Part shown: one piece after another, positions 1-64,000 of the stretch
Numbering within the stretch: the stretch's first letter is position 1
Layout: the number at the start of each line of letters is the position of its first letter
Origin: Candidatus Obscuribacterales bacterium
Lineage (GTDB): Bacteria; Cyanobacteriota; Vampirovibrionia; Obscuribacterales; Obscuribacteraceae
Length of the DNA: 64,000 nucleotides
NCBI GenBank assembly: GCA_019744775.1
Contig: JAIETZ010000005.1
Coordinates: forward strand, 1 to 64,000
Reading direction: 5' to 3'
Translations under genes and position numbers: made by a program
The notes under the pieces: generated by a model
What the model was told of the DNA's origin: nothing
Seen by the model: the letters and a program-made list of their open reading frames with translations, nothing else
Database searches by the model: none

Positions 1-560
1 TGTCGGGATGTTGGTGCCGGTAAGAGTATTGGAGAGCATGTTGGCGCCGATGATGGCATTGCCGCCGGTGGCAACACCCTGTCCGTTGACGATGAGTGTG
101 CCGCCGATTTGGCTTTCGCCTTGCAATTGAATGATGAGGGCGGTTAAGTTAGGATCAGTGAAGTCCAAACTATAGATGGGACCTTCAACATCCGGCGTGG
201 CAGTGCCATTGATGGTGACATTACCGCCAAGAGAAATTGCCGACGCAGACAATGACCCTGTATCGAAGATAACGGCACTGCCGTTGGAATTAACATGATT
301 ATCCGGAGCGGATGCGGTTATGCTGTTGGTGCCGAAATAAGTGACGCCGCCATTTGTGTTGTTAACAACTACATTACTTGGAGTGGTGGTGTTGGTGCCT
401 GTTGGCAGTGTTGTGCCGATGAAGATGTAGACGCGACCGAGTGTGTCGCCGGTGGTGCTGGCAGACAGTGTTGTGCCGCTATCAATTATGATGGCACCGG
501 ACGATGTATTCATGTCTTGAAGTATTAAATTTCCTTCGTCGACTGTTATGTCTTGCGAGA
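1..560 (-). repeat. Long-range module copy 1 of the giant adhesin (partial)
   Basis: Codes for the block that ends with GGTLIVNGQGVATGGNAII and then N-I-P. Its upstream part carries the NGG-x-x-YFGTNSI type segment around 300-420. It resembles the blocks near 3130-3830, 9590-10290, 10880-11560 and 13060-13760 and is cut by the window edge. Confidence 0.7.
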
Positions 561-3500
561 CACGAATGTCGCCATTTGCAATAATAGTAGCCGAACCACC
601 TATAACTGTGGTGGCACCATTGATTCTTACTTGTCCACTGGAAGAAGTGAGTTCAAAATCGCCTGCAACGTCAACAGCGAAGATCAGTACACCATTAGCT
701 TCGTGAATATAGGCACCTGACGAATCACCGTTGTTGATGGTGATGCTTGAAACGGCAGTCTGAATTGGATTAGACACTCCAATTCCACTGGCTGCGTTTA
801 ATGTGAGCCCAGTGCCAGAAATGGTGCCTGTCGTTTGAATAATTTGTACGCTTGAAGAAATACTGATATCGTCAGCAGCGGTTATGCTGGCCGATAATGT
901 CACGTCGCCATGACCGTTGTTGGTGGACAGTTGAATATTGCCCGCATTAAGAGTACCGCTTACGACTAATCCGGTCTGAGCGGACAAGTCTACAGATGAG
1001 TTGGAAGTACCAGTTACTACACCTGAATTAATCGAACCGAGAGTGCTCACATCTAATGACTTGTCACCAAGTGTAATGGTCTGACCGGCGCTTGTGAAGT
1101 TGCCTGTGCTGGTAAATACGAGATTGTAATTACCCTGGCCGGATCCGCTAACATCAAGATTGTCAGCTATAGCTAGTGTGGATTGCGATGATACTGATAC
1201 GGTTCCGGCAATTGTCGCAGTCAACATGTCATTGCTGACAAAGAAGGGGCTGGCATTGGATGTGCCACCGACTGCTACTGCTTCAACTTGATTTGGATTT
1301 AGTGTTACTAAGCCGTTGCCGGCAAAGATTGAATTGTAGTTCAAAGTTGCAGAAGTCAGGGTGACATTGCCGCTTGTGCCGGTATGACTCGTGGTCACGT
1401 AATTGCCTGCAATGTCGCCGGAAGATGTCACCGAGACGTTGCCGCCATGTCCGCTTTCCGCCTCTGCAAATAACCCACTGACTAGTATATTGTTTGATGA
1501 CGTCAATGTAATATCGCCGGCATTACCGGTACCGTGGTTAGATGTGATAATCGCCGATATACTGTTGCCATTGGCCAGGTTGAATGAGAGGGAAGGCAAG
1601 GTTCCGGAAGAATTTCCGTATCCGTAAATAATTGCGGTGGTGCCGAATGCAATCGTTGGTGTGGCAATTGGAGATCCTGGTGATGACGGATTACCACTTG
1701 AATAGAAAGTTAACGCTCCTGGTGTGGATGCGTCACTTTGGAAGAGGAGACTTTTTAAGTTGAATGTGGAGGTCCCACTATTTAGCGTTATGTTGCCTGC
1801 AGCACCTCCTGAACTTGAGACATCAATGCGTTGTGAAACACTAATTGCGCCGGCTGAAGTTAGGGTCATGCTGCCACCTGAGCCTGTTCCTAAGTTGAAC
1901 AGATCGATTGCTACGAGCGAAGTGCTATTGCCCAGGAAAAACGAAAGCGACGGTATATTGCTTGAAGAATTTCCGTAGGCGTTAATTGAAGAAGGACTTA
2001 GGAAAGTGACTGTCGGTACTGCTATTGCCGTGCCTGGCGAGAGATAATTTCCGGAACCATAGAAGGTGATCGTACCTGGAAGCCCTCCGGCGCCGTGAGT
2101 GTTCAAAGTGGTTAAATTGAAGGTGGATGTACCGCTATTTAGAGAGATGTTTCCACCTGCTCCACCATTACTGTAAGTTGTTAGATTTACGCCCACATTA
2201 ATGGCGTTAGCGGCCGTCAAGCTAATATCGCCACCGGCTCCTGTGCCGCTATTGTGAGTATCAATTGAAAAAATCGTATTACTGTTGGCTAGATTGAATG
2301 ACAAAGAGGAAATAGCGCTGGATTTTGAGCCATAGACCCAAATGTCCGAGCCGAATGCAAAGGTGACCGTTGGTGTGGCAATTGCCGAGCCTGGTGCCGA
2401 TGGATTGCCGGAACCGTAAAAGGCTATCGTTCCTGGAGTGTTGGAACTGCTGTAAGTCCAAAGACTAGACAAATTAAATGTTGATGTGCCGCTGTTGATT
2501 GTGACATTGCCGCCAGTACCGGAATCGGCTACTGTGGCCAGCCTGCTGGTAACGGTAATTGCCCCTGTTGAAGCAAGCGAGATATTTCCGGCATTACCGG
2601 TGCCGAAATTGGAAGTGTTGATTTCGCTAACTTCAATATCTTGATTGGACTGAAAAGATAATGATTGATTATTGCTGTCAGTGAAGCCATAGAAGTAAAG
2701 GGTTGCTCCTTGTTGAAATGCTACTGTTGGAATCGAAATTGCCGAGCCGGGTGAAGCGGCATTGCCACTGCCGTAAAATGTTAGTGTGCCCGGTGCGCCG
2801 CTGTTGCTGTAGGCATATGTGTTGCCTAGCGTAAACGTGGAAGTGCCACTATTGAGAATTATGTTGCCGCCATTTCCTGAAGCACCACTAATCTTGGCGC
2901 TGTTGATAGTGTTGATTGTCGTGATTGCTCCCGTCGCAGTAAGAGTTATTGCACCGGCATTGCCGCTTGTGTTGCTTTCAGTATTGATTGTGTTGACCGT
3001 TAATGAACCATTGGTGCTGGTTATGGCAACTGCACCGACTGCTGATGTGGCACCGTTTAGTTGGATCGCGCCATTGGCTGTAAGCGACAAACTGCCATTG
3101 CTGGTCAAGAGTCCGCTACTATCCATCAGAAATACCGGACCAGCTTGATTTGAACTTACATTGACCACACCTGCCGATGGACTGCCGCCGATGTATTCGT
3201 ATGTTCCGTTTAGTACGGCTTGAGAGGTGTGGGAGCTTCCGTCTATATTGATGGATACCACGTCGGAAAGTGTAAAACCTTGCATGGATACTGTCACGGA
3301 TTGCGGAATATTGTAGGCGGTCAGTGCTGCAGCCAAGTTTGCCGGCCCGATAATCACATTGCCGCCAGTCGCTATGCCGCCACCGTCAACGATGAGGGTG
3401 CCGCCGAGCTCCATGGTTCCCTGGAGATTGATAATCAGGGCGGTCACAGTTGGATCGGTGAGGTCAAGACTGTTCAGCAGAGTTAGTCCTCCACCCTCTG

Positions 3501-6500
3501 TAGCGTTGATGGTGACATCGCCATTGAGGGTAATTGCGTTAGCCGGTCGAGAGCCGGTATCGAAAACGATATCGGCGCCATCCGCATTGGCAAAGTTCTG
3601 CGGAGCATTGCTAGTGATGCTGTTGGTGCCGAAATAAACTTGTCCGCCGTTCTGTTCATCTACTGTCACATCGGAAGGAGTTGTTCCTGTAACGGCTGTG
3701 TAATCACCAATAGAGATGTAGACGTTGCCTAGCGAGCCGCTTGTTGCAGAAGCTGTAAGGGTCGAACCAGTCTCAAGGAAGATAATTCCCGAACTTGTAT
3801 TTGTATGCTTGAGTGTAATATTCCCTTGCGTAGCTTGAAGGTTAGCGCCTACGGCAGTTTCTAGCGAACCGTTAGCCAGAGTGATGCTAATGGAGCCATT
3901 GGTGGCAGTTAGTTCGGACAGCTCAAGCGCAGGAATGGTACCAGACATGGACATAGTGATTGAAAGTCCTGAGGCAAATATGAATCCAGCGACAAGACCA
4001 GATGCACCGCCTGTAATGTTGACGTCGCTGGTGGCGTTTACATTTAAGTCTGAACCGGGTGGCGCGAAGTTGAAGTTGATGGAGCCATTAACGCCGCTGA
4101 AAGATGTAACATCGATCCTGCTATTGAGGGTAACATTTAAGTCACCACCCTGATTGGCGATGGCCACACTGCCACCATTGCCTGAACCTGAAGCATAAGC
4201 GTCGATTGCACCTTTGACGCCGTTAGTAATGCTATTATCGTCACTATCGATTACAAAGTTGCCTGCGGCTGAATTGTAAGATAGCGTGACTATTCCTCCG
4301 TTGCCGCTGACGCCTTCCGCGTAAGCATCGATATCGCCCAAGACTGCCAAATTGCCGCTGCTTGAAAGTGAGACGTAACCCGCATTGGATGAGCCCACTA
4401 GAGTATTATGACTTGTGCTGGAGTCAACTCTTTCAAGCTGAATGGAGCCTGTACCTTGCTGAGTCATGACTATATCACCACCATGACCGAATGCGTTTCC
4501 ACCGCGGGTAGCAACAACGGTTGCCTGAATGCCGTCTTCGGCATTGAGAATAATGTAACCTCCGTTACCACCTTCTCTGGCCGCAGTGTCTAGTGAGAAG
4601 TCAAAATCAATTCCACCATGCTGAGCAGTCAGCACTATATTGCCACCATTGCCTCCGAGGGCGCCACCGTTGGCGGCAAGGTAAGAGGTGCTGGTAATGT
4701 TGCTTTCAGCTTGAATATTAATAGAGCCGGCATTGCCGAAATTTGCGGAGCCACCAATGTCGATGAAAGAGCCAATGGACACGGAGCCGGCAGATGTGAT
4801 GGATACATCGCCACCATTGCCGTAGCTGTCACTACTGAAGACGTCGTAACCTGGGGCATTGGTAAAAATGAACGATGTGGTGACATTGCCCGTGCTTGAA
4901 GTGATGTTGACGTCGCCGCCGTTGCCGCCGGATAGGCTGCCTGTGGACTTGAAGGTAGAGGCGTTGACATTGTCGTTGGCCAGGACGTCTATTCTGCCGG
5001 CAGAGCCATTGGCAGCAGCACGAGTAGCAACAACAGATTGAGCAGAACTGCTCACAAAGCCGAAATTTGCCTCGCCATTAGTTTCAATGCGAATGTTGCC
5101 GCCATTGCCTGGTAGATCTGAGCTTTCATTGCCTGGTCGGCTGCGACCTTCAGCTCTAGCACTTACAGTGCCGTTAATATCACCCTGAGCAACTAGAAAG
5201 ATCATGCCGGCGCGGCCACCGCCATCGAGCCAGTCGAAAGCGGAAGCGGAACTATCGAGGAAGCCGATTGAAGTAATTGTTCCAGAGTCGGACTGAATGA
5301 CGATGTTGCCGCCGTTGATGGGCTCAACAGATGTTCTACCGCCGGTGGCATTAGCCGATAAAAAGCTTATGTTGCTTCCTGCATGCAGTGTTATATCACC
5401 ACCGAAACCGGATCCAAGACCGGCTGAGTCGATAAAACCGCCGACGGAGATTGAGCCGGCAACCAAATTAATGGAGCCACCATTGCCGGAGGCGGTGCTG
5501 AAATCTGCGCCGCCATTAGCGCGAATGCTGCTGGTGGAACTAATTGAACCGGCTGCTATGTGGATCCAGCCGGCAGAACCACGAGAATTGCTGGTAAACG
5601 ACGACTCAGCAGAGCTATCGATGAAACTGTTGAAAGTGACGGCATCACCGGCGCCAATTAGAATATTGCCGCCTTTACCTTCTGCAAACACGGCACTGCC
5701 ACCGACGGCGTTAATATTTCCGTTGAGTGGATTGGTTACAGAAAAAGTAATATCTCCTGCAGCGGAAAGGAGGATTACATTGCCTCCGGAGCCTAGTTCT
5801 TCACCGCGAGCGTCGATGTACTCATTTATCGATATATTACCGGCAGACGAAATTATTACTGAACCTCCGGATCTTTCTTCATCAGTACCGCCGCCGCCGA
5901 CGCCACCGGTGAGAATCGCTTCTGTTGTGATGGTATTGGTAGAACCTAGAACTACATAGCCACCACTGGTATCTGCGCCGCCTCTGGTATCAAGATTACC
6001 CGTAAAGTTAAGACCACCGGCAGCAGTAGTATCAAAGTAGAGGCTGCCACCGCCAGTGGCGATACCGTCAATAGAAGTGATACCGGCATCAGTGTCGCGG
6101 ATGAGAATAACCATATTACCGGTGCCTGTGACAGTGAGTACTCCGCTATTAACGGTGAAAGTACCGAAAGTGCCTGTTGTTGTAGCAAATACTGCATCAC
6201 CGAAAGTGATGGGAGAATTAGCAGCGGCGTATAAGTTGGAAAAACTTGAGACAAGCGAAGCGCTTCCGTAGGTAGTGCTGGTCATCGTACCCGGAGTGAA
6301 GGAAGAGGGATTGAGCACAGACAATACGAGCGTGGATTCGGATGAGATATTGACAGTGCCCTGCATGTTGTTCTGGGTGGCGATGACTGCACCATTGTTG
6401 GATTCAAGAGAAATAGAAGGAGCAACAAGAGAGCCAAGACCGGTAAGTATTAAGTCCGCAGATGTAGAAAGGGTATTTTCAATCGTGATGCCGGTAGCGG

Positions 6501-9500
6501 CAGTAATCGTGCCGTCGTTTTTGACATATGAGAAGTTTGAAATATCCACAGTAGCCGAAGCAGATTCAATGCTGTCGGCACTAATTATAAGCGAGGCATT
6601 GGCAGCGTTAGTTACAAAGGCGACACTGCCTTCGGCGACGATGGTGCTGCCCGGAATAATTTGTATATCGCTGCCGGAAGTGATGGTGATTTCGTCATTG
6701 GTGGCGGTTATATCGCTAAGCGTAAGGAGTCCGGATTGGGAAGTGAGATAAAAGGCAGTTGCTGCTGAGCCGGTGACTATACCGGAAATCTGCTTTTGAG
6801 TGACATTGACTTCACCGTCGGCACTTTGGAAAGTGATGAGACCTGACAACGGATCAGCAACAAGTTTGCCGTCGTTAAAGGCAGTTATGGCAAGATCAAA
6901 ACCCGCCGGTGCCTGAATGGTTAAGGTGGCGCCAGCTCCAAGCGCGGCGATCAAGCCATCATTGGACAGGGCCGGAGTGGTAATGGTTATTGCACCGCTG
7001 CTGCCGTTCATCACTGGGGTGACAACTTGAACACCCTCAGAAATAATCACAGTTGATAATGGATCTGCGCTGGTCGTTATGGTAATTGTCGGTGCCTCAA
7101 TGTACGATGAACCATTGACGGTAAACAATTGGACAACATTGATGGCTGAAATATCTATGGAGTCATTTGCATATAGATTGTCTTGGACGGACACCCCCCC
7201 GTTATTATCGACTGCATGTAAAACAATATTTTCAGCGACAACTGAGCCTATAACATTTATATGGCTATCGGCAACAACTGAGAAGTTGTTGCTAACGCGA
7301 GAGACTGAAGAGGAGCCAACATAGACGGCGCTGTCGGCAAGAATGCTGACTTCACCTGCAATGCTTGAGTTACTTATAGAACCAATTTGGACACCACCCA
7401 TGCCTAGCAGTGGATCGCCACGACCTGTAACAGTGATGTCGTAGTCACCACCGCTGGTACTGAGGTTGACATTGCTGAGCCCTACATAGCCACCAGTTGA
7501 GCTTGTACCGGCAACGAATGAAATGGATGCACCGCTGGCAGTATAGTTGAAGTTGCGACCGGCATCGATAGTAATGCTGCCGCCGTCAACACCCATGTCA
7601 ATCCAGCCACTAGCTAAATTAGTGAAGCTGCTGCCGCCCGTCATTATGGTGAAGGCATTACTGTTGCCGGTGTAAGCCTGCCGCCAGGCAGAATTACCAT
7701 CGAAGAGATAGGATATATCGAGATCTCCGGTTGCTAAATTGGACAGTCCGCCATTTGTGCTGAGACCAAGGTTGTTGCTGCCGAGTGTTATGGAAATGCC
7801 TGTGCGGTCGATGGCTCCGGCTGACACAAGGACTAGGTTGTAGGAACTGGATAAGTCAATATCATCTTCGACGTTTAAAACTTGAGTGTGGTAGATGTCA
7901 CCGATTTGCAGAGTGCCGGTTGTGATATTTGCAAGGTCCGAGGCGGAAATATCGAAAGGAGCAGCTGTGCCGGTGGCGTCAGCAATGGCAACTATGGTAT
8001 CGCTGGTTGGTGCCAATGCTACAAAACCAGCCGGACCGGCATCCAGGGAGTTGCCATTGAAGGTAACAGGCGAACCACGCAGCTCAATTCTGCCGCTGTT
8101 GTCGACCGTCCCACCTGTGACGACGATGTTATCATTTAAATTCAAGTTGCCGCCGGCAGTAATGTAGACGCCGGCACCGACGTTAGCAATGGTTTCAATT
8201 GCGCCAACCTGCGCGCTGCCGTAAGTGGTGATGGTCAGGGAATTGCTATTGTCAAATTCTTCTCGCCCTAAAGTAATTGTTTGACCCTGACTTGTGAAGT
8301 TGCCGTTGCTGATGAGGACCAGATCATAGTTGCCGGGATCATCAATCGGACCGGAGACATCCAAGTCGGCGACAACTGTCATGCTTGACGCGTTGAGACC
8401 ATCACCGATTGTGAGAACTTGGGTGGTTATGTTTGCTAAATCACCGGCGGTGATGTCGAAACTGGTGCCGCTTGCAGTTGTGCCGCCAACATTAACTGCC
8501 ATTGAAGTTGTAGGTCTTAGTATTAGAGATGTAAATGCGTTTAACACATTCCCGTTAAGAATTACTGGGGAGCCGGCCAAAGTAACTTCTGACGCGCTGA
8601 TTGTACCGTTGAGGGTGACGGTACCTAATGCGTCCATCACCAGTGCATTGCTGCCGGTAGTCATGTCACCGGCATTGATTGCTCCAAGGGCATAGATACC
8701 TACAGCTCGGCTTTGGGAGTCAAATGTGAAGTCGTTGTATTCGTAACTGCCGTTTGTGTAGAAATTCAATTGTCGGTAAATGCTGGTGAAGCCTAGGTCG
8801 ACGTCGTCAGCTAAGGTAATGCTGTCGGTTGAAGTAAAGTTGCCTATATTGAGAGTGGCGGATCTTATGTGGTCGAGGTTGTTTTGGGAAATATCGAAAT
8901 TGACACCGCCTTGCGTCGGGGTGAAAAAGTTAATGTCCATAGCACTGGAAGGGTGAATGGTGACAATGCCATTGAAGGTACCGGCGTTGATATTTTCTCC
9001 TGGATCTAAGTTGAACATTATCGGGGAGCCGCTTAAATGGATGTTGCCGTTGATGCTGAAAGCGGAACCCGGATCAACTGCTTCTATCGCGTCATTTATG
9101 TAAAGAACCCCCAAAGCTGTAATACTAATGGTCGTACCGGTGCCGAAGATTCCATTGATGTAGGCGTCTGCTCCTGCTTCTATGCTCAAGGTATTGAATC
9201 CGAGAGTTATCGACTGGGAGTCCATGTCTACTGTGTCGGCACTAAGTAGTGTGAGGTTGTACAGGGTTGATACATTGATATCGTCGGCAAGGTAGAGACT
9301 GCCGGTGTTATTTGAGTCACCAATTGTTAGATTTCTGGCGACGATATTAGCCATGTCTGGGTCAATAATATCCAGAGCTGACCCGCCGCGAACTGCACCA
9401 CCGACATGAACAACGTAGTTGCTGCTAAGTGGATGAATTATTACTGAGCCGAAGCCGCCGGCATCTACGAGGCTTGTTAGCGTGTCGTTACGAAAGTCGT

Positions 9501-12500
9501 CAGTAATTAATGTAATAGTGCCATTGCTCTGCGAAGTAATGCTGCCTTCGTTGGTGACACTCGGTGCGCTCAGGGACAAATTGCCTGCGCTTGTGAGTAA
9601 TCCGGTGGAGTTCACCAAGAAGGCTGGTCCTGTTTGAGTAGATGTAACTTCTATCTGTCCGACTGCGCCGGCACCGGTAAACTCATGAGTGCCGGCAAGT
9701 ATTGCCTGTGAGCTGGTACTTGCGCCGCTAATGTCTATGGTTACAAAGTCACTGCCCGTAAATCCTTGCATGGTGACGGTGACGTTGTCCGGAATATTGT
9801 AGGCGGTCAGGGAAGTCGGTAAATTAGTCGGCGCAAGAATTACATTGCCGCCTGTAGCAATGCCATTGGTAACAACGAGTGTGCCGCCGATAACTGCTTG
9901 CTCTTGCAATAAGACTAAGTAGTTAACGGTGAAAGGATCGGTCAGATCAAGACTGGCTAATGAGCCCGCGGTTCCTTCTACATCACTTTCAATGCGAACA
10001 TTTCCATCAACGGTAATGGCCGTTGCCGCGGCGGAGCCGGTATTGAAAATTACCGTAGACGATGGGGCGGAAATGGAGTTGACTGGAGCATTAGAGGTGA
10101 TGCTATTGGTACCGAAATACGGTGAACCATAAATATTCATATTGGGTGGAGTTGAGCCGGTCACTGGTGACGTGGGGACATTACCGAGCACAATGTAGAC
10201 ATTGCCGAAAATGTCCCCAAGAGTGCTTGTTAAGCTAAAGGTAGAATTGGTGCCTAAATATATTGTGCCATCGACAGTGTCATTGTTTTGCAGAAGCAGG
10301 TTGCCGTTGTTGATCGAGATGGTGGAACCGGGTATTAGGGCAATCTGACCGCCTTCCGTAGTAATTGAGACGCTTGCGCTCTCAATATTGCCGCCGGTGA
10401 ATCCGGTGAAGGCATTGATGGAAACAAGTCCGGCAGCATTACCTGATTGAGCGGTCGCTGTAATGGAGTCCAGAGTTACGGCACCGGATGCGGATGAAAT
10501 TGTAATATTACCTGCGCCGCCGGCAATGTTTCCGCCATTGCTTACCAATCCGACAATTGAAATATCTCCCTCGGCCGTCAGGGTGATTGCGCCGCCTTTG
10601 CCTATTCCTGTGCCGCTGGTGTTGATTGTGTTGATGTCAATAATGGTGCCCGCATTTAGGATCACAGCACCTCCTGCCCCGGCGGCAGTTGCTTGGTTGG
10701 TCAGGGCATAACCAAGTGTTATTGATCCATCCGTAGTGTTGTCCGATGTGTCTAAAGTCAGACGCGTGCTGGCATGCAATACTCCGTAAAAGTTGATAGC
10801 ACCGTCAACGTTGACGGTCAAAGAGCCGTCCGATGTCATTTGTCCAGTTGTTAATGTTAGCGAGTTTCCTCCCAAAAAAGCTGGACCAGGCTCTGTCGAG
10901 GTGATGTTCAGCGTGCTGACTGAAGCTCCGGATGCAGACAGGAATTGCAGCGTGCCAACTACAGTAGCCTGGCTTGTTGTGCTGGCTCCGGTTATGTCGA
11001 TGTTGACTGACTCACCATCAAAATTGGCTAATGTAACCTGGTATAGGTTTGGCACATTTAGTGCGGAGATGCTGGTGTCCAGTATGTAAGGGAGGATAAC
11101 AGCTGTATTGTCAGTGTTGATAGAGCCACCTATGTAGTGAGCTGTTTGCAGATTTTCTATGGCTGTGACGACGCTTGCATCACTAAGATCAAGACTTGTA
11201 AGCGGAGTAAAGGTTTGTTCGGTCTGTGATGTGATGGTGGTGTTGCCGCCCAATAGTATGGCTGGTCCGGGCGCGCTACCTATGCTGAAAACTACACTTG
11301 CGTTTGTGCCATCGGCAGTGACTGTATTTGTTGAGGGACTGGCATTAACCTGCCCTGTACCAAAGTAAATTACTCCGCCGTTCAGTTCATTTGCTGTTAC
11401 GTTGCTTGGTGTCGGTCCGGTGTCGGGACTTGACGGAATACCGCCGATAACAAGGTAGATTTTACCTAATGTGGTGCCGGTGGTTGACGCGGTTAGCTCG
11501 GCATCAGACTCAATCACTATCTGACCATCAGTGGTGTTCAAGTTATTGATGGTTAGGTTGCCTTGGTTAGCGTAGATTGTACTGTTGGTGATGACGGTGA
11601 CATCACCCACAGTGTTTGTGATTGTAATTGAACCGTAATTTGTAATTATGGTTTCTAATCGTGTGCCATTGACGGTATCGTTATTCGTAATATTGAAATT
11701 GAGAAGAGCACTGCCTCTAAGGGTGCCGAGGGTTGATGCCAGTGTACCGGTGACGGAGCCGGTTAGACTGTGCAAATTGATCTGGCTGGTATCGGCCATA
11801 AGATCAATTGTAGATCCGTTAAGGATGACATTGCCGTTGTTGTTGACGGTAAAGGCGATTGCAGCGCTGCCGGAAATTGCACCTAATGTGAGATCGCCTG
11901 TGATGGTTTGTATGAAAATATTTTGGGAATCGGAGTTTATGCTGATTGCGCCGCTAATTGAATTTTGACTAACGCTGGTGTCAAATCCACTTGTATCTGT
12001 GCTTGTTATGTGAAGATCGCCTATGATGTTGCCGGCACCTATGAGTGTAGCTCCGGCAAACCCGTCAGTATAGGAGTAGAAAGTTCCTCCGGATGCTCCC
12101 AGCGGTGTTGCAATAACGCCTTCATTTGTCACCTGGGAGGTTCCTGATATGGAAATGGTGCCTGCGGAATTTACTTGCAGCCGAGCTCCTGATTCTACTG
12201 TCAGCAGATTAAAATTCATGGTCAGGTTAATTAGGGCAGGAGGCCCACTCTGCCAGGTAGCTTGCACAGTTGATCCGTTGGCAATAGTGAATGTGCTGCC
12301 GGAAGCTTCCAGATCAAGCACGGCGCCTGATGAAATATTGCGCAGGGTTACAGGGTCGAAGCCTGTGCTGTTGATATAGATGTCACCAGTTGTACTTGCG
12401 CTGAGTTCTTGAGTTTGCAGTGCAAGTGATAAACCGGTTGTGCTATTGGGACCACCAATCCAGCCGGATGTAGCGCGCAAGGTCATGCTGTTAGCTTCAA

Positions 12501-15500
12501 ATGTTGTGTTGTTTGTGGTCTGGTCTATATTGCCGCTGCCGCCTGCAGTCAGAATTATTGTGCCGGCACGCACTGTAGCTCCGTCAATTACGATGTCACC
12601 ATTGGACGTCGTAATAAGATCAAGCACTGTAGTACTTTCGAAAAGTGATTGACCAAGGCTGGAATTGCTGAGCTGCACTGAGCCATTTTGGCTTAAATAA
12701 GCGCTGCCACTGTTTGTGGAGACCATTAGTCCGACGGTTGCATTTGTGTAAAACCGACTGCTGTTTGAAGTGCCGATATTTCCTGCATCAGTTATTAAAG
12801 CAATTACTGGAGCAGTCACCGTTCCGGGTGATTCTCCATGCCTAATGCTGCCGCTTCCGGATGTTACCAGTGTTAGTGATGCGTTACCGTTGACGGTTCC
12901 GTCGACTGTGATATTGCCGTTGCCACCAGTGGTGACTATAGTCAGGTTCTCGGCGCTAACTTGTCCTAGTACCTGGATATTCCCGTTGCCTTGCACAAGC
13001 AAATCGGTGCTGCTCTCCAGAAGACCTGTAGCTGCCACGCTGAGCACGGTGGTATCAAGATTAGAAATAATATTTATGGATGGATTACCATTAGTGTATG
13101 AATGCGTGCCGCTTATAGTAACTTTGTCAGTAGTACTAGTGGATGTGAGGTACACACTGGTAGGTGTTGTGTCGTCAAAGTCGGTAAATTCAATAGTTAC
13201 GTTATCGGGAATATTTTCTGCGGTCAGCCATGGAGCCAACACGGAGGGAGCAATAATGGCATTACCGCCAATTATATTTGGTCCGGATGTTTGCAATGTG
13301 CCTCCGACGCTGCCCAGAGCCTGCAAGGCTAGAATTTGCGCTATGGCGTTAGGGTCATTTACGAGATCCAGACTAGTGAGCAATTGTGGTGTTGAGTCTT
13401 CAGCCTTGGCGTTGATGGTCACGTTTCCGCCAAGTTGAATGGAAGTTACAGCACTGCCATTAAAGGCAACAGTGCCGCCATCAGCGGTTACGTGGTTGTC
13501 CGGAGCTGATGCCGTTAAGCTTTGAGAGCCATAGAATATCTGACCGCCGTTTACTTCTTGGGCCACAAGATTGGCTGGAGCAGTGCCTGTCACATAGGAG
13601 CCTGGATCCGGACCACTGAGAAGATAGACATTCCCAAGGCTGGCTCCGTCACTAATAGCCGTCAAGAACGAATCCTGACCGATGACTATCGTGCCGGCTG
13701 TGTTCAGGTTTTGCAGGTAGACATTACCTTTATTTGCCGAGAGCACGCTACCTGCCTGTACGTTAAGATTTCCGTTGCCGCCTACTATTAGGCTAATCGT
13801 GCCGTTGGCTGAAATACCGTAGTTGTTGGCGACAATTGTGTTGGCGACAATATTTGAAGTTGCAACTTGCACTGTGAAGGTGCTTCCGGACATGCCGGTC
13901 AAATACCAGGCTTCATAGAAAGTGTCGAAATAGTAGGGATCCAGAACCACCTGGTTGACGTTGACACTGCCGGTAGTGCTTATCAGAGTAAGTCCAGCTG
14001 GTGACCATATGTCATTTGTACCAGGTCCGGTTATGGAAAGATTGCCGCCGCTGGTTACAAGTTGAGCTGTACCGGAGCTGTTGATTGTTGGACCCTGGGC
14101 TCCGAACATAGTATAGAAGGGAGAGCAGCCGTAGCAGTAACTTCCCCATGAATCCGTTACTGCTGTGTTGATGATTTCCGATACTATTGTTATTGAGCCT
14201 CCCGAGTTCAATATTGAAATTACGCCGTCATCGTAATTAGGACCCACGGCGGTTATTGTTGCACCATTGTTCAATGCAACGTTTCCATTAGTATTTGAAA
14301 TGTAGACATTGCCTTGAGTAGCATCTAGAATCGATTGATTGGTGATTAGCAAATTGCCGTCGTAATTTAGAATATTGATATTCTTGCCTACGCCACTGCC
14401 GGATTTCAGAACAGACCCGTTGGTTATTGGTAAATCACCACCGTAGTTCTTTATGCTTAAGTTGGAATTGCTTTCGGCAAAAATATAAGTGTGGTTGATG
14501 GTCACAGAGTCATTACTAATAATGCTATTTGTTTCTGTGAAACTATCTTGCAGATTGATGTTATTTGCGGAGATAGAGCTGAATCCGTTGAGGGAAGTTC
14601 CGGTTAATGATAGAGAACCTTGAAAAACGTTCAGCGACGAATTACCGGCTACGCTCATTGAAACGCCGTTACTAAAGGACAAATTTCCTCCTGTGACGCT
14701 GATTGTTGTGTGTGGGGAATCAGGGGCAAGACAGATACCACAGGAATTGAAGTCAATGTAAGGCTGATAGTGAAGTCCGTTTTTCATAGTCAAGTTGCCG
14801 TTACTGACACTCAAATTGAAATTCGGACCATTTGTCGTCAACTGGTAATACACCAGTCCAAAACAAAATCCGCAACTGGAGTTCTGAATAAAGCCATTGT
14901 CCATGGTAAAGTTGCCGTTTGTTACTTGAATGTCTAAGCTTCCAGCCTTAATGTATCCGTATATGTCGGTTTGTCCAGCGCTGGATATGGTCATGGTGTT
15001 AGATAGATTTAGCTCGTTCCACGCGGACAACCCGGAGCCGGCCATTAGCAGGAATCGACCAGAGCCGCTGGCTTTGTTGATATTTATGTGCGGATAACCA
15101 ATGCTAAAAGTGTTGAGGACAAAATTATTGCTGGTGAAAATTGACCAGGTGGCTGTGTCCAAAGAAATTATCGGGTCGTCTATTGTCACCGGCCCAATAT
15201 GGCCTCCACCTGTGGCTGTAAAGCTTGTCGCCCACCAAGTAGCATTGGCTTTAGTTGAGATTTCACCCCATTGTCCGCCGTTTGCTCCATATAGCAAGCC
15301 GCCGTTTTGTACATTGAGATTACCGAGGATTTCGTTGTTTTCACTGGTAAAGACCAGCATTGAAGCGCCTGTGACTAATCCAGAGATTTTTACATCGCCG
15401 AAATAAAGATTGCCGGCAATTGGACATGTGGAACAAGCGCCAGTGTCTACTTGTCCGCCGACGGAAACATAAAGAGTGTCGTTCATCGGATTGAAGACAT

Positions 15501-18339
15501 TGTCCGGCAGGGCTGTATTCAATAAAAGGATATTGCCGAAAGTGTGGGAGCTGTTGGCAAATGAGTAAGTGACACCGCCGTGGCTATCCGTGCTTGTGCT
15601 CAGTGGTCCATTGACTGTTCCGCCGTTTGTGACTATTTGGGGAGGTATGTCTATTGTCCCTAATGTGGCTGCACCTGCTGCAGAGAAGATGAGCAGCAAG
15701 TAGTCGCTACTTGTTGCACCGTGGGGAATGCTGGCGTTAAGCGTGCCGATGAATTCCGCCTGCAGTGCTATCAAATTGCCGTTGGCATCAAGATTGATAT
15801 TTGGAGCATCTATTACACCGCCGCCTCCCAAAGAAAGAGTGCCGTTCGGGTTTTGGATGGTTACATGATCAAGATCGGTAATTGTGCCGTTGTTGCTGAC
15901 AAAACCGGCAGTAATTTCCGTCCCGGTGGTGCCATTAAGCGCATATTCGTTCCAGAGGCGAACGGAGCCATTGCTGCTTGTGGTTATTGTGATGTTGTCT
16001 GCCGTCATCGAGCCGTCGCCTACTCCGAATGGATTGGTCGGTCCAAAGATGATGTCGCCATAAGTATTGTTGTGGGTTATGTCTATGGCTCCTGTGGCTT
16101 CCACGCTGCCGAAATAGAGAGCGCCATTGTCCACGCTTACAGTGAAGTCTGTTGCAGTTGAACCTCCGGTTGAGACCAGTCCACTTAGTGTATTTTGATG
16201 AACGGTGACGCTGCCTCCCGAAACGAAGTTGATAAAACCATTGTTGCTACCATTTACGCTGGTTGTGACGTTAATAAGTCCGTTGCAGCCGCCGCATTCG
16301 CTTACCGTAAGACCGGAACCACCTGCGTTAACAGTTACAGATGATCCTGATATGGTTCCGTTGTTTTCCAGATCGTTTGTATTTATGACTACTGCCTGAT
16401 CTAGGCTGTTGAAGTCATTATTTGTGTAGCCTTGATAAGCGGATATGGCCGCGCCGGTTGCCACTGTAATCTGTCCCGAGGCAGTTATTTCAATTGCCGT
16501 ACCGCTGCCGCCTGAATTGCCCATGATGGTCGAGCCTGCCAGCACATTTAAGTCGCCATTGGTGGTGAGACTGAACAATCCCTGAAAACCGGCTCCATTG
16601 CCGCTCAGATTTAATGGCTGTCCGCCGCTGTCGTTATTTACGTATACGCCTGCTGATATGGAGAATGGTGTCACATACAAGATATTGGAAGATACCGACA
16701 GATTTTCCGTAGCTGTTTCTACTGCATCAACATCCGAGCCGATTGTGCCACCACCGCCTACAGTTAGGACAATGTTTTGTCCTGTTAAAGTACCGGTTGT
16801 TTGTGCAATACCTGTTGTGCCGCCGGAGTAGATCGAAAGAGTATTTGAGGCGGTAACACTATTGCCCAGGGTTACATTACCTGTGGCGTCATAGGTGACG
16901 TTGTTGCCTGCAACAGTTCCACCTGTTGTCGTGTAGCCGCCCGAGGTAAGGGTGATGTCACCGGCTACAGTGCCGGCTGCCGAAAGATTGTCGGTATCAA
17001 TAGTGGTTGTTGCCAGCAGATTTATCTCGCCGCCATTGCCCCCATTGCCGTCCGTTGTAATATTGGCTGTGTCAATAAATGTTGCTGATGTCAGATAGAC
17101 ATGACCACCGTTGCCTGTGCCTGTTGGTGTCGTGACGATATTACCGGTGAATGTAATTCCACCGGTACTTGTTGTAATTTCCACAACACCGCCATCGGCG
17201 TTAAAGCCGACTCCGCCATCGTTATAACTGGCGACATTGAGAATTAAGTCGGGGTCTCCGGTAAGTGCCCAACTTTCCATATAAAAAGGATGTGTGCCAT
17301 CACTGACGGCAAATTTGGCAGTACCACCTTTAACGTTTACATCACCGGCTAAGTCTTGGACGCTCACATTTAAGTGACCGTCATTGGCGTCAAAATTGAC
17401 TTTGTCTCCCAAGAGTTGCCCGCCTAGAACATTTACAGTCGGCTTGAGTACACTTGTATTTAGGATTGAAAGTTCTTTTGAGGCGGATAGAATTCCATTG
17501 AGATTGTTGATATTGAGTTCGTTGGCAATTCCGGAAACTGTTAATTTGCCTGCCATTGCCTGAACCAAACCTGAGTTGATCAAATTAGCTGTAGCCATAT
17601 TGATATTGCCCAAGGTTGCAGCTATTTGCGCCTGGTTGGCAATTGTTGAAGCTTGCATGTTCATATTCTGCATTGCTTGAATGATGCCGCTGTTAACAAT
17701 TGAACCACCAGCCGTCATAGACAAATTACCGGCACTCATAATGGTGCCGGCATTGACGATGTTATTTACTGCGTTGAGATTGAGGTTAGCCAATGTTGAT
17801 GAAATCATGGCACCGGCATTGTTATAAATGTTAGTTGCATTAACCGTCGCTGCCGTAACGGCTGCATTGGAAGAGAAAAAGTTGAGTGTCCCTGAATTGG
17901 ACAGATTGCCTGTCAGATTTAGACTTTGCAAGATTGCTGCATTCTGTGATGCTCTGACGCCTTCCGGAATTACTAAATTGCCTAGTCCGTTGGTCGCATA
18001 GTATTGCAAATGCAATCCACCGCCAATGGCTGCGCCCAAATCATTTAACTGCAAATACTGATTGCCCGTGTTTACGACTTGCCGCACTGCAACCATTTCT
18101 GCTGCCGTCAACATATCTGTCGGACTAATTGTGCGTGCTACGCCTGCTAAGTTAATAGTTGCTTGACCGTCAGGCAATACTGTCGATGCTGCGACACTAC
18201 GATCTGTTGAAGATAAATCAAGGTTGGGAGCGCTAGCTTGCGCAACTGGAGCTTCCTGTGCAAAAGCCGGCGCATAAGCAGCCCAGGGCCACAAAAGCTG
18301 GAAAGCCAATAGAAATACTAAGTACCGACCCATGCCCAT
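1..18339 (-). CDS. Giant secreted beta-strand-repeat (filamentous-hemagglutinin-like) adhesin, C-terminus off the left edge
   Basis: One frame stays open from the ATG at 18337-18339 to base 1, at least 6113 codons. The lines I read codon by codon (1-600) have no in-frame stop, and the translated ends agree in style. The N-terminus (MGMGRYLVFLLAFQ...) is a signal peptide with a likely cut after AFA near residue 27. About 90 residues without obvious repeats follow, then thousands of residues rich in N, G, T, S, V and I with motifs such as GGNVTI, GNLSLTA and GGNGGNIVLTA, typical of beta-helical surface proteins. I do not see a canonical two-partner-secretion NPNGI motif, and no TpsB-type transporter is in the window, so the secretion route is unknown. 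Internal repeats are listed separately. A GGTGGA ribosome site lies about 7 bases upstream; Met3 is an alternative start. Likely role: adhesion or matrix (inference). Confidence 0.85.
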   Translation of the reverse strand, partial: MGMGRYLVFLLAFQLLWPWAAYAPAFAQEAPVAQASAPNLDLSSTDRSVAASTVLPDGQATINLAGVARTISPTDMLTAAEMVAVRQVVNTGNQYLQLNDLGAAIGGGLHLQYYATNGLGNLVIPEGVRASQNAAILQSLNLTGNLSNSGTLNFFSSNAAVTAATVNATNIYNNAGAMISSTLANLNLNAVNNIVNAGTIMSAGNLSMTAGGSIVNSGIIQAMQNMNMQASTIANQAQIAATLGNINMATANLINSGLVQAMAGKLTVSGIANELNINNLNGILSASKELSILNTSVLKPTVNVLGGQLLGDKVNFDANDGHLNVSVQDLAGDVNVKGGTAKFAVSDGTHPFYMESWALTGDPDLILNVASYNDGGVGFNADGGVVEITTSTGGITFTGNIVTTPTGTGNGGHVYLTSATFIDTANITTDGNGGNGGEINLLATTTIDTDNLSAAGTVAGDITLTSGGYTTTGGTVAGNNVTYDATGNVTLGNSVTASNTLSIYSGGTTGIAQTTGTLTGQNIVLTVGGGGTIGSDVDAVETATENLSVSSNILYVTPFSISAGVYVNNDSGGQPLNLSGNGAGFQGLFSLTTNGDLNVLAGSTIMGNSGGSGTAIEITASGQITVATGAAISAYQGYTNNDFNSLDQAVVINTNDLENNGTISGSSVTVNAGGSGLTVSECGGCNGLINVTTSVNGSNNGFINFVSGGSVTVHQNTLSGLVSTGGSTATDFTVSVDNGALYFGSVEATGAIDITHNNTYGDIIFGPTNPFGVGDGSMTADNITITTSSNGSVRLWNEYALNGTTGTEITAGFVSNNGTITDLDHVTIQNPNGTLSLGGGGVIDAPNINLDANGNLIALQAEFIGTLNASIPHGATSSDYLLLIFSAAGAATLGTIDIPPQIVTNGGTVNGPLSTSTDSHGGVTYSFANSSHTFGNILLLNTALPDNVFNPMNDTLYVSVGGQVDTGACSTCPIAGNLYFGDVKISGLVTGASMLVFTSENNEILGNLNVQNGGLLYGANGGQWGEISTKANATWWATSFTATGGGHIGPVTIDDPIISLDTATWSIFTSNNFVLNTFSIGYPHININKASGSGRFLLMAGSGLSAWNELNLSNTMTISSAGQTDIYGYIKAGSLDIQVTNGNFTMDNGFIQNSSCGFCFGLVYYQLTTNGPNFNLSVSNGNLTMKNGLHYQPYIDFNSCGICLAPDSPHTTISVTGGNLSFSNGVSMSVAGNSSLNVFQGSLSLTGTSLNGFSSISANNINLQDSFTETNSIISNDSVTINHTYIFAESNSNLSIKNYGGDLPITNGSVLKSGSGVGKNINILNYDGNLLITNQSILDATQGNVYISNTNGNVALNNGATITAVGPNYDDGVISILNSGGSITIVSEIINTAVTDSWGSYCYGCSPFYTMFGAQGPTINSSGTAQLVTSGGNLSITGPGTNDIWSPAGLTLISTTGSVNVNQVVLDPYYFDTFYEAWYLTGMSGSTFTVQVATSNIVANTIVANNYGISANGTISLIVGGNGNLNVQAGSVLSANKGNVYLQNLNTAGTIVIGQDSFLTAISDGASLGNVYLLSGPDPGSYVTGTAPANLVAQEVNGGQIFYGSQSLTASAPDNHVTADGGTVAFNGSAVTSIQLGGNVTINAKAEDSTPQLLTSLDLVNDPNAIAQILALQALGSVGGTLQTSGPNIIGGNAIIAPSVLAPWLTAENIPDNVTIEFTDFDDTTPTSVYLTSTSTTDKVTISGTHSYTNGNPSINIISNLDTTVLSVAATGLLESSTDLLVQGNGNIQVLGQVSAENLTIVTTGGNGNITVDGTVNGNASLTLVTSGSGSIRHGESPGTVTAPVIALITDAGNIGTSNSSRFYTNATVGLMVSTNSGSAYLSQNGSVQLSNSSLGQSLFESTTVLDLITTSNGDIVIDGATVRAGTIILTAGGSGNIDQTTNNTTFEANSMTLRATSGWIGGPNSTTGLSLALQTQELSASTTGDIYINSTGFDPVTLRNISSGAVLDLEASGSTFTIANGSTVQATWQSGPPALINLTMNFNLLTVESGARLQVNSAGTISISGTSQVTNEGVIATPLGASGGTFYSYTDGFAGATLIGAGNIIGDLHITSTDTSGFDTSVSQNSISGAISINSDSQNIFIQTITGDLTLGAISGSAAIAFTVNNNGNVILNGSTIDLMADTSQINLHSLTGSVTGTLASTLGTLRGSALLNFNITNNDTVNGTRLETIITNYGSITITNTVGDVTVITNSTIYANQGNLTINNLNTTDGQIVIESDAELTASTTGTTLGKIYLVIGGIPSSPDTGPTPSNVTANELNGGVIYFGTGQVNASPSTNTVTADGTNASVVFSIGSAPGPAILLGGNTTITSQTEQTFTPLTSLDLSDASVVTAIENLQTAHYIGGSINTDNTAVILPYILDTSISALNVPNLYQVTLANFDGESVNIDITGASTTSQATVVGTLQFLSASGASVSTLNITSTEPGPAFLGGNSLTLTTGQMTSDGSLTVNVDGAINFYGVLHASTRLTLDTSDNTTDGSITLGYALTNQATAAGAGGAVILNAGTIIDINTINTSGTGIGKGGAITLTAEGDISIVGLVSNGGNIAGGAGNITISSASGAVTLDSITATAQSGNAAGLVSINAFTGFTGGNIESASVSITTEGGQIALIPGSTISINNGNLLLQNNDTVDGTIYLGTNSTFSLTSTLGDIFGNVYIVLGNVPTSPVTGSTPPNMNIYGSPYFGTNSITSNAPVNSISAPSSTVIFNTGSAAATAITVDGNVRIESDVEGTAGSLASLDLTDPFTVNYLVLLQEQAVIGGTLVVTNGIATGGNVILAPTNLPTSLTAYNIPDNVTVTMQGFTGSDFVTIDISGASTSSQAILAGTHEFTGAGAVGQIEVTSTQTGPAFLVNSTGLLTSAGNLSLSAPSVTNEGSITSQSNGTITLITDDFRNDTLTSLVDAGGFGSVIIHPLSSNYVVHVGGAVRGGSALDIIDPDMANIVARNLTIGDSNNTGSLYLADDINVSTLYNLTLLSADTVDMDSQSITLGFNTLSIEAGADAYINGIFGTGTTISITALGVLYINDAIEAVDPGSAFSINGNIHLSGSPIMFNLDPGENINAGTFNGIVTIHPSSAMDINFFTPTQGGVNFDISQNNLDHIRSATLNIGNFTSTDSITLADDVDLGFTSIYRQLNFYTNGSYEYNDFTFDSQSRAVGIYALGAINAGDMTTGSNALVMDALGTVTLNGTISASEVTLAGSPVILNGNVLNAFTSLILRPTTSMAVNVGGTTASGTSFDITAGDLANITTQVLTIGDGLNASSMTVVADLDVSGPIDDPGNYDLVLISNGNFTSQGQTITLGREEFDNSNSLTITTYGSAQVGAIETIANVGAGVYITAGGNLNLNDNIVVTGGTVDNSGRIELRGSPVTFNGNSLDAGPAGFVALAPTSDTIVAIADATGTAAPFDISASDLANITTGTLQIGDIYHTQVLNVEDDIDLSSSYNLVLVSAGAIDRTGISITLGSNNLGLSTNGGLSNLATGDLDISYLFDGNSAWRQAYTGNSNAFTIMTGGSSFTNLASGWIDMGVDGGSITIDAGRNFNYTASGASISFVAGTSSTGGYVGLSNVNLSTSGGDYDITVTGRGDPLLGMGGVQIGSISNSSIAGEVSILADSAVYVGSSSVSRVSNNFSVVADSHINVIGSVVAENIVLHAVDNNGGVSVQDNLYANDSIDISAINVVQLFTVNGSSYIEAPTITITTSADPLSTVIISEGVQVVTPVMNGSSGAITITTPALSNDGLIAALGAGATLTIQAPAGFDLAITAFNDGKLVADPLSGLITFQSADGEVNVTQKQISGIVTGSAATAFYLTSQSGLLTLSDITATNDEITITSGSDIQIIPGSTIVAEGSVAFVTNAANASLIISADSIESASATVDISNFSYVKNDGTITAATGITIENTLSTSADLILTGLGSLVAPSISLESNNGAVIATQNNMQGTVNISSESTLVLSVLNPSSFTPGTMTSTTYGSASLVSSFSNLYAAANSPITFGDAVFATTTGTFGTFTVNSGVLTVTGTGNMVILIRDTDAGITSIDGIATGGGSLYFDTTAAGGLNFTGNLDTRGGADTSGGYVVLGSTNTITTEAILTGGVGGGGTDEERSGGSVIISSAGNISINEYIDARGEELGSGGNVILLSAAGDITFSVTNPLNGNINAVGGSAVFAEGKGGNILIGAGDAVTFNSFIDSSAESSFTSNSRGSAGWIHIAAGSISSTSSIRANGGADFSTASGNGGSINLVAGSISVGGFIDSAGLGSGFGGDITLHAGSNISFLSANATGGRTSVEPINGGNIVIQSDSGTITSIGFLDSSASAFDWLDGGGRAGMIFLVAQGDINGTVSARAEGRSRPGNESSDLPGNGGNIRIETNGEANFGFVSSSAQSVVATRAAANGSAGRIDVLANDNVNASTFKSTGSLSGGNGGDVNITSSTGNVTTSFIFTNAPGYDVFSSDSYGNGGDVSITSAGSVSIGSFIDIGGSANFGNAGSINIQAESNITSTSYLAANGGALGGNGGNIVLTAQHGGIDFDFSLDTAAREGGNGGYIILNAEDGIQATVVATRGGNAFGHGGDIVMTQQGTGSIQLERVDSSTSHNTLVGSSNAGYVSLSSSGNLAVLGDIDAYAEGVSGNGGIVTLSYNSAAGNFVIDSDDNSITNGVKGAIDAYASGSGNGGSVAIANQGGDLNVTLNSRIDVTSFSGVNGSINFNFAPPGSDLNVNATSDVNITGGASGLVAGFIFASGLSITMSMSGTIPALELSELTATNGSISITLANGSLETAVGANLQATQGNITLKHTNTSSGIIFLETGSTLTASATSGSLGNVYISIGDYTAVTGTTPSDVTVDEQNGGQVYFGTNSITSNAPQNFANADGADIVFDTGSRPANAITLNGDVTINATEGGGLTLLNSLDLTDPTVTALIINLQGTMELGGTLIVDGGGIATGGNVIIGPANLAAALTAYNIPQSVTVSMQGFTLSDVVSINIDGSSHTSQAVLNGTYEYIGGSPSAGVVNVSSNQAGPVFLMDSSGLLTSNGSLSLTANGAIQLNGATSAVGAVAITSTNGSLTVNTINTESNTSGNAGAITLTATGAITTINTINSAKISGASGNGGNIILNSGTSTFTLGNTYAYSNSGAPGTLTFYGSGNAASPGSAISIPTVAFQQGATLYFYGFTDSNNQSLSFQSNQDIEVSEINTSNFGTGNAGNISLASTGAITVTSRLATVADSGTGGNVTINSGTSTFNLSSLWTYSSSNTPGTIAFYGSGNPSAPGSAIATPTVTFAFGSDIWVYGSKSSAISSLSFNLANSNTIFSIDTHNSGTGAGGDISLTAANAINVGVNLTTYSNGGAGGNISLNSGTSTFNLTTLNTHGAGGLPGTITFYGSGNYLSPGTAIAVPTVTFLSPSSINAYGNSSSNIPSLSFFLGNSTSLVAIDLFNLGTGSGGSMTLTSAGAISVSQRIDVSSSGGAAGNITLNSGTSTFNLKSLLFQSDASTPGALTFYSSGNPSSPGSPIATPTIAFGTTAIIYGYGNSSGTLPSLSFNLANGNSISAIITSNHGTGNAGDITLTSSNNILVSGLFAEAESGHGGNVSVTSSGDIAGNYVTTSHTGTSGNVTLTSATLNYNSIFAGNGLVTLNPNQVEAVAVGGTSNASPFFVSNDMLTATIAGTVSVSSQSTLAIADNLDVSGSGQGNYNLVFTSTGNFTSAGQTITLGDKSLDVSTLGSINSGVVTGTSNSSVDLSAQTGLVVSGTLNAGNIQLSTNNGHGDVTLSASITAADDISISSSVQIIQTTGTISGTGLTLNAASGIGVSNPIQTAVSSITINNGDSSGAYIHEANGVLIFAVDVAGDFELTSSSGQVRINGATTVIGGSATIIANGDIRVSQDITVDEGNLILQDMNTSSGAIIIDSGTTLSASTTGDTLGRVYIFIGTTLPTGTNTTTPSNVVVNNTNGGVTYFGTNSITASAPDNHVNSNGSAVIFDTGSLSASAISLGGNVTINGTATPDVEGPIYSLDFTDPNLTALIIQLQGESQIGGTLIVNGQGVATGGNAIIGANMLSNTLTGTNIPT
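1500..2930 (-). repeat. Four tandem 357-bp (119-codon) repeats inside the giant adhesin
   Basis: A (T/A/C)CCTGG-type anchor recurs at 1717, 2074, 2431 and 2788, exactly 357 bases apart each time, with similar flanking sequence. The coded unit reads roughly GTITFYGSGN, then SPGTAIA-PTV, a YG-N-SS segment, a NST/NSN segment, and GG(A)GNI-LNSGTSTFNL. The boundaries are approximate because the unit is cyclic; the period is a direct count. The copies have diverged, so this is an old duplication within the protein, not a slippage tract. Confidence 0.8.
3130..3830 (-). repeat. Long-range module copy 2 of the giant adhesin
   Basis: In protein order this shows VYFGTNSITSNAPQNF, a SLDLTDPTVTALIINLQGT segment, GGTLIVDGGGIATGGNVII, an AYNIPQSVTVSMQGF segment, then SNQAGPVFLMDSSGLLTS. 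The copies near 9590 and 13060 follow the same order of motifs. Confidence 0.75.
4140..6000 (-). repeat. Glycine-rich GGNGGN repeat block in the giant adhesin
   Basis: The minus-strand translation repeats short GGNGGNI-LTA cores, for example ALGGNGGNIVLTAQ at 4621-4680. On the plus strand this appears as recurring 'ttgccgccattgcc'-like strings near 4640, 4810, 4920, 5100, 5310 and 5470. Spacing is irregular, unlike the 357-bp block. Such cores fit turns between strands of a beta-helix (inference). Confidence 0.65.
9590..10290 (-). repeat. Long-range module copy 3 of the giant adhesin
   Basis: Same order of motifs as the copy at 3130-3830: SPYFGTNSITSNAPVNS, then ASLDLTDPF, GGTLVVTNGIATGGNVILA, TAYNIPDNVTVTMQGF, and TQTGPAFLVNSTGLLTSAG. 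Confidence 0.75.
10880..11560 (-). repeat. Long-range module copy 4 of the giant adhesin (more diverged)
   Basis: Keeps VIYFGTGQVNAS, TSLDLSDASVVTAIENLQ, an ITGASTTSQATVVGTLQF segment and STEPGPAFLGGNSLTL. It lacks the IATGGN core, which reads differently around 11100-11140. It lies only about 1.3 kb from copy 3. Confidence 0.65.
13060..13760 (-). repeat. Long-range module copy 5 of the giant adhesin
   Basis: Shows QIFYGSQSLTASAPDNHV, LLTSLDLVNDPNAIAQIL, GGTLQTSGPNIIGGNAIIA and TAENIPDNVTIEF in the same order as the other copies. This is the copy nearest the N-terminus. Confidence 0.7.
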
Positions 18340-18694
18340 ATTCGTTCCACCCAAAGGAAGAAAACAGGACTGCCCCAGTTAAATTTGGTTCTGCCGTAGA
18401 ACCGCCTATACCTACATATACCTCATCCCTTGACTACGTAAACTGGTTTTTAAATAACCTCGTAACGATTAGGCTTCAAATTTAAATAGTGATTTCCAAG
18501 ACAGGGTCAGCGTTTCAGGAGACAAGGCATCAGCCGGTTATGAAACTCGTCCAAAAAAAGTAGCAATAATTTTCAGATGGAGAGAGTTTCTTGGCTCAAA
18601 AACGTTGCCGTAGCTGGTCTTAAATTAGTCCTTCGTGATTTCCCCACTGACAGTGGTCAATTTGGATCGTAATCTTGAGCCAAGTATTTAGAGA
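18340..18694. other. Divergent intergenic region between the giant adhesin and the calpain-like gene
   Basis: 355 bases with no credible gene. It must carry the promoter of the minus-strand adhesin. On the plus strand, TTGACT at 18430-18435 and TAAATA at 18451-18456 with a 15-base spacer are a possible sigma70-type promoter. I see no hairpin terminator and none of the short palindromic repeats found elsewhere. Confidence 0.5.
18430..18456 (+). promoter_or_regulatory. Possible sigma70-like promoter for the calpain-like gene
   Basis: TTGACT and TAAATA are separated by 15 bases, shorter than the optimal 17. It lies about 240 bases upstream of the start codon, so a long leader would be implied. 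Pattern match only. Confidence 0.25.
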
Positions 18695-20155
18695 ATGGCT
18701 GGGATGAGAGATTTAGAGTCAAGCAAATGCGCTGCAAGTGAGGCTTCTGCAAAAGATGCGCGCACAGTCAAATATTGCGAGGGTTGGAGCCTAGCCTTTA
18801 AAGACGACAAACTCGCAGCAATTACTTATCCCAATGGCAAAAAGGCTGAGATTAGCTACGACGACGATGAAGCTAACCGCGTAAAATTGCCCGATGGTAC
18901 TGTCTGGACAAAACCAAGCAAGTATGATTATTCATGGTATGAAGGCAACCGAAAATGCCTGGACACACTTGGTTGTATAACTGTATTCAATGACGGCAGA
19001 ATAATATCGAAAAAATGGAAGACTGCTCAAGAACGTACCTGGTATCCCGATGGAATTAATAAAGTTGCGACTCCAGATTTGACCGGCGACGAATTAACAG
19101 GACTGTATCAGTCAGCATTGCCACAAATAGATTTCAATAAAGACAGTAAGTTGACCAAGGCTGAACTTAGAAATGCAATAACAAACCCAGCAGTAAAAGG
19201 AGACGTCGCTCGTTTTGCAGCTATTGCTTACCGAAGCTTCGACGATCTGTCGTCCCTTACATGGAAGTGTCCTGGCGTCGAGGCGATCATCGGAAAAGAG
19301 GACATTGCTGTTTACAATTCGTCTTCCGTACAGAAGTTAGACAATTGGTCGAAATTGGCTGGCATGCTGAATAATACCGAAGCAAAAATTGGAAGCATTT
19401 ATCGTAATTTGCACGATATCGACGGAAAGAATCGCCACCGCCATCTATATTCTCTTTCAGGCGATGCCGCGAAAAGTATTCAATCCAAGTTTGTCAAACA
19501 AGGCTTGTTGGCAGACTGCTATTTTCATGCAGCCGTGGCATCAATTGCTGAGGCTCGACCTGACTTAATAAAAAGTATGATTCAGAGCAACAAAGATGGA
19601 ACATATACAGTAACTTTTGCCGATAGCTCAATAACAATAAACGGTCTGACAGAGGCTGAAAAAATGCTCTATGGCTCCAGTACCGAAGGTGGACTTTGGC
19701 CATTGCTGATTGAAAAAGCTTATGGTGAGCAACTAAAAACGGAATATAGTAAGCTCGGACTTGGCTCCGTGGTCAACACCATGCTGCCATATCAACTGAC
19801 GGATATCCCAGGTCAGACTGAACGTGTCCTAAATAAAATAACAGGACAAAAGCACCACATGGTTATTCTTCCTATGACCGACGAGAATGATATAAGTGCC
19901 AAACTGAAGTCCGCGTGCGAACAACACATACCAATGACCTGTGGCACACGAATAGCGGACATTCGTCCACATCTCGATGGACTTGAAACGCTCCATGCTT
20001 ACAGCGTTTTGTCATATGACGATAACAAACGACTGGTCACCATACGCAATCCACATGGCGCTGACGACTCGAGTTTTCAGGGCACGTGCCAGATGACTCT
20101 TAAACAATTCAGAGACAATTTCACTGATCTGTACTTGGCTTGGAAGCCTCAGTAA
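18695..20155 (+). CDS. Calpain-like cysteine protease with EF-hand loop
   Basis: The 486-aa product carries the three calpain (C2) active-site regions: the Cys in KQGLLADCYFHAAVASIAEA (Cys275), the His in LETLHAYSVLSY (His434) and the Asn in TIRNPHGADD (Asn452). A GGLWPLLIEKAYGE segment (332-345) matches the usual calpain helix before the His. Residues 146-157 (DFNKDSKLTKAE) fit a canonical 12-residue EF-hand calcium loop. The N-terminal 130 residues have YPNGKKAEISYD and LPDGTVWTK stretches like YD/RHS-type repeats. I see no signal peptide, so it may be cytoplasmic or use another export route. The start is bounded: an in-frame TAG sits two codons upstream of the ATG, and no clear ribosome site is visible; Met4 is possible. 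Calcium-dependent proteolysis is an inference from the motifs. Confidence 0.85.
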   Translation: MAGMRDLESSKCAASEASAKDARTVKYCEGWSLAFKDDKLAAITYPNGKKAEISYDDDEANRVKLPDGTVWTKPSKYDYSWYEGNRKCLDTLGCITVFNDGRIISKKWKTAQERTWYPDGINKVATPDLTGDELTGLYQSALPQIDFNKDSKLTKAELRNAITNPAVKGDVARFAAIAYRSFDDLSSLTWKCPGVEAIIGKEDIAVYNSSSVQKLDNWSKLAGMLNNTEAKIGSIYRNLHDIDGKNRHRHLYSLSGDAAKSIQSKFVKQGLLADCYFHAAVASIAEARPDLIKSMIQSNKDGTYTVTFADSSITINGLTEAEKMLYGSSTEGGLWPLLIEKAYGEQLKTEYSKLGLGSVVNTMLPYQLTDIPGQTERVLNKITGQKHHMVILPMTDENDISAKLKSACEQHIPMTCGTRIADIRPHLDGLETLHAYSVLSYDDNKRLVTIRNPHGADDSSFQGTCQMTLKQFRDNFTDLYLAWKPQ

Positions 20156-20337
20156 CAGGCTAGTTTACAATTCTAATTCTTGTCAGGCGCTGTTTCGAAG
20201 GCATTCCGAATGTAAATGATCGCGAATTTTAGTTTTGAAAAATGCTAACCTAAACTGGCGGAATTTTGTTTGGGTACATTTCGACGAATCTTGACGGTTT
20301 ATTTGCAGCAAAGTTGATGTCCGCCATTAATTCGTAG

Positions 20338-20356
20338 GGGCGCATTGTATGCGCCC
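20338..20356 (+). repeat. Short palindromic intergenic repeat, copy 1
   Basis: GGGCGCAT-TGT-ATGCGCCC, an 8-bp perfect stem with a 3-base loop, preceded by GTAG. It lies just upstream of the FkbM-type gene. Other copies are at 22207, 29446, 32356, 35150 and 37027. Confidence 0.85.
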
Positions 20357-20397
20357 GCTCGGTTGCGTGTTGGCTTAATCAAGTACACTGTGTGCAT

Positions 20398-21270
20398 ATG
20401 AGACAGGTCATTCAGTACATCCGCGAAAAGTACCATCCTCTTCATTACCTCAGGCAAAATCGGTTGATTTACGATTTCTTGCTTGATAATTGCAACAAGC
20501 AAATCGCTTGGCGTTTGCCGGGCATTCCTTGGAATGTGTATCTTCTGTCGATTAGGGACTTGTCCTGGGTTTTGGGTAGCGGTGTTGCTGAACCCTACAC
20601 AGATGGACTTTTTCGGGCTATTTCTAAGAGGCTTCGCCCGCACATATTCTGGGACGTTGGAGCTAATTTGGGTTATTACTCTTGGCTTCTTCTCGGGCAA
20701 GATCGTTCGGTGCAATGCTTCCTATTTGAACCTGATCCTACGAATGCAGATTGCATCAGAAAAACGGTAAAAGGTGCTGGGCTGGAAACTGTCACTCTAT
20801 TTCAATTGGCAGCGTCTGATATTGACGGAAAGGCGGATTTTGCTGTTGATACATTATCTGGTGCAACGGGCACTCTAGAAGTTCGAACGCGCAACTTTGG
20901 CGAAATACAATGGGGTAAAGTTGCTCCCATAATTCAGGTGGACCAAGCGAAGCTGGATAGCATAGCAGCACGAGAACAATTACCCGTACCTGATCTGATC
21001 AAGATAGATGTAGAAGGAGCTGAACACCGGGTTTTGGATGGGCTAAAACAAACTATCCAACGAAGTCAACCGATGCTAATTATTGAATGTGTAGACTCAA
21101 AGACAAGAGATATACTCGCCTGGCTTCAGAGTCTCGGTTACGAGTTAATGGATGCTTGCAACGCAGGCCCGTACAGACCATCTTCGCAAATGGTTCTAGC
21201 CATACCTCAGCGGTACGAATCGGAAAGAATCGCATTGGTAGAAGAGTGGAAAGAAAATTTCTCCTGCTAG
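20398..21270 (+). CDS. FkbM-family SAM-dependent methyltransferase
   Basis: The 290-aa product has a Rossmann methyltransferase core. FWDVGANLGYYSWLL near residue 85 is the SAM-binding glycine loop. FLFEPDPTNADCIRK follows as the acidic strand, and PDLIKIDVEGAEHRVLDGL is the FkbM (Methyltransf_21) signature. The family methylates hydroxyls of sugars, polyketides and other small molecules; the substrate here cannot be read. The N-terminal 70 residues are a charged lead-in without a recognised domain. A GTG two codons upstream (20392) is an alternative start; neither start has a clear Shine-Dalgarno. It follows the calpain-like gene by about 240 bases, with a palindromic repeat between them. 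Confidence 0.85.
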   Translation: MRQVIQYIREKYHPLHYLRQNRLIYDFLLDNCNKQIAWRLPGIPWNVYLLSIRDLSWVLGSGVAEPYTDGLFRAISKRLRPHIFWDVGANLGYYSWLLLGQDRSVQCFLFEPDPTNADCIRKTVKGAGLETVTLFQLAASDIDGKADFAVDTLSGATGTLEVRTRNFGEIQWGKVAPIIQVDQAKLDSIAAREQLPVPDLIKIDVEGAEHRVLDGLKQTIQRSQPMLIIECVDSKTRDILAWLQSLGYELMDACNAGPYRPSSQMVLAIPQRYESERIALVEEWKENFSC

Positions 21271-21366
21271 ACTGAGCTCCACGAGGTGACGATTATGTTA
21301 ATTGGCTCTTTGCCGTGTGTGATCACAAGCTTTCATGTAAGTGGATTCCAGTTGTATCTGCCGCCT

Positions 21367-21996
21367 TCATAAGCTTGTTGCTCGCAAAAGAGTTTGTGCT
21401 TGATCGTCCGCAATTTCGAAGTGATGAAAGTCTATTGGCGTTGTCCATGATCCGCCCCAGCGTATGAAGCCGTGTTCGGCAAAGACTGTGACAATTCCTT
21501 CTACCATGCCTGGCTTTTGGTTGTGTCGGTTTAGATATTGCCAGCTTTCTTTGGGCTGAATAATTGGATTGTGTTCGTTGCCAGGTTCGAACGTTATGAA
21601 AGGGTTTTGCACGGGGTTGACATCAATTGCAAGACCATACGAATGCATCGAGGCTTTGTCGCTGCCTTCGATAGGACGATGACAAAAGCACGAGGTGTTG
21701 TTGTCGGACATTGAGAGCTCGTCGTTTCCTTGATAGTGATGAATGGAACGGATTTTGGCAATGGGGAAGCGGCGTTGGTATAGCTCATGGAAGATTTGGG
21801 CGACTCGAGGTGCCACCACATCTAATACCACTAGCTCGCCGTCATTATGTTCGACGTTGCTGAAATCGACGTATGGGATGGAGCTGATGAGGCAGAGTCT
21901 GGTCAGAGGGATCGGACAATCCGGAGACCAAGCTCCGCATGACTGCAATGCTGCTGCAAAGTCGGGTGGTATTTGGGATATAGTTGCCTGTGTCAT
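21367..21996 (-). CDS. M15-family D-alanyl-D-alanine carboxypeptidase-like peptidase
   Basis: The 209-aa protein carries M15-type zinc peptidase motifs: SMHSYGLAIDVNPVQNP (His and Asp ligands) and TPIDFHHFE (last His) near the C-terminus, with RWGGSW between. Known relatives cleave peptidoglycan stem peptides. No signal peptide is visible with this start. The frame stays open upstream to about 22380, but that part reads through a palindromic intergenic repeat (translated CRRGALHAP) and a low-complexity quasi-repeat. I therefore start at the ATG at 21996, where family similarity begins (MTQATISQIPPDF...). No strong ribosome site supports this choice, so the N-terminus is uncertain. Confidence 0.75.
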   Translation of the reverse strand: MTQATISQIPPDFAAALQSCGAWSPDCPIPLTRLCLISSIPYVDFSNVEHNDGELVVLDVVAPRVAQIFHELYQRRFPIAKIRSIHHYQGNDELSMSDNNTSCFCHRPIEGSDKASMHSYGLAIDVNPVQNPFITFEPGNEHNPIIQPKESWQYLNRHNQKPGMVEGIVTVFAEHGFIRWGGSWTTPIDFHHFEIADDQAQTLLRATSL

Positions 21997-22206
21997 TGGA
22001 CATACTGTATCAGACGAAACGGCGACAATTCGGCTGTTCGAAGTGTCAACTATTAAACAAGTAAAATAGTGAACGGGTCGACAGATGGACTGGTCGACAA
22101 TACGACGAATGGGCTGGACTTGTTTGTCGGCGATCACAAATGATTGAGGGCGGTTTAGTTGAGTGCTTGTTGCTGATTCGGCTACTTCGTTAAGTGTTGG
22201 TTTCAC

Positions 22207-22229
22207 GGGCGCATGCAATGCGCCCCTAC
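22207..22229 (-). repeat. Short palindromic intergenic repeat, copy 2
   Basis: GGGCGCATGCAATGCGCCC followed by CTAC is the reverse complement of the standard unit: stem of 8, loop of 3. Confidence 0.85.
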
Positions 22230-22299
22230 GACATGCAAAGGTGGATCGACTGATGGAACTGCTTACTATTGAAATAGATGACTTGAGCAATATACGACT

Positions 22300-22434
22300 G
22301 GAGAAATGTTCAAGAAGAGAACAAGTGATCTTGTAAACGAGTTGAACAATTAACAGATTAACGAGAAAACAAGTCGACAAATGAACAAGTAAATAGGTTA
22401 ACGAGTCGACAAGACGACAAGTTGACGATTAGGC
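22300..22434. repeat. Degenerate ACAAGT(C/T)GAC-type quasi-repeat tract
   Basis: Near-copies of (A)ACRAGTYGAC recur every 10 to 20 bases up to the end of the TPR gene. Period and consensus are approximate; this was judged by eye. Confidence 0.45.
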
Positions 22435-22890
22435 TTACTGATTTGATTTGGACAATTCGGAAACGTGACCGCAATTGCAGGGACGATTTTTTGCTAACTC
22501 GGCTGCTTTAATTCGTTCATTTTGCGCTGTCTGATAGTGTTTTTGTGAAAAATAGATCGCGGCAAGAAAGTAATGTGGTTCGGCGCTCAACGGATCAAGA
22601 GTGATGGCTCGTCTCTCGCTGCTTATGGCTTCAGAAGCTTTGCCGGATTGGTAGTACACCCAACCTAATCCTGCGAATGCTTCAGCGTTGTTTGGATCTT
22701 TTGCGAGTACTTGTTTATATGTTGGTATTGCAGCGGCTGGATGACCGCTGAAGCTTAGTGCCTTAGCTTTCAGTAGTAATTGCTTCAGTTCGATTTTGTC
22801 GACGGCTTCAAACGTTTCTCCTTGTACTGGCGAAATCGTCAGCACTAAATGAACAGCTATTAGAAGCGTAGAAAAAAGCTTGTACTTCAC
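22435..22890 (-). CDS. Secreted TPR-repeat protein
   Basis: About 151 aa from the GTG at 22890. The N-terminus (VKYKLFSTLLIAVHLVLTISPVQG) is a signal peptide. Two to three tetratricopeptide repeats follow: AAIPTYKQVLAKDPNNAEAF, then GLGWVYYQSGKASEAI with DPLSAEPHYFLAAIYFSQKHY. The C-terminus has a CNCGH segment. TPRs mediate protein contacts; the partner is unknown. A longer form from the GTG at 22923 puts acidic residues ahead of the hydrophobic core, which suits a signal peptide less well. Neither start has a clear ribosome site. Confidence 0.7.
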   Translation of the reverse strand: MKYKLFSTLLIAVHLVLTISPVQGETFEAVDKIELKQLLLKAKALSFSGHPAAAIPTYKQVLAKDPNNAEAFAGLGWVYYQSGKASEAISSERRAITLDPLSAEPHYFLAAIYFSQKHYQTAQNERIKAAELAKNRPCNCGHVSELSKSNQ

Positions 22891-22970
22891 CTGATCATTT
22901 TCTGCGATCGTTGTTAAACACACAAGTCAAGGGAAAAGAGGGGGTGCTATAACCAACCCCGTTTGGCGAA

Positions 22971-23060
22971 AATCCCGTACAAAGCCGTATAACAGGGCAT
23001 GCCCGAAAAGCCGTACTGGGTGGGCATTTCAGGCTTCGGCGAAACGCCGTGAAACATAAT
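22971..23060. repeat. Small structured element with 26-base direct repeats
   Basis: AAAGCCGTA-N-GGGCAT occurs at 22981-23000 and 23007-23027. ATGCCC at 22999-23004 pairs with GGGCAT at 23022-23027. A GGCGAAACGCC mini-hairpin lies near 23037-23052. It sits between hicB and the TPR gene. Function unknown. Confidence 0.5.
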
Positions 23061-23110
23061 ATACATTATCGGATCCGTGAAAGCTTGCCCTGCTCAAGTT
23101 CGTCCGCACT

Positions 23111-23437
23111 TTAGTTGCCGGCGAGTTTTGCGCTTGCCAACCGGTTTAGGCTTATACCTTGTTCCGCTGCTTCCATAGCCAGTGACCGGTGTACTTCTGG
23201 TGGGATTCGCACTCTAAATTCGCCGCTGTAATGCTTTTCGGATAACGGTATCGGAATCGACTCACCGCTGGATTCCATATCTCCAACGACTTCATTGACT
23301 GTTTGTCGAATTCCCTTAAGAGCTTGTTCTGGACTGGAATCTAGCCATGAGAGCGACGGAAATTCGGTGCATAAACCTACAAATTCATGGTCGTCTGGTG
23401 ACCATGTGACTCGATAAGTGTAGTGATCGATGTTCAT
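23111..23437 (-). CDS. hicB: HicB-family antitoxin
   Basis: The 108-aa protein has the HicB fold: an RNase-H-like N-terminal part (YTYRVTWSPDDHEFVGLC, PSLSWLDSSPEQALKGI) and a C-terminal ribbon-helix-helix segment (GEFRVRIPPEVHRSLAMEAA, GISLNRLASAKL). It neutralises HicA and binds the operon's operator DNA. Its start overlaps the end of hicA by 4 bases, the usual toxin-first order. The dyad in the hicA promoter is the likely site for autoregulation (inference). Confidence 0.88.
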   Translation of the reverse strand: MNIDHYTYRVTWSPDDHEFVGLCTEFPSLSWLDSSPEQALKGIRQTVNEVVGDMESSGESIPIPLSEKHYSGEFRVRIPPEVHRSLAMEAAEQGISLNRLASAKLAGN

Positions 23438-23697
23438 TTGCTCTGCTCTGCCTTCTGCTGTTGAAGCTTGTCAACGGCTAGTAATACTTGTTTCACTTGA
23501 TATGCTTTCGCTTTGCCTTTGGCATTTTGAATATTGATTCGTGGATCTCCAAGCCATGGCGTTTTGAAGATGGTATGACTTGTTCCTGTCTGTCGCGGCT
23601 GTCCAAAAAATTCCTCGCATATCTTTGTAAGATCGTTAAAACGAACGTTGTTCGGATTGCTCCTCATTTGGTCAAGGATTTTCTTTGAGCTTGACAT
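23434..23697 (-). CDS. hicA: HicA-family mRNA interferase toxin
   Basis: The 87-aa protein has the HicA double-stranded-RNA-binding-like fold with the catalytic His in TGTSHTIFKTPW and the YQVKQVLLAVDKL end helix. The family cleaves mRNA. Length is normal, with a slightly longer C-terminus ending in a QQQKAEQSK tail. It overlaps hicB by 4 bases. The predicted promoter places the transcription start at about the A of the ATG, so the mRNA may be leaderless. Confidence 0.85.
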   Translation of the reverse strand: MSSSKKILDQMRSNPNNVRFNDLTKICEEFFGQPRQTGTSHTIFKTPWLGDPRINIQNAKGKAKAYQVKQVLLAVDKLQQQKAEQSK

Positions 23698-23703
23698 AAA
23701 GAC

Positions 23704-23732
23704 ATGGTACCAATAGTGGCACCACTAGTCAA
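23704..23732 (-). promoter_or_regulatory. hicAB promoter with operator dyad in the spacer
   Basis: On the minus strand, TTGACT (23727-23732) and TACCAT (23704-23709) are separated by exactly 17 bases. The spacer contains the dyad TAGTGG-TG-CCACTA (23714-23727). Seven bases past the -10 lies the hicA ATG (23695-23697). A protein bound at the dyad would block polymerase. Confidence 0.6.
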
Positions 23733-23739
23733 GCAGGCA

Positions 23740-23815
23740 AAAAGTCAACGAGAGGACAAGTAAACAATACGACAAGAGAATAGGTCGAAAATGCGAAAAG
23801 TTGAAAGGTAGTATT
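23740..23815. repeat. Second degenerate quasi-repeat tract
   Basis: Strings such as AAGTCAACGAG, GACAAGTAAACA, ACGACAAGAG and AAAAGTTGAAAGG resemble the tract at 22300-22434. Judged by eye. Confidence 0.35.
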
Positions 23816-23975
23816 TAAGGCAAGTCGTACCAAATCGAGCGCCCTGCATCATGGCGCGCCAGGTTGATGAGTCGCTACGCGCATTTGATTTCTTCCACCC
23901 GTATCATCACCCGATTGTCGACTCGCAAATACAGTCGCTCCGAACAGGTCCGGATTTTAGGGAGTATCACTGCAA

Positions 23976-26777
23976 TCAGCTATGCGCCGATCCGATTAGC
24001 TGTCCGCATCCGTTGTATTGTTCCAGCGTACAACACTCGATTGGCATCCAGCCAAAATATCCGCAGACCCAGCGCCTGGAGACCCAATAAGAGCCCGCGC
24101 ATGGGTTGGGCGGTGGAGTGTAAGGGGGCACCGCTGGTGGTGGCGGCGGAGGAGGCGGCGGCGGTGGTTTTACAACGGGGCATGTCACAGCCCACTCTGA
24201 AGCTAGGACTGGACAACCGCTGGGATCCGAGCACCACGCCTTGTCATAGCTTGTAGCAGCAGAATAGTGTTTAGCTGCCGACGAGGGATTCGGCGGTGGT
24301 GAATTGGGTCCTGTGGTCGCAGGATAAGCATTGGCATTGAGGTCACGTCCTTGTACCTGCCAAGTAACTGTGCTGCCATCTTTTTCTTTGATGATAATCG
24401 CTTGCGAGTTCTGATAACTTGCCTGTCCCTGGGCAATCGGCACGTTGGCAAAAGGTGTCGTTTGCACATTGAACAATTTGATATTGCCTGATCCGTTAGG
24501 CAAAACTGTTCCTCTGGCTGTCTTGATAGTGCCACCATCTACTTTGAAGAGCAGCTTGAAGTTGTTATTCGGCTTGGCGCTCTGAGCATAAGCCGGTTGC
24601 AGTATGTGTGACTGCGAGTCATCCAAATGGCCGATTGCTGGGTCACCCTCGTGTTTAAAGACCTCCAGCTTGCTCTTAAATTCGTTGCCAACCTTTTGAG
24701 TCGCCACACCCCAATCAGCAGCTGGTGCACTTGGGTCTTGTCCGGTTGAAATTGGTCCATCTGTCAGAAGGTCTTGAACGGTTGCAGCGCGGCCAATCGG
24801 ATAAAAGTTACTGCCCATAACAACATAGTGTCTTTCGTTGACCTTACGGACACCGCCGCCAGTTAGAGCTTTTAAGTTGTCGTACATTGCTGTTGTCGTC
24901 GCGCTTACATAGCAAGCATTATTTAGTGCATGATCCAATCGTGGATGGTCCGCCAATACCTGGGCTCCTTCTTTCGTCTTTTCACGTTCAAGAGCCTCGT
25001 TGAATTCAGATTCTGTATTTAGATCGGGCACTGGACCGGGCTTGCCTGTAGCATCGTTATAGAGCTTTGCAAATGCCTGGATACCGTGTTTAAAGGTCTC
25101 TATTGCTCGTTGGTTGGTCAGCATCATCTCATTGGTCATTTGGAACATGTCCGAACCTGGATTGCCGTCCATAGTCACATAGCGACCGTCATCCGTGAGC
25201 ACACCCATGTATGCTCTTGGTCCGATAACCGGATCAGCAGGCAAGTATCCCCACATGCGCGCTTGTTGGCGCTGGTAGGCGTCTTGATTTTCCATCCATC
25301 TAAGTAAATTTCTAGGATCATCGCTGCCTGTCGGATCACGCATGCTTTCGCTGATAATCAGCGCCGGCGTCGTTGTTCCATTCACGCGACCGGTCTCGGC
25401 ATAAGCAGGTGGCACCCAATCATTATTATGTGACGTGTACGTATTAGGACTGCTATTGCCGGATAAGGCGTATGCCTTGATGTCAGCCTTTAGCGCTTTC
25501 ACAAGTGCATCCGGGTTGGCTCGCAAGCTTACTGACTTGAGCCAGTCATAAGTCAAAAACGCAAGACTAATGCTGGGATCGTCATTGGCTTTGCCGGCGA
25601 TACCTTTGTAGTTGGTCGCCACGAGTGAACCATTACCTGGCACCGGGCCGTTGCTTGCCGTAAACCAATTGCCCTTGCTCGGCGCATTCCAATTGGCATA
25701 AGTGCTGGTTCCGCTGTTGTCTAGTGTTGAGGCATTCATGATGCCGTCGACGCCTTTATTGAATGTCAGACCATTGCCCGGTTCAGTTGGAAAACCTGCT
25801 CCGAAACCAACGAGCAAAGTGCCCGTTGCCGGGACATAAGCGCCTCCACCGCCGCCTCCACATTGCGCATAAGCAACCGTGCGGATGGCTGTCGTTGGTC
25901 TGACTTTTGAGTGCGGTGCAATTCCTTTTACGCCTTCGCTGACGGTTACTCTAACAGCAACAGGTATTTCAGATGCAGTAGTTGTGCGGAATGACCCATT
26001 TGGTACCAGTCGGCAATCCCAAGTCATTGGGACGAATCGAACGTTGGTGCCGTTGACCCCTGGTACTGGGTAATCTACATCGGGTCGGTAGCAGCGTCTG
26101 TTTGCGTTGTCGACAAAGCAATTTCCGCTGCTGTAAGCAATAACATCGCCGCTGGCTGATTGTGCATTATCACCATAAGGCATGTTTGTTGTTGTTTCGC
26201 CGGTACCGGCTGGAGCATTCACGGTGCCTGGATCTATAAGGATGGTGTATGACGTTGAAGAGTCACGTCCCATGCGGTGTTGATTCTCGTCGTAAATCCT
26301 TTTCGCATTGGCTACGACGTTAATTGCCGTGCCGTTTTTATCGTACGCGTTGGCACCGCCGCCTAGAGCGGAAACAAGTTTGTCTCTTAGAATGTCGCGA
26401 GCAGTATTTGCCAGACTCAGATCATGCTTCACCAAATACAAAATATTGTTCTTCGAATTATCGGAAAGCTTTGATGCCACCAAAGCGTTAAGGCGCAGTT
26501 CAGCATAAATAGTGTTGATGCTTTTGACAGGATGCGCGGAGGTGGTGCTTGCCGGATCATCAACCAATCCTATCCGACCGAGTGGACCGTCGACAACAAT
26601 CCGGCACATGTCCACCACTACCTGTAATGCAGCCGAGTCGGTGGCGTTCATTGTTTCTTTGTGGACGCCTGTCAATTGATTTAGGTTGAGTATAAAGAAG
26701 GCGAACATCGCCAGCATGACACCCAGTGTTACAAGAACGAGTGCCAGAGTATTTCCTGACTTACGGCGGGTTCGCAT
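23976..26777 (-). CDS. TadG-like pilus-assembly/surface protein with polyproline and Cys-rich tail
   Basis: 933 aa from the ATG at 26777, preceded by GAGGTG five bases upstream. The N-terminus (MRTRRKSGNTLALVLVTLGV...) has a charged start and one hydrophobic segment, followed by LNQLTGVHKETMNATDSAALQ. This matches the Flp-pilus TadE/TadG-like N-terminal region. The middle 800 residues are Gly/Asn/Pro-rich with no domain I recognise; a GGGGGGAYVPATGTLLVGF stretch lies about one third along. The C-terminus has an 11-proline run, then PPYTPPPNPC and a Trp/Cys-rich end (SRRWVCGYFGWMPIECC). No other tad genes are present here. Function is probably cell-surface or pilus-associated (inference). An upstream GTG at 26783 is the longer alternative. 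Confidence 0.65.
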   Translation of the reverse strand: MRTRRKSGNTLALVLVTLGVMLAMFAFFILNLNQLTGVHKETMNATDSAALQVVVDMCRIVVDGPLGRIGLVDDPASTTSAHPVKSINTIYAELRLNALVASKLSDNSKNNILYLVKHDLSLANTARDILRDKLVSALGGGANAYDKNGTAINVVANAKRIYDENQHRMGRDSSTSYTILIDPGTVNAPAGTGETTTNMPYGDNAQSASGDVIAYSSGNCFVDNANRRCYRPDVDYPVPGVNGTNVRFVPMTWDCRLVPNGSFRTTTASEIPVAVRVTVSEGVKGIAPHSKVRPTTAIRTVAYAQCGGGGGGAYVPATGTLLVGFGAGFPTEPGNGLTFNKGVDGIMNASTLDNSGTSTYANWNAPSKGNWFTASNGPVPGNGSLVATNYKGIAGKANDDPSISLAFLTYDWLKSVSLRANPDALVKALKADIKAYALSGNSSPNTYTSHNNDWVPPAYAETGRVNGTTTPALIISESMRDPTGSDDPRNLLRWMENQDAYQRQQARMWGYLPADPVIGPRAYMGVLTDDGRYVTMDGNPGSDMFQMTNEMMLTNQRAIETFKHGIQAFAKLYNDATGKPGPVPDLNTESEFNEALEREKTKEGAQVLADHPRLDHALNNACYVSATTTAMYDNLKALTGGGVRKVNERHYVVMGSNFYPIGRAATVQDLLTDGPISTGQDPSAPAADWGVATQKVGNEFKSKLEVFKHEGDPAIGHLDDSQSHILQPAYAQSAKPNNNFKLLFKVDGGTIKTARGTVLPNGSGNIKLFNVQTTPFANVPIAQGQASYQNSQAIIIKEKDGSTVTWQVQGRDLNANAYPATTGPNSPPPNPSSAAKHYSAATSYDKAWCSDPSGCPVLASEWAVTCPVVKPPPPPPPPPPPAVPPYTPPPNPCAGSYWVSRRWVCGYFGWMPIECCTLEQYNGCGQLIGSAHS

Positions 26778-26901
26778 ATTCACACCTCATGGTAAAACCG
26801 GCAAATCGTTGTCGCGTAAAGGGAAAGTGCCAAAAGGTTTATACCCGTAGCGACTCAATATTAAACCAAGCTAATAAACTAACTGTTTATTGTCAAAACA
26901 A

Positions 26902-26934
26902 AGACCCTGATTCCGTTTGAGGGAATCAGGGTCT
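26902..26934 (-). terminator. Rho-independent terminator of the four-paralog operon
   Basis: AGACCCTGATTCC pairs perfectly (13 bp) with GGAATCAGGGTCT across a 7-base loop. On the minus strand the hairpin is followed by TTGTTTTG. It lies about 90 bases past the last paralog. Confidence 0.8.
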
Positions 26935-27023
26935 GGAGATTGGCGATCCTAAAATTTGAGCAACAAGCCTGGGGAAATTCAGTGACGAATTCCCTAAGTC
27001 CTAAAGCATAATTTGCGGATGTC

Positions 27024-27473
27024 CTAGTAGTCTTCGTCGTAAGGGACGCGATAGGCTACGCCTTGGAATAGCATGCGATGGCTACCGTTGTATGGGCTTG
27101 GATAGCCCATGAAGCCGTGATTGGCTCCGTAACCAAAACCATGCATTGTTCCGTAAAGTGCCCCTTGGACTAGACCTACCGGCCCACCAGTGAGACCGCC
27201 GGCTACTAACTCGTAAACACCATCTTCTTTACCGAGGTTGCGAGCAACCATTTTAGTAAAGCCAATGGCGCCTTTTATTCCATCTTGAAATGCTCCAGTT
27301 GGAACATCCCAAAGAATGGCCGAGACAGCATTGACGACACGCACTGGAAGGTACCAAAGCTCGTACTGCACCCTGGCCGAATCTGGTCTTTCAGGATAAG
27401 CTGAAGCCATATTTGCCAGTCCACAGATGAGAGCCATAGCTGCCAACGTTGCGGACAGAACTTTTTTGCGCAT
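27024..27473 (-). CDS. Small secreted paralog 4 (glycine-rich, unknown family)
   Basis: 149 aa with a signal peptide (MRKKVLSATLAAMALICG..., cut near MASA). The mature part follows the pattern shared with the next three genes: a YLPVRVVNAVSAILWDVP segment, G-A-x-x-DGIKGAIGFTK, then a LGKEDGVYELVAGGLTGGP segment, then VQGALYGTMHGFGYG. Unlike its paralogs it ends with a longer YPSPYNGSHRMLFQGVAYRV tail instead of a KPFS motif. It is the last gene before the terminator. I do not recognise the family; the regular glycines suggest helix packing or membrane association (inference). Confidence 0.75.
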   Translation of the reverse strand: MRKKVLSATLAAMALICGLANMASAYPERPDSARVQYELWYLPVRVVNAVSAILWDVPTGAFQDGIKGAIGFTKMVARNLGKEDGVYELVAGGLTGGPVGLVQGALYGTMHGFGYGANHGFMGYPSPYNGSHRMLFQGVAYRVPYDEDY

Positions 27474-27607
27474 TGTTTTTTACCACTTTCTAGCTTGTAA
27501 AGCTCCGGCTCCAGCTTTCGCTTTCGCCTTCGCTGCTGCTCCGTTGCGGCTTGCTCATCGCAACCCTTCACGTCGCATGTATTACAAAGATCCGAATCCA
27601 AATATCA

Positions 27608-28012
27608 CTATTTTTCTTCGGAGGTCATGTAAGACCAGCGGCTAAATGGCTTTTTCCATCCGTACGCGACACCATGCCACCACCCGTGGTGGACGCCGTA
27701 GAGGCTACCCAGCACTAAGCCGGGCGACCCCCCGATTGGTGTGGCCATTGCTAATTGAGCGGCACCCTTCTCATCGCCGAATTTACCGGCGACGTGAGTC
27801 GTACCTTTCAAGAAGCCATGGTATCCATCATCAATCGGAGCGTTGATAGCACCGCACCAGATCCCTGCTGAGACTGCTCCGAGCAGTCTTACAGGAGCCT
27901 GCAGAACCCAGTTAACCGGTTTGGCTTCGTAATCCATAGCCAAGGCCGGGGTTACTGATGTTACTGCTACCGCTAGTGAGCAAAGCATGAGACCCAGATA
28001 TTTTCTGTTCAT
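27608..28012 (-). CDS. Small secreted paralog 3 (glycine-rich, unknown family)
   Basis: 134 aa. The signal peptide is MNRKYLGLMLCSLAVAVTS, cut near ALA. The mature protein has an APVRLLGAVSAGIWCGAINA segment, DDGYHGFLKGTTHVAGKFGD, then EKGAAQLAMATPIGGSPG and LGSLYGVHHGWWHGVAYGWK, ending KPFSRWSYMTSEEK. The GDE-G, G-P-G, YG-HG and KPFS landmarks line up with the neighbouring genes. Function unknown. Confidence 0.75.
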   Translation of the reverse strand: MNRKYLGLMLCSLAVAVTSVTPALAMDYEAKPVNWVLQAPVRLLGAVSAGIWCGAINAPIDDGYHGFLKGTTHVAGKFGDEKGAAQLAMATPIGGSPGLVLGSLYGVHHGWWHGVAYGWKKPFSRWSYMTSEEK

Positions 28013-28086
28013 TTATTTGCACTCACTTTCTAGAGGAAAGCAGTATATATGCGTTGTACCTACCAGGCAATAGCGAAAGGTACTAT

Positions 28087-28467
28087 TTAATCCTCGGACT
28101 CAGGAACAATATAAGACTCTGTGCTGAACGGCTTGTCCCAACCAGCTGACCATGCATGACGGCCACCGTAGATGATACCAGCCGGTACGCCCCAGACTAC
28201 GCCTGTTGGTACGCCTAAAGCGAAACCAGCGAGGTTCTGGAAGAGACCTTTTTCGTCACCGAAGGCAACAGCCAAACGCTTTTGGATTTTCTTTGGTTGG
28301 TACCAAAGAGAATTCAAAGCAACACCTTCCGGCTCATCGATGATGAGGGCTGTTGTTCTGCCCAGGTAAGACATACCTGAACCGACAACTCCATCAGCAT
28401 ATGAAGGAAGAGCAAAACCAGCTGCAATTGCTGCTGCTGCGATTGTAGTAAGAACCTTGTTTTTCAT
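28087..28467 (-). CDS. Small secreted paralog 2 (glycine-rich, unknown family)
   Basis: 126 aa from the ATG at 28467, which has AAGGTGG about 9 bases upstream and begins a clean signal peptide (MKNKVLTTIAAAAIAAGFAL, cut near SYA). The frame extends 27 codons further upstream but that part looks non-coding. The mature part has EPEGVALNSLWYQPKKIQKR, FGDEKGLFQNLAGFALGVP, then a GVVWGVPAGIIYGGRHAW segment and KPFSTESYIVPESED. It aligns with the flanking genes. Confidence 0.75.
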   Translation of the reverse strand: MKNKVLTTIAAAAIAAGFALPSYADGVVGSGMSYLGRTTALIIDEPEGVALNSLWYQPKKIQKRLAVAFGDEKGLFQNLAGFALGVPTGVVWGVPAGIIYGGRHAWSAGWDKPFSTESYIVPESED

Positions 28468-28572
28468 TTTATTCGTCCACCTTAAATTGGGAAAGCGAGG
28501 ATGGTTCCATAGAACCACCCCCGATACCACTATCTCTTTATTACTCAATGAACTCGTACTTCATTTGGATAA

Positions 28573-28962
28573 TTACTCATCCTTGAAAGTAAACGAATCC
28601 TTGCTGAACGGCTTTTCGTAGCCGGTCTTCAGACCGTGCCAAGCACCGTCAAAGCAACCATAGATAGCACCACCAGCAGCACCGAACGGTCCGCCAACGA
28701 TACCACCGGCCCATTGCTGGTACATGCCGTCTTCGTCACCGAGTTTACCAGCTACCCATTTGGTAGCCATGATTGCTCCTCTGGTGCCATCTTTGGTGGC
28801 GCCTTCTGGAACTCCGATTACGGTACTAACTGCTGATCCCGCTACTTTCCACGGAATCATCACAATGCTCTTAAATGTGTCGTCATCAGCATAAGACGGC
28901 GCCACGCAGGTGCCGGCAATAGCTGCAGCGATCATTAAAGAGGACGCTAACTTTTTACGCAT
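28573..28962 (-). CDS. Small secreted paralog 1 (glycine-rich, unknown family)
   Basis: 129 aa from the ATG at 28962, which has GGAG six bases upstream; the ATG at 28974 is the alternative. The signal peptide is MRKKLASSLMIAAAIAGTCV, cut near SYA. The mature protein shows MIPWKVAGSAVSTVIGVPEG, ATKDGTRGAIMATKWVAG, KLGDEDGMYQQWAGGIVGGP, AGGAIYGCFDGAWHGLKTGY and EKPFSKDSFTFKDE. It is the first gene of the run and the clearest form of the shared pattern. Confidence 0.75.
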   Translation of the reverse strand: MRKKLASSLMIAAAIAGTCVAPSYADDDTFKSIVMIPWKVAGSAVSTVIGVPEGATKDGTRGAIMATKWVAGKLGDEDGMYQQWAGGIVGGPFGAAGGAIYGCFDGAWHGLKTGYEKPFSKDSFTFKDE

Positions 28963-29005
28963 GCCAATCTCCATCTCTTAGCAATCAACTTAAACGATTT
29001 TGTTG

Positions 29006-29036
29006 AATGTCATAGGACTAGTAATCCTAAGACATT
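29006..29036 (-). promoter_or_regulatory. Imperfect 12-bp hairpin upstream of the paralog operon
   Basis: AATGTCATAGGA pairs with TCCTAAGACATT (one mismatch) over the loop CTAGTAA. It lies about 45-75 bases before the first paralog's start, so it is either an operator dyad or a 5' UTR hairpin. Confidence 0.45.
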
Positions 29037-29445
29037 ACCAATTGTACCCATTTTCTTATTAAGATCCACACTGTTGTATCTACTGACAAATGGTGTCATT
29101 GCGCACTGAATGATGCAAACTCAGTATTCAAGCCTCTTTTAGAAGCTGTAGTTGATAATCTTCGCGTCTGAGAATTTGAATTTAACGAAACAATTGATTC
29201 TCAAGCGATGGTGATTCGATCCTGTTTTGATATTGATCAGATATTACGACTCGCGCCAGCTCTAACTTTCGAGACTTTTCAAGAATTTGATTTCGATCGA
29301 TTTTCTCTCTTGGAAATCCAATTTTTCCCTCTTGAGTAGTCGAGGTTAATTCTGTTCGCAAGCGGTTAATTCTGCCGCCAAGGTAACGCGAGATTACGAC
29401 AGATATAAATCAATGGTCGTTATCGGACACTCCTGCCTGGCGATC

Positions 29446-29468
29446 GTATGGGCGCATTGCATGCGCCC
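29446..29468 (+). repeat. Short palindromic intergenic repeat, copy 3
   Basis: GTAT then GGGCGCATTGCATGCGCCC: perfect 8-bp stem, TGC loop. The leader is GTAT instead of GTAG. Confidence 0.85.
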
Positions 29469-29597
29469 GTATAAGCATGAAGCGGAGCAAAAGCGCCGAG
29501 GAGGCGGTTGCAGTGTAGCGCACGTGTAAGGCTCGACAGCAAGCGAAGGAGGAAGCGGTGTGTTATTCAAATACGCTGCTGGAACCGGAGCCTTATG

Positions 29598-30935
29598 TTA
29601 GGTTCCGAAGTGTTCCGTGGGTTGCCACTTGAAGCCTTGCGGGCGGAACATAATGCGCCACAGCGACAAGAAAATACACGGCATCCAAATTACATTGGCG
29701 TAGAAGGTCAAGCAAGCCGTCAACCAAAGCGTTTCCGGAATCGACTTATGTCTATACAGACGAATTCCATTGAAGAAGTTGAATTGGCAAACAAGCGCCA
29801 CAGCCATCAACACAATTACGAAAAAGCGCGGATAGTTCGGACCGCCAACAATAAAGTTGATAAGTTCGGAAAGCAGTTCCATCGCCACAAGCGGCGGCAC
29901 GGTAAATTCACCAACAAACGCCATCAAGTCAAGTCGCTCGGTAAGTGACAGACGCGATGGCGCATTCAACGGCAGCACGTAGTCTAAATAGCGACGAATA
30001 CTGCCCTCAGCCCAGCGCTTGCGCTGCCGATAAAGTGACTTCCAGGTTTCAATTGCTTCTTCATATACACAAGCAAAGGGACAAAAACGAATGTCCCAGT
30101 TTGCAATGAGCAAGCGCATGGACAAATCCAAATCGTCAGTGATCGTCTTGTTATTCCAGCCGCCCACATCGATTAGCGCGTTGCGTTTGATAAGTTGTCC
30201 GTCGCCGCGCAATTCGACAGCGCCGCCTATCAAGTCGCGCCCCATTTGCCAGAAGGCATCGACAGCATATTCAGATGCCTGGCACTCGACTAAAAAGCCC
30301 TTTTGATTCTCGTATATCTTCTTCTGCACTTGCACCGCACCGACATCTTCCGGCGCCAGTACAGGCAATGTCAGCCTCAAGAAATCCGGAGCTACATAAG
30401 CATCGGCGTCAAATACACAAACAACTTCCGCTCTCGATAAAGCAAGCGCTTCATTGAGGGCTGCCGACTTACCTGGATACGAACCGGGCAGTCTATTCAA
30501 AACGCGCAAATTTGGAAACTCGCCTTTTAGCTGTTCAAGTATCTTTGGCATTTCGTCTGTTGAATTATCATCAATTACCCAAAGCAAATAATTCGGATAA
30601 TCAATCTTCAGCATATTGCGCACGGTTTTCTCAATTACACGCGCTTCGTTTTTGGCCGCTATAAAAAGATCGACTGTAGGCTGCCATTCCGACTCGGCAC
30701 CTTCTTTGACCGTAGTGCCGAACTCATTATGCGGGTGCGGGCGATCTTTTGCGCGATTGAGTTTCTTGTGCCAACGTTTTTGTGCTGCCAAAAGCCAAGC
30801 ACAGTGCGAAATCATCATGATGCAAATGCCGCAAATCAATATAAGAATGAACGGACCCGGCACAAAGTAATCGATGTACTTGAGTGTCAGCCAGGCGCCT
30901 ACGAAAATAGCAATTAATAGAATGCGATTAAACAT
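29598..30935 (-). CDS. Family 2 glycosyltransferase, processive (membrane)
   Basis: 445 aa. Two N-terminal membrane segments (about 5-20 and 28-48) are followed by a GT-A domain with all the BcsA/NodC-like landmarks: IDDNSTDE (first Asp pair), FDADAY (DxD), TDDLDLS (catalytic Asp) and RQRKRWAEGS (QxxRW). Three or more C-terminal membrane segments follow (LMAFVGEFTVPPLVAMELL onward). This architecture fits a processive beta-glycan synthase that polymerises and moves a polysaccharide across the inner membrane; the sugar cannot be read. It follows the MJ1255-type glycosyltransferase on the same strand by about 70 bases, so the two may act together. Confidence 0.85.
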   Translation of the reverse strand: MFNRILLIAIFVGAWLTLKYIDYFVPGPFILILICGICIMMISHCAWLLAAQKRWHKKLNRAKDRPHPHNEFGTTVKEGAESEWQPTVDLFIAAKNEARVIEKTVRNMLKIDYPNYLLWVIDDNSTDEMPKILEQLKGEFPNLRVLNRLPGSYPGKSAALNEALALSRAEVVCVFDADAYVAPDFLRLTLPVLAPEDVGAVQVQKKIYENQKGFLVECQASEYAVDAFWQMGRDLIGGAVELRGDGQLIKRNALIDVGGWNNKTITDDLDLSMRLLIANWDIRFCPFACVYEEAIETWKSLYRQRKRWAEGSIRRYLDYVLPLNAPSRLSLTERLDLMAFVGEFTVPPLVAMELLSELINFIVGGPNYPRFFVIVLMAVALVCQFNFFNGIRLYRHKSIPETLWLTACLTFYANVIWMPCIFLSLWRIMFRPQGFKWQPTEHFGT

Positions 30936-31006
30936 CTTGTCTACCGATTACAAGTTTACTGTCACTGACAACTTCTACTCTTAATTCTCACGTACAAATA
31001 ATCTCC

Positions 31007-32257
31007 TCAATATGCGTGGATGCGATTGCCATATTCATTGACAAGCGCGGCAACCCGGCGTGCGCCATTCATTTCATTGGCAAGCCGTGCCAATTGATAA
31101 GCGCTTACCTCATAGGACGGCGTCTGCAAGTGATGACGAATGCGGTCTGCCATGGCTTTGGCTGTCAGATCCGGATAAGTCATTTGGCTTGAGACTCCAA
31201 GTTCGACTAATCTCTGAGCATTTGATTCTTGCTCGATTTGTTTGTAATCAGGAACCAAAAGTGACGGCTTGCCAAGTGTTAGGAGTTCCATAGCTGTTGA
31301 GTGTCCCGCTTGAGATACGACAAGATCTGCTGCTTTGTAATAGCGCTCCGGATTTTCGGTGAATTCAATTACTCGCAGATTTGGCGGGGTATGTTCAGGT
31401 ACAAAGCTGGAGAAAACATCAAAATGCACATCGGGCATCAAGGTTGCTGCCTCAACCAACGCATTGAACAAAGGCAATCTATATTCATGTCCGCCTAGTG
31501 TACCGACAACATACGGACCCGAAGCCGGCCTGCCATGACTCAAAACTTCGTCTGCAGTCCAGCTTGTTACTGGTCCCACCATGCGCTGCAACTTCATTAC
31601 CTGTGGCTTGCGGCTGAGCATCGGTAGACACACCGTGTGCGGCGGCGGAAAATCCGCGATGATAATTTCTGTTATCTCTTTGAACATGGCTCGCACGGCA
31701 AAATCAACCGGTGGCTCGGCGGCGCCTCCAAGAATGGCATCTTGAATGGCTTTTGTTTGTTCAGCAAGCGGCAGGTCTTGCCCCTGCTTGTTTTTTCTTC
31801 TATGGAAAAAGTGTTCAAACTCCGTCTGATTGGTCATGTACAAACAAGGAATGCCTAGCTTTGCAGCAGCAAAAACGCTGGCGGCACGACAATCAGAAAG
31901 TACGCAAGTTATCTTGTAGTCTTTCATGATTTTCAATTCTTCGCGAAATTGTTTGCCCATGGTCAAAGGCGCACTAGCGTTCTTGAGAATTGTTTTTGAA
32001 AGTTCAAACGAACCATCTTCGCCGAAAAATTTCACTTCCGGACCAACTTCGACAGTGCGATAGCCCGCGCGGTCAATGCGTTTTTTTACGTATCCGTATG
32101 TACCGAAAATTACCGTTTCAGGATCCAAGTGTCTGGCAACTGCAAGTGCTCGACTGGAATGTCCATAACCTTCGCCGTTAATGCAAATGAAGATGCGCGA
32201 TGTCTTATGCGCGCGTCGTTTGGCAAATGCCGGTGTCCAGTGAACTACTTTAGCCAT
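31007..32257 (-). CDS. MJ1255-type (GT-B fold) glycosyltransferase
   Basis: 416 aa. After a short basic N-terminus comes IFICINGEGYGHSSRALAVA, the GxGHxxR motif of MurG/UGT-like transferases. The C-terminal half has TENPERYYKAADLVVSQAGH and STAMELLTLGKPSLLVPDY, the nucleotide-sugar-binding region. The acceptor is unknown. No signal peptide; probably cytoplasmic or membrane-peripheral. It precedes the GT2 gene in the same direction. The function class is well supported, the substrate is not. Confidence 0.75.
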   Translation of the reverse strand: MAKVVHWTPAFAKRRAHKTSRIFICINGEGYGHSSRALAVARHLDPETVIFGTYGYVKKRIDRAGYRTVEVGPEVKFFGEDGSFELSKTILKNASAPLTMGKQFREELKIMKDYKITCVLSDCRAASVFAAAKLGIPCLYMTNQTEFEHFFHRRKNKQGQDLPLAEQTKAIQDAILGGAAEPPVDFAVRAMFKEITEIIIADFPPPHTVCLPMLSRKPQVMKLQRMVGPVTSWTADEVLSHGRPASGPYVVGTLGGHEYRLPLFNALVEAATLMPDVHFDVFSSFVPEHTPPNLRVIEFTENPERYYKAADLVVSQAGHSTAMELLTLGKPSLLVPDYKQIEQESNAQRLVELGVSSQMTYPDLTAKAMADRIRHHLQTPSYEVSAYQLARLANEMNGARRVAALVNEYGNRIHAY

Positions 32258-32383
32258 GTTTGTGACTCTTCGATCCGTCCGTGTGAATCTCTGTTCCGTC
32301 CCTCGTTCGGTCTGATTGTCTGGTCCGCCTCCCCGTTGGACTGTCTGGTTCGTCCGTAGGGGCGCATTGCATGCGCCCTTGTC
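32258..32383. repeat. TCTGGTCCGTC-type quasi-repeat upstream of the glycosyltransferases
   Basis: Strings such as GATCCGTCCGTG, TGTTCCGTCCC, TCTGGTCCGCC and TCTGGTTCGTCC repeat loosely over about 100 bases and run directly into palindromic repeat copy 4. The texture recalls the tracts near 22300 and 23740. Confidence 0.4.
32356..32378 (+). repeat. Short palindromic intergenic repeat, copy 4
   Basis: GTAG followed by GGGCGCATTGCATGCGCCC, the consensus form, 5 bases from the end of the MFS gene. It could also act as that gene's 3' hairpin. Confidence 0.88.
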
Positions 32384-33703
32384 CTAATAGATACCTTCTA
32401 AACGTTCTCTTCTAGTTGTGCGAAGCAGATGATAAATGCTTGAGAGGAGCATTGGTACTCCAACAATTATCAAAGTTGTGGACACTCCGCCGGGTAAATT
32501 ATCAGCGGCTACACCGGCCAGTATAACCGGAATTGTAGAGGCTGCAGACATTGCTGTATTTTGAGCCCCAAACACCTTGCCACGCAAGTTTTCCGGCACG
32601 GCTGCCTGCAACGATGCTTGTGTGGGCACGGCAACCATGGCGCAGCAAACGCCGGTAAATGCTGAAAGTATCAGTGCGCTGCCCACAAATCCCCCATGGA
32701 ACGCCATTTCCGATAGTCCTAACTCCGGCAATAGAAGTGTCTGAATGAAGCCTAACGATCCAAGCATGCTCATGAAGAGTCCCATGCCGGTGAAGCCCAG
32801 ATAGGCAAGTGCTGTTGGTTTCATCTTTTGACCATAGTGAGCCGTGGCGAAATTACCTACACACATGCCCAGACCGGCAGCGGCAACTATCCAGCCGAAC
32901 TGGAATGGCTTGATGTGCAAAACCTGTTGGCTCAAAGCAACAGCAATAATATTGAGCGTAATAATCGTGCTGAATAAAATTGTGATTTTCATGATTGCAC
33001 GAAATACTGTGGCGTTGCTGGAAATGTACGATAGCCCGAATCGTAATTCTTCCCACCAGGGTTCGCGATTGGTTGTATGCGGCACATTGTCTTTGACAAA
33101 ACACAAGAGCAGCGCGGCAATAAAGAAGCAGCATGCAATAAAAAATGGCGCATCAGCCAGACCAATGTGAGAAATAATTGGTTCTCCCACTGCGAACCCA
33201 AAACCAAGCGCAATCATCATTGTTGTAAAAAAGAGCGAATTGGCGTGATACAGATCTTCGTGCTTCACCAGTCTGGGAATAGAAGAAGTCTCAGCTGGTG
33301 CAAAGAATTGTGCACCGATTGATGTGAGAAATGCTAGGAAATAGGCAAGCATAGGATGCCTTTCTACAGAAGGCATAGATACAAGTGCCACGCAAATTCC
33401 ACGGACAACGTTTGAGAACACCATGACTGATCTATTAGATGCGCGATCAACATAAACTCCGGCAAGTGGTGAGAGCAACACAGCCGGAATAGTAAAGGCA
33501 ACATACAACCAACTAGTCATTTGCGCAGCACCGGCTGGCGCATGAAACTCTGTCGGCGCTGCTTGTGACAAAGTCTCTTGTGCTGTCAAAACCGCCACAA
33601 ACAACACGAACACAGCGCGGTCTGCTAGCTGTGAGAAGATTTGCGCTACCCACAGGAACATGAAGTCCCGGTTGCGCAACAGCGATTTGTAGCCTTCAAT
33701 CAT
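32384..33703 (-). CDS. MFS transporter
   Basis: 439 aa with about 12 predicted hydrophobic segments and the MFS loop signature SPLAGVYVDRASNRSVMVFS between segments 2 and 3. It resembles the MFS_3 / LplT-like exporter branch (start YKSLLRNRDFMFLWVAQIFS). Its ATG overlaps the lpxA stop by one base (TAATG), so it is translationally coupled to the lipid A genes. That suggests a role in envelope lipid handling, but the substrate is not visible. The C-terminus ends beside a palindromic repeat. Confidence 0.8.
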   Translation of the reverse strand: MIEGYKSLLRNRDFMFLWVAQIFSQLADRAVFVLFVAVLTAQETLSQAAPTEFHAPAGAAQMTSWLYVAFTIPAVLLSPLAGVYVDRASNRSVMVFSNVVRGICVALVSMPSVERHPMLAYFLAFLTSIGAQFFAPAETSSIPRLVKHEDLYHANSLFFTTMMIALGFGFAVGEPIISHIGLADAPFFIACCFFIAALLLCFVKDNVPHTTNREPWWEELRFGLSYISSNATVFRAIMKITILFSTIITLNIIAVALSQQVLHIKPFQFGWIVAAAGLGMCVGNFATAHYGQKMKPTALAYLGFTGMGLFMSMLGSLGFIQTLLLPELGLSEMAFHGGFVGSALILSAFTGVCCAMVAVPTQASLQAAVPENLRGKVFGAQNTAMSAASTIPVILAGVAADNLPGGVSTTLIIVGVPMLLSSIYHLLRTTRRERLEGIY

Positions 33704-34542
33704 TAAATGTCGTCGGAAGGAAACTCGTCCATGATTTCAGCGCCAGGTATGGCAATACCTGCGCAACCACGCTTGCTTGATTTGAAGAATGCAACAATTT
33801 CCTGGACTTCCGGGAATTGTTCAATTTCTTCTTCGATGCGAGCCAGCGCTTGTGACACGTTGAGACCCGAGCGATACAAGAGTCTGTAAGACTCCTTGAC
33901 CGCTGTGCGAACTGTCTGTCCAGCTCCTGCGCGGCGCAAGCCGATGACGTTAACGCCACGTACCATTGCCGGACGACCGTCGCATGTTGTAAACGGCGGC
34001 AAGTCGGATCTTGTGCCGGTCATGCCGGAAAGCATCGCTAAGCGTCCAACACGAACGTGCTGGTGGAAGATACACATTCCGGACATCACGACACCGTCGC
34101 CGATAGTTACGTGTCCTGCCATCATCACTGAATTAGCGAGAATGACGCCTTTGCCCAGTTTGCAGTTGTGAGCAATGTGCACGTAATTCATCAAGAAACA
34201 ATCGTCGCCGATTTCGGTGAAGCCTTCGACTGTGGCTCTATGGATGGTTACGTATTCGCGAATAGTAACTCTATCGCCAAGAATGACGCCTGTCGGCTCG
34301 CCCTTGTAGCGGAAGTCTTGCGGCTCGAGCCCGATGGAAGCACCGGCATAGATTTTGCAATCTTTGCCGATGGTTGTGTGTCCATCGATTACGGCATGAG
34401 CACCAATTTTTGTTCCGGCGCCGATTTTTACATTTGGTCCAATTACTGCGTATGGTCCAATCTCGGCTGCTGGATCAATCTGAGCGCCGTCTGCGATTAC
34501 TGCTGTTGAGTGAATGCGAGTGGTCGTTGTGTTAATGCTCAT
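33703..34542 (-). CDS. lpxA: Acyl-[ACP]-UDP-N-acetylglucosamine O-acyltransferase
   Basis: 279 aa. Hexapeptide repeats of a left-handed beta-helix fill residues 10-190 (IHSTAVIADGAQIDPAAEIG and following). NYVHIAHNC carries the catalytic His, and HQHVRVGRLAMLSGMTGT matches LpxA closely. LpxA performs the first step of lipid A synthesis, so the organism probably makes lipopolysaccharide. Usual length is about 262; the extra residues are a GIAIPGAEIMDEFPSDD tail. An AAAGGAAAT ribosome site precedes the ATG. It lies 17 bases after fabZ; lpxC, often adjacent in other bacteria, is not in the window. Confidence 0.95.
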   Translation of the reverse strand: MSINTTTTRIHSTAVIADGAQIDPAAEIGPYAVIGPNVKIGAGTKIGAHAVIDGHTTIGKDCKIYAGASIGLEPQDFRYKGEPTGVILGDRVTIREYVTIHRATVEGFTEIGDDCFLMNYVHIAHNCKLGKGVILANSVMMAGHVTIGDGVVMSGMCIFHQHVRVGRLAMLSGMTGTRSDLPPFTTCDGRPAMVRGVNVIGLRRAGAGQTVRTAVKESYRLLYRSGLNVSQALARIEEEIEQFPEVQEIVAFFKSSKRGCAGIAIPGAEIMDEFPSDDI

Positions 34543-34559
34543 TGCTTATTTCCTTTTGC

Positions 34560-35021
34560 TTAGGCTTCATTTTCACGCTTGATCATTGCGAACGAAATTT
34601 CGCCTTCACAAGCGACTTTGTCACCGACGCGTGCAATACCTTTGAGACGTCCAATAGGACCCTTCATTTTGATGAGTTCAACTTCGAGTTCCAGTTTGTC
34701 ACCAGGAATAACCATGTGACGGAATTTGAAACCATCAATGCCCGTAAATACGCCGAGATATTCTTTATATTCAGGCTTTACCAGAATTGCGATACAAGCT
34801 AATTGTGCCAATGCCTCTACCATCAGAACGCCAGGCATAATCGGCTTGAATGGAAAATGTCCTTCGAAAAACTGCTCGTTGGCAGTCATGTTTTTGTATC
34901 CGATGGCCTTGTGTCCAGGCTCAATGTAAGTAACTCTATCGACAAGCAAAAACGGATAGCGGTGTGGCAACAACTTCTTAATCTGGTTGATGTCCAATTC
35001 CTGCGAAATAGTCGCGGTCAT
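34560..35021 (-). CDS. fabZ: 3-hydroxyacyl-[ACP] dehydratase FabZ
   Basis: 153 aa from the ATG at 35021, which has an A/G-rich site (GAGAGAAAAG) upstream. The 19 residues open upstream do not look like FabZ. LLPHRYPFLLVDRV and FFEGHFPFKPIMPGVLMVEA hold the hot-dog-fold signature with the active His and Glu. It removes water from 3-hydroxyacyl-ACP in fatty acid elongation. Pairing with lpxA is the common arrangement, balancing membrane lipid and lipid A. First gene of the fabZ-lpxA-MFS unit, divergent from folE. Confidence 0.95.
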   Translation of the reverse strand: MTATISQELDINQIKKLLPHRYPFLLVDRVTYIEPGHKAIGYKNMTANEQFFEGHFPFKPIMPGVLMVEALAQLACIAILVKPEYKEYLGVFTGIDGFKFRHMVIPGDKLELEVELIKMKGPIGRLKGIARVGDKVACEGEISFAMIKRENEA

Positions 35022-35149
35022 ATTTCTTTTCTCTCTCCAAATTTCAAAACGTCGGTCCCATGGGGCGCCTGACAGCACCAGCTCTCAGCTGGTCTTAACC
35101 ACCCAAGTATAACAAGAGATCTTGTGAAATACAGTTTATGTATAACTTC

Positions 35150-35172
35150 GTAGGGGCGCATTGCATGCGTCC
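35150..35172 (+). repeat. Short palindromic intergenic repeat, copy 5
   Basis: GTAG followed by GGGCGCATTGCATGCGTCC; one base change weakens the stem. It lies between divergent fabZ and folE. Confidence 0.85.
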
Positions 35173-35277
35173 GGTAACTAAATTCTCACTCAGCTTTACT
35201 TGGAAACAGCTCAAAGGCATTACCATTGTCAAGCTAAAGAAGCCAAGAAATTCAAGTAACGCCAGAAGGAACAAAAG

Positions 35278-35940
35278 ATGGAATCCATGAGCTTTACGCC
35301 AGTCACAGGAAAGAGCGCCACCGCGCAAGCGGCAGCCTTGTCTAAGCCACGTAAGAGGGACGAAAGTCTCTTCAAGGAAATTGACCAGGACAAAATCGCT
35401 CAAGCCGTGACGATGATTTTGGAAGCCGTCGGCGAAGATCCAAGCCGCGAAGGTTTGCTCGATACGCCTGCTCGTGTAGCTCGCATGTATCAAGAATTGC
35501 TCTATGGAGTCGATGTCGATTCATCATCTGAACTCACCTGCGAATTTATAGCTGAAAATGATGAGCTAGTGCTTGTAAGAGATATACAGTTTGCCAGCCT
35601 TTGTGAGCATCATCTGGTGCCGTTTATGGGTGTTGCCCATGTCGGCTATATCCCCAATGCCGGTCGCATCACCGGACTTTCGAAATTGGCTCGCGTTGTT
35701 GAACTCGTTTCAAAACGCCCGCAAGTACAAGAGCGCATGACCACTCAAATTGCCGACGCTTTGGTTAAGAAACTCCAACCACGCGGCGTCATCGTGGTCT
35801 TGGAAGCCGAACACCTTTGCATGTCCATTCGCGGTGTGAAAAAGCCGGGTGCTAGAACAATTACATCGGCAGTTCGCGGCTTGTTTGAAACAAATCAAGC
35901 TTCACGCTCGGAAGTTATGTCCTTGATTATGAAGGGCTAG
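35278..35940 (+). CDS. folE: GTP cyclohydrolase I
   Basis: 220 aa. After a 35-residue leader, the core has [34 protein letters not shown] (Cys and His zinc ligands), [14 protein letters not shown] and [16 protein letters not shown] (second zinc Cys). It converts GTP to dihydroneopterin triphosphate for folate or tetrahydropterin. The ATG at 35278 has AGAAGGA about 9 bases upstream; Met4 (35287) is possible. It is the first gene of its strand after the divergent lipid genes. Confidence 0.95.
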
Positions 35941-35959
35941 ATCTTCTAATATTCAGTCG

Positions 35960-37018
35960 ATGAGCGAAGGCAATTACATAAGTCGACGATCTTTTATTTT
36001 GGGCGCCATTGCCACCACGGTACTGCCGTGTTTGCCGGGAAGAGCTCAACAATCTTTTAGTCCCTTCTCGTTTGCGTTTGTCAGTGACATTCATTTGACG
36101 CACGGCGTGCCTGATGGATTTGTTCTGACAAACGAGAGCCAATTGTTTTTACAAGACGTTGTCGCCAAGCTCAATCAACAAAAACTTGATTTTGTGCTCT
36201 TTGGTGGTGATCAAGTACATGGGCTTGGCAAAGACGACGAAAACTGGCAACTGTTTTTAGATATTGTTCAAGGACTTAATGCGCCATGGTCGTTTGTGCT
36301 CGGTGAGTGCGATGTCGCTGCTAGCGATGGCCCAATCAACAAGATGCGTTCATTTGGCCCTGATTGGCATGGTCGTGGAATCGAAACGGACACGCCTTAC
36401 TGGTCTCACTCGCCACTCCCTGGCGTGCACTTAATCGGATTGGATACTAGTCAGCCTGGTTCGACAAGCGGCTACGTTGATGCACAACAACTTACGTGGC
36501 TGAAAAATGATCTCCAAAAGAACGCCGACAAATTCACAGTGCTTGTAAGCCATCATCCGATATTGAATCCGCCGCCTTTCCGTGCTGCAGAAACACAGTT
36601 GATGGATTACCTTTTGCCAAATGGGCAAGAAGTGTTTGATGCAATTTACGCTGCCAATTCAGTCAACTTGGCGCTATCGGCGCACTTGTATGTCAATCAA
36701 TTGGGGCGCGGTGGCAAAACATGGTTCATAACAAATCCTGGACTTGTGACTTATCCTTGCGCGTATAAGATTTTCCATGTGACTCCGGAAAATATAAAAA
36801 TGGAGACGTATCAAGTTTCCTTTCCGGCTTTGATTAAGAAGGCCCAGGACCTTTTGTACACTTACCCGTTGGCAAAACGAGTACCAATGCCCAAAGGTAC
36901 GAATTTCATGATGTACGCAAAAGGAAAAGACAGTGCTTGGAGTTCCACGTTGCCAGTTGATGCCTACGAGCAATTATCCAAAGCTAAGAAGAAAAAAGAA
37001 AAGAACGCCGACGGATAA
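35960..37018 (+). CDS. Tat-exported metallophosphoesterase-like protein with altered metal-site motifs
   Basis: 352 aa. A twin-arginine signal (SRRSFILGA, Arg9-Arg10) implies folded export. The calcineurin-like fold is shown by FAFVSDIHL (Asp43, His45), LFGGDQVH (Asp84) and VLVSHHPIL. The GNH(D/E) motif reads GECD (Glu116-Cys117), so the usual Asn and His are replaced. The late GHxH motif reads SAHLYVN. With these changes the two-metal centre may be incomplete, and catalysis is uncertain. The C-terminus is Lys-rich (KKKKEKNADG). It follows folE by 19 bases, so it may be co-transcribed. Confidence 0.78.
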   Translation: MSEGNYISRRSFILGAIATTVLPCLPGRAQQSFSPFSFAFVSDIHLTHGVPDGFVLTNESQLFLQDVVAKLNQQKLDFVLFGGDQVHGLGKDDENWQLFLDIVQGLNAPWSFVLGECDVAASDGPINKMRSFGPDWHGRGIETDTPYWSHSPLPGVHLIGLDTSQPGSTSGYVDAQQLTWLKNDLQKNADKFTVLVSHHPILNPPPFRAAETQLMDYLLPNGQEVFDAIYAANSVNLALSAHLYVNQLGRGGKTWFITNPGLVTYPCAYKIFHVTPENIKMETYQVSFPALIKKAQDLLYTYPLAKRVPMPKGTNFMMYAKGKDSAWSSTLPVDAYEQLSKAKKKKEKNADG

Positions 37019-37026
37019 CCAGCGTT

Positions 37027-37049
37027 GTAGGGGCGCATTGCATGCGCCC
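37027..37049 (+). repeat. Short palindromic intergenic repeat, copy 6
   Basis: GTAG then GGGCGCATTGCATGCGCCC, followed by TTTTAAAAAA. It lies between the phosphoesterase-like gene and kynA and could act as a weak terminator. Confidence 0.88.
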
Positions 37050-37076
37050 TTTTAAAAAATCCACAAGGAGAAATCA

Positions 37077-37898
37077 ATGACAGCAACAAGTGCCAAAGGC
37101 GAAAAAGGCACAGATAAATACGGCGGCACTCAAGGCAGCCCCGTAACTTATAACAAGTATTTGCACGTCAACGAGCTAAAGACCCTGCAAGTCTGTCTCT
37201 CCGACCCCCCTCACCACGACGAACCTCTATTCATCATCATCCACCAGACCTACGAACTCTGGTTCAAGCTCATCCTGCACGAATTAGACACCGTAAAGTC
37301 CTTGCTCGCCGAAGACAACATCCGCCGCGCAAATTTCTTCCTGCGTCGCGTTGTCGCAATTCTCAAACTGCTCGTCCAGCAAATCCACATTCTCGAGACA
37401 ATGTCTCCGCAAGATTTCCTCGGCTTCCGCCACAATTTAAATCCGGCCTCTGGTTTTCAGTCGAGCCAATTTCGCGAAGTCGAATTTACACTAGGTGCCA
37501 AAGACGCACGCATGCTTGAGCACTTCAAGTCAGATGCTATCGCCTATGAAGGTCTCAAAGAACGCTTTGAGCAACCATCTATCCAAGATGCATTCACTTC
37601 TTTATTGAAAAGAAACGGCTTCACTCTTCCCGAAGGCGACGAAGACGCTCGCGTTAAGGAATTGGCAAAGCTTTATAGAAACGACGACACTTATGCCGAC
37701 TTATCAGATCTGGCAGAATTACTTGTCGAGATCGACGAACTAGTCTATCTCTGGCGCGTCAATCACGTCACCGTCGTCGAGCGCATCATAGGATTCAAAC
37801 GCGGCACAGGTGGCTCAGAAGGCGTCGGCTATCTACAATCCACGCTAACCAAGCGCTGCTTCCCGGATCTTTGGAAAGTAAGAACCGTCCTCGAGTAA
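37077..37898 (+). CDS. kynA: Tryptophan 2,3-dioxygenase
   Basis: 273 aa. TYNKYLHVNELKTLQ, PLFIIIHQTYELWFKLILHE, FFLRRVVAILKLLVQQ and NPASGFQSSQFREVEF are hallmark TDO segments for heme and tryptophan binding. It opens the indole ring to N-formylkynurenine, the entry step of the pathway encoded at 47-57 kb. AAGGAG lies 6 bases before the ATG. Length is normal. It is separated from the other kynurenine genes by about 10 kb holding a toxin-antitoxin pair, efflux genes and a metal module. Confidence 0.95.
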   Translation: MTATSAKGEKGTDKYGGTQGSPVTYNKYLHVNELKTLQVCLSDPPHHDEPLFIIIHQTYELWFKLILHELDTVKSLLAEDNIRRANFFLRRVVAILKLLVQQIHILETMSPQDFLGFRHNLNPASGFQSSQFREVEFTLGAKDARMLEHFKSDAIAYEGLKERFEQPSIQDAFTSLLKRNGFTLPEGDEDARVKELAKLYRNDDTYADLSDLAELLVEIDELVYLWRVNHVTVVERIIGFKRGTGGSEGVGYLQSTLTKRCFPDLWKVRTVLE

Positions 37899-37971
37899 GA
37901 ATCCTTGGCTTCTTGCCAAGATGTGCGCAATAGATTAAACTAAAGTGTGCATAGTAAGTGGGACTAAGAAT

Positions 37972-38241
37972 GTGACTATTCGTCGAACACACATAGTAAT
38001 TCCAGAAAAACTGATCGTGGAGATCGACAAGCTCGTGGGCAAGCGTGGGCGCAGCCAGTTTTTGGTTCAATCTGCCCAGAAAGAATTGCAACGTCTGCGC
38101 ATGTTAAAGGCTCTGGATAAGGCTGCCGGCGCATGGCAGGACGTTGATCATCCTGAGCTAAAAAATGGCGCTGCTGCCTGGGTGAATGAAATGCGCAAAG
38201 GCGAGGAAGATCGTCTTGCAAGAAAAGTATCGAAGCGATGA
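37972..38241 (+). CDS. Ribbon-helix-helix antitoxin (VapB/CopG-like)
   Basis: 89 aa from the GTG at 37972; the frame is open to a GTG at 37945. The N-terminus (TIRRTHIVIPEKLIVEIDKL) reads as a CopG/RHH DNA-binding strand and helix, followed by GRSQFLVQSAQKELQRLRML. The charged C-terminus (NEMRKGEEDRLARKVSKR) should wrap the toxin. It overlaps the PIN-domain gene by 4 bases (ATGA), the standard antitoxin-first order. Family assignment within RHH proteins is approximate. Confidence 0.75.
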   Translation: MTIRRTHIVIPEKLIVEIDKLVGKRGRSQFLVQSAQKELQRLRMLKALDKAAGAWQDVDHPELKNGAAAWVNEMRKGEEDRLARKVSKR

Positions 38242-38624
38242 CGACCTACCTTTTGGATACTAGCGTAATCATTGATGTTCTCAATCGTAAAGGACAACGA
38301 GTCGAACTATTGAAAGATCTGCTATCGGCAGGAAATTCACTTGCTTGTTGCTCTATCAATGTTACTGAAATTTTCGCCGGCATGCGTCCTAAAGAGAAAG
38401 TAGCAACAGAGTTGTTTATTAACAGCTTGGAATATTTCTCTGTAACCAGGGACGTGGCTGCCCAGGCCGGATTGTTAAAGCGCGATTGGGCTGCTAAGGG
38501 AATAACACTCGCTGTTTCGGACGTGACTATTGCGGCAGTCGCTCTCGCGCACAATCTTACGTTGATTACCGACAACTGGAAACACTATCCAATGCCCGCT
38601 CTTCGCATGAATAAGCTCTCGTAA
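38238..38624 (+). CDS. vapC: PIN-domain ribonuclease toxin (VapC-like)
   Basis: 128 aa with the acidic PIN residues in order: YLLDTSVIIDVL (Asp7), INVTEIFAG (Glu), LAVSDVTIAAVA (Asp) and LITDNWKHY (Asp). VapC toxins cut tRNA or rRNA with magnesium. Full length, no frame damage. Paired with the RHH protein just upstream. Confidence 0.85.
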   Translation: MTTYLLDTSVIIDVLNRKGQRVELLKDLLSAGNSLACCSINVTEIFAGMRPKEKVATELFINSLEYFSVTRDVAAQAGLLKRDWAAKGITLAVSDVTIAAVALAHNLTLITDNWKHYPMPALRMNKLS

Positions 38625-38717
38625 CGGTATTAATCACTAACATTTGCACAGGTGCTAGTGTGGTACGATAATATTTATCGGACGAGTTCGTCACAAAATG
38701 GCTGAATTGGTGGTCAA

Positions 38718-39392
38718 ATGGTGGATACGCTAACAAAAAGAGGTCCTGGCAGACCGAAAGATGAATCCTTGCCGGAGCGCCGGCGGGAGGAGATTCTTTC
38801 GGCGGCTATTGGCGCTTTTGCCGATTATGGTTATCCGAAAACCGACCCTCAGTTGATTGCTGATGAGATTGGCATCGGCAAAGGGACTATTTACCGCTAT
38901 TTTGAAAGCAAGGAATCCTTGTTTTTGGCGGCAGTGGATTTAGGCATGGAGCGACTGGCTCATTTTGTTGAGTCGCGCGTGGCAACAATTGAAGATCCAC
39001 TTGAAAAAATTGCCGGTGCTATTCGCTTCTATTTTCGGTTCTTTGATCAAAATCCGGAAGTGCTTGAACTTCTCATTCAAGAGCGTGCTGAGTTTCGCGA
39101 TCGCAAGAAGCCTACTTATCTTAAGCACCGCGAGAAAAACATTGGACCTTGGCTTTTGCTTCTGCAGTCATTAGTTGATGAAGGTCGCGTGAGAAAACTA
39201 AACGTTGAAACAATCACGGAAACAATAAGCTGTCTGTTGTACGGCACTATTTTTACTGGTTACTTCAATAAATCAAAATCCAACTTTGAAGAGAAGACAG
39301 TTGATATCGTAGACATAGTTTTTGCTGGAATACTGGGAGACACCGAGCGTAAGCGTCTCGACAAATATTTAAAAATGGTCGGAGAAAAATAA
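38718..39392 (+). CDS. TetR-family transcriptional regulator
   Basis: 224 aa. The N-terminal helix-turn-helix reads REEILSAAIGAFADYGY, then DEIGIGKGTIYRYFESKESL. The C-terminal ligand domain is divergent, as usual. Its TAA overlaps the ATG of the HlyD-type gene (TAATG), so it leads a three-gene operon and probably represses it (inference from TetR-RND operons). A KRGPGRPKDE patch precedes the HTH. No operator was identified. Confidence 0.88.
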   Translation: MVDTLTKRGPGRPKDESLPERRREEILSAAIGAFADYGYPKTDPQLIADEIGIGKGTIYRYFESKESLFLAAVDLGMERLAHFVESRVATIEDPLEKIAGAIRFYFRFFDQNPEVLELLIQERAEFRDRKKPTYLKHREKNIGPWLLLLQSLVDEGRVRKLNVETITETISCLLYGTIFTGYFNKSKSNFEEKTVDIVDIVFAGILGDTERKRLDKYLKMVGEK

Positions 39393-40825
39393 TGAATATG
39401 GATACCCTGGAGCGAACCAAGCAACATTGTGAGACGACAAAGCAAAGGCTTTTGTCGAACTTTGCTGCGGCAAGCCCAAGAGTCCGCTTAGGCATTGTGG
39501 CAGGGTTGGTGGTTGCCGGTTTGATTGTGGTTGTTCTTGCTCTACAGGCTTTTGTCTCTGCATTACGTCCGGCTCAAGACGAGAATGCCAAGGCATCGCT
39601 TACGGTGGCAGTTGATCCGGCTTCCTATCGCCACATGGAAAGGAAACTTGGAATTACAGGTACCGTGTGGGCTTGGGATCCGTTATCGATCGGTGCAGAA
39701 GTTGGCGGATTGAGAATTGAAACCGTCGATGTCGAGGAAGGTGCTTTCGTTAAGAAGGGACAGGTACTCGCTACACTCAATTCATCTATATTGCGTGCAC
39801 AGTTGGATCGCGAATTGGCGCAGCTAAAACACTCAAAAGCAAATTTGGGTAAAACAATTCAACCTAATCGCAAGCAGGATATTTCTGCTTTGCAGTTTGC
39901 TGTCGAACAAACCAAAGCACAGGTTGCCGAATCCGAAGCCTATTTGGAGCGGGCAAAAGCTAATTTGGATAATGCGCGCAACAATTCCGGACGCTATGCC
40001 GCCTTACATAAGGAAGGGGCAGTAAGCGCCGAAGAAGCTGAAGCTAAAATGACTCTGCAAAGGACAAGTGAAGCGGAGCTTCTGCATGCACAAAATGAAG
40101 TTGCAGCAGCCAAATTTGTTAACAGGCAAGCTATGGAAAGATTTTCACAAGCTATCGAAGGCGGCAGATTGGAAGACATCCAAATGTCGCAGGCAACTGT
40201 TGCTGAGACTCAAGCAAACGTCAGAGCACTGCAAGCACAAATTGCCCAGACTATTATTCGCGCACCCAGTGACGGCTGGATAACTAAGCGTGACGCGCAT
40301 ATTGGTGATATCAGTACTGCCAATGAAGCACTATTTCTAATGGTGAGAGACAATCGCCTTGAAATTCGTGCGCAAGTTCCGGAAAAGGATTTGGCAAGAC
40401 TACAGCCTGGACAAAACGTAGACATAACAGGCGTACTTCCCGGTAATGTAAATCTTGCCGGTAAGATTCGTGAAATCAGCCCACTTGTAGATGTGGACAC
40501 TCGCTTAGGCACTGTCCGCATTGACATTCCATTTAATAAGGATATCCACCCAGGCATTTTCGTGCACGGACAAGTAAGCCTCGGCACAGCCGAAGTTATG
40601 ACAGTGCCATCCAGTGCTGTTGTCGATCGTCACGAACGCAGTTGCGTATTCTTGGTTGAGGGCAACAAGGTCTACAGCCGCTCAGTTAGTTGTGGCGAAC
40701 GTTTCGGTGACTTCGTCGAAGTTAGCTCGGGAATTAAGCCCGGTGAGCTAGTAGTTGTATCCGGTGCCGGCTTCTTGAAAGACGGCGATGTAGTACGAGT
40801 ATCAGACAAAAGGACTAGCAAATGA
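39392..40825 (+). CDS. HlyD/AcrA-type periplasmic adaptor of an RND efflux pump
   Basis: 477 aa. One N-terminal membrane anchor (RLGIVAGLVVAGLIVVVLAL) precedes a lipoyl half (VDVEEGAFVKKGQVLATLNS), a long coiled-coil hairpin (about 150-270), then IRAPSDGWITKRDAHIGD and beta-barrel and membrane-proximal domains. It links the inner-membrane pump to an outer-membrane channel; no TolC-like gene is in the window. It overlaps the RND gene by 4 bases. The first Met and Met3 are equally possible starts. Confidence 0.88.
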   Translation: MNMDTLERTKQHCETTKQRLLSNFAAASPRVRLGIVAGLVVAGLIVVVLALQAFVSALRPAQDENAKASLTVAVDPASYRHMERKLGITGTVWAWDPLSIGAEVGGLRIETVDVEEGAFVKKGQVLATLNSSILRAQLDRELAQLKHSKANLGKTIQPNRKQDISALQFAVEQTKAQVAESEAYLERAKANLDNARNNSGRYAALHKEGAVSAEEAEAKMTLQRTSEAELLHAQNEVAAAKFVNRQAMERFSQAIEGGRLEDIQMSQATVAETQANVRALQAQIAQTIIRAPSDGWITKRDAHIGDISTANEALFLMVRDNRLEIRAQVPEKDLARLQPGQNVDITGVLPGNVNLAGKIREISPLVDVDTRLGTVRIDIPFNKDIHPGIFVHGQVSLGTAEVMTVPSSAVVDRHERSCVFLVEGNKVYSRSVSCGERFGDFVEVSSGIKPGELVVVSGAGFLKDGDVVRVSDKRTSK

Positions 40826-43800
40826 CACAAGGCGGTGGCGGAATTAGAAACATCTCCGCCTGGTCAATTAAGCACCCGGTACCTGTTTTAGTTCTCTTTC
40901 TATTATTGTTGCTTGCTGGACTTGCAAGCTTTTTCCAGCTTGGCATTGACGAATCACCCAACATTGATATTCCAATTGTTTCGGTGACCGTCAATCAAAC
41001 TGGTGCGGCTCCGGCTGAGCTTGAATCTCAAGTCACTCGTAAGATAGAAGATGTGGTTGCCGGGATAGGTAATATCAAACACATCTATTCAGTTATTAAC
41101 GAAGGTGTTTCGGCTACAACAATTGAATTTGAACTGGATACCGATGTTGACCGAGCTGTTAATGATGTTCGCAATGAAGTTTCCAAAATTCGTACTCAAC
41201 TTCCCAAAGATGTTGACGAGCCAATTATTCAACGCGTGGATTTTGTCGGACTGCCGTTTGCCACATATTCGGTGTCTTCGGATAAGCGAACACCTGAAGA
41301 ATTAAGCTGGTTTGTCGATAATCGAATCTCTCGTGGACTAATGGGCGTTAAGGGTGTTGGACAAGTCCAACGTGCCGGCGGCGTCGATAGAGAAATTCGA
41401 GTCAATCTTGATCCATATAAATTAGAAGCGGTTGGCGCAACGGCAGATATTGTCAGTGCGCAAGTCCGTGCAACCAACATAAACTTGCCGGGTGGTCGTG
41501 GAGAAGTTGGAGCCAAGGAAGAAACAATACGCACTCTAGGCAGTGCCGAGAGTCCGGAAGACCTTGCTTCAACGCGTATCATGTTGCCCAATAAGAAATG
41601 GGTGCGTCTGGATACTCTAGGTGAGGTCATCGATAGTACTTCTGAACCCAGGCAGCTTGCCATGCTCAACGGACAGCCTGTTGTAGCTTTCTCAATCGTT
41701 CGCAGTCACGGTGCCAATATGGTGTCCGTTGAAGACGCCGTTGATGCAAAACTCAAGGAATTGAGACAAAGCATTCCACCGGATATCAAAATAGAGAAAA
41801 TCCGCAGTCAAACACATTATGTTCGCGAGTCTTATCATGCGGCTTTAGATTCGCTGCTAATTGGAGCAGGGTTGGCAGTGGTGGTTGTTTGGCTTTTCTT
41901 GCGCGATTGGCACTCTGCGGTTATCTCATCGCTTGCTATGCCGTTGTCGCTAATCCCGACGTTTTTGATTATGCAAGTCGCCGGATTTACGATGAACAAC
42001 ATGTCTTTGTTGGGATTGGCTTTGGTAATCGGGGTCTTAGTCGATGATGCCATTGTAGAAATTGAAAACATCGTCCGACATATGTCCATGGGTAAAAATC
42101 CCTACAAAGCGGCGCTTGAAGCGGCTGACGAAATTGGACTGGCAGTCGTTGCCACTACCGCAACAATTATTGTTGTTTTCGTACCGGTCGCTTTTATGGG
42201 CGGCATTCCCGGCAAATTCCTCAAGCAGTTTGGTCTGGTTGTAACGACTGCGGTATTCTTCTCTCTTGTTGTTGCCCGTATGCTCACGCCTCTGATGGCT
42301 GCTTATCTACTCAAGCCGGTAAAGGAATCTGAGTTGCATGACCGGCTGTCGAAAGTCTACGACACATTATTGAGTAAGGCGCTAAGACATAGACTGACGA
42401 CAGTTTTAATTGCTGTTTTCTTCTTTGCCGGCAGTCTTGTACTTTTCCGTATGATGCCTACTTCGGTTATGGGCAACATTGATCGTGGCGAAAGTATATT
42501 GGATGTCGAGTTGCCGCCTGGTTCGACTCTTGCTCAGACCAAAAAGGCATTTGATGACTTGAGTGCCGCTTTGGTGAACCGTCCGGAAGTGGAAAGTGTA
42601 TTAGCTCAAATCGGTAGCGCCAGCACAGGACGTTTCGGCAGACCGTCCGGAGCCGGAGAAGTCAGCAAAGGGACTATCTTCATTACGCTCAAGCCTAAAG
42701 GAGAGCGTCGCCTTTCACAGCAAGATTTTGAAATGGACATTCGCCCGGCTTTGAATAAAGTACCAGGCGTAAGACTTAAATTCACGGTATCAGGTGGCAT
42801 TACCGGCAAATTGAAAATTATTCTTGCTAGTGACGACGGCGAAGCCTTGTACAAGACAGCGTATGCTCTTGAGGAGCAAATGCGCGGAATCAATGGACTC
42901 TCAGATATTGTTTCCAGCGCGTCACTTGAGCGACCGGAAATTCAAATTATTCCTGACTTTGCCAGAGCGGCTGAGCAGTGGGTGTCGGTCAATTCCATTG
43001 CCCGTACAGCTCTTATTGCAACATTAGGTGATGTCGATGCTAATTTGGCCAAATTCAATTTGGAAGATCGCCAGATAAACATCCGCGTTCAGCTAGACCC
43101 TCATTATCGCTTGGATCCACAAGTAATCGGCAACTTGCGTGTGCAAAGACTTGATGGAAAGCTCGTTCCTCTATCCTCGGTAGCGACTGTCCGTTATGGC
43201 AGTGGACCTGCGCAAGTAGATAGATACGATCGTCTCCGTCAGGTGACGATTGATGCAAGTTTGGATAACAATTTAACTCTTGGACAAGCACTGGAGAAAG
43301 TGCACAAATTGCCGGCGTATAAAGAAATGCCGCAGTCAGTAAAAAATATTCCAGCCGGTGACGTTGAAATTCAACGGGACATTTTCTCCGGATTTACCTG
43401 GGCACTTGCTGTCGGTATTCTGCTTATTTATGCAGTTTTAGTTCTTTTATTTGGTGGCTTCCTCCACCCAATTACAATCATGGTTTCGTTGCCACTTTCC
43501 CTGGGTGGTGCGTTGCTGGCGCTTGTCATAGCTCGCGAATCGTTGGGCTTCTATGCACTAATTGGTATCGTCATGCTCATGGGTCTTGTCACAAAGAATG
43601 CCATTTTGCTTGTTGAATACTGCATTGTCGCTATGAAGGGAGGCATGGATAGAACCCATGCAATCTTTAAATCAGGACAGGCTCGTATGCGTCCTATCGT
43701 TATGACTACTGTCGCTATGATTGCCGGCATGCTGCCTATTGCATTGAAATTTGGTGCTGGTGCTGAAGCCAGAGCACCAATGGCTGTTGCCGTCATAGGC

Positions 43801-43956
43801 GGACTAGTCACGTCGACGCTTTTAACATTGGTTGTTGTGCCTGTCGTATTCACCTACATTGATGATTTCCAGCAGTGGATGGTTGGCAAGATTACCAAAG
43901 CCTACAAGAAAGGCTATGGCAGTCACGCTCGCGAAGAAGAATTGACCCATCCTTAG
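40822..43956 (+). CDS. RND-family efflux transporter (HAE1/AcrB-like)
   Basis: 1044 aa, full length for the family. The N-terminal membrane helix is preceded by AWSIKHPVPVLV and followed by LGIDESPNIDIPIVSVTV. Transmembrane segment 4 has GVLVDDAIVEIENIVRHM with the proton-relay Asp pair. GGIPGKFLKQFGLVVTTAVF and a second set of helices (ALAVGILLIYAVLVLLFGGF onward) complete the internal duplication. It exports hydrophobic compounds using the proton gradient; the substrate is unknown. Controlled by the TetR gene at the front of the operon (inference). Confidence 0.92.
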   Translation: MTQGGGGIRNISAWSIKHPVPVLVLFLLLLLAGLASFFQLGIDESPNIDIPIVSVTVNQTGAAPAELESQVTRKIEDVVAGIGNIKHIYSVINEGVSATTIEFELDTDVDRAVNDVRNEVSKIRTQLPKDVDEPIIQRVDFVGLPFATYSVSSDKRTPEELSWFVDNRISRGLMGVKGVGQVQRAGGVDREIRVNLDPYKLEAVGATADIVSAQVRATNINLPGGRGEVGAKEETIRTLGSAESPEDLASTRIMLPNKKWVRLDTLGEVIDSTSEPRQLAMLNGQPVVAFSIVRSHGANMVSVEDAVDAKLKELRQSIPPDIKIEKIRSQTHYVRESYHAALDSLLIGAGLAVVVVWLFLRDWHSAVISSLAMPLSLIPTFLIMQVAGFTMNNMSLLGLALVIGVLVDDAIVEIENIVRHMSMGKNPYKAALEAADEIGLAVVATTATIIVVFVPVAFMGGIPGKFLKQFGLVVTTAVFFSLVVARMLTPLMAAYLLKPVKESELHDRLSKVYDTLLSKALRHRLTTVLIAVFFFAGSLVLFRMMPTSVMGNIDRGESILDVELPPGSTLAQTKKAFDDLSAALVNRPEVESVLAQIGSASTGRFGRPSGAGEVSKGTIFITLKPKGERRLSQQDFEMDIRPALNKVPGVRLKFTVSGGITGKLKIILASDDGEALYKTAYALEEQMRGINGLSDIVSSASLERPEIQIIPDFARAAEQWVSVNSIARTALIATLGDVDANLAKFNLEDRQINIRVQLDPHYRLDPQVIGNLRVQRLDGKLVPLSSVATVRYGSGPAQVDRYDRLRQVTIDASLDNNLTLGQALEKVHKLPAYKEMPQSVKNIPAGDVEIQRDIFSGFTWALAVGILLIYAVLVLLFGGFLHPITIMVSLPLSLGGALLALVIARESLGFYALIGIVMLMGLVTKNAILLVEYCIVAMKGGMDRTHAIFKSGQARMRPIVMTTVAMIAGMLPIALKFGAGAEARAPMAVAVIGGLVTSTLLTLVVVPVVFTYIDDFQQWMVGKITKAYKKGYGSHAREEELTHP

Positions 43957-43977
43957 GGCATCATACTCTGAAATCAT

Positions 43978-43990
43978 CAATGCGCCCCTG
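43978..43990 (-). repeat. Half copy of the palindromic intergenic repeat
   Basis: AATGCGCCCCTGC matches half of the element in minus orientation; the other arm is absent. Confidence 0.45.
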
Positions 43991-44003
43991 CAGATTTTTG
44001 CGC

Positions 44004-44036
44004 AACAAAAAGGAGGAGACGGGAAACCGTCTCCTC
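44004..44036 (-). terminator. Terminator hairpin of the His-rich gene
   Basis: GAGGAGACGG pairs with CCGTCTCCTC (10 bp) over a GAAA tetraloop (44013-44036). Read on the minus strand it is followed by CTTTTTG, giving a U-tract, so it ends the His-rich transcript. It may also slow plus-strand read-through from the RND operon. Confidence 0.75.
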
Positions 44037-44061
44037 TCTCAAGATCTAAACGACTTATGTC

Positions 44062-44418
44062 TTACGACACTTTGCCGTGGTCATCGCAATGTCCGCTGTG
44101 GGCATTGTGCAAGTGACCGTTTACAAGGAAGTCGACGTGATCGCCGTGCGGCACTCCTGCGTGACCGCAGTTGTCGCCATGCTTGTGCGATGTTTCGTGA
44201 CTGCTGCAATCATGACCGGTTGTGCAGTTTGCTTGATTGGCTCCGCCGACCGAAAGCGTATGCTCATCGATGTGACCATCATGCATGTGGTGCAAATGAT
44301 TATCATGCAGGTAATCGGTATGACCGTCATGTTTAATAGCTTGGTGACCGCAATTGTCGCCGTGTTTATGTTCATGACCAGAATGTGTATTGCAGTTCAA
44401 TGTATGGACTCCTTTCAA
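44062..44418 (-). CDS. Histidine-rich metal-binding protein with duplicated 37-residue module
   Basis: 118 aa, with 27 His by my count (about 23%). Two copies of one module are present, residues 17-53 and 78-114, each starting HKHGDNCGH and ending in HLH-x-x-H-x-GH-x-D-x-H. The joining segment adds NCTTGHDCSSHETS. No signal peptide or membrane segment, so probably a cytoplasmic metal store or chaperone (inference). It is divergent from the CsoR/RcnR-type repressor with a G-tract dyad between them. Nickel, zinc, cobalt or copper are all possible. Confidence 0.82.
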   Translation of the reverse strand: MKGVHTLNCNTHSGHEHKHGDNCGHQAIKHDGHTDYLHDNHLHHMHDGHIDEHTLSVGGANQANCTTGHDCSSHETSHKHGDNCGHAGVPHGDHVDFLVNGHLHNAHSGHCDDHGKVS

Positions 44419-44448
44419 AGGGTTTCAGTTGTTTGAACTAATGATCAG

Positions 44449-44472
44449 TATACTATACGGGGGTATACTATA
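44449..44472. promoter_or_regulatory. G-tract dyad operator for the CsoR/RcnR-type repressor
   Basis: TATAC-GGGG-GTATA at 44454-44467 lies inside a longer AT-rich dyad. RcnR/FrmR-type regulators bind G/C tracts flanked by inverted AT-rich arms. A TATAAT at 44469-44474 on the plus strand would be the -10 of the repressor gene, directly beside the dyad. Confidence 0.65.
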
Positions 44473-44507
44473 ATTCTTGTGAACCTGAATCTCGTAAGGA
44501 ACTTAAA

Positions 44508-44786
44508 ATGTCGCACGAAATCAAGGACAAGCCGAAGCTTATCAACCGTGTAAAGCGCATTCGTGGGCAGTTAGCGGCTGTTGAAAAGGCTCTTGAGGAC
44601 GATCAGGAGTGTGCTTCAATCCTGCAAACAATTGCTGCCTGTCGTGGCGCGATTAATGGTCTTATGGCTGAAATTATGGAAGATCAAATCCGTTGCCATG
44701 TCTTAGATCAAGATGAGAAGCCATCAGCTGAACAATCTAAGGCCGCTCAGATGCTCGTTGATATTGTCAAAGCATATCTGAAATAG
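44508..44786 (+). CDS. CsoR/RcnR/FrmR-family metal-responsive repressor
   Basis: 92 aa, all-alpha DUF156 family: KLINRVKRIRGQLAAVEKAL, ECASILQTIAACRGAINGLM. By my count the sensor positions are His3, Cys35, Gln60 and His64, with Cys45 and Cys63 nearby. His3, Cys35 and His64 match RcnR/InrS-like nickel/cobalt sensors, while Gln at 60 departs from the usual His. Ligand binding should release it from the G-tract dyad upstream, derepressing itself and the His-rich gene (inference). Confidence 0.88.
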   Translation: MSHEIKDKPKLINRVKRIRGQLAAVEKALEDDQECASILQTIAACRGAINGLMAEIMEDQIRCHVLDQDEKPSAEQSKAAQMLVDIVKAYLK

Positions 44787-45203
44787 CTAGTGATCGTGGC
44801 CGAAACAACTTCTAAGGCGATGATTGAGAACACTGGCAGTAATTAAAAAGACGCTACCCAAAACATTTACTGGGATTTCGCCTGAAGGTCCCAAAAGATT
44901 GTCAGCAAAGAAGCTACCAAAAATTACTAGAGAAAAGCCAAAACACATGCTGGCAAGAACTCGCTTCTTGCCGTGTTTGAAATAGCCCGGAATTATTGCC
45001 AAGGCGCACAAAGGCAAGATTATCAATGCAATTGTTTGGTCGCTTAAACCGAACACGCTGCGACTCAATCCAAACGCCGGCAGTACGGCAAGCAATATAG
45101 GCATTGTCAGGCAGTGAACAATGCATACTGACGGCCCCACAACGGACAATACGTTGCAAAAGGCTGCGCCTCTCTCCATCCAGCTCATGTTGGTTTCGAC
45201 CAT
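44787..45203 (-). CDS. MerC-like membrane protein
   Basis: 138 aa with four hydrophobic segments. The first contains VCIVHCLTMPILLAVLP, the MerC-type Cys pair. The C-terminus is LRSCFGHDH, ending in possible metal ligands. MerC carries mercury in resistance operons; MerC-domain proteins beside metal sensors in other bacteria are less well defined. It converges on the repressor gene with no gap (stop 44787, neighbour ends 44786). Met6 is an alternative start. Confidence 0.75.
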   Translation of the reverse strand: MVETNMSWMERGAAFCNVLSVVGPSVCIVHCLTMPILLAVLPAFGLSRSVFGLSDQTIALIILPLCALAIIPGYFKHGKKRVLASMCFGFSLVIFGSFFADNLLGPSGEIPVNVLGSVFLITASVLNHRLRSCFGHDH

Positions 45204-45267
45204 ATAGTCTGAAAATATACACGATTTAATGATACTTTGCAGCCTTGCGTTACATAAAATAAGGGCT

Positions 45268-45963
45268 ATGTTAACGCGTTGTCCCTATCCCGATTGCCGG
45301 CATGAATTTGAGTTGCCGGATGACATGACGCCTCGCAGCGGCGACTGCGCTTCCTGCGCACGTCCAATGCTTAATCGCCTGCTAATCGGCATAGTCAAAA
45401 TGGAAGAGCGCGCTCAAAGAATTGCTTCGCAATTATTCACCGAAAATACTGTCACTGATGGGACGAAAGAACCGTTTATCGTCATTGCCGAAGATATTCG
45501 CAGTCTTTGGAATGTTGGATCAATTTTTCGTACTGCTGATGGAGCAGGTGTTTCTCGAATAATTTTGACTGGTATAACGGGCAGCCCGCCGCGCAACGAA
45601 ATAGCTAAAGTAAGTCTGGGTGCAGAAGACACGGTGCCTTGGAATTACAGCGTCTCTTCTCTCGAGGCTGTTCTTATGTTGAAACAGCGCGGCTATCAAA
45701 TTGTCGGTTTGGAGAGATCGGATAGCAGTCAATCTTTGTCCGATGCATTGTCCAACCATGTTTTGAAAACACCACTGTGCTTGGTCGTGGGTAATGAAGT
45801 AACTGGTGTGTCTCCGGAGATTTCGCGTCAGTGCGATGCTGTCTGCCACCTGCCAATGCGTGGCATGAAAGAATCTCTCAATGTGGCGGTTGCCTTTGGA
45901 ATTGCTGTTTATGCGATTGCCGAATATTTTTCGACTCAGGACCTTTGTCCCACACGCATGTAG
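45268..45963 (+). CDS. SpoU/TrmH-family RNA 2'-O-methyltransferase with N-terminal zinc ribbon
   Basis: 231 aa from the ATG at 45268. The SPOUT knot has the three SpoU motifs: EDIRSLWNVGSIFRTADGAG, LVVGNEVTGVS and LPMRGMKESLNVAVAFG. Ahead of it lies CPYPDC...CASC, a four-Cys zinc-ribbon-like module absent from typical TrmH. It probably methylates a ribose in tRNA or rRNA; the target is unknown. The 3' end overlaps the convergent methyltransferase gene by 28 bases. Confidence 0.85.
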   Translation: MLTRCPYPDCRHEFELPDDMTPRSGDCASCARPMLNRLLIGIVKMEERAQRIASQLFTENTVTDGTKEPFIVIAEDIRSLWNVGSIFRTADGAGVSRIILTGITGSPPRNEIAKVSLGAEDTVPWNYSVSSLEAVLMLKQRGYQIVGLERSDSSQSLSDALSNHVLKTPLCLVVGNEVTGVSPEISRQCDAVCHLPMRGMKESLNVAVAFGIAVYAIAEYFSTQDLCPTRM

Positions 45964-46679
45964 AGCGGCAATTTGATCTTGTGTTTGCTACCGTTGTTAG
46001 GGACGATGTTTTGAAGTTCTTCAGCTAGTTGTACAATCGGACTTTCACCTATAGCTTTTCTATAAATCTCAGATGCCGACCAGCTTGAATAAAATCCCAG
46101 CATGCGTTCAATTGTCCACTCATCTTCATGCACCAATGCCGGTGCTTCAATTTCCAGAAATGGAAAGGGCAAATTGCGATACTTCTCCTGAACATATTTT
46201 GTTGGTGGTGGCCAATACGGTTTGACTCTTTCATAGAATGCTTCCAGCGTTTTTTTGAGATAATCAGGGCCGATGAGCCAACCGTATCCCCAGACGGCAA
46301 GTATGCCTTTGGGTTTGAGCACTCGATTTACTTCTTTGTAAAACGCATTTAGATCAAACCAGTGAACAGCATTTGCTGCTGTAATGAGATCGCAACTGGA
46401 ATCTGCTAATTGGCTTTCTTCAGCCGGTGCTGTGCGAAACGTAATGTTCTCGACGGGCGGAGCTTGTGCTATTTGTGCGTCGCTTGAATCGGTGGCAACT
46501 ACATTTTCAAAAATCTGTCCAAGTTGAATGGCTGCCTGGCCGCTGCCTGTTCCGGCGTCCCATGCCAGTGTTTTACCAGGAGTAACGCTGGACAAGAATT
46601 CAAACAACTCTTTGGGATAACCTGGTCTGTGGCGAATGTAATTTGCTGCTTGCAGATCAAAGAGGTGTTGAAAGCTCAT
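45936..46679 (-). CDS. Class I SAM-dependent methyltransferase
   Basis: 247 aa. AWDAGTGSGQAAIQLGQIF is the SAM loop, VATDSSDAQIAQA the acidic strand and ANAVHWFDLNAFYKEVNRVL a Methyltransf_11-type segment. It resembles small-molecule methyltransferases that begin SFQHLFDLQAANYIRHRPGYP; substrate unknown. AGGAG lies about 10 bases upstream, inside the end of the preceding 59-codon gene, which suggests translational coupling. It is the last gene of the asparaginase-kynB-btpA operon. Confidence 0.85.
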   Translation of the reverse strand: MSFQHLFDLQAANYIRHRPGYPKELFEFLSSVTPGKTLAWDAGTGSGQAAIQLGQIFENVVATDSSDAQIAQAPPVENITFRTAPAEESQLADSSCDLITAANAVHWFDLNAFYKEVNRVLKPKGILAVWGYGWLIGPDYLKKTLEAFYERVKPYWPPPTKYVQEKYRNLPFPFLEIEAPALVHEDEWTIERMLGFYSSWSASEIYRKAIGESPIVQLAEELQNIVPNNGSKHKIKLPLYMRVGQRS

Positions 46680-46682
46680 CTA

Positions 46683-46862
46683 TTACTTCTCCTGCGTCAC
46701 CTTGGCTAACTCTTCCTTCAATTTGCTGATGGCTGTGTCAAATCGTGGAAGGCAATGTTTATGGTGAGAATTACCGGCAAATTTCTCATCGTGCACCTTG
46801 CGCTCATTCTCAAGATGATTGATAGTCCGGGCCAAATATTCTTTGTCTATTACTACTTGCAT
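46683..46862 (-). CDS. Small charged helical protein, 59 aa, unknown
   Basis: ATG at 46862, TAA at 46683-46685. The product begins MQVVIDKEYLARTINHLENE, has a central HHKHC and ends TAISKLKEELAKVTQEK, which looks like an amphipathic coiled-coil helix. It starts 6 bases after the btpA-like stop and ends 3 bases before the methyltransferase ATG, filling the gap. The fit between neighbours and the Shine-Dalgarno it holds for the next gene support it as real. I do not recognise the family. Confidence 0.6.
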   Translation of the reverse strand: MQVVIDKEYLARTINHLENERKVHDEKFAGNSHHKHCLPRFDTAISKLKEELAKVTQEK

Positions 46863-46868
46863 GTGTTC

Positions 46869-47651
46869 TCACTTGGTCGCTGCCGCCATCAGGCGCTTGA
46901 CTCGTTCCGGGTCGACTTTGTTGCGCCAGTTGCCTTCGTGTTTGAAGGCAGATCCGACAATGAGAGCATCGGCATGTTCTGAATATTGACGGATGTTTTC
47001 CGCGGTGACTCCGGAGCCGACAAGCACCTTGGCGGAAGTAGCTAAGCGTACTGCCTCAACTTCGCGAGCATCAGCCGGCTCGCTTGTAAAGCCGCCAGTG
47101 ATTATAACGCCGTCTGCTCCGAAGAACTCGGCGGTGCGAGCAGTTTCAGTGAGGCTGATGTCCGATGTAATCGCGTGCGAGGAATGTTTTTTCTTGATGT
47201 CGGCAAATATACGTATGTGTTCGCCTTTGAGATAGGCTCTTCGCCTCATCAGGACTGCCGCGGAAGATTCATGCAATCCCTCATCGCCCACGTGCGCAAA
47301 GACAAATCCTTCGGCTCTAATAAAATCGAGCCCACAGGAAACAGCAACGCCCAATGATTCGAGATTAGCAGCAGCTAGAAGTTGAACACCGGTCGGCAAC
47401 ATAGCCTCGCGTTTAACAGTGTTTGCAACAACGGCCATTGCGGCAACTGTTTCCGGCTCAACATAACCTTTTAAGTAAGGTGCATCATGCATGTTCTCAA
47501 CGATCAGCGCATCAACGCTTTCTTTTTTATAGGTCATCGCGTCGTTCAATGCAGAGTTGAGAATCTCTTCTATGCTCCCCTTGTATCCTGCCGAGCCTGG
47601 TAATGGCGGAAGGTGGATTACACCAATAACGGAGCATCTACGGTTAAACAT
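46869..47651 (-). CDS. BtpA/SgcQ-family TIM-barrel protein
   Basis: 260 aa. The start SVIGVIHLPPLPGSAGYKG and GADGVIITGGFTSEPADA with VLVGSGVTAENIRQY match the BtpA family. BtpA is needed for photosystem I stability in Synechocystis, and relatives elsewhere resemble sugar or nucleoside enzymes, so the role in a non-photosynthetic setting is open. It starts on the base after the kynB stop codon, placing it in the same operon as tryptophan breakdown genes. Confidence 0.85.
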   Translation of the reverse strand: MFNRRCSVIGVIHLPPLPGSAGYKGSIEEILNSALNDAMTYKKESVDALIVENMHDAPYLKGYVEPETVAAMAVVANTVKREAMLPTGVQLLAAANLESLGVAVSCGLDFIRAEGFVFAHVGDEGLHESSAAVLMRRRAYLKGEHIRIFADIKKKHSSHAITSDISLTETARTAEFFGADGVIITGGFTSEPADAREVEAVRLATSAKVLVGSGVTAENIRQYSEHADALIVGSAFKHEGNWRNKVDPERVKRLMAAATK

Positions 47652-48311
47652 TTATTTGACTCCTGTTTGTTTCAAGAGAACCGCGCGAACTGGTGAAGCC
47701 TCAAGCTCCATAAACTTTAGGGGTGGGGCGACCAAAAAATAATTGCCTTCAGACACACTTGTTAAATCGAGATTCTCAAGCCAGCACATTCCGGCTTTTA
47801 TGAGTTCATGATGAGCGGCAAGTGTTTTTGAGTTGATGTGATCAACTGATGGCGTATCCAGTCCTATTAGTTTCGTGCCTTTGGAAGCTAAATATTGCAC
47901 GAGCTCTACAGATAGATACGAATAGTTGTTTTCAAATACTTCGTATCTTAGAGACTTAGCCGTCCTGAATAGCACTCGTTCAACATTTGCTTTATCCAGC
48001 TTGTCTTTCGTTGCTGCAAGCGATATTTCGCCTTGAAAAGGAGCCAGGTCAATTACTGTTGCCGGACCAATAAATGCCGCCAGCTTCATTAGCCCGGCGG
48101 TGCCTCTAAGTGAATCTAGACTTCCTTTAACGTGCACTGGCGCATCTGCATGTGTTCCAACATGTGGACTCATGGTCAACTTTGTAAGATTGAAGCAACT
48201 GTCCTTGCCGAGTGTGACGGTTGTCTCTTTGCTAAAAGGCGTGTCACCAGGGAAGCAAGCAGTCTTTGCTGAGATTGGTATTGAAATATCAATTAGCTCA
48301 TAGTCTTGCAT
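47652..48311 (-). CDS. kynB: Kynurenine formamidase (arylformamidase, cyclase family)
   Basis: 219 aa. The metal motif HVGTHADAPVH and the LTMSP lead-in identify the KynB/cyclase fold. LIGLDTPSVDHINSKTLAAH and the FLVAPPLKFMELEASPVRAV end match KynB. It hydrolyses N-formylkynurenine to kynurenine and formate, the step after kynA. It overlaps the asparaginase gene by 19 bases and abuts btpA. Context with kynU, KMO and HAAO supports the assignment over other cyclase-family members. Confidence 0.88.
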   Translation of the reverse strand: MQDYELIDISIPISAKTACFPGDTPFSKETTVTLGKDSCFNLTKLTMSPHVGTHADAPVHVKGSLDSLRGTAGLMKLAAFIGPATVIDLAPFQGEISLAATKDKLDKANVERVLFRTAKSLRYEVFENNYSYLSVELVQYLASKGTKLIGLDTPSVDHINSKTLAAHHELIKAGMCWLENLDLTSVSEGNYFLVAPPLKFMELEASPVRAVLLKQTGVK

Positions 48312-49351
48312 GCTGTTGCCTTGATTTCGAAATGAAAGTTGTTGTGTAGATGAGCATTGTTCGGGTCAGCTTTCTCTTCTGCTCGTAGACCAAGCTGATG
48401 GAAAATTTCCTTAACAATTGTCTCCATGTGATGCATATCTGTACCTGAAGCGAGTTTGATGACAATTCCCAATCCAGTCGGATACTGGGCATTCGGTAAG
48501 AGTGAAATGGCAAGCAGCCCATCGGCTCCTTGCTTGGACAATAGTTCCACATCTTTTGATTCTGTCAGCTCACCTTGCATGATGCGAGTATCAATGCGAT
48601 TTTTGCCTCCGATAATTTCGGGGAAGTCGTGCATGTAGCTACGCAAGTTTGTCCATTCGCGAAGCATTTCCTGCAAATGTTTTGGTGCTGCTTGAATTTG
48701 CTTGACTGTGAAGTCACTACCTAGTTTTGTGTACAATTTCGCTAAATCTGAAATGGCAAAAGCATAGTTGGGAATGCGACAGCCATCTACAGTTGTCGGA
48801 AATTCAGCATTTTGGCTTTTCAGCAAATAAGCCAGCAACTGTCGTAATGGTTCAAACTGCTTTCCTTCCGGAGCTAGGTAATTGTCCGACGGTAAATTAC
48901 CAGCTTTCATCGCCAGCAGATAACCCATGTGTTTGCCGCTGCAATTGTTGTATTTGGAATTTGGTCCTGCGCCCTTATCTTTGAGGTGAATTCTGTCAGC
49001 TTGCGCCATTGGATAAGTGGCAGGGCATTGAAGTTTTTCTTGACTAACTTTGCCGATTTCTGAAATCTCGTCCAACGTTTTGAGGTGAATTTCCTCAGCG
49101 CTATGAGAAGACATCATGAGCGCATAATGATGCGGCTTTAGCTGTGGATAACTCGCCTTTAGAACGGGCAAATGGGCCAATAATTGCCACGCTTTTAAGC
49201 AAGAGCGAGTCCAGAGGACATAGCTGGTGTCGCCTATATCCAGGATTTCATTTTCCTTGCCATCAATTATCGATATTGCACCGGTAACAGTGACTTCAGT
49301 CCTGCCGGATCTCTCAATGCTATAAATTGGCGCCCAGGGAAATGAAAGCAA
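48293..49351 (-). CDS. Type III (Rhizobium-type) L-asparaginase
   Basis: 352 aa from a TTG at 49351 with AAGGAG six bases upstream; the frame continues 14 codons further but that part is not family-like. TRSCLKAWQ (SxxK), MMSSHSAEE and NNCSGKHMGYLLA with later conserved Cys (VDGCRIPNY) match the asparaginase_II (ReAV) family, which is unrelated to E. coli asparaginase. It releases ammonia from asparagine. First gene of the kynB operon, so amino-acid nitrogen recovery may be the common theme (inference). Confidence 0.82.
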   Translation of the reverse strand: MLSFPWAPIYSIERSGRTEVTVTGAISIIDGKENEILDIGDTSYVLWTRSCLKAWQLLAHLPVLKASYPQLKPHHYALMMSSHSAEEIHLKTLDEISEIGKVSQEKLQCPATYPMAQADRIHLKDKGAGPNSKYNNCSGKHMGYLLAMKAGNLPSDNYLAPEGKQFEPLRQLLAYLLKSQNAEFPTTVDGCRIPNYAFAISDLAKLYTKLGSDFTVKQIQAAPKHLQEMLREWTNLRSYMHDFPEIIGGKNRIDTRIMQGELTESKDVELLSKQGADGLLAISLLPNAQYPTGLGIVIKLASGTDMHHMETIVKEIFHQLGLRAEEKADPNNAHLHNNFHFEIKATACKTMS

Positions 49352-49464
49352 GCCTATCTCCTTGTTGACAAGGTTTTTCCTTTGCAAAAACAAAATAGTA
49401 GCAAAAGTAGAGCCGCCAAGTATTTTGAGTTTGAAAGCTGAGATAATTGCAGCGGAGGCGGAGC

Positions 49465-49965
49465 ATGTTTACAACGATCAACCTCAAGAATTGGATAAAC
49501 GAAAACAGGCATTTATTGAAACCGCCTGTTGGAAATAAGTGTGTCTGGGAAAATCGCGAATTTATCGTCATGATTGTTGGTGGTCCCAATACTCGCACTG
49601 ACTATCACGTCAACCTAAGCGAAGAATTTTTCTATCAGCTTGAGGGAGATATCGTTCTCAAGGTTATAGATAACGGTAAACCAATGGATATATCCATAAA
49701 AGAGGGAGAGATTTTTCTCTTGCCGGCTAATACCCCTCATTCTCCAAGACGTCCGGCTAATACTGTCGGTCTGGTCATCGAAAGACAGCGCAGGGAGACT
49801 GAGATTGATGCCTTGCAATGGTATTGCGAGAGTTGCGGTGAAAAATTATACGAGGAAAAATTCAACTTGACTGATATTACCGGTCAATTTCAACCTATTT
49901 TTGAACGGTTTTTCAACAGCGATGCCAGCACCTGTAAAAAGTGCGGAACTAAGGCAAAGCAATGA
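49465..49965 (+). CDS. nbaC: 3-hydroxyanthranilate 3,4-dioxygenase
   Basis: 166 aa from the ATG at 49465, which has GGAGG about 7 bases upstream. The cupin iron site is DYHVNLSEEFFYQLEG (His, Glu) and LPANTPHSPRRP (His). The C-terminal YCESCGEKL and STCKKCGTK form a rubredoxin-like Cys4 second iron site, typical of bacterial HAAO. It opens the ring of 3-hydroxyanthranilate. It overlaps the ACMSD gene by 4 bases and leads the four-gene operon. Confidence 0.92.
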   Translation: MFTTINLKNWINENRHLLKPPVGNKCVWENREFIVMIVGGPNTRTDYHVNLSEEFFYQLEGDIVLKVIDNGKPMDISIKEGEIFLLPANTPHSPRRPANTVGLVIERQRRETEIDALQWYCESCGEKLYEEKFNLTDITGQFQPIFERFFNSDASTCKKCGTKAKQ

Positions 49966-51017
49966 ACAAGATAGATATTCATACCCATATCCTGCCTGCT
50001 GAACTGCCGTCTTTCAAGGACAAGTACGGCTATGGCGGCTTTATTGTTCTGGACCATCATAAGCCTGATAGAGCGCGCATGCTCAAAGATGACGGGCAGT
50101 TCTTCCGTGAAGTTGAGTCGAATTGCTTTGATCCCAAAGTGCGTCTTGCCGAAATGGACAAAATGGGCGTCAATGTTCAGGTGCTTTCCACGGTGCCTGT
50201 TATGTTCAGCTACTGGGCAAAGCCGGAACACGCTCTGGATTTGTCGCGTTTTTTAAATGATCATATTGCCGGCGTTGTGGCGTCCAGTCCAAAGCGTTTT
50301 GTAGGACTTGGTACATTGCCGATGCAAGATCCCAAACTTGCTGTTCAAGAACTTGAGCGATGCGTAAGAGATTTAAAATTGGCCGGTGTGCAAATCGGAT
50401 CGCATATTAAAAATTGGAATTTGAGCGATAAGGAATTATTTCCAGTCTTTGAGGCAGCAGCCGAATTGGGTGCTGCGATATTTGTGCATCCGTGGGACAT
50501 GATGGGGCAAGACCGCATGCCTAAGTACTGGCTGCCCTGGCTTGTCGGTATGCCGGCGGAAGTTTCCTTGGCTATCTGTTCCATGATTTTTGGTGGCGTA
50601 TTTGAAAAGCTGCCAAAGCTGCGCGTTGCTTTTGCTCATGGCGGCGGAGCATACTGCATGACATTGGGTCGCATTGAACATGGTTTTGTTTCTCGTCCTG
50701 ATCTCTGCGCGGTGGACAACAGCATAAATCCACGTGATTATTGTGGACGCTTTTTTGTTGACTCGCTTGTGCATGACCCAGGAGCACTGCGATATGTGCT
50801 TGATGTTCTCGGTGAAAATTGCGTTGCCTTAGGCTCCGATTATCCATTTCCTTTAGGTGAAGCACAGCCGGGGGCAATGATTGAATCCATGAATGATTTG
50901 ATGCCGGGGACTAAACACCGCCTGCTCTGCGAAACAGCACTCACCTGGCTGAATAGGAAGCATTCAGATTTTGACATACCCTTGTTTGGTCAAACGGAGG
51001 AACGTACAAGCGTATGA
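49962..51017 (+). CDS. nbaD: 2-amino-3-carboxymuconate-6-semialdehyde decarboxylase (ACMSD)
   Basis: 351 aa. The amidohydrolase-2 metal site is KIDIHTHILPAE, with FVHPWDMMGQDRM, FAHGGGAYCMTLGRIEHGF and GSDYPFPLGEAQPG. This gives the zinc ligands and the Asp. It diverts aminocarboxymuconate semialdehyde away from quinolinate/NAD toward 2-aminomuconate, so the operon is built for catabolism rather than NAD synthesis. 4-base overlaps on both sides. Confidence 0.93.
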   Translation: MNKIDIHTHILPAELPSFKDKYGYGGFIVLDHHKPDRARMLKDDGQFFREVESNCFDPKVRLAEMDKMGVNVQVLSTVPVMFSYWAKPEHALDLSRFLNDHIAGVVASSPKRFVGLGTLPMQDPKLAVQELERCVRDLKLAGVQIGSHIKNWNLSDKELFPVFEAAAELGAAIFVHPWDMMGQDRMPKYWLPWLVGMPAEVSLAICSMIFGGVFEKLPKLRVAFAHGGGAYCMTLGRIEHGFVSRPDLCAVDNSINPRDYCGRFFVDSLVHDPGALRYVLDVLGENCVALGSDYPFPLGEAQPGAMIESMNDLMPGTKHRLLCETALTWLNRKHSDFDIPLFGQTEERTSV

Positions 51018-52294
51018 CAGCCGTTCCACAAACTGTGAAGTATGAAAACAGCGAAGAGTTTGCGCAGACGATGGATCGTGATGATCCATTAGGCGCATAC
51101 CGTTCAAAGTTCGCCTTTCCGAAACGAGCCAACGGCGAGCCTTATCTTTATTTTGCCGGCAATTCATTGGGGCTAATGCCTGAAAGTGCCAGAGACTACG
51201 TCAATGCAGAGTTTGACGATTGGGCAGCTTTTGGAGTTGAGGGGCATTTAGGCGCGCGCAAACCGTGGTTGCCTTATCACGAGAACCTCACGGAAATGTC
51301 GGCTCGTCTGGTGGGCGCAAAGCCTCTTGAAGTTGTTGTTATGAACAGCCTGACTGTTAACCTGCACCTAATGATGGTCTCCTTCTACAGACCAAGTAAG
51401 ACAAAATTCAAAATATTTATTGAGGCGAATGCTTTTCCGTCTGATCAATATGCTGTGCAGTCGCAGGCAAAATTTCATGGTTTTGATCCAGCCATTGCCA
51501 TTGGTGAGTTTCCACCTCGTGCAGGTGAGATTACATTACGCACAGAAGATATTTTGGAGACTATAGCCCGAGAAGGTGAATCACTTGCTCTTATTGTTTT
51601 GGGTGATGTGAATTATTTGACAGGTCAGGCTTTTGATATCCCGTCCATTGTTAAGGCCGCAAGAAAAGTCAATTGTCTAGTTGGACTTAATTTAGCTCAT
51701 GGTGCCGGAAATCTTTTATTGCAATTACATGATTGGGATGTGGATTTTGCCGTTTGGTGTAGCTACAAATACTTGAATGCTGGACCAGGCGGTATTGCCG
51801 GATCTTTTGTGCATGAGCGTCACAGCAAAGAATTTGATTTGCCGCGGTTTGCCGGTTGGTGGGGGCACAACAAGAAAACACGTTTTGAAATGCCTTCTAA
51901 GTTTGATCCGCTTGCCGGTGCCGAAGGTTGGCAGTTAAGCAATCCGCCGATATTGCAGTTAGCTGCATTAAGAGCTTCCATGGAGATTTTCGATCAGGCA
52001 ACAATGCCTGCATTGCGTAAGAAAGGTGATTGGCTCACTGGCTATCTAGAATATTTACTTGCTGAAATGCCAGGCATTTCAATTATTACGCCAGGCGATC
52101 CAAAAGCCAGAGGCAACCAACTGTCATTAAAGATCAAAAACAATCCGAAAGCACTTTTGGAGACATTGAAGTCTCAGGGTGTAATTTGTGATTTCCGCGA
52201 GCCGGACATCATTCGTGTGGCACCTGCGCCTCTGTATAACAACTTTCAGGATGTTTATCGCTTTCACCAGGTAGTAGCTAAGCATGTTCGCTAA
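51014..52294 (+). CDS. kynU: Kynureninase
   Basis: 426 aa PLP enzyme of aminotransferase fold type I. YFAGNSLGLMPESARDYVN, EANAFPSDQYAVQSQ and the PLP-lysine region VWCSYKYLNAGPGGIAGSFV are diagnostic. It splits 3-hydroxykynurenine to 3-hydroxyanthranilate and alanine. The last 11 bases overlap the KMO gene. Confidence 0.95.
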   Translation: MTAVPQTVKYENSEEFAQTMDRDDPLGAYRSKFAFPKRANGEPYLYFAGNSLGLMPESARDYVNAEFDDWAAFGVEGHLGARKPWLPYHENLTEMSARLVGAKPLEVVVMNSLTVNLHLMMVSFYRPSKTKFKIFIEANAFPSDQYAVQSQAKFHGFDPAIAIGEFPPRAGEITLRTEDILETIAREGESLALIVLGDVNYLTGQAFDIPSIVKAARKVNCLVGLNLAHGAGNLLLQLHDWDVDFAVWCSYKYLNAGPGGIAGSFVHERHSKEFDLPRFAGWWGHNKKTRFEMPSKFDPLAGAEGWQLSNPPILQLAALRASMEIFDQATMPALRKKGDWLTGYLEYLLAEMPGISIITPGDPKARGNQLSLKIKNNPKALLETLKSQGVICDFREPDIIRVAPAPLYNNFQDVYRFHQVVAKHVR

Positions 52295-53657
52295 GCCAGT
52301 AATCACTATTGCCGGTGCCGGTCTTGTCGGATCTCTTCTTTCCCTGGTCCTAGCTCGACGTGGATTCTCTGTAGAGATGTTTGAGCGGAGAGCCGACCTG
52401 CGTAAACATCAAATCGGTGCCGGGCGGTCGATTAATTTGGCTATTTCCACACGTGGGATTCATGCCCTGAAGCAAGTTGGTCTTGATCAAGAAGTAATGA
52501 AATATGCCATTCCTATGCGTGGGCGTATGATCCATAGTAAGAATGGAGACTTGTCTCTACAACCATATGGAATTAGTGACGAGCAGTGCATAAATTCCAT
52601 TTCGCGTCAGATTCTCAACAAAATACTTCTGGAACATGCCGAAGCCACTCAAAAGGTACGCATTCACTTTAAGAGCAAGGCCGCCAACGTCGATTTCGAC
52701 ACTAAGATACTCAGTGTTCTTGACGAAGAGAAAAAGTCCAGGATAAAACACCAATTTGATGTGCTCATAGGTACTGATGGCTACGCCTCGACTATTCGCA
52801 CCGAGATGATGCGTGGTTCCGATTACCAGTGCGAAATTGACACTCTCAATTATGGCTACAAGGAATTGACGATGCCTGCCGCAAAAGGTGGCGGGTATCT
52901 GATGGAGAAGAATGCTCTGCATATTTGGCCGCGCGGCACATTTATGCTCATAGCCTTGCCTAATTTCGAAGGCAGTTTTACTTGTACGTTGTTTCTGCCA
53001 TTTGAGGGACCAGTAAGTTTTGAGAAATTGCAAACTCCGCAGGATGTGCATCAATTTTTCAGTTCGGAGTTTCCTGATGCATTTAACCTAATCCCCAATT
53101 TGATCCAGATGTTTTTTGATAACCCAACCGGTCACATGGACACTGTCAAATGCGGGCCATGGTTCAGGAATGATGATGTGCTTCTGATTGGGGATGCTGC
53201 GCATGCCATTGTTCCTTTTTTCGGTCAAGGCATGAATTGTGGTTTCGAAGATTGCTCCGTGCTCAATGAGCTAATTGGTGCTGCCGGAGACGAAATTAAT
53301 TGGGCTGAGTTGTTTGATGCCTTTTATGCGAAACGCAAGAATAATACCGATGCGATTGCCGATATGGCTGTCGAAAACTTTGTAGAAATGCGCGACAAAG
53401 TTGCCGATAAGCATTTTCAGTTGGAAAAGGCAGTGGAGAAGATATTAGAGAAACGATTCCCTGGAAAATATATCTCTCGTTATGGACTGGTTACGTTTTC
53501 CAATGTCGATTATCAAAAGGCTTTGACTATCGGGCAACTTGAAAGCGAGTTGCTCGCTATCTTATGCCGGCACATTGAAAATGCGGAAGCCGTCGACTTG
53601 CAACACGCAGAAGAGCTTATAGACAAACAACTCGCGCCTATTATTACGGCGTTGTAG
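52284..53657 (+). CDS. kmo: Kynurenine 3-monooxygenase
   Basis: 457 aa flavoprotein. ITIAGAGLVGSLLSLVLARR is the FAD dinucleotide fold and LIGDAAHAIVPFFGQGMNCG the second FAD motif, with KNALHIWPRGTFMLIALPN between. It hydroxylates kynurenine with NADPH and oxygen. It has no obvious hydrophobic C-terminal anchor. Its 3' end overlaps the convergent export gene by 14 bases. HAAO, ACMSD, KynU and KMO are consecutive and overlapping, so they are one transcript. Confidence 0.95.
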   Translation: MFAKPVITIAGAGLVGSLLSLVLARRGFSVEMFERRADLRKHQIGAGRSINLAISTRGIHALKQVGLDQEVMKYAIPMRGRMIHSKNGDLSLQPYGISDEQCINSISRQILNKILLEHAEATQKVRIHFKSKAANVDFDTKILSVLDEEKKSRIKHQFDVLIGTDGYASTIRTEMMRGSDYQCEIDTLNYGYKELTMPAAKGGGYLMEKNALHIWPRGTFMLIALPNFEGSFTCTLFLPFEGPVSFEKLQTPQDVHQFFSSEFPDAFNLIPNLIQMFFDNPTGHMDTVKCGPWFRNDDVLLIGDAAHAIVPFFGQGMNCGFEDCSVLNELIGAAGDEINWAELFDAFYAKRKNNTDAIADMAVENFVEMRDKVADKHFQLEKAVEKILEKRFPGKYISRYGLVTFSNVDYQKALTIGQLESELLAILCRHIENAEAVDLQHAEELIDKQLAPIITAL

Positions 53658-54795
53658 TAGTTGTCGTTGTTGTTGTTGTTGTGCTTGTGCTTGTAGTTGC
53701 GTCGTTGGTGATTACGTTGACGTTATGCACCTTGTTACTGAAGTAAATAACAAGCATTGCCAAGGCGGTAATTGCACCGGCTCTGGCGACTTCCACGCCG
53801 ACTGTCTTAATAAGCGAGGTTGATGCGACAACGATGTCTCCTGACTGAACTGGAGCATTAGCCAAAGAATCTCTATTTTTTAGTCCCTTAACCAGGGAAA
53901 CTCGCTTGGAAAATACTGTGCCGTCGCGATTCATACGGCTAAGTAAAACCGATCTTGTTGCTGCTCCTGGCCCGAAGCCTCCGGCTCTGGCAACAACGGA
54001 ATAAAGTGTGTCATTTGGACGCAGCTCAATTAATCCAGGTGCTCTGACTGTTCCTAAAACACGGACCCAACGTCCGCGAATCGCAGAGAGATCACCCAAT
54101 CCGTCCGGATTGAATTGGTCGCCGCCTCTTGTGCAAAAGACAATGTCGCCAGGTCGCAGCATGACTACTTGAGTGTTATCACCTTCGCTGGCCATTTTCC
54201 AGAGGTCGACATTTATGATTTCGTCTCCGCGTCTGACTTGGACACGGCGAACGTTAGCGGTTTCTCTTAGCCCACCACCTGCTTGAATTGCGGTTAAAAC
54301 GTTGGGGATTACAGTGTCGGTACTGGAACTCAATTGGTAACGTCCAGGCAACTGTATTTCGCCAAGAACATAAACCATGACTGGTCTAACTTGAACGAGG
54401 CTTACCTGAAAATGCGATTGAGTGAAAAATTCTTTTGAGCGGTCATTGATAACTTGAGCCAGCTGAAGAGTCGTTAGTCCTTGTGCTTTTATATATCCAA
54501 AAGGATACAAGGTGATATTGCCATCTTGGCTGACAGGCACCGGTTGCTGCTGTTTATATTGATCGTATACGTCGGTGATACCAACCCAATCACCCGGACC
54601 TAATACATAGGTGTCTACTTGGTCAGTAAGTTGTGCAGGGCTTGGTATATCTATTCGTGTAGCAGCTTGCTCATCGGCGGTTAGATCTTCGATAGCGTCT
54701 TGAGCGTATACGGCATTGCTACAAAGAATTAGTGCCGCAGAGAAAACTGCTGCTAACTTTTTCGTCAAATTTTTAAATGGGTGCCGTGCGATCAT
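53644..54795 (-). CDS. Polysaccharide export protein (Wza-like, SLBB domains) with poly-Thr tail
   Basis: 383 aa. A signal peptide (cut near NAVYA) precedes a Poly_export domain (YVLGPGDWVGITDVYDQYKQ, GYIKAQGLTTLQLAQVINDR). Two SLBB-type domains follow: VLGEIQLPGRYQL and VLGTVRAPGLIELRPNDTLY. A C-terminal hydrophobic segment (TALAMLVIYFSNKV) is followed by a tail ending in 11 threonines and a proline, encoded by a GTTGTTGTT triplet tract on the plus strand. It has no lipobox. No Wzc-type kinase lies beside it. Confidence 0.85.
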   Translation of the reverse strand: MIARHPFKNLTKKLAAVFSAALILCSNAVYAQDAIEDLTADEQAATRIDIPSPAQLTDQVDTYVLGPGDWVGITDVYDQYKQQQPVPVSQDGNITLYPFGYIKAQGLTTLQLAQVINDRSKEFFTQSHFQVSLVQVRPVMVYVLGEIQLPGRYQLSSSTDTVIPNVLTAIQAGGGLRETANVRRVQVRRGDEIINVDLWKMASEGDNTQVVMLRPGDIVFCTRGGDQFNPDGLGDLSAIRGRWVRVLGTVRAPGLIELRPNDTLYSVVARAGGFGPGAATRSVLLSRMNRDGTVFSKRVSLVKGLKNRDSLANAPVQSGDIVVASTSLIKTVGVEVARAGAITALAMLVIYFSNKVHNVNVITNDATTSTSTTTTTTTTTTTP

Positions 54796-54968
54796 TTCGA
54801 TCTAATAGTTTAGTTGTATTACGACCGAAACTAGTCGTTTGTTAGCAATTGCTTAGAAAGTTTATAAGTTGTATATCCTCCTTGACTTCGGTCTGTGTAT
54901 AGGGACAACTCAATTACGACTCGTTCAAGTAAAATTGCACTGGTGAATTCAGACTGCATTCAAAGGAC

Positions 54969-55415
54969 GTGACAACGTTGAAGCGTATCGGCATTAACTG
55001 TACTGGTGAAGCTCCTTCTCCGTTGAGTTCATACAGTCATGCGGTACGAGTTGGTTCTTTTGTTTTTGTATCCGGACAAGGATCGCGTGATCCGAAAACC
55101 GGTCAGGAAGCTGGTGTCACTTTAGATGGCAACGGAAAGGTTGCCTCTTACGATATTGAAACGCAGACACACGCAGTTATTGCCAACTTACAGAGTGTTT
55201 TAAAGGCGGCAAATTGCGAATTGACGGATCTTGTTGACGTCACAGTCTTTCTAGTAAATATGCAGGATTTTTCAAAATATAACTCCGTGTACGAAAAGTA
55301 TTTTTCTTTTCCGAATCCACCTGCACGCACGACTGTAGCGGCGGCTGCATTGCCGGGAAAAAATTTCATTGAAATAAAAGCGACTGCATTTTGTCCAAAT
55401 GGACAGGGAGAATAA
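54969..55415 (+). CDS. RidA/YjgF-family protein, probable 2-aminomuconate deaminase
   Basis: 148 aa from a GTG (a TTG three codons on is the alternative). SYSHAVRVGSFVFVSGQGSR, an ANLQSVLKAANCELTDLVDV segment and ARTTVAAAALPGKNFIEIKA match RidA, and the length suits the AmnD/NbaF branch. With the next gene it would carry 2-aminomuconate semialdehyde to 2-aminomuconate and then oxalocrotonate. A plain enamine/imine deaminase role (RidA) cannot be excluded from sequence alone. Confidence 0.8.
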   Translation: MTTLKRIGINCTGEAPSPLSSYSHAVRVGSFVFVSGQGSRDPKTGQEAGVTLDGNGKVASYDIETQTHAVIANLQSVLKAANCELTDLVDVTVFLVNMQDFSKYNSVYEKYFSFPNPPARTTVAAAALPGKNFIEIKATAFCPNGQGE

Positions 55416-56885
55416 ATGGGCGCAGGAACAAAGTTGAAAACCAAACACCTTGGTCATTTTATTGGCGGCCAATTCTTGCCGTCGGCATCAGGTGACACTT
55501 TCGAGACCGTTAATCCGGCAACCGGCGAACTGTTGGCAACTGTTTCCTTAGGAAGTGCTGAAGATATTGATCGCGCAGTAGAAGCTGCGAAGGACGCATT
55601 TGATAATGGTCCTTGGCCCCATATGTCTATTAAGGAACGCTGTCAAATATTGCGTCGTGTTGGTGATCTGATATTAGCTAATCAAGAATCCTTGGCATTA
55701 GCAGAAACTGCCGACACCGGCAAGCCAATTGTTGAGAGTATGGACGGCGATATTCCGCGCGCTGCCTACAACTTTCATTTCTTTGCCGACTATGCGCCAT
55801 CTTTAAATGAAGAGTGCTTTACGGTAAATGTTAACGAGCGTCATTTCACGGTGCGCGAGCCTCTGGGTGTCGTCGGACTTATTACGCCATGGAATTTGCC
55901 GTTGTATTTGGCTACCTGGAAAATTGCTCCTGCATTGGCGATGGGCAATACTTGCGTTTTAAAACCTGCTGAATGGACTCCGTACACAGCGACCATGCTT
56001 GCTGAAATTATGAATGAAGCAGGATTGCCACCAGGTGTATTTAACATCGTGCATGGATTTGGCGCCGGTGGTGCCGGTGAGGCATTAACCAAGCATCCGG
56101 ATATTTCGTCAATTTCTTTCACTGGAGAAACAACAACCGGGCAAGCAATTATGGCTGCCGCTTCCAAGACTTTGAAAAAGGTCTCCTTTGAACTGGGTGG
56201 CAAAGGTGCAACTGTGCTTTTTGCTGATGCCGATCTGGATGAAGCTATACCGACAGCTATTCGCGCTGCCTATCGCAATCAAGGTCAGATTTGTCTTGCC
56301 GGTTCGCGATTGTATGTTCACAAAAAAGTATTTGACAGAGTTGTCGAACAAATTGCTGCCGAAGTTGCTCAGATAAAAGTAGGCGATCCATTGGATAGAC
56401 AAACGCAGATGGGTTCTCTTATTAGCAAAGAGCACTTTGATAAAGTCGAAAAGTATCTGGCACTAGGCAAGAAAAAGGCGAAGCTCATTACAGGCGGTGA
56501 TCGCTTGGAAGAATTCCCGAAAGGACTTTTCTTGACTCCGGCTGTTTTTGTTGGACTCGATAACAAATCGCCTCTATGCCAGGAAGAAATATTCGGACCG
56601 GTATTGCCTATTGTTTCCTTTGAAGAAGAGGAAGAAGTCATCGATATGGTCAATGACACACCATATGGCTTATCGGCGAGCATTTGGAGTTCCAATGTCG
56701 ATACTTGCCACCGAGTCTCACGCCACATTCGTATGGGCACCGTGTGGGTTAATTGCTGGTTTGCTCGCGACCTGCGATCTGCTTTTGGTGGAATGAAAGC
56801 AAGCGGTATAGGCCGCGAAGGCGGTCGCTGGAGCTTGGATTTCTTCTCGGAAGCCAAAACTATTTGTTATCGGTACAAAGGGTAA
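55416..56885 (+). CDS. Aldehyde dehydrogenase, probable 2-aminomuconic 6-semialdehyde dehydrogenase
   Basis: 489 aa. GLITPWNLPLYLATWKIAPA, SISFTGETTTGQAIM, KVSFELGGKGATVLFADADL (general-base Glu) and RNQGQICLAGSRLYV (catalytic Cys) are canonical. Motifs and context match the AMSDH/HMSDH subgroup (NbaE/AmnC). Its ATG immediately follows the ridA stop and has GGGAG upstream. It oxidises aminomuconate semialdehyde with NAD. Confidence 0.85.
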   Translation: MGAGTKLKTKHLGHFIGGQFLPSASGDTFETVNPATGELLATVSLGSAEDIDRAVEAAKDAFDNGPWPHMSIKERCQILRRVGDLILANQESLALAETADTGKPIVESMDGDIPRAAYNFHFFADYAPSLNEECFTVNVNERHFTVREPLGVVGLITPWNLPLYLATWKIAPALAMGNTCVLKPAEWTPYTATMLAEIMNEAGLPPGVFNIVHGFGAGGAGEALTKHPDISSISFTGETTTGQAIMAAASKTLKKVSFELGGKGATVLFADADLDEAIPTAIRAAYRNQGQICLAGSRLYVHKKVFDRVVEQIAAEVAQIKVGDPLDRQTQMGSLISKEHFDKVEKYLALGKKKAKLITGGDRLEEFPKGLFLTPAVFVGLDNKSPLCQEEIFGPVLPIVSFEEEEEVIDMVNDTPYGLSASIWSSNVDTCHRVSRHIRMGTVWVNCWFARDLRSAFGGMKASGIGREGGRWSLDFFSEAKTICYRYKG

Positions 56886-56888
56886 AAC

Positions 56889-57680
56889 ATGGACCTTGGA
56901 ATCTCTGGTAAAAAGGCACTCGTTTGTGCTGCTTCAAAAGGAATCGGCAAAGCCGCAGCTAAAGCGCTAGCTGAAGCCGGAGTAGAGCTTTTCCTTTGTG
57001 CTCGCGGCGAAGATGAATTGAACGCTGCCGCTGCCGAAATTGGCAAATTAAGCAGTAAACCGGTTCATTTTCTCTCTGCAGATTTGACAAATAAGGAATC
57101 TCGTGAAAACTTAGTCAAAGGAGTCCGTGAGCGTTTTTCATCTATTGACATTCTGATTCATAACGTTGGCGGACCAAAGCCTTCGACAGTGCAGGAAACA
57201 CAAGCGCAAGACTGGCAAAAAGGCTTCGACCAATTATTTGAAAGTGTTGTCCACTTAAATGAAGCGTTTCTTCCAGGCATGAAAAAGAACAAGTGGGGCA
57301 GGATAGTGACAGTTACTTCGCTTAGCGTGATGGAACCAATAGGCACAATTGCCGTGTCTAATGCCATGCGCTCGGCTGTCACCGCCATGCTCAAGACTTT
57401 AGCCGATGAAGTAGCGGCAGAAAACATTACCGTTAATTGTGTTGCCCCAGGCGTCATCTACACGGACCGAACAGAAGAGCGTGTCAATGCCATGATCAAA
57501 GAAAAGGGCGGCACCAAAGACGACCATTTGCAAGATTACTTGAAGTCAATTCCAGCCAAACGTTTGGGAACTCCGGAAGAAATGGGTGCCACCATTGCTT
57601 TCTTGTGCTCTCAACCGGCGGCTTATATTACAGGCTCCACCATTTGTGTCGACGGTGGAAAAAGGCGTTCCACGTATTAG
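56889..57680 (+). CDS. Atypical SDR-family oxidoreductase lacking the YxxxK motif
   Basis: 263 aa. The fold is clear: a cofactor loop AASKGIGKAAAKALAEAG and an IHNVGGP segment. At the catalytic place the sequence reads TSLSVMEP...AVSNAMRSAV, so the Tyr and Lys of YxxxK are replaced. A known SDR subgroup (BKR-like SDR-like) has this SN-x-x-R pattern. Activity is therefore uncertain. It begins 3 bases after the aldehyde dehydrogenase gene. Confidence 0.82.
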   Translation: MDLGISGKKALVCAASKGIGKAAAKALAEAGVELFLCARGEDELNAAAAEIGKLSSKPVHFLSADLTNKESRENLVKGVRERFSSIDILIHNVGGPKPSTVQETQAQDWQKGFDQLFESVVHLNEAFLPGMKKNKWGRIVTVTSLSVMEPIGTIAVSNAMRSAVTAMLKTLADEVAAENITVNCVAPGVIYTDRTEERVNAMIKEKGGTKDDHLQDYLKSIPAKRLGTPEEMGATIAFLCSQPAAYITGSTICVDGGKRRSTY

Positions 57681-57694
57681 GGAAGGAAATAACC

Positions 57695-58900
57695 GTGAAT
57701 TATTTAGTCTTAGGTGCAAACCAGTTTGGCTACGCGGTTGTATATGACCTTGTACGTAGCCCAAAAATTGACGAGATCTTCTGGGCGGACGCCGATGTCG
57801 ACAGTCTGCATCGGGCAATGGAGCACTTTGTCGATAAGAGAATAGTCCCCTGCGCGCTGGACATCTCTCAATTGAACGACATTAAGGGGCTGATGTCTCG
57901 CTCTGATGTAGTTATTTCTTGTTTGTCACCCAGACACAACTATGAATTGGCCAAGCTCGCACTTGAAGCCGGCTGTGATTACTGTGATCTTGGTGGTGAT
58001 GAAGAAGAGCTGCGCAAGCAATTCCTCTTAGATGAAGTCGCAAAAAATGCCGGAGTGGCAATTATTCCAGGTGCCGGTCTGGCTCCTGGTATGGTATCCA
58101 TACTTGCCGCCACGGCTATGCAGGAAATGGATGTTTATCAAGTTCGCTTTCTTGTAGGTGCGCTTCCGGTTGAGTCAAATGTTGAACTCTCGCAAACGCC
58201 TATTATTTCCAGCGAGCGTTTGATAAATGAATTTGTTGAGGAATCAACTCTCATTCGCGATGGCAAAATGTTGCGTTTGCCTTCGGTAACTGAAGTTGAG
58301 TCTATTGAATTCCCACAACCATTTGGACATCTGGAAGCATTCAACACATCCGGTGGCATGTCGCGTCTGGCATGGACAATGGCCGGCAAAATTCAAAACT
58401 TGGATTTCAAAATGCTGCATTATCCAGGTTACAGTTCGCAAGTAAGACTCTTGCGTGATCTTGGACTTTTCTCTGATTCTGAGATGAAAGTTGATGGGGT
58501 GTCCATCGCGCCGCGTGCACTGCTAGACAAGCTGATTGAGAAGCATGCACCGACTGAGCCTGACGTTGTTTTGATACGAGTAACCATCAATGGACTTAGG
58601 AACGACAAGCCTGTAGAAATGGTTTGGGAATGCATGGACTATATGGATCAAGGTGCAGGAATTTTAGCGGCTGCGCGTATGAATGCTTTCCCATTGTCCA
58701 TTGTGGCTCAAATGATGGCTCGTGGAGACATTGAAGAAAAAGGTGTTCTGGCTCAAGAAATTCATGTGCCGGTCAAGCTTTATTTGACTGAATTGGCAAG
58801 CCGTGGCATCAATCTCTCGATGATTGAAACCGAAGAAGGTACGGATACATTGGGCGGCAAGACACCGAAAAACAAATCCGGTAAATCTAAAGGACAATGA
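57695..58900 (+). CDS. Saccharopine dehydrogenase-like NAD(P)-binding protein
   Basis: 401 aa from the GTG at 57695 with AAGGA upstream; the frame is open a further 86 codons but that part overlaps the SDR gene. VNYLVLGANQFGYAVVYDLV is the Rossmann start, and CDYCDLGGDEEELRKQFLL with IIPGAGLAPGMVSILAATA matches the Sacchrp_dh_NADP/LYS9 family. The C-terminus is basic (GGKTPKNKSGKSKGQ). A role in lysine or in processing a tryptophan-derived keto acid is possible; sequence alone does not tell. Confidence 0.82.
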   Translation: MNYLVLGANQFGYAVVYDLVRSPKIDEIFWADADVDSLHRAMEHFVDKRIVPCALDISQLNDIKGLMSRSDVVISCLSPRHNYELAKLALEAGCDYCDLGGDEEELRKQFLLDEVAKNAGVAIIPGAGLAPGMVSILAATAMQEMDVYQVRFLVGALPVESNVELSQTPIISSERLINEFVEESTLIRDGKMLRLPSVTEVESIEFPQPFGHLEAFNTSGGMSRLAWTMAGKIQNLDFKMLHYPGYSSQVRLLRDLGLFSDSEMKVDGVSIAPRALLDKLIEKHAPTEPDVVLIRVTINGLRNDKPVEMVWECMDYMDQGAGILAAARMNAFPLSIVAQMMARGDIEEKGVLAQEIHVPVKLYLTELASRGINLSMIETEEGTDTLGGKTPKNKSGKSKGQ

Positions 58901-59796
58901 ACATACTGTTACCATTTGATGGAAAACCACACTCGCAGCGTGCGGTTGATCTTGCGATCAAGTATTTTCATCTTTCGAAATGCACTGTAACTCTATTGCA
59001 TGTTGTAGATTCACCGTCATCTGAACTTGTGATCAGTGACAAAACGGGACGCATTGAAGAGACCTATCCGCAAACGGCAGCGGAGGAGTCTCAAATCCTA
59101 TTGGAATTTCTCGCGAAGAAATTTGAAGAAGTCGGAGCGAAAGTCGAGATTCGCATTGAGCACGGCAAGGCCGGCTCGGAAATAAAAGCATTAGCGGAGA
59201 ACACGAATGTGCCGGTGATAATTACAACGCCGGGACGCCATTCTGCTAAACAGTTGATGTTGGATTCCACCGTTACCAATCAACTGTTGCAGGTTGAGCA
59301 GGAAGTTCTTCTCATACTGGCCCGCGAAGTAAAGTCGAATCAGCTAAGTGACGAGGACAAACCAACTTGCGCATTTCTGCTTGACGGTTCGGAAGAATCC
59401 CTGAAGTGCGTCAAGATGTTGGCACCCTTAATTGCCGGAAAGATGCAAATACTTTGCGTATCATCCAGACTTGGTTGGGCGCACTCAGCCAATACCAACA
59501 TTTTTCAAGTTAGTAATCCAGCAATAGATCAAACACCGGTCAAAGAGCCGGAAGAAATCTTGAAAGAGGCGGTTGAGACTCTTAAGTCGTTATCGATTGA
59601 ATGGGACGAACTAATTGTTGAAGAAAGTTTTGAAGATAGCCTGCCAACTCTTGAGGAGCATCGTTCACTTGGATTTCTGGTTTCAACACGAAGTCGCGAA
59701 GATGTTTTGCATCGTCCATTAAGAGGAGCTCCGTGCGAACGATTGTTTACCACTGTTACCTGTAATTCCGCCCTTTATTGCGCCGCTGTTAATTAA
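58897..59796 (+). CDS. Universal stress protein (UspA), two-domain
   Basis: 299 aa. The first Usp domain starts MNILLPFDGKPHSQRAVDLA and includes VPVIITTPGRHSAKQLMLDS. A second, less regular half begins near 150 (CAFLLDGSEESLKCVKMLAP). The nucleotide-binding GxxGxxxxS pattern is not clear, so ATP binding is uncertain. It overlaps the saccharopine-like gene by 4 bases and is 11 bases before the protease gene, so it is likely the same operon. Confidence 0.8.
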   Translation: MNILLPFDGKPHSQRAVDLAIKYFHLSKCTVTLLHVVDSPSSELVISDKTGRIEETYPQTAAEESQILLEFLAKKFEEVGAKVEIRIEHGKAGSEIKALAENTNVPVIITTPGRHSAKQLMLDSTVTNQLLQVEQEVLLILAREVKSNQLSDEDKPTCAFLLDGSEESLKCVKMLAPLIAGKMQILCVSSRLGWAHSANTNIFQVSNPAIDQTPVKEPEEILKEAVETLKSLSIEWDELIVEESFEDSLPTLEEHRSLGFLVSTRSREDVLHRPLRGAPCERLFTTVTCNSALYCAAVN

Positions 59797-59807
59797 GAGG
59801 TTCGAAC

Positions 59808-60665
59808 ATGACTGATATTCTCTGGGTTTTTATCATTGTTGCAATGATCATGCCAATGATTGCTCAATCGATGCAGGAAATGCTTCGCAACGGTTTGATG
59901 ACCAAGATAGAGAAGCAACGAGGTAGTCGTGTCATTGCCTTGATTCACAGACAAGAGACGATGAGTATTCTTGGCTTTCCTGTTGCTAGATACATCAGTA
60001 TTGAAGATTCAGAGCGCATATTGCGTGCCATTCACTTAACACCCTCCGACATGCCTATTGATCTCATTTTGCACACACCTGGTGGTCTTGTTTTAGCTGC
60101 TCAGCAAATTGCTTCAGCTCTTTGCCGCCATCGCGCCAAGGTGACTGTTTATGTGCCGCACTACGCAATGTCCGGCGGTACGCTTATTGCTCTATCCGCT
60201 GACGAAATTGTGATGGACGAGAATGCGGTACTTGGGCCAATTGATCCACAAATTGGTGAATATCCGGCCGTAAGTCTATTGAAGGTGATTGAAGCAAAGC
60301 CTGTAGACAAAATGTCCGAGCAGTTTTTGATCTATGCCGATGTCGCCAATAAAGCTTTGCGACAAGTGGAAGCGTTGGTTAGAAAAGTCCTTTTGGATAA
60401 TGTGCCGCAACCAAAAGTTGATCCGGCAATGGTTCCTAAAATTGCCGAGAGCCTTGTCTCCGGTATTTGGACACATGACTATCCAATTACTTTTGAAGAC
60501 GCCAGAGACATGGGTCTGCCTGTTGCAACAGGTTTGCCTGCCGACATTTATGACTTGATGGATCTTTATCCACAGCAAAGCAGTACGAGATCGGCAGTGC
60601 AATATATCCCCGTACCTTATAAGAATGAGCCTGCACCTATCCAGCTGCCGAAATCGGGCAAGTAA
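59808..60665 (+). CDS. Membrane-anchored ClpP-class serine protease (SDH_sah family)
   Basis: 285 aa. One N-terminal membrane anchor (ILWVFIIVAMIMPMIAQSM) precedes a ClpP/SppA-like fold. MPIDLILHTPGGLVLAAQQI and the Ser of HYAMSGGTLIALSADEI mark the active site; ENAVLGPIDPQIGEYPA is the family signature of serine dehydrogenase-like proteinases (PF01972). The C-terminus follows IWTHDYPITFEDARDMGLPV. It may process membrane proteins. It is the last gene of the ridA operon and is followed by the hip operators. Confidence 0.85.
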   Translation: MTDILWVFIIVAMIMPMIAQSMQEMLRNGLMTKIEKQRGSRVIALIHRQETMSILGFPVARYISIEDSERILRAIHLTPSDMPIDLILHTPGGLVLAAQQIASALCRHRAKVTVYVPHYAMSGGTLIALSADEIVMDENAVLGPIDPQIGEYPAVSLLKVIEAKPVDKMSEQFLIYADVANKALRQVEALVRKVLLDNVPQPKVDPAMVPKIAESLVSGIWTHDYPITFEDARDMGLPVATGLPADIYDLMDLYPQQSSTRSAVQYIPVPYKNEPAPIQLPKSGK

Positions 60666-60670
60666 CCAAA

Positions 60671-60686
60671 CTTACCGTACGGGAAG
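60671..60686. promoter_or_regulatory. hip operator O1 (16-bp palindrome)
   Basis: CTTACCGTACGGGAAG, one base short of a perfect palindrome. Exactly 50 bases upstream of O2. Confidence 0.7.
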
Positions 60687-60720
60687 GTTGCTGTGATTAA
60701 TCGCTGTTTTGTGGGTATAG

Positions 60721-60736
60721 CTTACCGTACGGGAAG
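60721..60736. promoter_or_regulatory. hip operator O2 (16-bp palindrome)
   Basis: Same sequence as O1, CTTACCGTACGGGAAG, exactly 50 bases before O3. A possible promoter (TTGCGA near 60744) lies between O2 and O3. Confidence 0.7.
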
Positions 60737-60770
60737 ATAAGGCTTGCGAAATGTCTCTTTCTCTATTAGA

Positions 60771-60786
60771 CTTACCGTACGGTAAG
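60771..60786. promoter_or_regulatory. hip operator O3 (perfect 16-bp palindrome)
   Basis: CTTACCGTACGGTAAG is its own reverse complement. It ends 11 bases before the hipB ATG and so covers the ribosome-binding region or transcript start. Confidence 0.75.
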
Positions 60787-60797
60787 GTGGTGCGGCT

Positions 60798-61025
60798 ATG
60801 AAAATCAAAAATGCCGGCGAGTTCGGCAAACTAATCAGAGAAACCCGTCAGGCGCAAAACCTTCGCCAGGTAGATCTCGCTGCAGCCAGCGGCTGTGGAG
60901 AAAGGTTCATCATCGACCTGGAAAAAGGCAAGCCGACTTGCGAATTTGAAAAGGCCATTCTAGTTGCGCAAATGCTGGGTATTTCGCTTGAGGCAAAGAG
61001 TCCGGAAAGACGTGGTGAGCCATGA
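60798..61025 (+). CDS. hipB: HipB-like XRE-family antitoxin/repressor
   Basis: 75 aa. An XRE helix-turn-helix spans most of it: FGKLIRETRQAQNLRQVDLA then SGCGERFIIDLEKGKPTCEF. HipB binds palindromic operators and sequesters HipA; three palindromes lie upstream. It overlaps hipA by 4 bases (ATGA). Confidence 0.85.
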   Translation: MKIKNAGEFGKLIRETRQAQNLRQVDLAAASGCGERFIIDLEKGKPTCEFEKAILVAQMLGISLEAKSPERRGEP

Positions 61026-62275
61026 GCGAAGATACCTTGTCCGTTCGCCTCGGCGAAAAATCTGTCGGTACACTTCGTCTTCATTCAGGAAGCATGCTTT
61101 TCAGCTACGAAAACAGTAACAGACCTCTTTCGCTCAGTATGCCTGTTCGCGAAGAGTCATACACGAATAAATCCTGCGAAGCGTTTTTTGGTGGGCTACT
61201 TCCAGAGCCTGTCGAAACAAAAAAACTTATCGCCAGACTATATGGACTGCGTTCGAACAGTAGTTTTTCACTTCTGTCAAAAATTGGATTTGATTGTGCC
61301 GGCGCCGTATCAATAACTGAACCTTCCGAGCCATTGCGAAAAAATGCTTTCTACAAACTAGAAGGTCATCCGTTAAACCAAAAGGAACTCCACACGCATT
61401 TAGAACAATTGCCCAAACGACCGCTATTTGCCGGAGTTGATGGCGTGCGCATTTCTCTTGCCGGTGTGCAGGACAAAGCTGCATTGTGCATGATTGAAAA
61501 TGAATTATGCATTCCATTGCCTGATGTCCCGACAACACACATTCTTAAGCCGCCCATTAGGGGTCTTGAAGGCTCTGTCGAGAATGAATATCTTTGCATG
61601 GCTCTTTCGCAACGAGCCGGGCTGAAAACCGCCAATGTAAAACTCGAATCGGCAGGGGCCATCAACTACCTTCTTATTGAAAGATTCGATAGACATTTTG
61701 AGCCGGGACTTAAAATCAAACGCATACACCAAGAAGACTTTTGCCAGGCATTAGGCGTTGTATCAACGAAAAAATATGAGGCGGACGGTGGTCCTACATT
61801 GACTGATTGCTTCGAGCTATTGAATCAAGTGACATTCCCTGGTGTTGATAGATTGGAATTGGTAAGACGCGTTGTATTTAATTACCTCGTCGGCAACGCT
61901 GATTGCCATGCCAAAAACTTTTCTATCATTCACTTCGATGACGGCACAATTGCTCTTTCGCCTAACTACGACGTCATGTGCACCTCAATTTATAGCCATG
62001 CAACGACAAAAATGGCTATGTCTATAGGTGGTCAATCCGACATGAACACTATTCGCTCGGATAACTGGTCGACTTTATGTAGTCGTATAAATATTCGTAT
62101 TCCAGCATTTAAGAACGTCTGCGAAGCGCTGATCAAAAATATAGAAGCATTCCTACCTGAGGTGCTGAATGACATCAAGCAACAGGGACATATGAATCAT
62201 ACGGTTGAGTCTATTGCTAAAGTCATCGATAAACGCACGAATGAATTTTCGCGTTTGTTAGAAAAGATCAAATAG
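61022..62275 (+). CDS. hipA: HipA-like serine/threonine kinase toxin
   Basis: 417 aa. The N-terminal Couple_hipA part (VRLGEKSVGTLRLHSGSMLF, GGLLPEPVETKKLIAR) is followed by the kinase: VRISLAGVQDKAAL is the phosphate loop, LVGNADCHAKNFSI holds the catalytic Asp and Asn and LSPNYDVMCT the metal Asp. HipA toxins phosphorylate aminoacyl-tRNA synthetases (GltX in E. coli) and stop translation. Full length with intact motifs, so likely active. Confidence 0.9.
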   Translation: MSEDTLSVRLGEKSVGTLRLHSGSMLFSYENSNRPLSLSMPVREESYTNKSCEAFFGGLLPEPVETKKLIARLYGLRSNSSFSLLSKIGFDCAGAVSITEPSEPLRKNAFYKLEGHPLNQKELHTHLEQLPKRPLFAGVDGVRISLAGVQDKAALCMIENELCIPLPDVPTTHILKPPIRGLEGSVENEYLCMALSQRAGLKTANVKLESAGAINYLLIERFDRHFEPGLKIKRIHQEDFCQALGVVSTKKYEADGGPTLTDCFELLNQVTFPGVDRLELVRRVVFNYLVGNADCHAKNFSIIHFDDGTIALSPNYDVMCTSIYSHATTKMAMSIGGQSDMNTIRSDNWSTLCSRINIRIPAFKNVCEALIKNIEAFLPEVLNDIKQQGHMNHTVESIAKVIDKRTNEFSRLLEKIK

Positions 62276-62288
62276 AAAGGTCTGCTGA

Positions 62289-62918
62289 TCAAGTCAGGAA
62301 AGGATTTTCTTTCTTCTCCGACCAAATGTCTGTGTCCGGACCGTGACCTGGAATTACTCTAGTAGAGTCTTCTAGTGTCATAAGACGTTCGGAAATGGAT
62401 TTAATAATTTGCTCAAACGAACCACCCCACAAATCTGTTCTGCCTATGGAGCGATGAAATAATGTGTCGCCGGCAAAGAGAATATTTTCCTTGTCTCCAT
62501 GCTCAAAGCAGAGACTGCCCGGAGTATGACCTGGCGTGTGAATGACTTTCGTCTTGCCTTTGCCAATCTGTAATTCCTGGTCGTCTTCTAAATAGACATC
62601 GACAGGCAATGGTTCGGTGATGTTGAATCCGAACATATTTCCCTGTTTGGCCAAATTGTCGTAAAGCCATTGGTCGCCTGTGTGTAGGCAGATTTTCCCG
62701 CCCGTGGCTTCTTTGACGGCGCGAGAGCCAAGGACATGATCAAAGTGTGCATGAGTGTGCAGAATGTATTTGACAGTTAGACCATGCTCTTTTACAAGCG
62801 CCAAGATCTTTTCGGGATCGCCACCTGGATCAATAATTGCTGCCTCTTTTGTTTCAGGACAAACAATAATCGAGCAGTTGCACTGCAACGGACCAACTGG
62901 AAATGATTCAAGCAGCAT
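62289..62918 (-). CDS. MBL-fold hydrolase, YcbL/glyoxalase II-like
   Basis: 209 aa. ILHTHAHFDHVLGSRAV is the HxHxDH zinc motif, followed by IHTPGHTPGSLCFEHGD, LFAGDTLFHRSIGRTDLWGG and VIPGHGPDT. This order and length fit the YcbL-type branch of glyoxalase II-like hydrolases; the natural thioester substrate is uncertain. It begins just after the end of the prs gene (shared base 62918), so it is co-transcribed with it. Confidence 0.88.
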   Translation of the reverse strand: MLLESFPVGPLQCNCSIIVCPETKEAAIIDPGGDPEKILALVKEHGLTVKYILHTHAHFDHVLGSRAVKEATGGKICLHTGDQWLYDNLAKQGNMFGFNITEPLPVDVYLEDDQELQIGKGKTKVIHTPGHTPGSLCFEHGDKENILFAGDTLFHRSIGRTDLWGGSFEQIIKSISERLMTLEDSTRVIPGHGPDTDIWSEKKENPFLT

Positions 62919-63973
62919 TATTCAAACATCGCGCTGATAGAAGCGTCGTCGTGTATACGAGCAATAGCTTCACCAAGCAATTTGGCGACGCTCAACTGAA
63001 CAATCTTCTTGGAAGTTGTTTTTGGATCGTGCGGGATTGAATTTGTTGTGATCAGTTTTTCAATCGGCGAATCATCAATGCGCTTGTTTGCTTGTCCGGA
63101 TAATACTGCGTGTGTGCAGCAAGCATACACAGCTTTAGCGCCTTCTTTTTTCAAGAGTTCAGCACCTTTGACCAATGTTCCGGCTGTATCAACCATGTCA
63201 TCAACCATGATTGCAACTTTGCCTTCAACGTCACCAACTACTGTCAGCGATTCTGATTGATTTTGTAGCGATGGGTTGCGGCGTTTGTCGATAATGGCAA
63301 TTGGTGCGTCTTTGAGCTTTTTAGCAAATGCTCTGGCGCGTGCTACGCCACCTACGTCAGGGCTGACGATGACCAAATCTTTGTGCGGCAGTGTGCGGAT
63401 ATACTCTAGAAGAACTGGACTGCCGTAAAGGTGATCTACAAGAATGTTGAAGAAGCCCATTATCTGTGGAGCGTGCAGATCCAGTGCTACCACGCGCTGT
63501 GCGCCTGCTGTTGTAAGCAAATCGGCAACCAGCTTGGCTGTGATGGCTTCACGTCCGGCAGCTTTTCTGTCCTGACGCGCATAGCCGAAGTAGGGAAGCA
63601 CAACTGTGATGCGTCCGGCACTTGCTCTCTTCAATGCGTCAAGCAGAATGAGCAATTCCATCAAATTTTCGTTTACCGGCGTGCAGGTTGACTGAATGAC
63701 GAAGCAGTCGATGCCGCGAACGCTCTCTTGAACTTGAACGTAAATCTCACCATCGGAGAAGGGCGATATCTTGACCTGCCCTAATTCGGTCTCCAGGTAA
63801 TCGGTAACTTCGCGAGCCAGCTCAGGGTTGGCGGTGCCGGCGAAGATTTTGAGGTTGGCCTTGCTTATCGGCCGGGGCTCGGATTGTCTGATCACTTGTC
63901 TTTCCCGATCGTAATCCTTGCTGTGGTCAGTTTCCAGGTCTTTCCGTTGTTTTGACTGAACTTGTGTGACCAA
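62918..63973 (-). CDS. prs: Ribose-phosphate pyrophosphokinase (PRPP synthetase)
   Basis: 351 aa from a TTG at 63973 with GGAGG eight bases upstream. LKIFAGTANPELAREVTDYL begins the core near residue 41, and QSTCTPVNENLMELLILLDA, PYFGYARQDRKAAGREAITA and the PRPP loop VAIMVDDMVDTAGTLVKGAE follow. It makes PRPP for nucleotides, His, Trp and NAD. Typical enzymes are about 315 aa, so a 40-residue charged N-terminal extension is present. Nothing further can be judged before the window ends. Confidence 0.93.
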   Translation of the reverse strand: MVTQVQSKQRKDLETDHSKDYDRERQVIRQSEPRPISKANLKIFAGTANPELAREVTDYLETELGQVKISPFSDGEIYVQVQESVRGIDCFVIQSTCTPVNENLMELLILLDALKRASAGRITVVLPYFGYARQDRKAAGREAITAKLVADLLTTAGAQRVVALDLHAPQIMGFFNILVDHLYGSPVLLEYIRTLPHKDLVIVSPDVGGVARARAFAKKLKDAPIAIIDKRRNPSLQNQSESLTVVGDVEGKVAIMVDDMVDTAGTLVKGAELLKKEGAKAVYACCTHAVLSGQANKRIDDSPIEKLITTNSIPHDPKTTSKKIVQLSVAKLLGEAIARIHDDASISAMFE

Positions 63974-64000
63974 GGCACTGTCCTCCAGTTGATGGATGTC

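Follow-up and report, generated by a model that had tools for sequence, protein, structure and literature searches.

An uncatalogued array of four exported glycine-zipper proteins next to a processive GT2 synthase in Obscuribacterales

Helices that span the outer membrane are known from SlyB and TraT, which do so as oligomers (PMC13067283, PMC11733297), TraT forming a helical outer-membrane barrel (PMC11733297), and from Wza, a helical outer-membrane pore (PMC9601211). In E. coli NfrB, the exopolysaccharide synthase of the NfrB-NfrA system, GT2 and MshEN are joined in one protein (PMC8669469). CdzC and CdzD of Caulobacter are small secreted proteins with extended glycine zippers that are encoded side by side and accompanied by type I secretion and an immunity gene (PMC5380434). 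The four-gene array analysed here can be set against each of these. Like the glycine-zipper outer-membrane proteins (PF13436, PF13441, PF13488; SlyB; TraT, PF05818), its products are exported and have GxxxG-repeat or amphipathic helices, but they lack a lipobox, a beta-sandwich and an OmpA domain, reach no Pfam cut-off, and form a set of four paralogs in fixed order. As in NfrB-NfrA, a processive GT2 goes together with exported partners and with an MshEN domain of cyclic-di-GMP signalling, but GT2 and MshEN are separate genes and the exported part would be four small helical hairpins. The resemblance to Wza and the other OPX alpha-helical exporters would hold if the four proteins form a helical outer-membrane polysaccharide conduit; they differ from these in size and fold and have no OPX domain, and a pore is in their case hypothetical. 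With CdzC and CdzD they share small size, secretion, extended zippers and adjacent genes, whereas a Sec signal and strict conservation set them apart.

The array lies in a window of 64,000 nucleotides from a Candidatus Obscuribacterales genome (class Vampirovibrionia), where four consecutive ORFs occupy the minus strand at 27024-28962 in the reading order A-B-C-D (Table 1). The original prediction, made from the letters of this window, had described four tandem paralogous genes for secreted proteins of an unrecognised family, and that description held. When A was searched against the whole genome, D was recovered with E=1.6e-18, C with 3.1e-15 and B with 3.1e-10; contigs 3 and 4 hold four more, diverged copies. 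The other window copies are 30-36% identical to D, and alignment of the four leaves 16 invariant columns. Signal peptides are plain by eye in all four, with a KK n-region, a hydrophobic h-region and then SYA, ALA or ASA. A lipobox is missing, as neither the four window proteins nor the relatives that were inspected have a cysteine in the cleavage region. Judged by these features, the genes are true paralogs with signal peptides.

Most of the landmarks ascribed to all four proteins are borne out in A, C and D, but B is without several of them, namely W-x-P, DGxxG and YGxxHG. The shared core of the four copies is instead a small residue at each fourth position of helix 2, together with A...[LF]G[DNK]ExG. 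The fourth copy had been described as having lost the KPFS end and gained another tail. Its tail does differ, but D copies across the whole order have this tail conserved, and it is not a local loss. Across the class, family members have in common a signal peptide, the zipper, a turn of GDxxG type and, in most cases, a tail resembling [KD]P[FW][ST]xE; KPFS is therefore likely to be the ancestral end, and the D tail to have been derived and then fixed.

An HMM search had been put forward as a check. Scanned against Pfam and NCBIfam, none of the four window proteins scored above a model's cut-off, and a scan of 83 orthologs and paralogs against the same collections gave weak, scattered matches only. 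The subthreshold matches of the 83 members were mostly to glycine-zipper families (Romo1, Tim17, TraT and Gly-zipper_OmpA); those to PF13436, PF13441 and PF13488 likewise fell below the gathering cut-off. Membership of Romo1, Tim17, C19orf12 or CHD5 was rejected, as the matches are subthreshold and reflect glycine-rich helices. A mobile origin of the array was also rejected, with no match among the plasmids or phages searched.

The glycine pattern of helix 2 was examined by a permutation test on the 83 sequences, in which period 4 alone stood out (p=2e-4, the floor of 5000 permutations). Seven of the eight zipper positions in A are glycine in 95-100% of these sequences and the remaining one, residue 86, is a small residue in 100%; in D all eight positions are invariant in 28 orthologs. 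Small residues are also favoured in helix 1, at 42, 46, 54, 59, 71 and 75. Pfam glycine-zipper families are marked by a helix of hydrophobic or semi-hydrophobic character with GxxxG repeats. The A-D sequences share this trait, and on this basis A-D carry an extended glycine zipper, with GxxxG repeated over eight steps in helix 2. AlphaFold2 modelled A as two helices joined by a turn at the conserved GDExG, with a pLDDT of about 90, and gave the same two-helix plan for D, the conserved tail of which was modelled without confidence. A two-helix hairpin is accordingly the predicted fold of A-D. This was the structure prediction that had been proposed as a further check; Foldseek searches of the PDB with the A and D models returned no solved relative (E>1). 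Hydropathy in the mature parts peaks at only 1.2-1.6, and membrane insertion is therefore uncertain.

Family members were found in 48/48 genomes sampled from the order, and in most of them A-B-C-D follow one another co-directionally in an unchanged sequence, with gaps of 28-161 bp. Counted by match strength, the array is present in 22 genera across two families, which agrees with the clustering in related genomes that had been named as support. Among 386 genomes sampled from the phylum, matches fell only within the same class, bar one weak match (E=2e-4) over a 46-residue stretch; from these searches the glycine-zipper family appears so far only in Vampirovibrionia, although distant members in other phyla may have escaped a scan of genome contigs that relied on one peptide pattern. 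The named relatives of the window are MAGs of Candidatus Obscuribacterales. Two loci, L039 and L053, come from MAGs deposited as Chloroflexi and Proteobacteria; they carry the same array with Obscuribacterales-type sequences, and the records are probably mislabelled. Other parts of the class have lone, diverged members, none of them near a GT2 in the short flanks read. In another family of the class (L066:5872-8722 and L067), a single diverged member lies just upstream of a PBP1a-like (transglycosylase/transpeptidase) gene.

A phylogeny built from 102 proteins gave one group for each copy, with support of 64 for A, which is weak, 99 for B, 83 for C and 100 for D. The sister family is represented within each of these groups, which places the duplications before the split of the two families. 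The copies are under purifying selection (dN/dS 0-0.22). A-D thus appear, from their sequences, to be ancient paralogs that are not interchangeable. The array, the GT2, the MFS gene and lpxA were all missing from four genomes (G003, G021, G427 and G429). Because lpxB is kept in 4/4, a joint loss of the array with lipid A is not concluded, linked assembly gaps being as likely.

The gaps between the genes in the window are 105, 74 and 134 bp, in keeping with the spacing of 75-135 bases on one strand given in the original prediction, and the 13-bp terminator it reported lies where expected, downstream of D. In a terminator scan, the only strong minus-strand candidate was this one, downstream of the array; the intergenic gaps from A to D gave none. 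Ahead of gene A, the ATG at 28962 follows a leader, GATTGCTAAGAGATGGAGA, that is conserved across the aligned genera. Together with the conserved TACAAT element, this leader supports a single array promoter and ATG 28962 as the start; the ATG at 28974 falls inside a conserved Shine-Dalgarno stretch, AGAGATGGAGA, which also favours 28962 as the start of copy A. A scan for the -10 pattern alone gave no more hits than chance. On the conservation between genera, TACAAT is the probable promoter of the array itself, separate from that of the GT2. An upstream hairpin had also been claimed. The 15-bp inverted repeat is present, but it is genus-specific, since three other genera in the alignment do not have it, and the leader folds no better than shuffled sequences (z -0.77). 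The repeat is a possible operator. A regulatory RNA in the leader was rejected: Rfam gave no match there, its sole match being a subthreshold microRNA model inside gene B.

Table 1. Features of the array and its surroundings in the window
Feature	Position	Strand	Description
Gene A	28573..28962	-	129 aa; signal peptide, predicted helix 1 (27-74), GDEDG turn, predicted helix 2 (80-116), KPFSKDSF tail
Gene B	28087..28467	-	126 aa; most diverged copy; KPFSTESY tail
Gene C	27608..28012	-	134 aa; conserved mature start DYEAKP; KPFSRWSY tail
Gene D	27024..27473	-	149 aa; same predicted hairpin; GYPSPxxGSHxMLFQGxxxxVPYDxxY instead of KPFS
Glycine zipper of A	28621..28707	-	Residues 86, 90, 94, 98, 102, 106, 110, 114
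Glycine zipper of D	27114..27200	-	Residues 92, 96, 100, 104, 108, 112, 116, 120
TACAAT, -10-like	29041..29046	-	Within stretch conserved between aligned genera; TAAAAT in three
Inverted repeat, 15-bp	29006..29036		Leader/promoter
Intrinsic terminator after D	26902..26934	-	13-bp stem; kept in same-genus loci L038 and L039
Processive GT2 synthase	29598..30935	-	Membrane helices at both termini; DAD, TDD and QRKRW motifs; constant neighbour
lpxA (lipid A)	33703..34542	-	Frequent upstream neighbour
fabZ	34560..35078	-	Frequent upstream neighbour
TadG-like protein (by eye)	23976-26783	-	935 aa; no Pfam/NCBIfam match; next to array in this genus only

The constant neighbour of the array is a GT2 gene. 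In a scan of genome contigs for array loci, made with one single peptide pattern as query, the GT2 was upstream and co-directional in 28/28 loci, two of them cut by contig ends. It also adjoins the array in L024-L026, L031, L113 and L114; four loci count as additional to the scan, three of them from the sister family. The protein has the marks of a processive GT2, namely membrane helices on either side of DxD, [ST][DE]D and QxxRW motifs, and its QxxRW is conserved in nine relatives. It resembles PgaC and BcsA below their equivalog cut-offs; as a PgaC/IcaA PNAG synthase it scored 132-149 bits against TIGR03937, which has a cut-off of 422.3 bits. Within the family to which the window belongs, most loci have fabZ, lpxA and an MFS gene ahead of the GT2. 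In the sister-family genome G024, lpxA is on another contig, and dapF and an ftsQ-like gene take the place of fabZ-lpxA. As the GT2 and the array stay together through this replacement, GT2-A-B-C-D is the minimal conserved unit.

Overall, the neighbours (fabZ, lpxA, GT2, murF, dapF and ftsQ) form an envelope setting. The array had been regarded as a dedicated secretion or envelope cassette; the envelope half of this stands, but no secretion transporter is present at the array, so that dedicated secretion does not. In 19 loci the next downstream gene encodes a tandem MshEN protein of the cyclic-di-GMP type, followed in 12 by murF; most genera have such a downstream gene. Two members tested against NF053729 passed its 38-bit cut-off with 98 and 83 bits. 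Compared by eye with the published binding consensus (PMC5013675), the 24-residue RLG...Q motifs of the downstream protein have some key R, G, L and Q positions replaced. In the window's genus the MshEN ortholog is absent from the array site, and the TadG-like gene is found instead. Stand-alone tandem MshEN-type proteins (for example at L044:6637-7935, L113:10536-11789 and L114:9535-10845) are greatly expanded in Obscuribacterales, with up to 28 matches per genome as against one in the genome of the window, and the adjacency is therefore suggestive but not decisive. The genes beside the GT2 and the MshEN gene yielded no TPR beta-barrel protein. The glycine zipper, the helical hairpin, the constant GT2 and the frequent MshEN neighbours did not figure in the original prediction. 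Elsewhere in the window lie a calpain-family cysteine protease (PF00648; 18695-20155, plus strand), a 30% identical relative of which adjoins a dispersed zipper-family gene near L097 elsewhere in the genome, and a tryptophan 2,3-dioxygenase-like gene (37077-37898, plus strand; 259 of 391 bits against TIGR03036).

Our main reading, to which we assign a probability of roughly 0.4, is that A-D assemble through their glycine-zipper helices, probably in the outer membrane, and act as a conduit, anchor or scaffold for the surface polysaccharide of the GT2. Each protein would be exported by Sec, cleaved and folded as a two-helix hairpin. The glycine stripe of helix 2 would allow tight packing, probably into a hetero-oligomeric helical assembly of the four, and this assembly, placed in the outer membrane, would serve the polymer made by the adjacent processive GT2. 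In most genera the downstream MshEN-type protein may place the unit under cyclic-di-GMP control. Export is indicated by the signal peptides and the packing of helices by the zipper hairpin, that is, by sequence and model. Beyond these, we infer a defined hetero-assembly from four paralogs each conserved in its place, a probable outer-membrane location from the moderate hydropathy and the diderm-LPS envelope setting (PMC4040986), and service to a polysaccharide from the constant processive GT2 neighbour. Several observations weigh against this reading: neither model has a solved relative, the hydropathy peaks are low, the array seems to have a promoter separate from that of the GT2, single members elsewhere in the class did not lie near a GT2 in the short flanks read, and the MshEN gene is missing beside the array in the window's genus. 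A stronger version, in which A-D are a heteromeric alpha-helical outer-membrane conduit and hence a new type of polysaccharide exporter, with a separate GT2 and often a stand-alone MshEN regulator, ancestral to Obscuribacterales, is in our estimate improbable.

The same proteins could brace the outer membrane in general, as SlyB-like rings or patches acting independently of any polysaccharide, the proximity of GT2 and lipid A genes then reflecting no more than a shared envelope locus. SlyB transmembrane rings do guard the outer membrane (PMC13067283), the neighbours fabZ, lpxA, murF, dapF and ftsQ belong to different envelope pathways, and the class also contains isolated, diverged members, of which one type lies beside a PBP1a-like gene. 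Yet the adjacency to the GT2 persists even when the remaining envelope genes change, the separate conservation of four paralogs points to a defined hetero-complex, and the array proteins have no lipobox, unlike SlyB; we consider a general stabilising role the main rival, though somewhat unlikely. Amphipathic hairpins polymerised into a periplasmic or cell-wall lattice or matrix, with no membrane span, would suit hydropathy values below those typical of transmembrane segments, the conserved polar tails (KPFSxxS[FY], and PSPHSGSH in D) and the dapF, ftsQ, murF or PBP1a-like neighbours. Extended glycine zippers, however, come mostly from membrane helices and aggregating proteins (PMC5380434), and a structural role of this kind seems to us decidedly unlikely.

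Two further explanations fare much worse. Surface-bound two-component bacteriocins acting through glycine zippers are suggested by the small, secreted, tandem proteins of the array, which recall CdzC/CdzD (PMC5380434). The signal peptides are nevertheless of the Sec type and not type I secretion leaders, Pfam/NCBIfam annotation of the neighbours revealed neither a type I secretion nor an immunity gene beside the array, and strict conservation under purifying selection contrasts with a sporadic distribution, so that we regard this as the least credible of the alternatives. The original prediction had offered, as a distant guess, the exosortase-associated TIGR04073 proteins. These are small and secreted, and what they have in common with the array proteins we take to be a general resemblance in size and Gly/Pro content. 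The adjoining GT2 is weakly similar, below cut-off, to exosortase-associated glycosyltransferases. The array proteins themselves have no sequence match to TIGR04073: 0/83 members matched at E<=1, the 50-bit model cut-off was not reached, and 0/386 phylum genomes passed it. Divergent members of TIGR04073 are thus very improbable, and on present evidence the array is neither a member of that family nor a secretion cassette.

Vampirovibrionia, the nonphotosynthetic sisters of the cyanobacteria, are for the most part uncultured, and their envelope is poorly characterised. The family and the anatomy of the array are solid: the genes make up a genuine array and an old family, absent from the catalogues and belonging with glycine-zipper envelope proteins, for which the link to a surface polysaccharide is put forward from the gene neighbourhood. 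Since the four genes have stayed side by side in over 20 genera, in every case downstream of a sugar-polymer synthase gene, and fit no family described so far, their products are probably an unrecognised component of the cell surface. An exported four-gene family in fixed order in two families, joined to a polysaccharide synthase, marks a core machine of the envelope that has escaped the curated databases. Should the hairpins prove to cross the outer membrane, they would add to the few alpha-helical outer-membrane proteins, and if A-D move or hold a polymer, they would represent a new route of export or anchoring.
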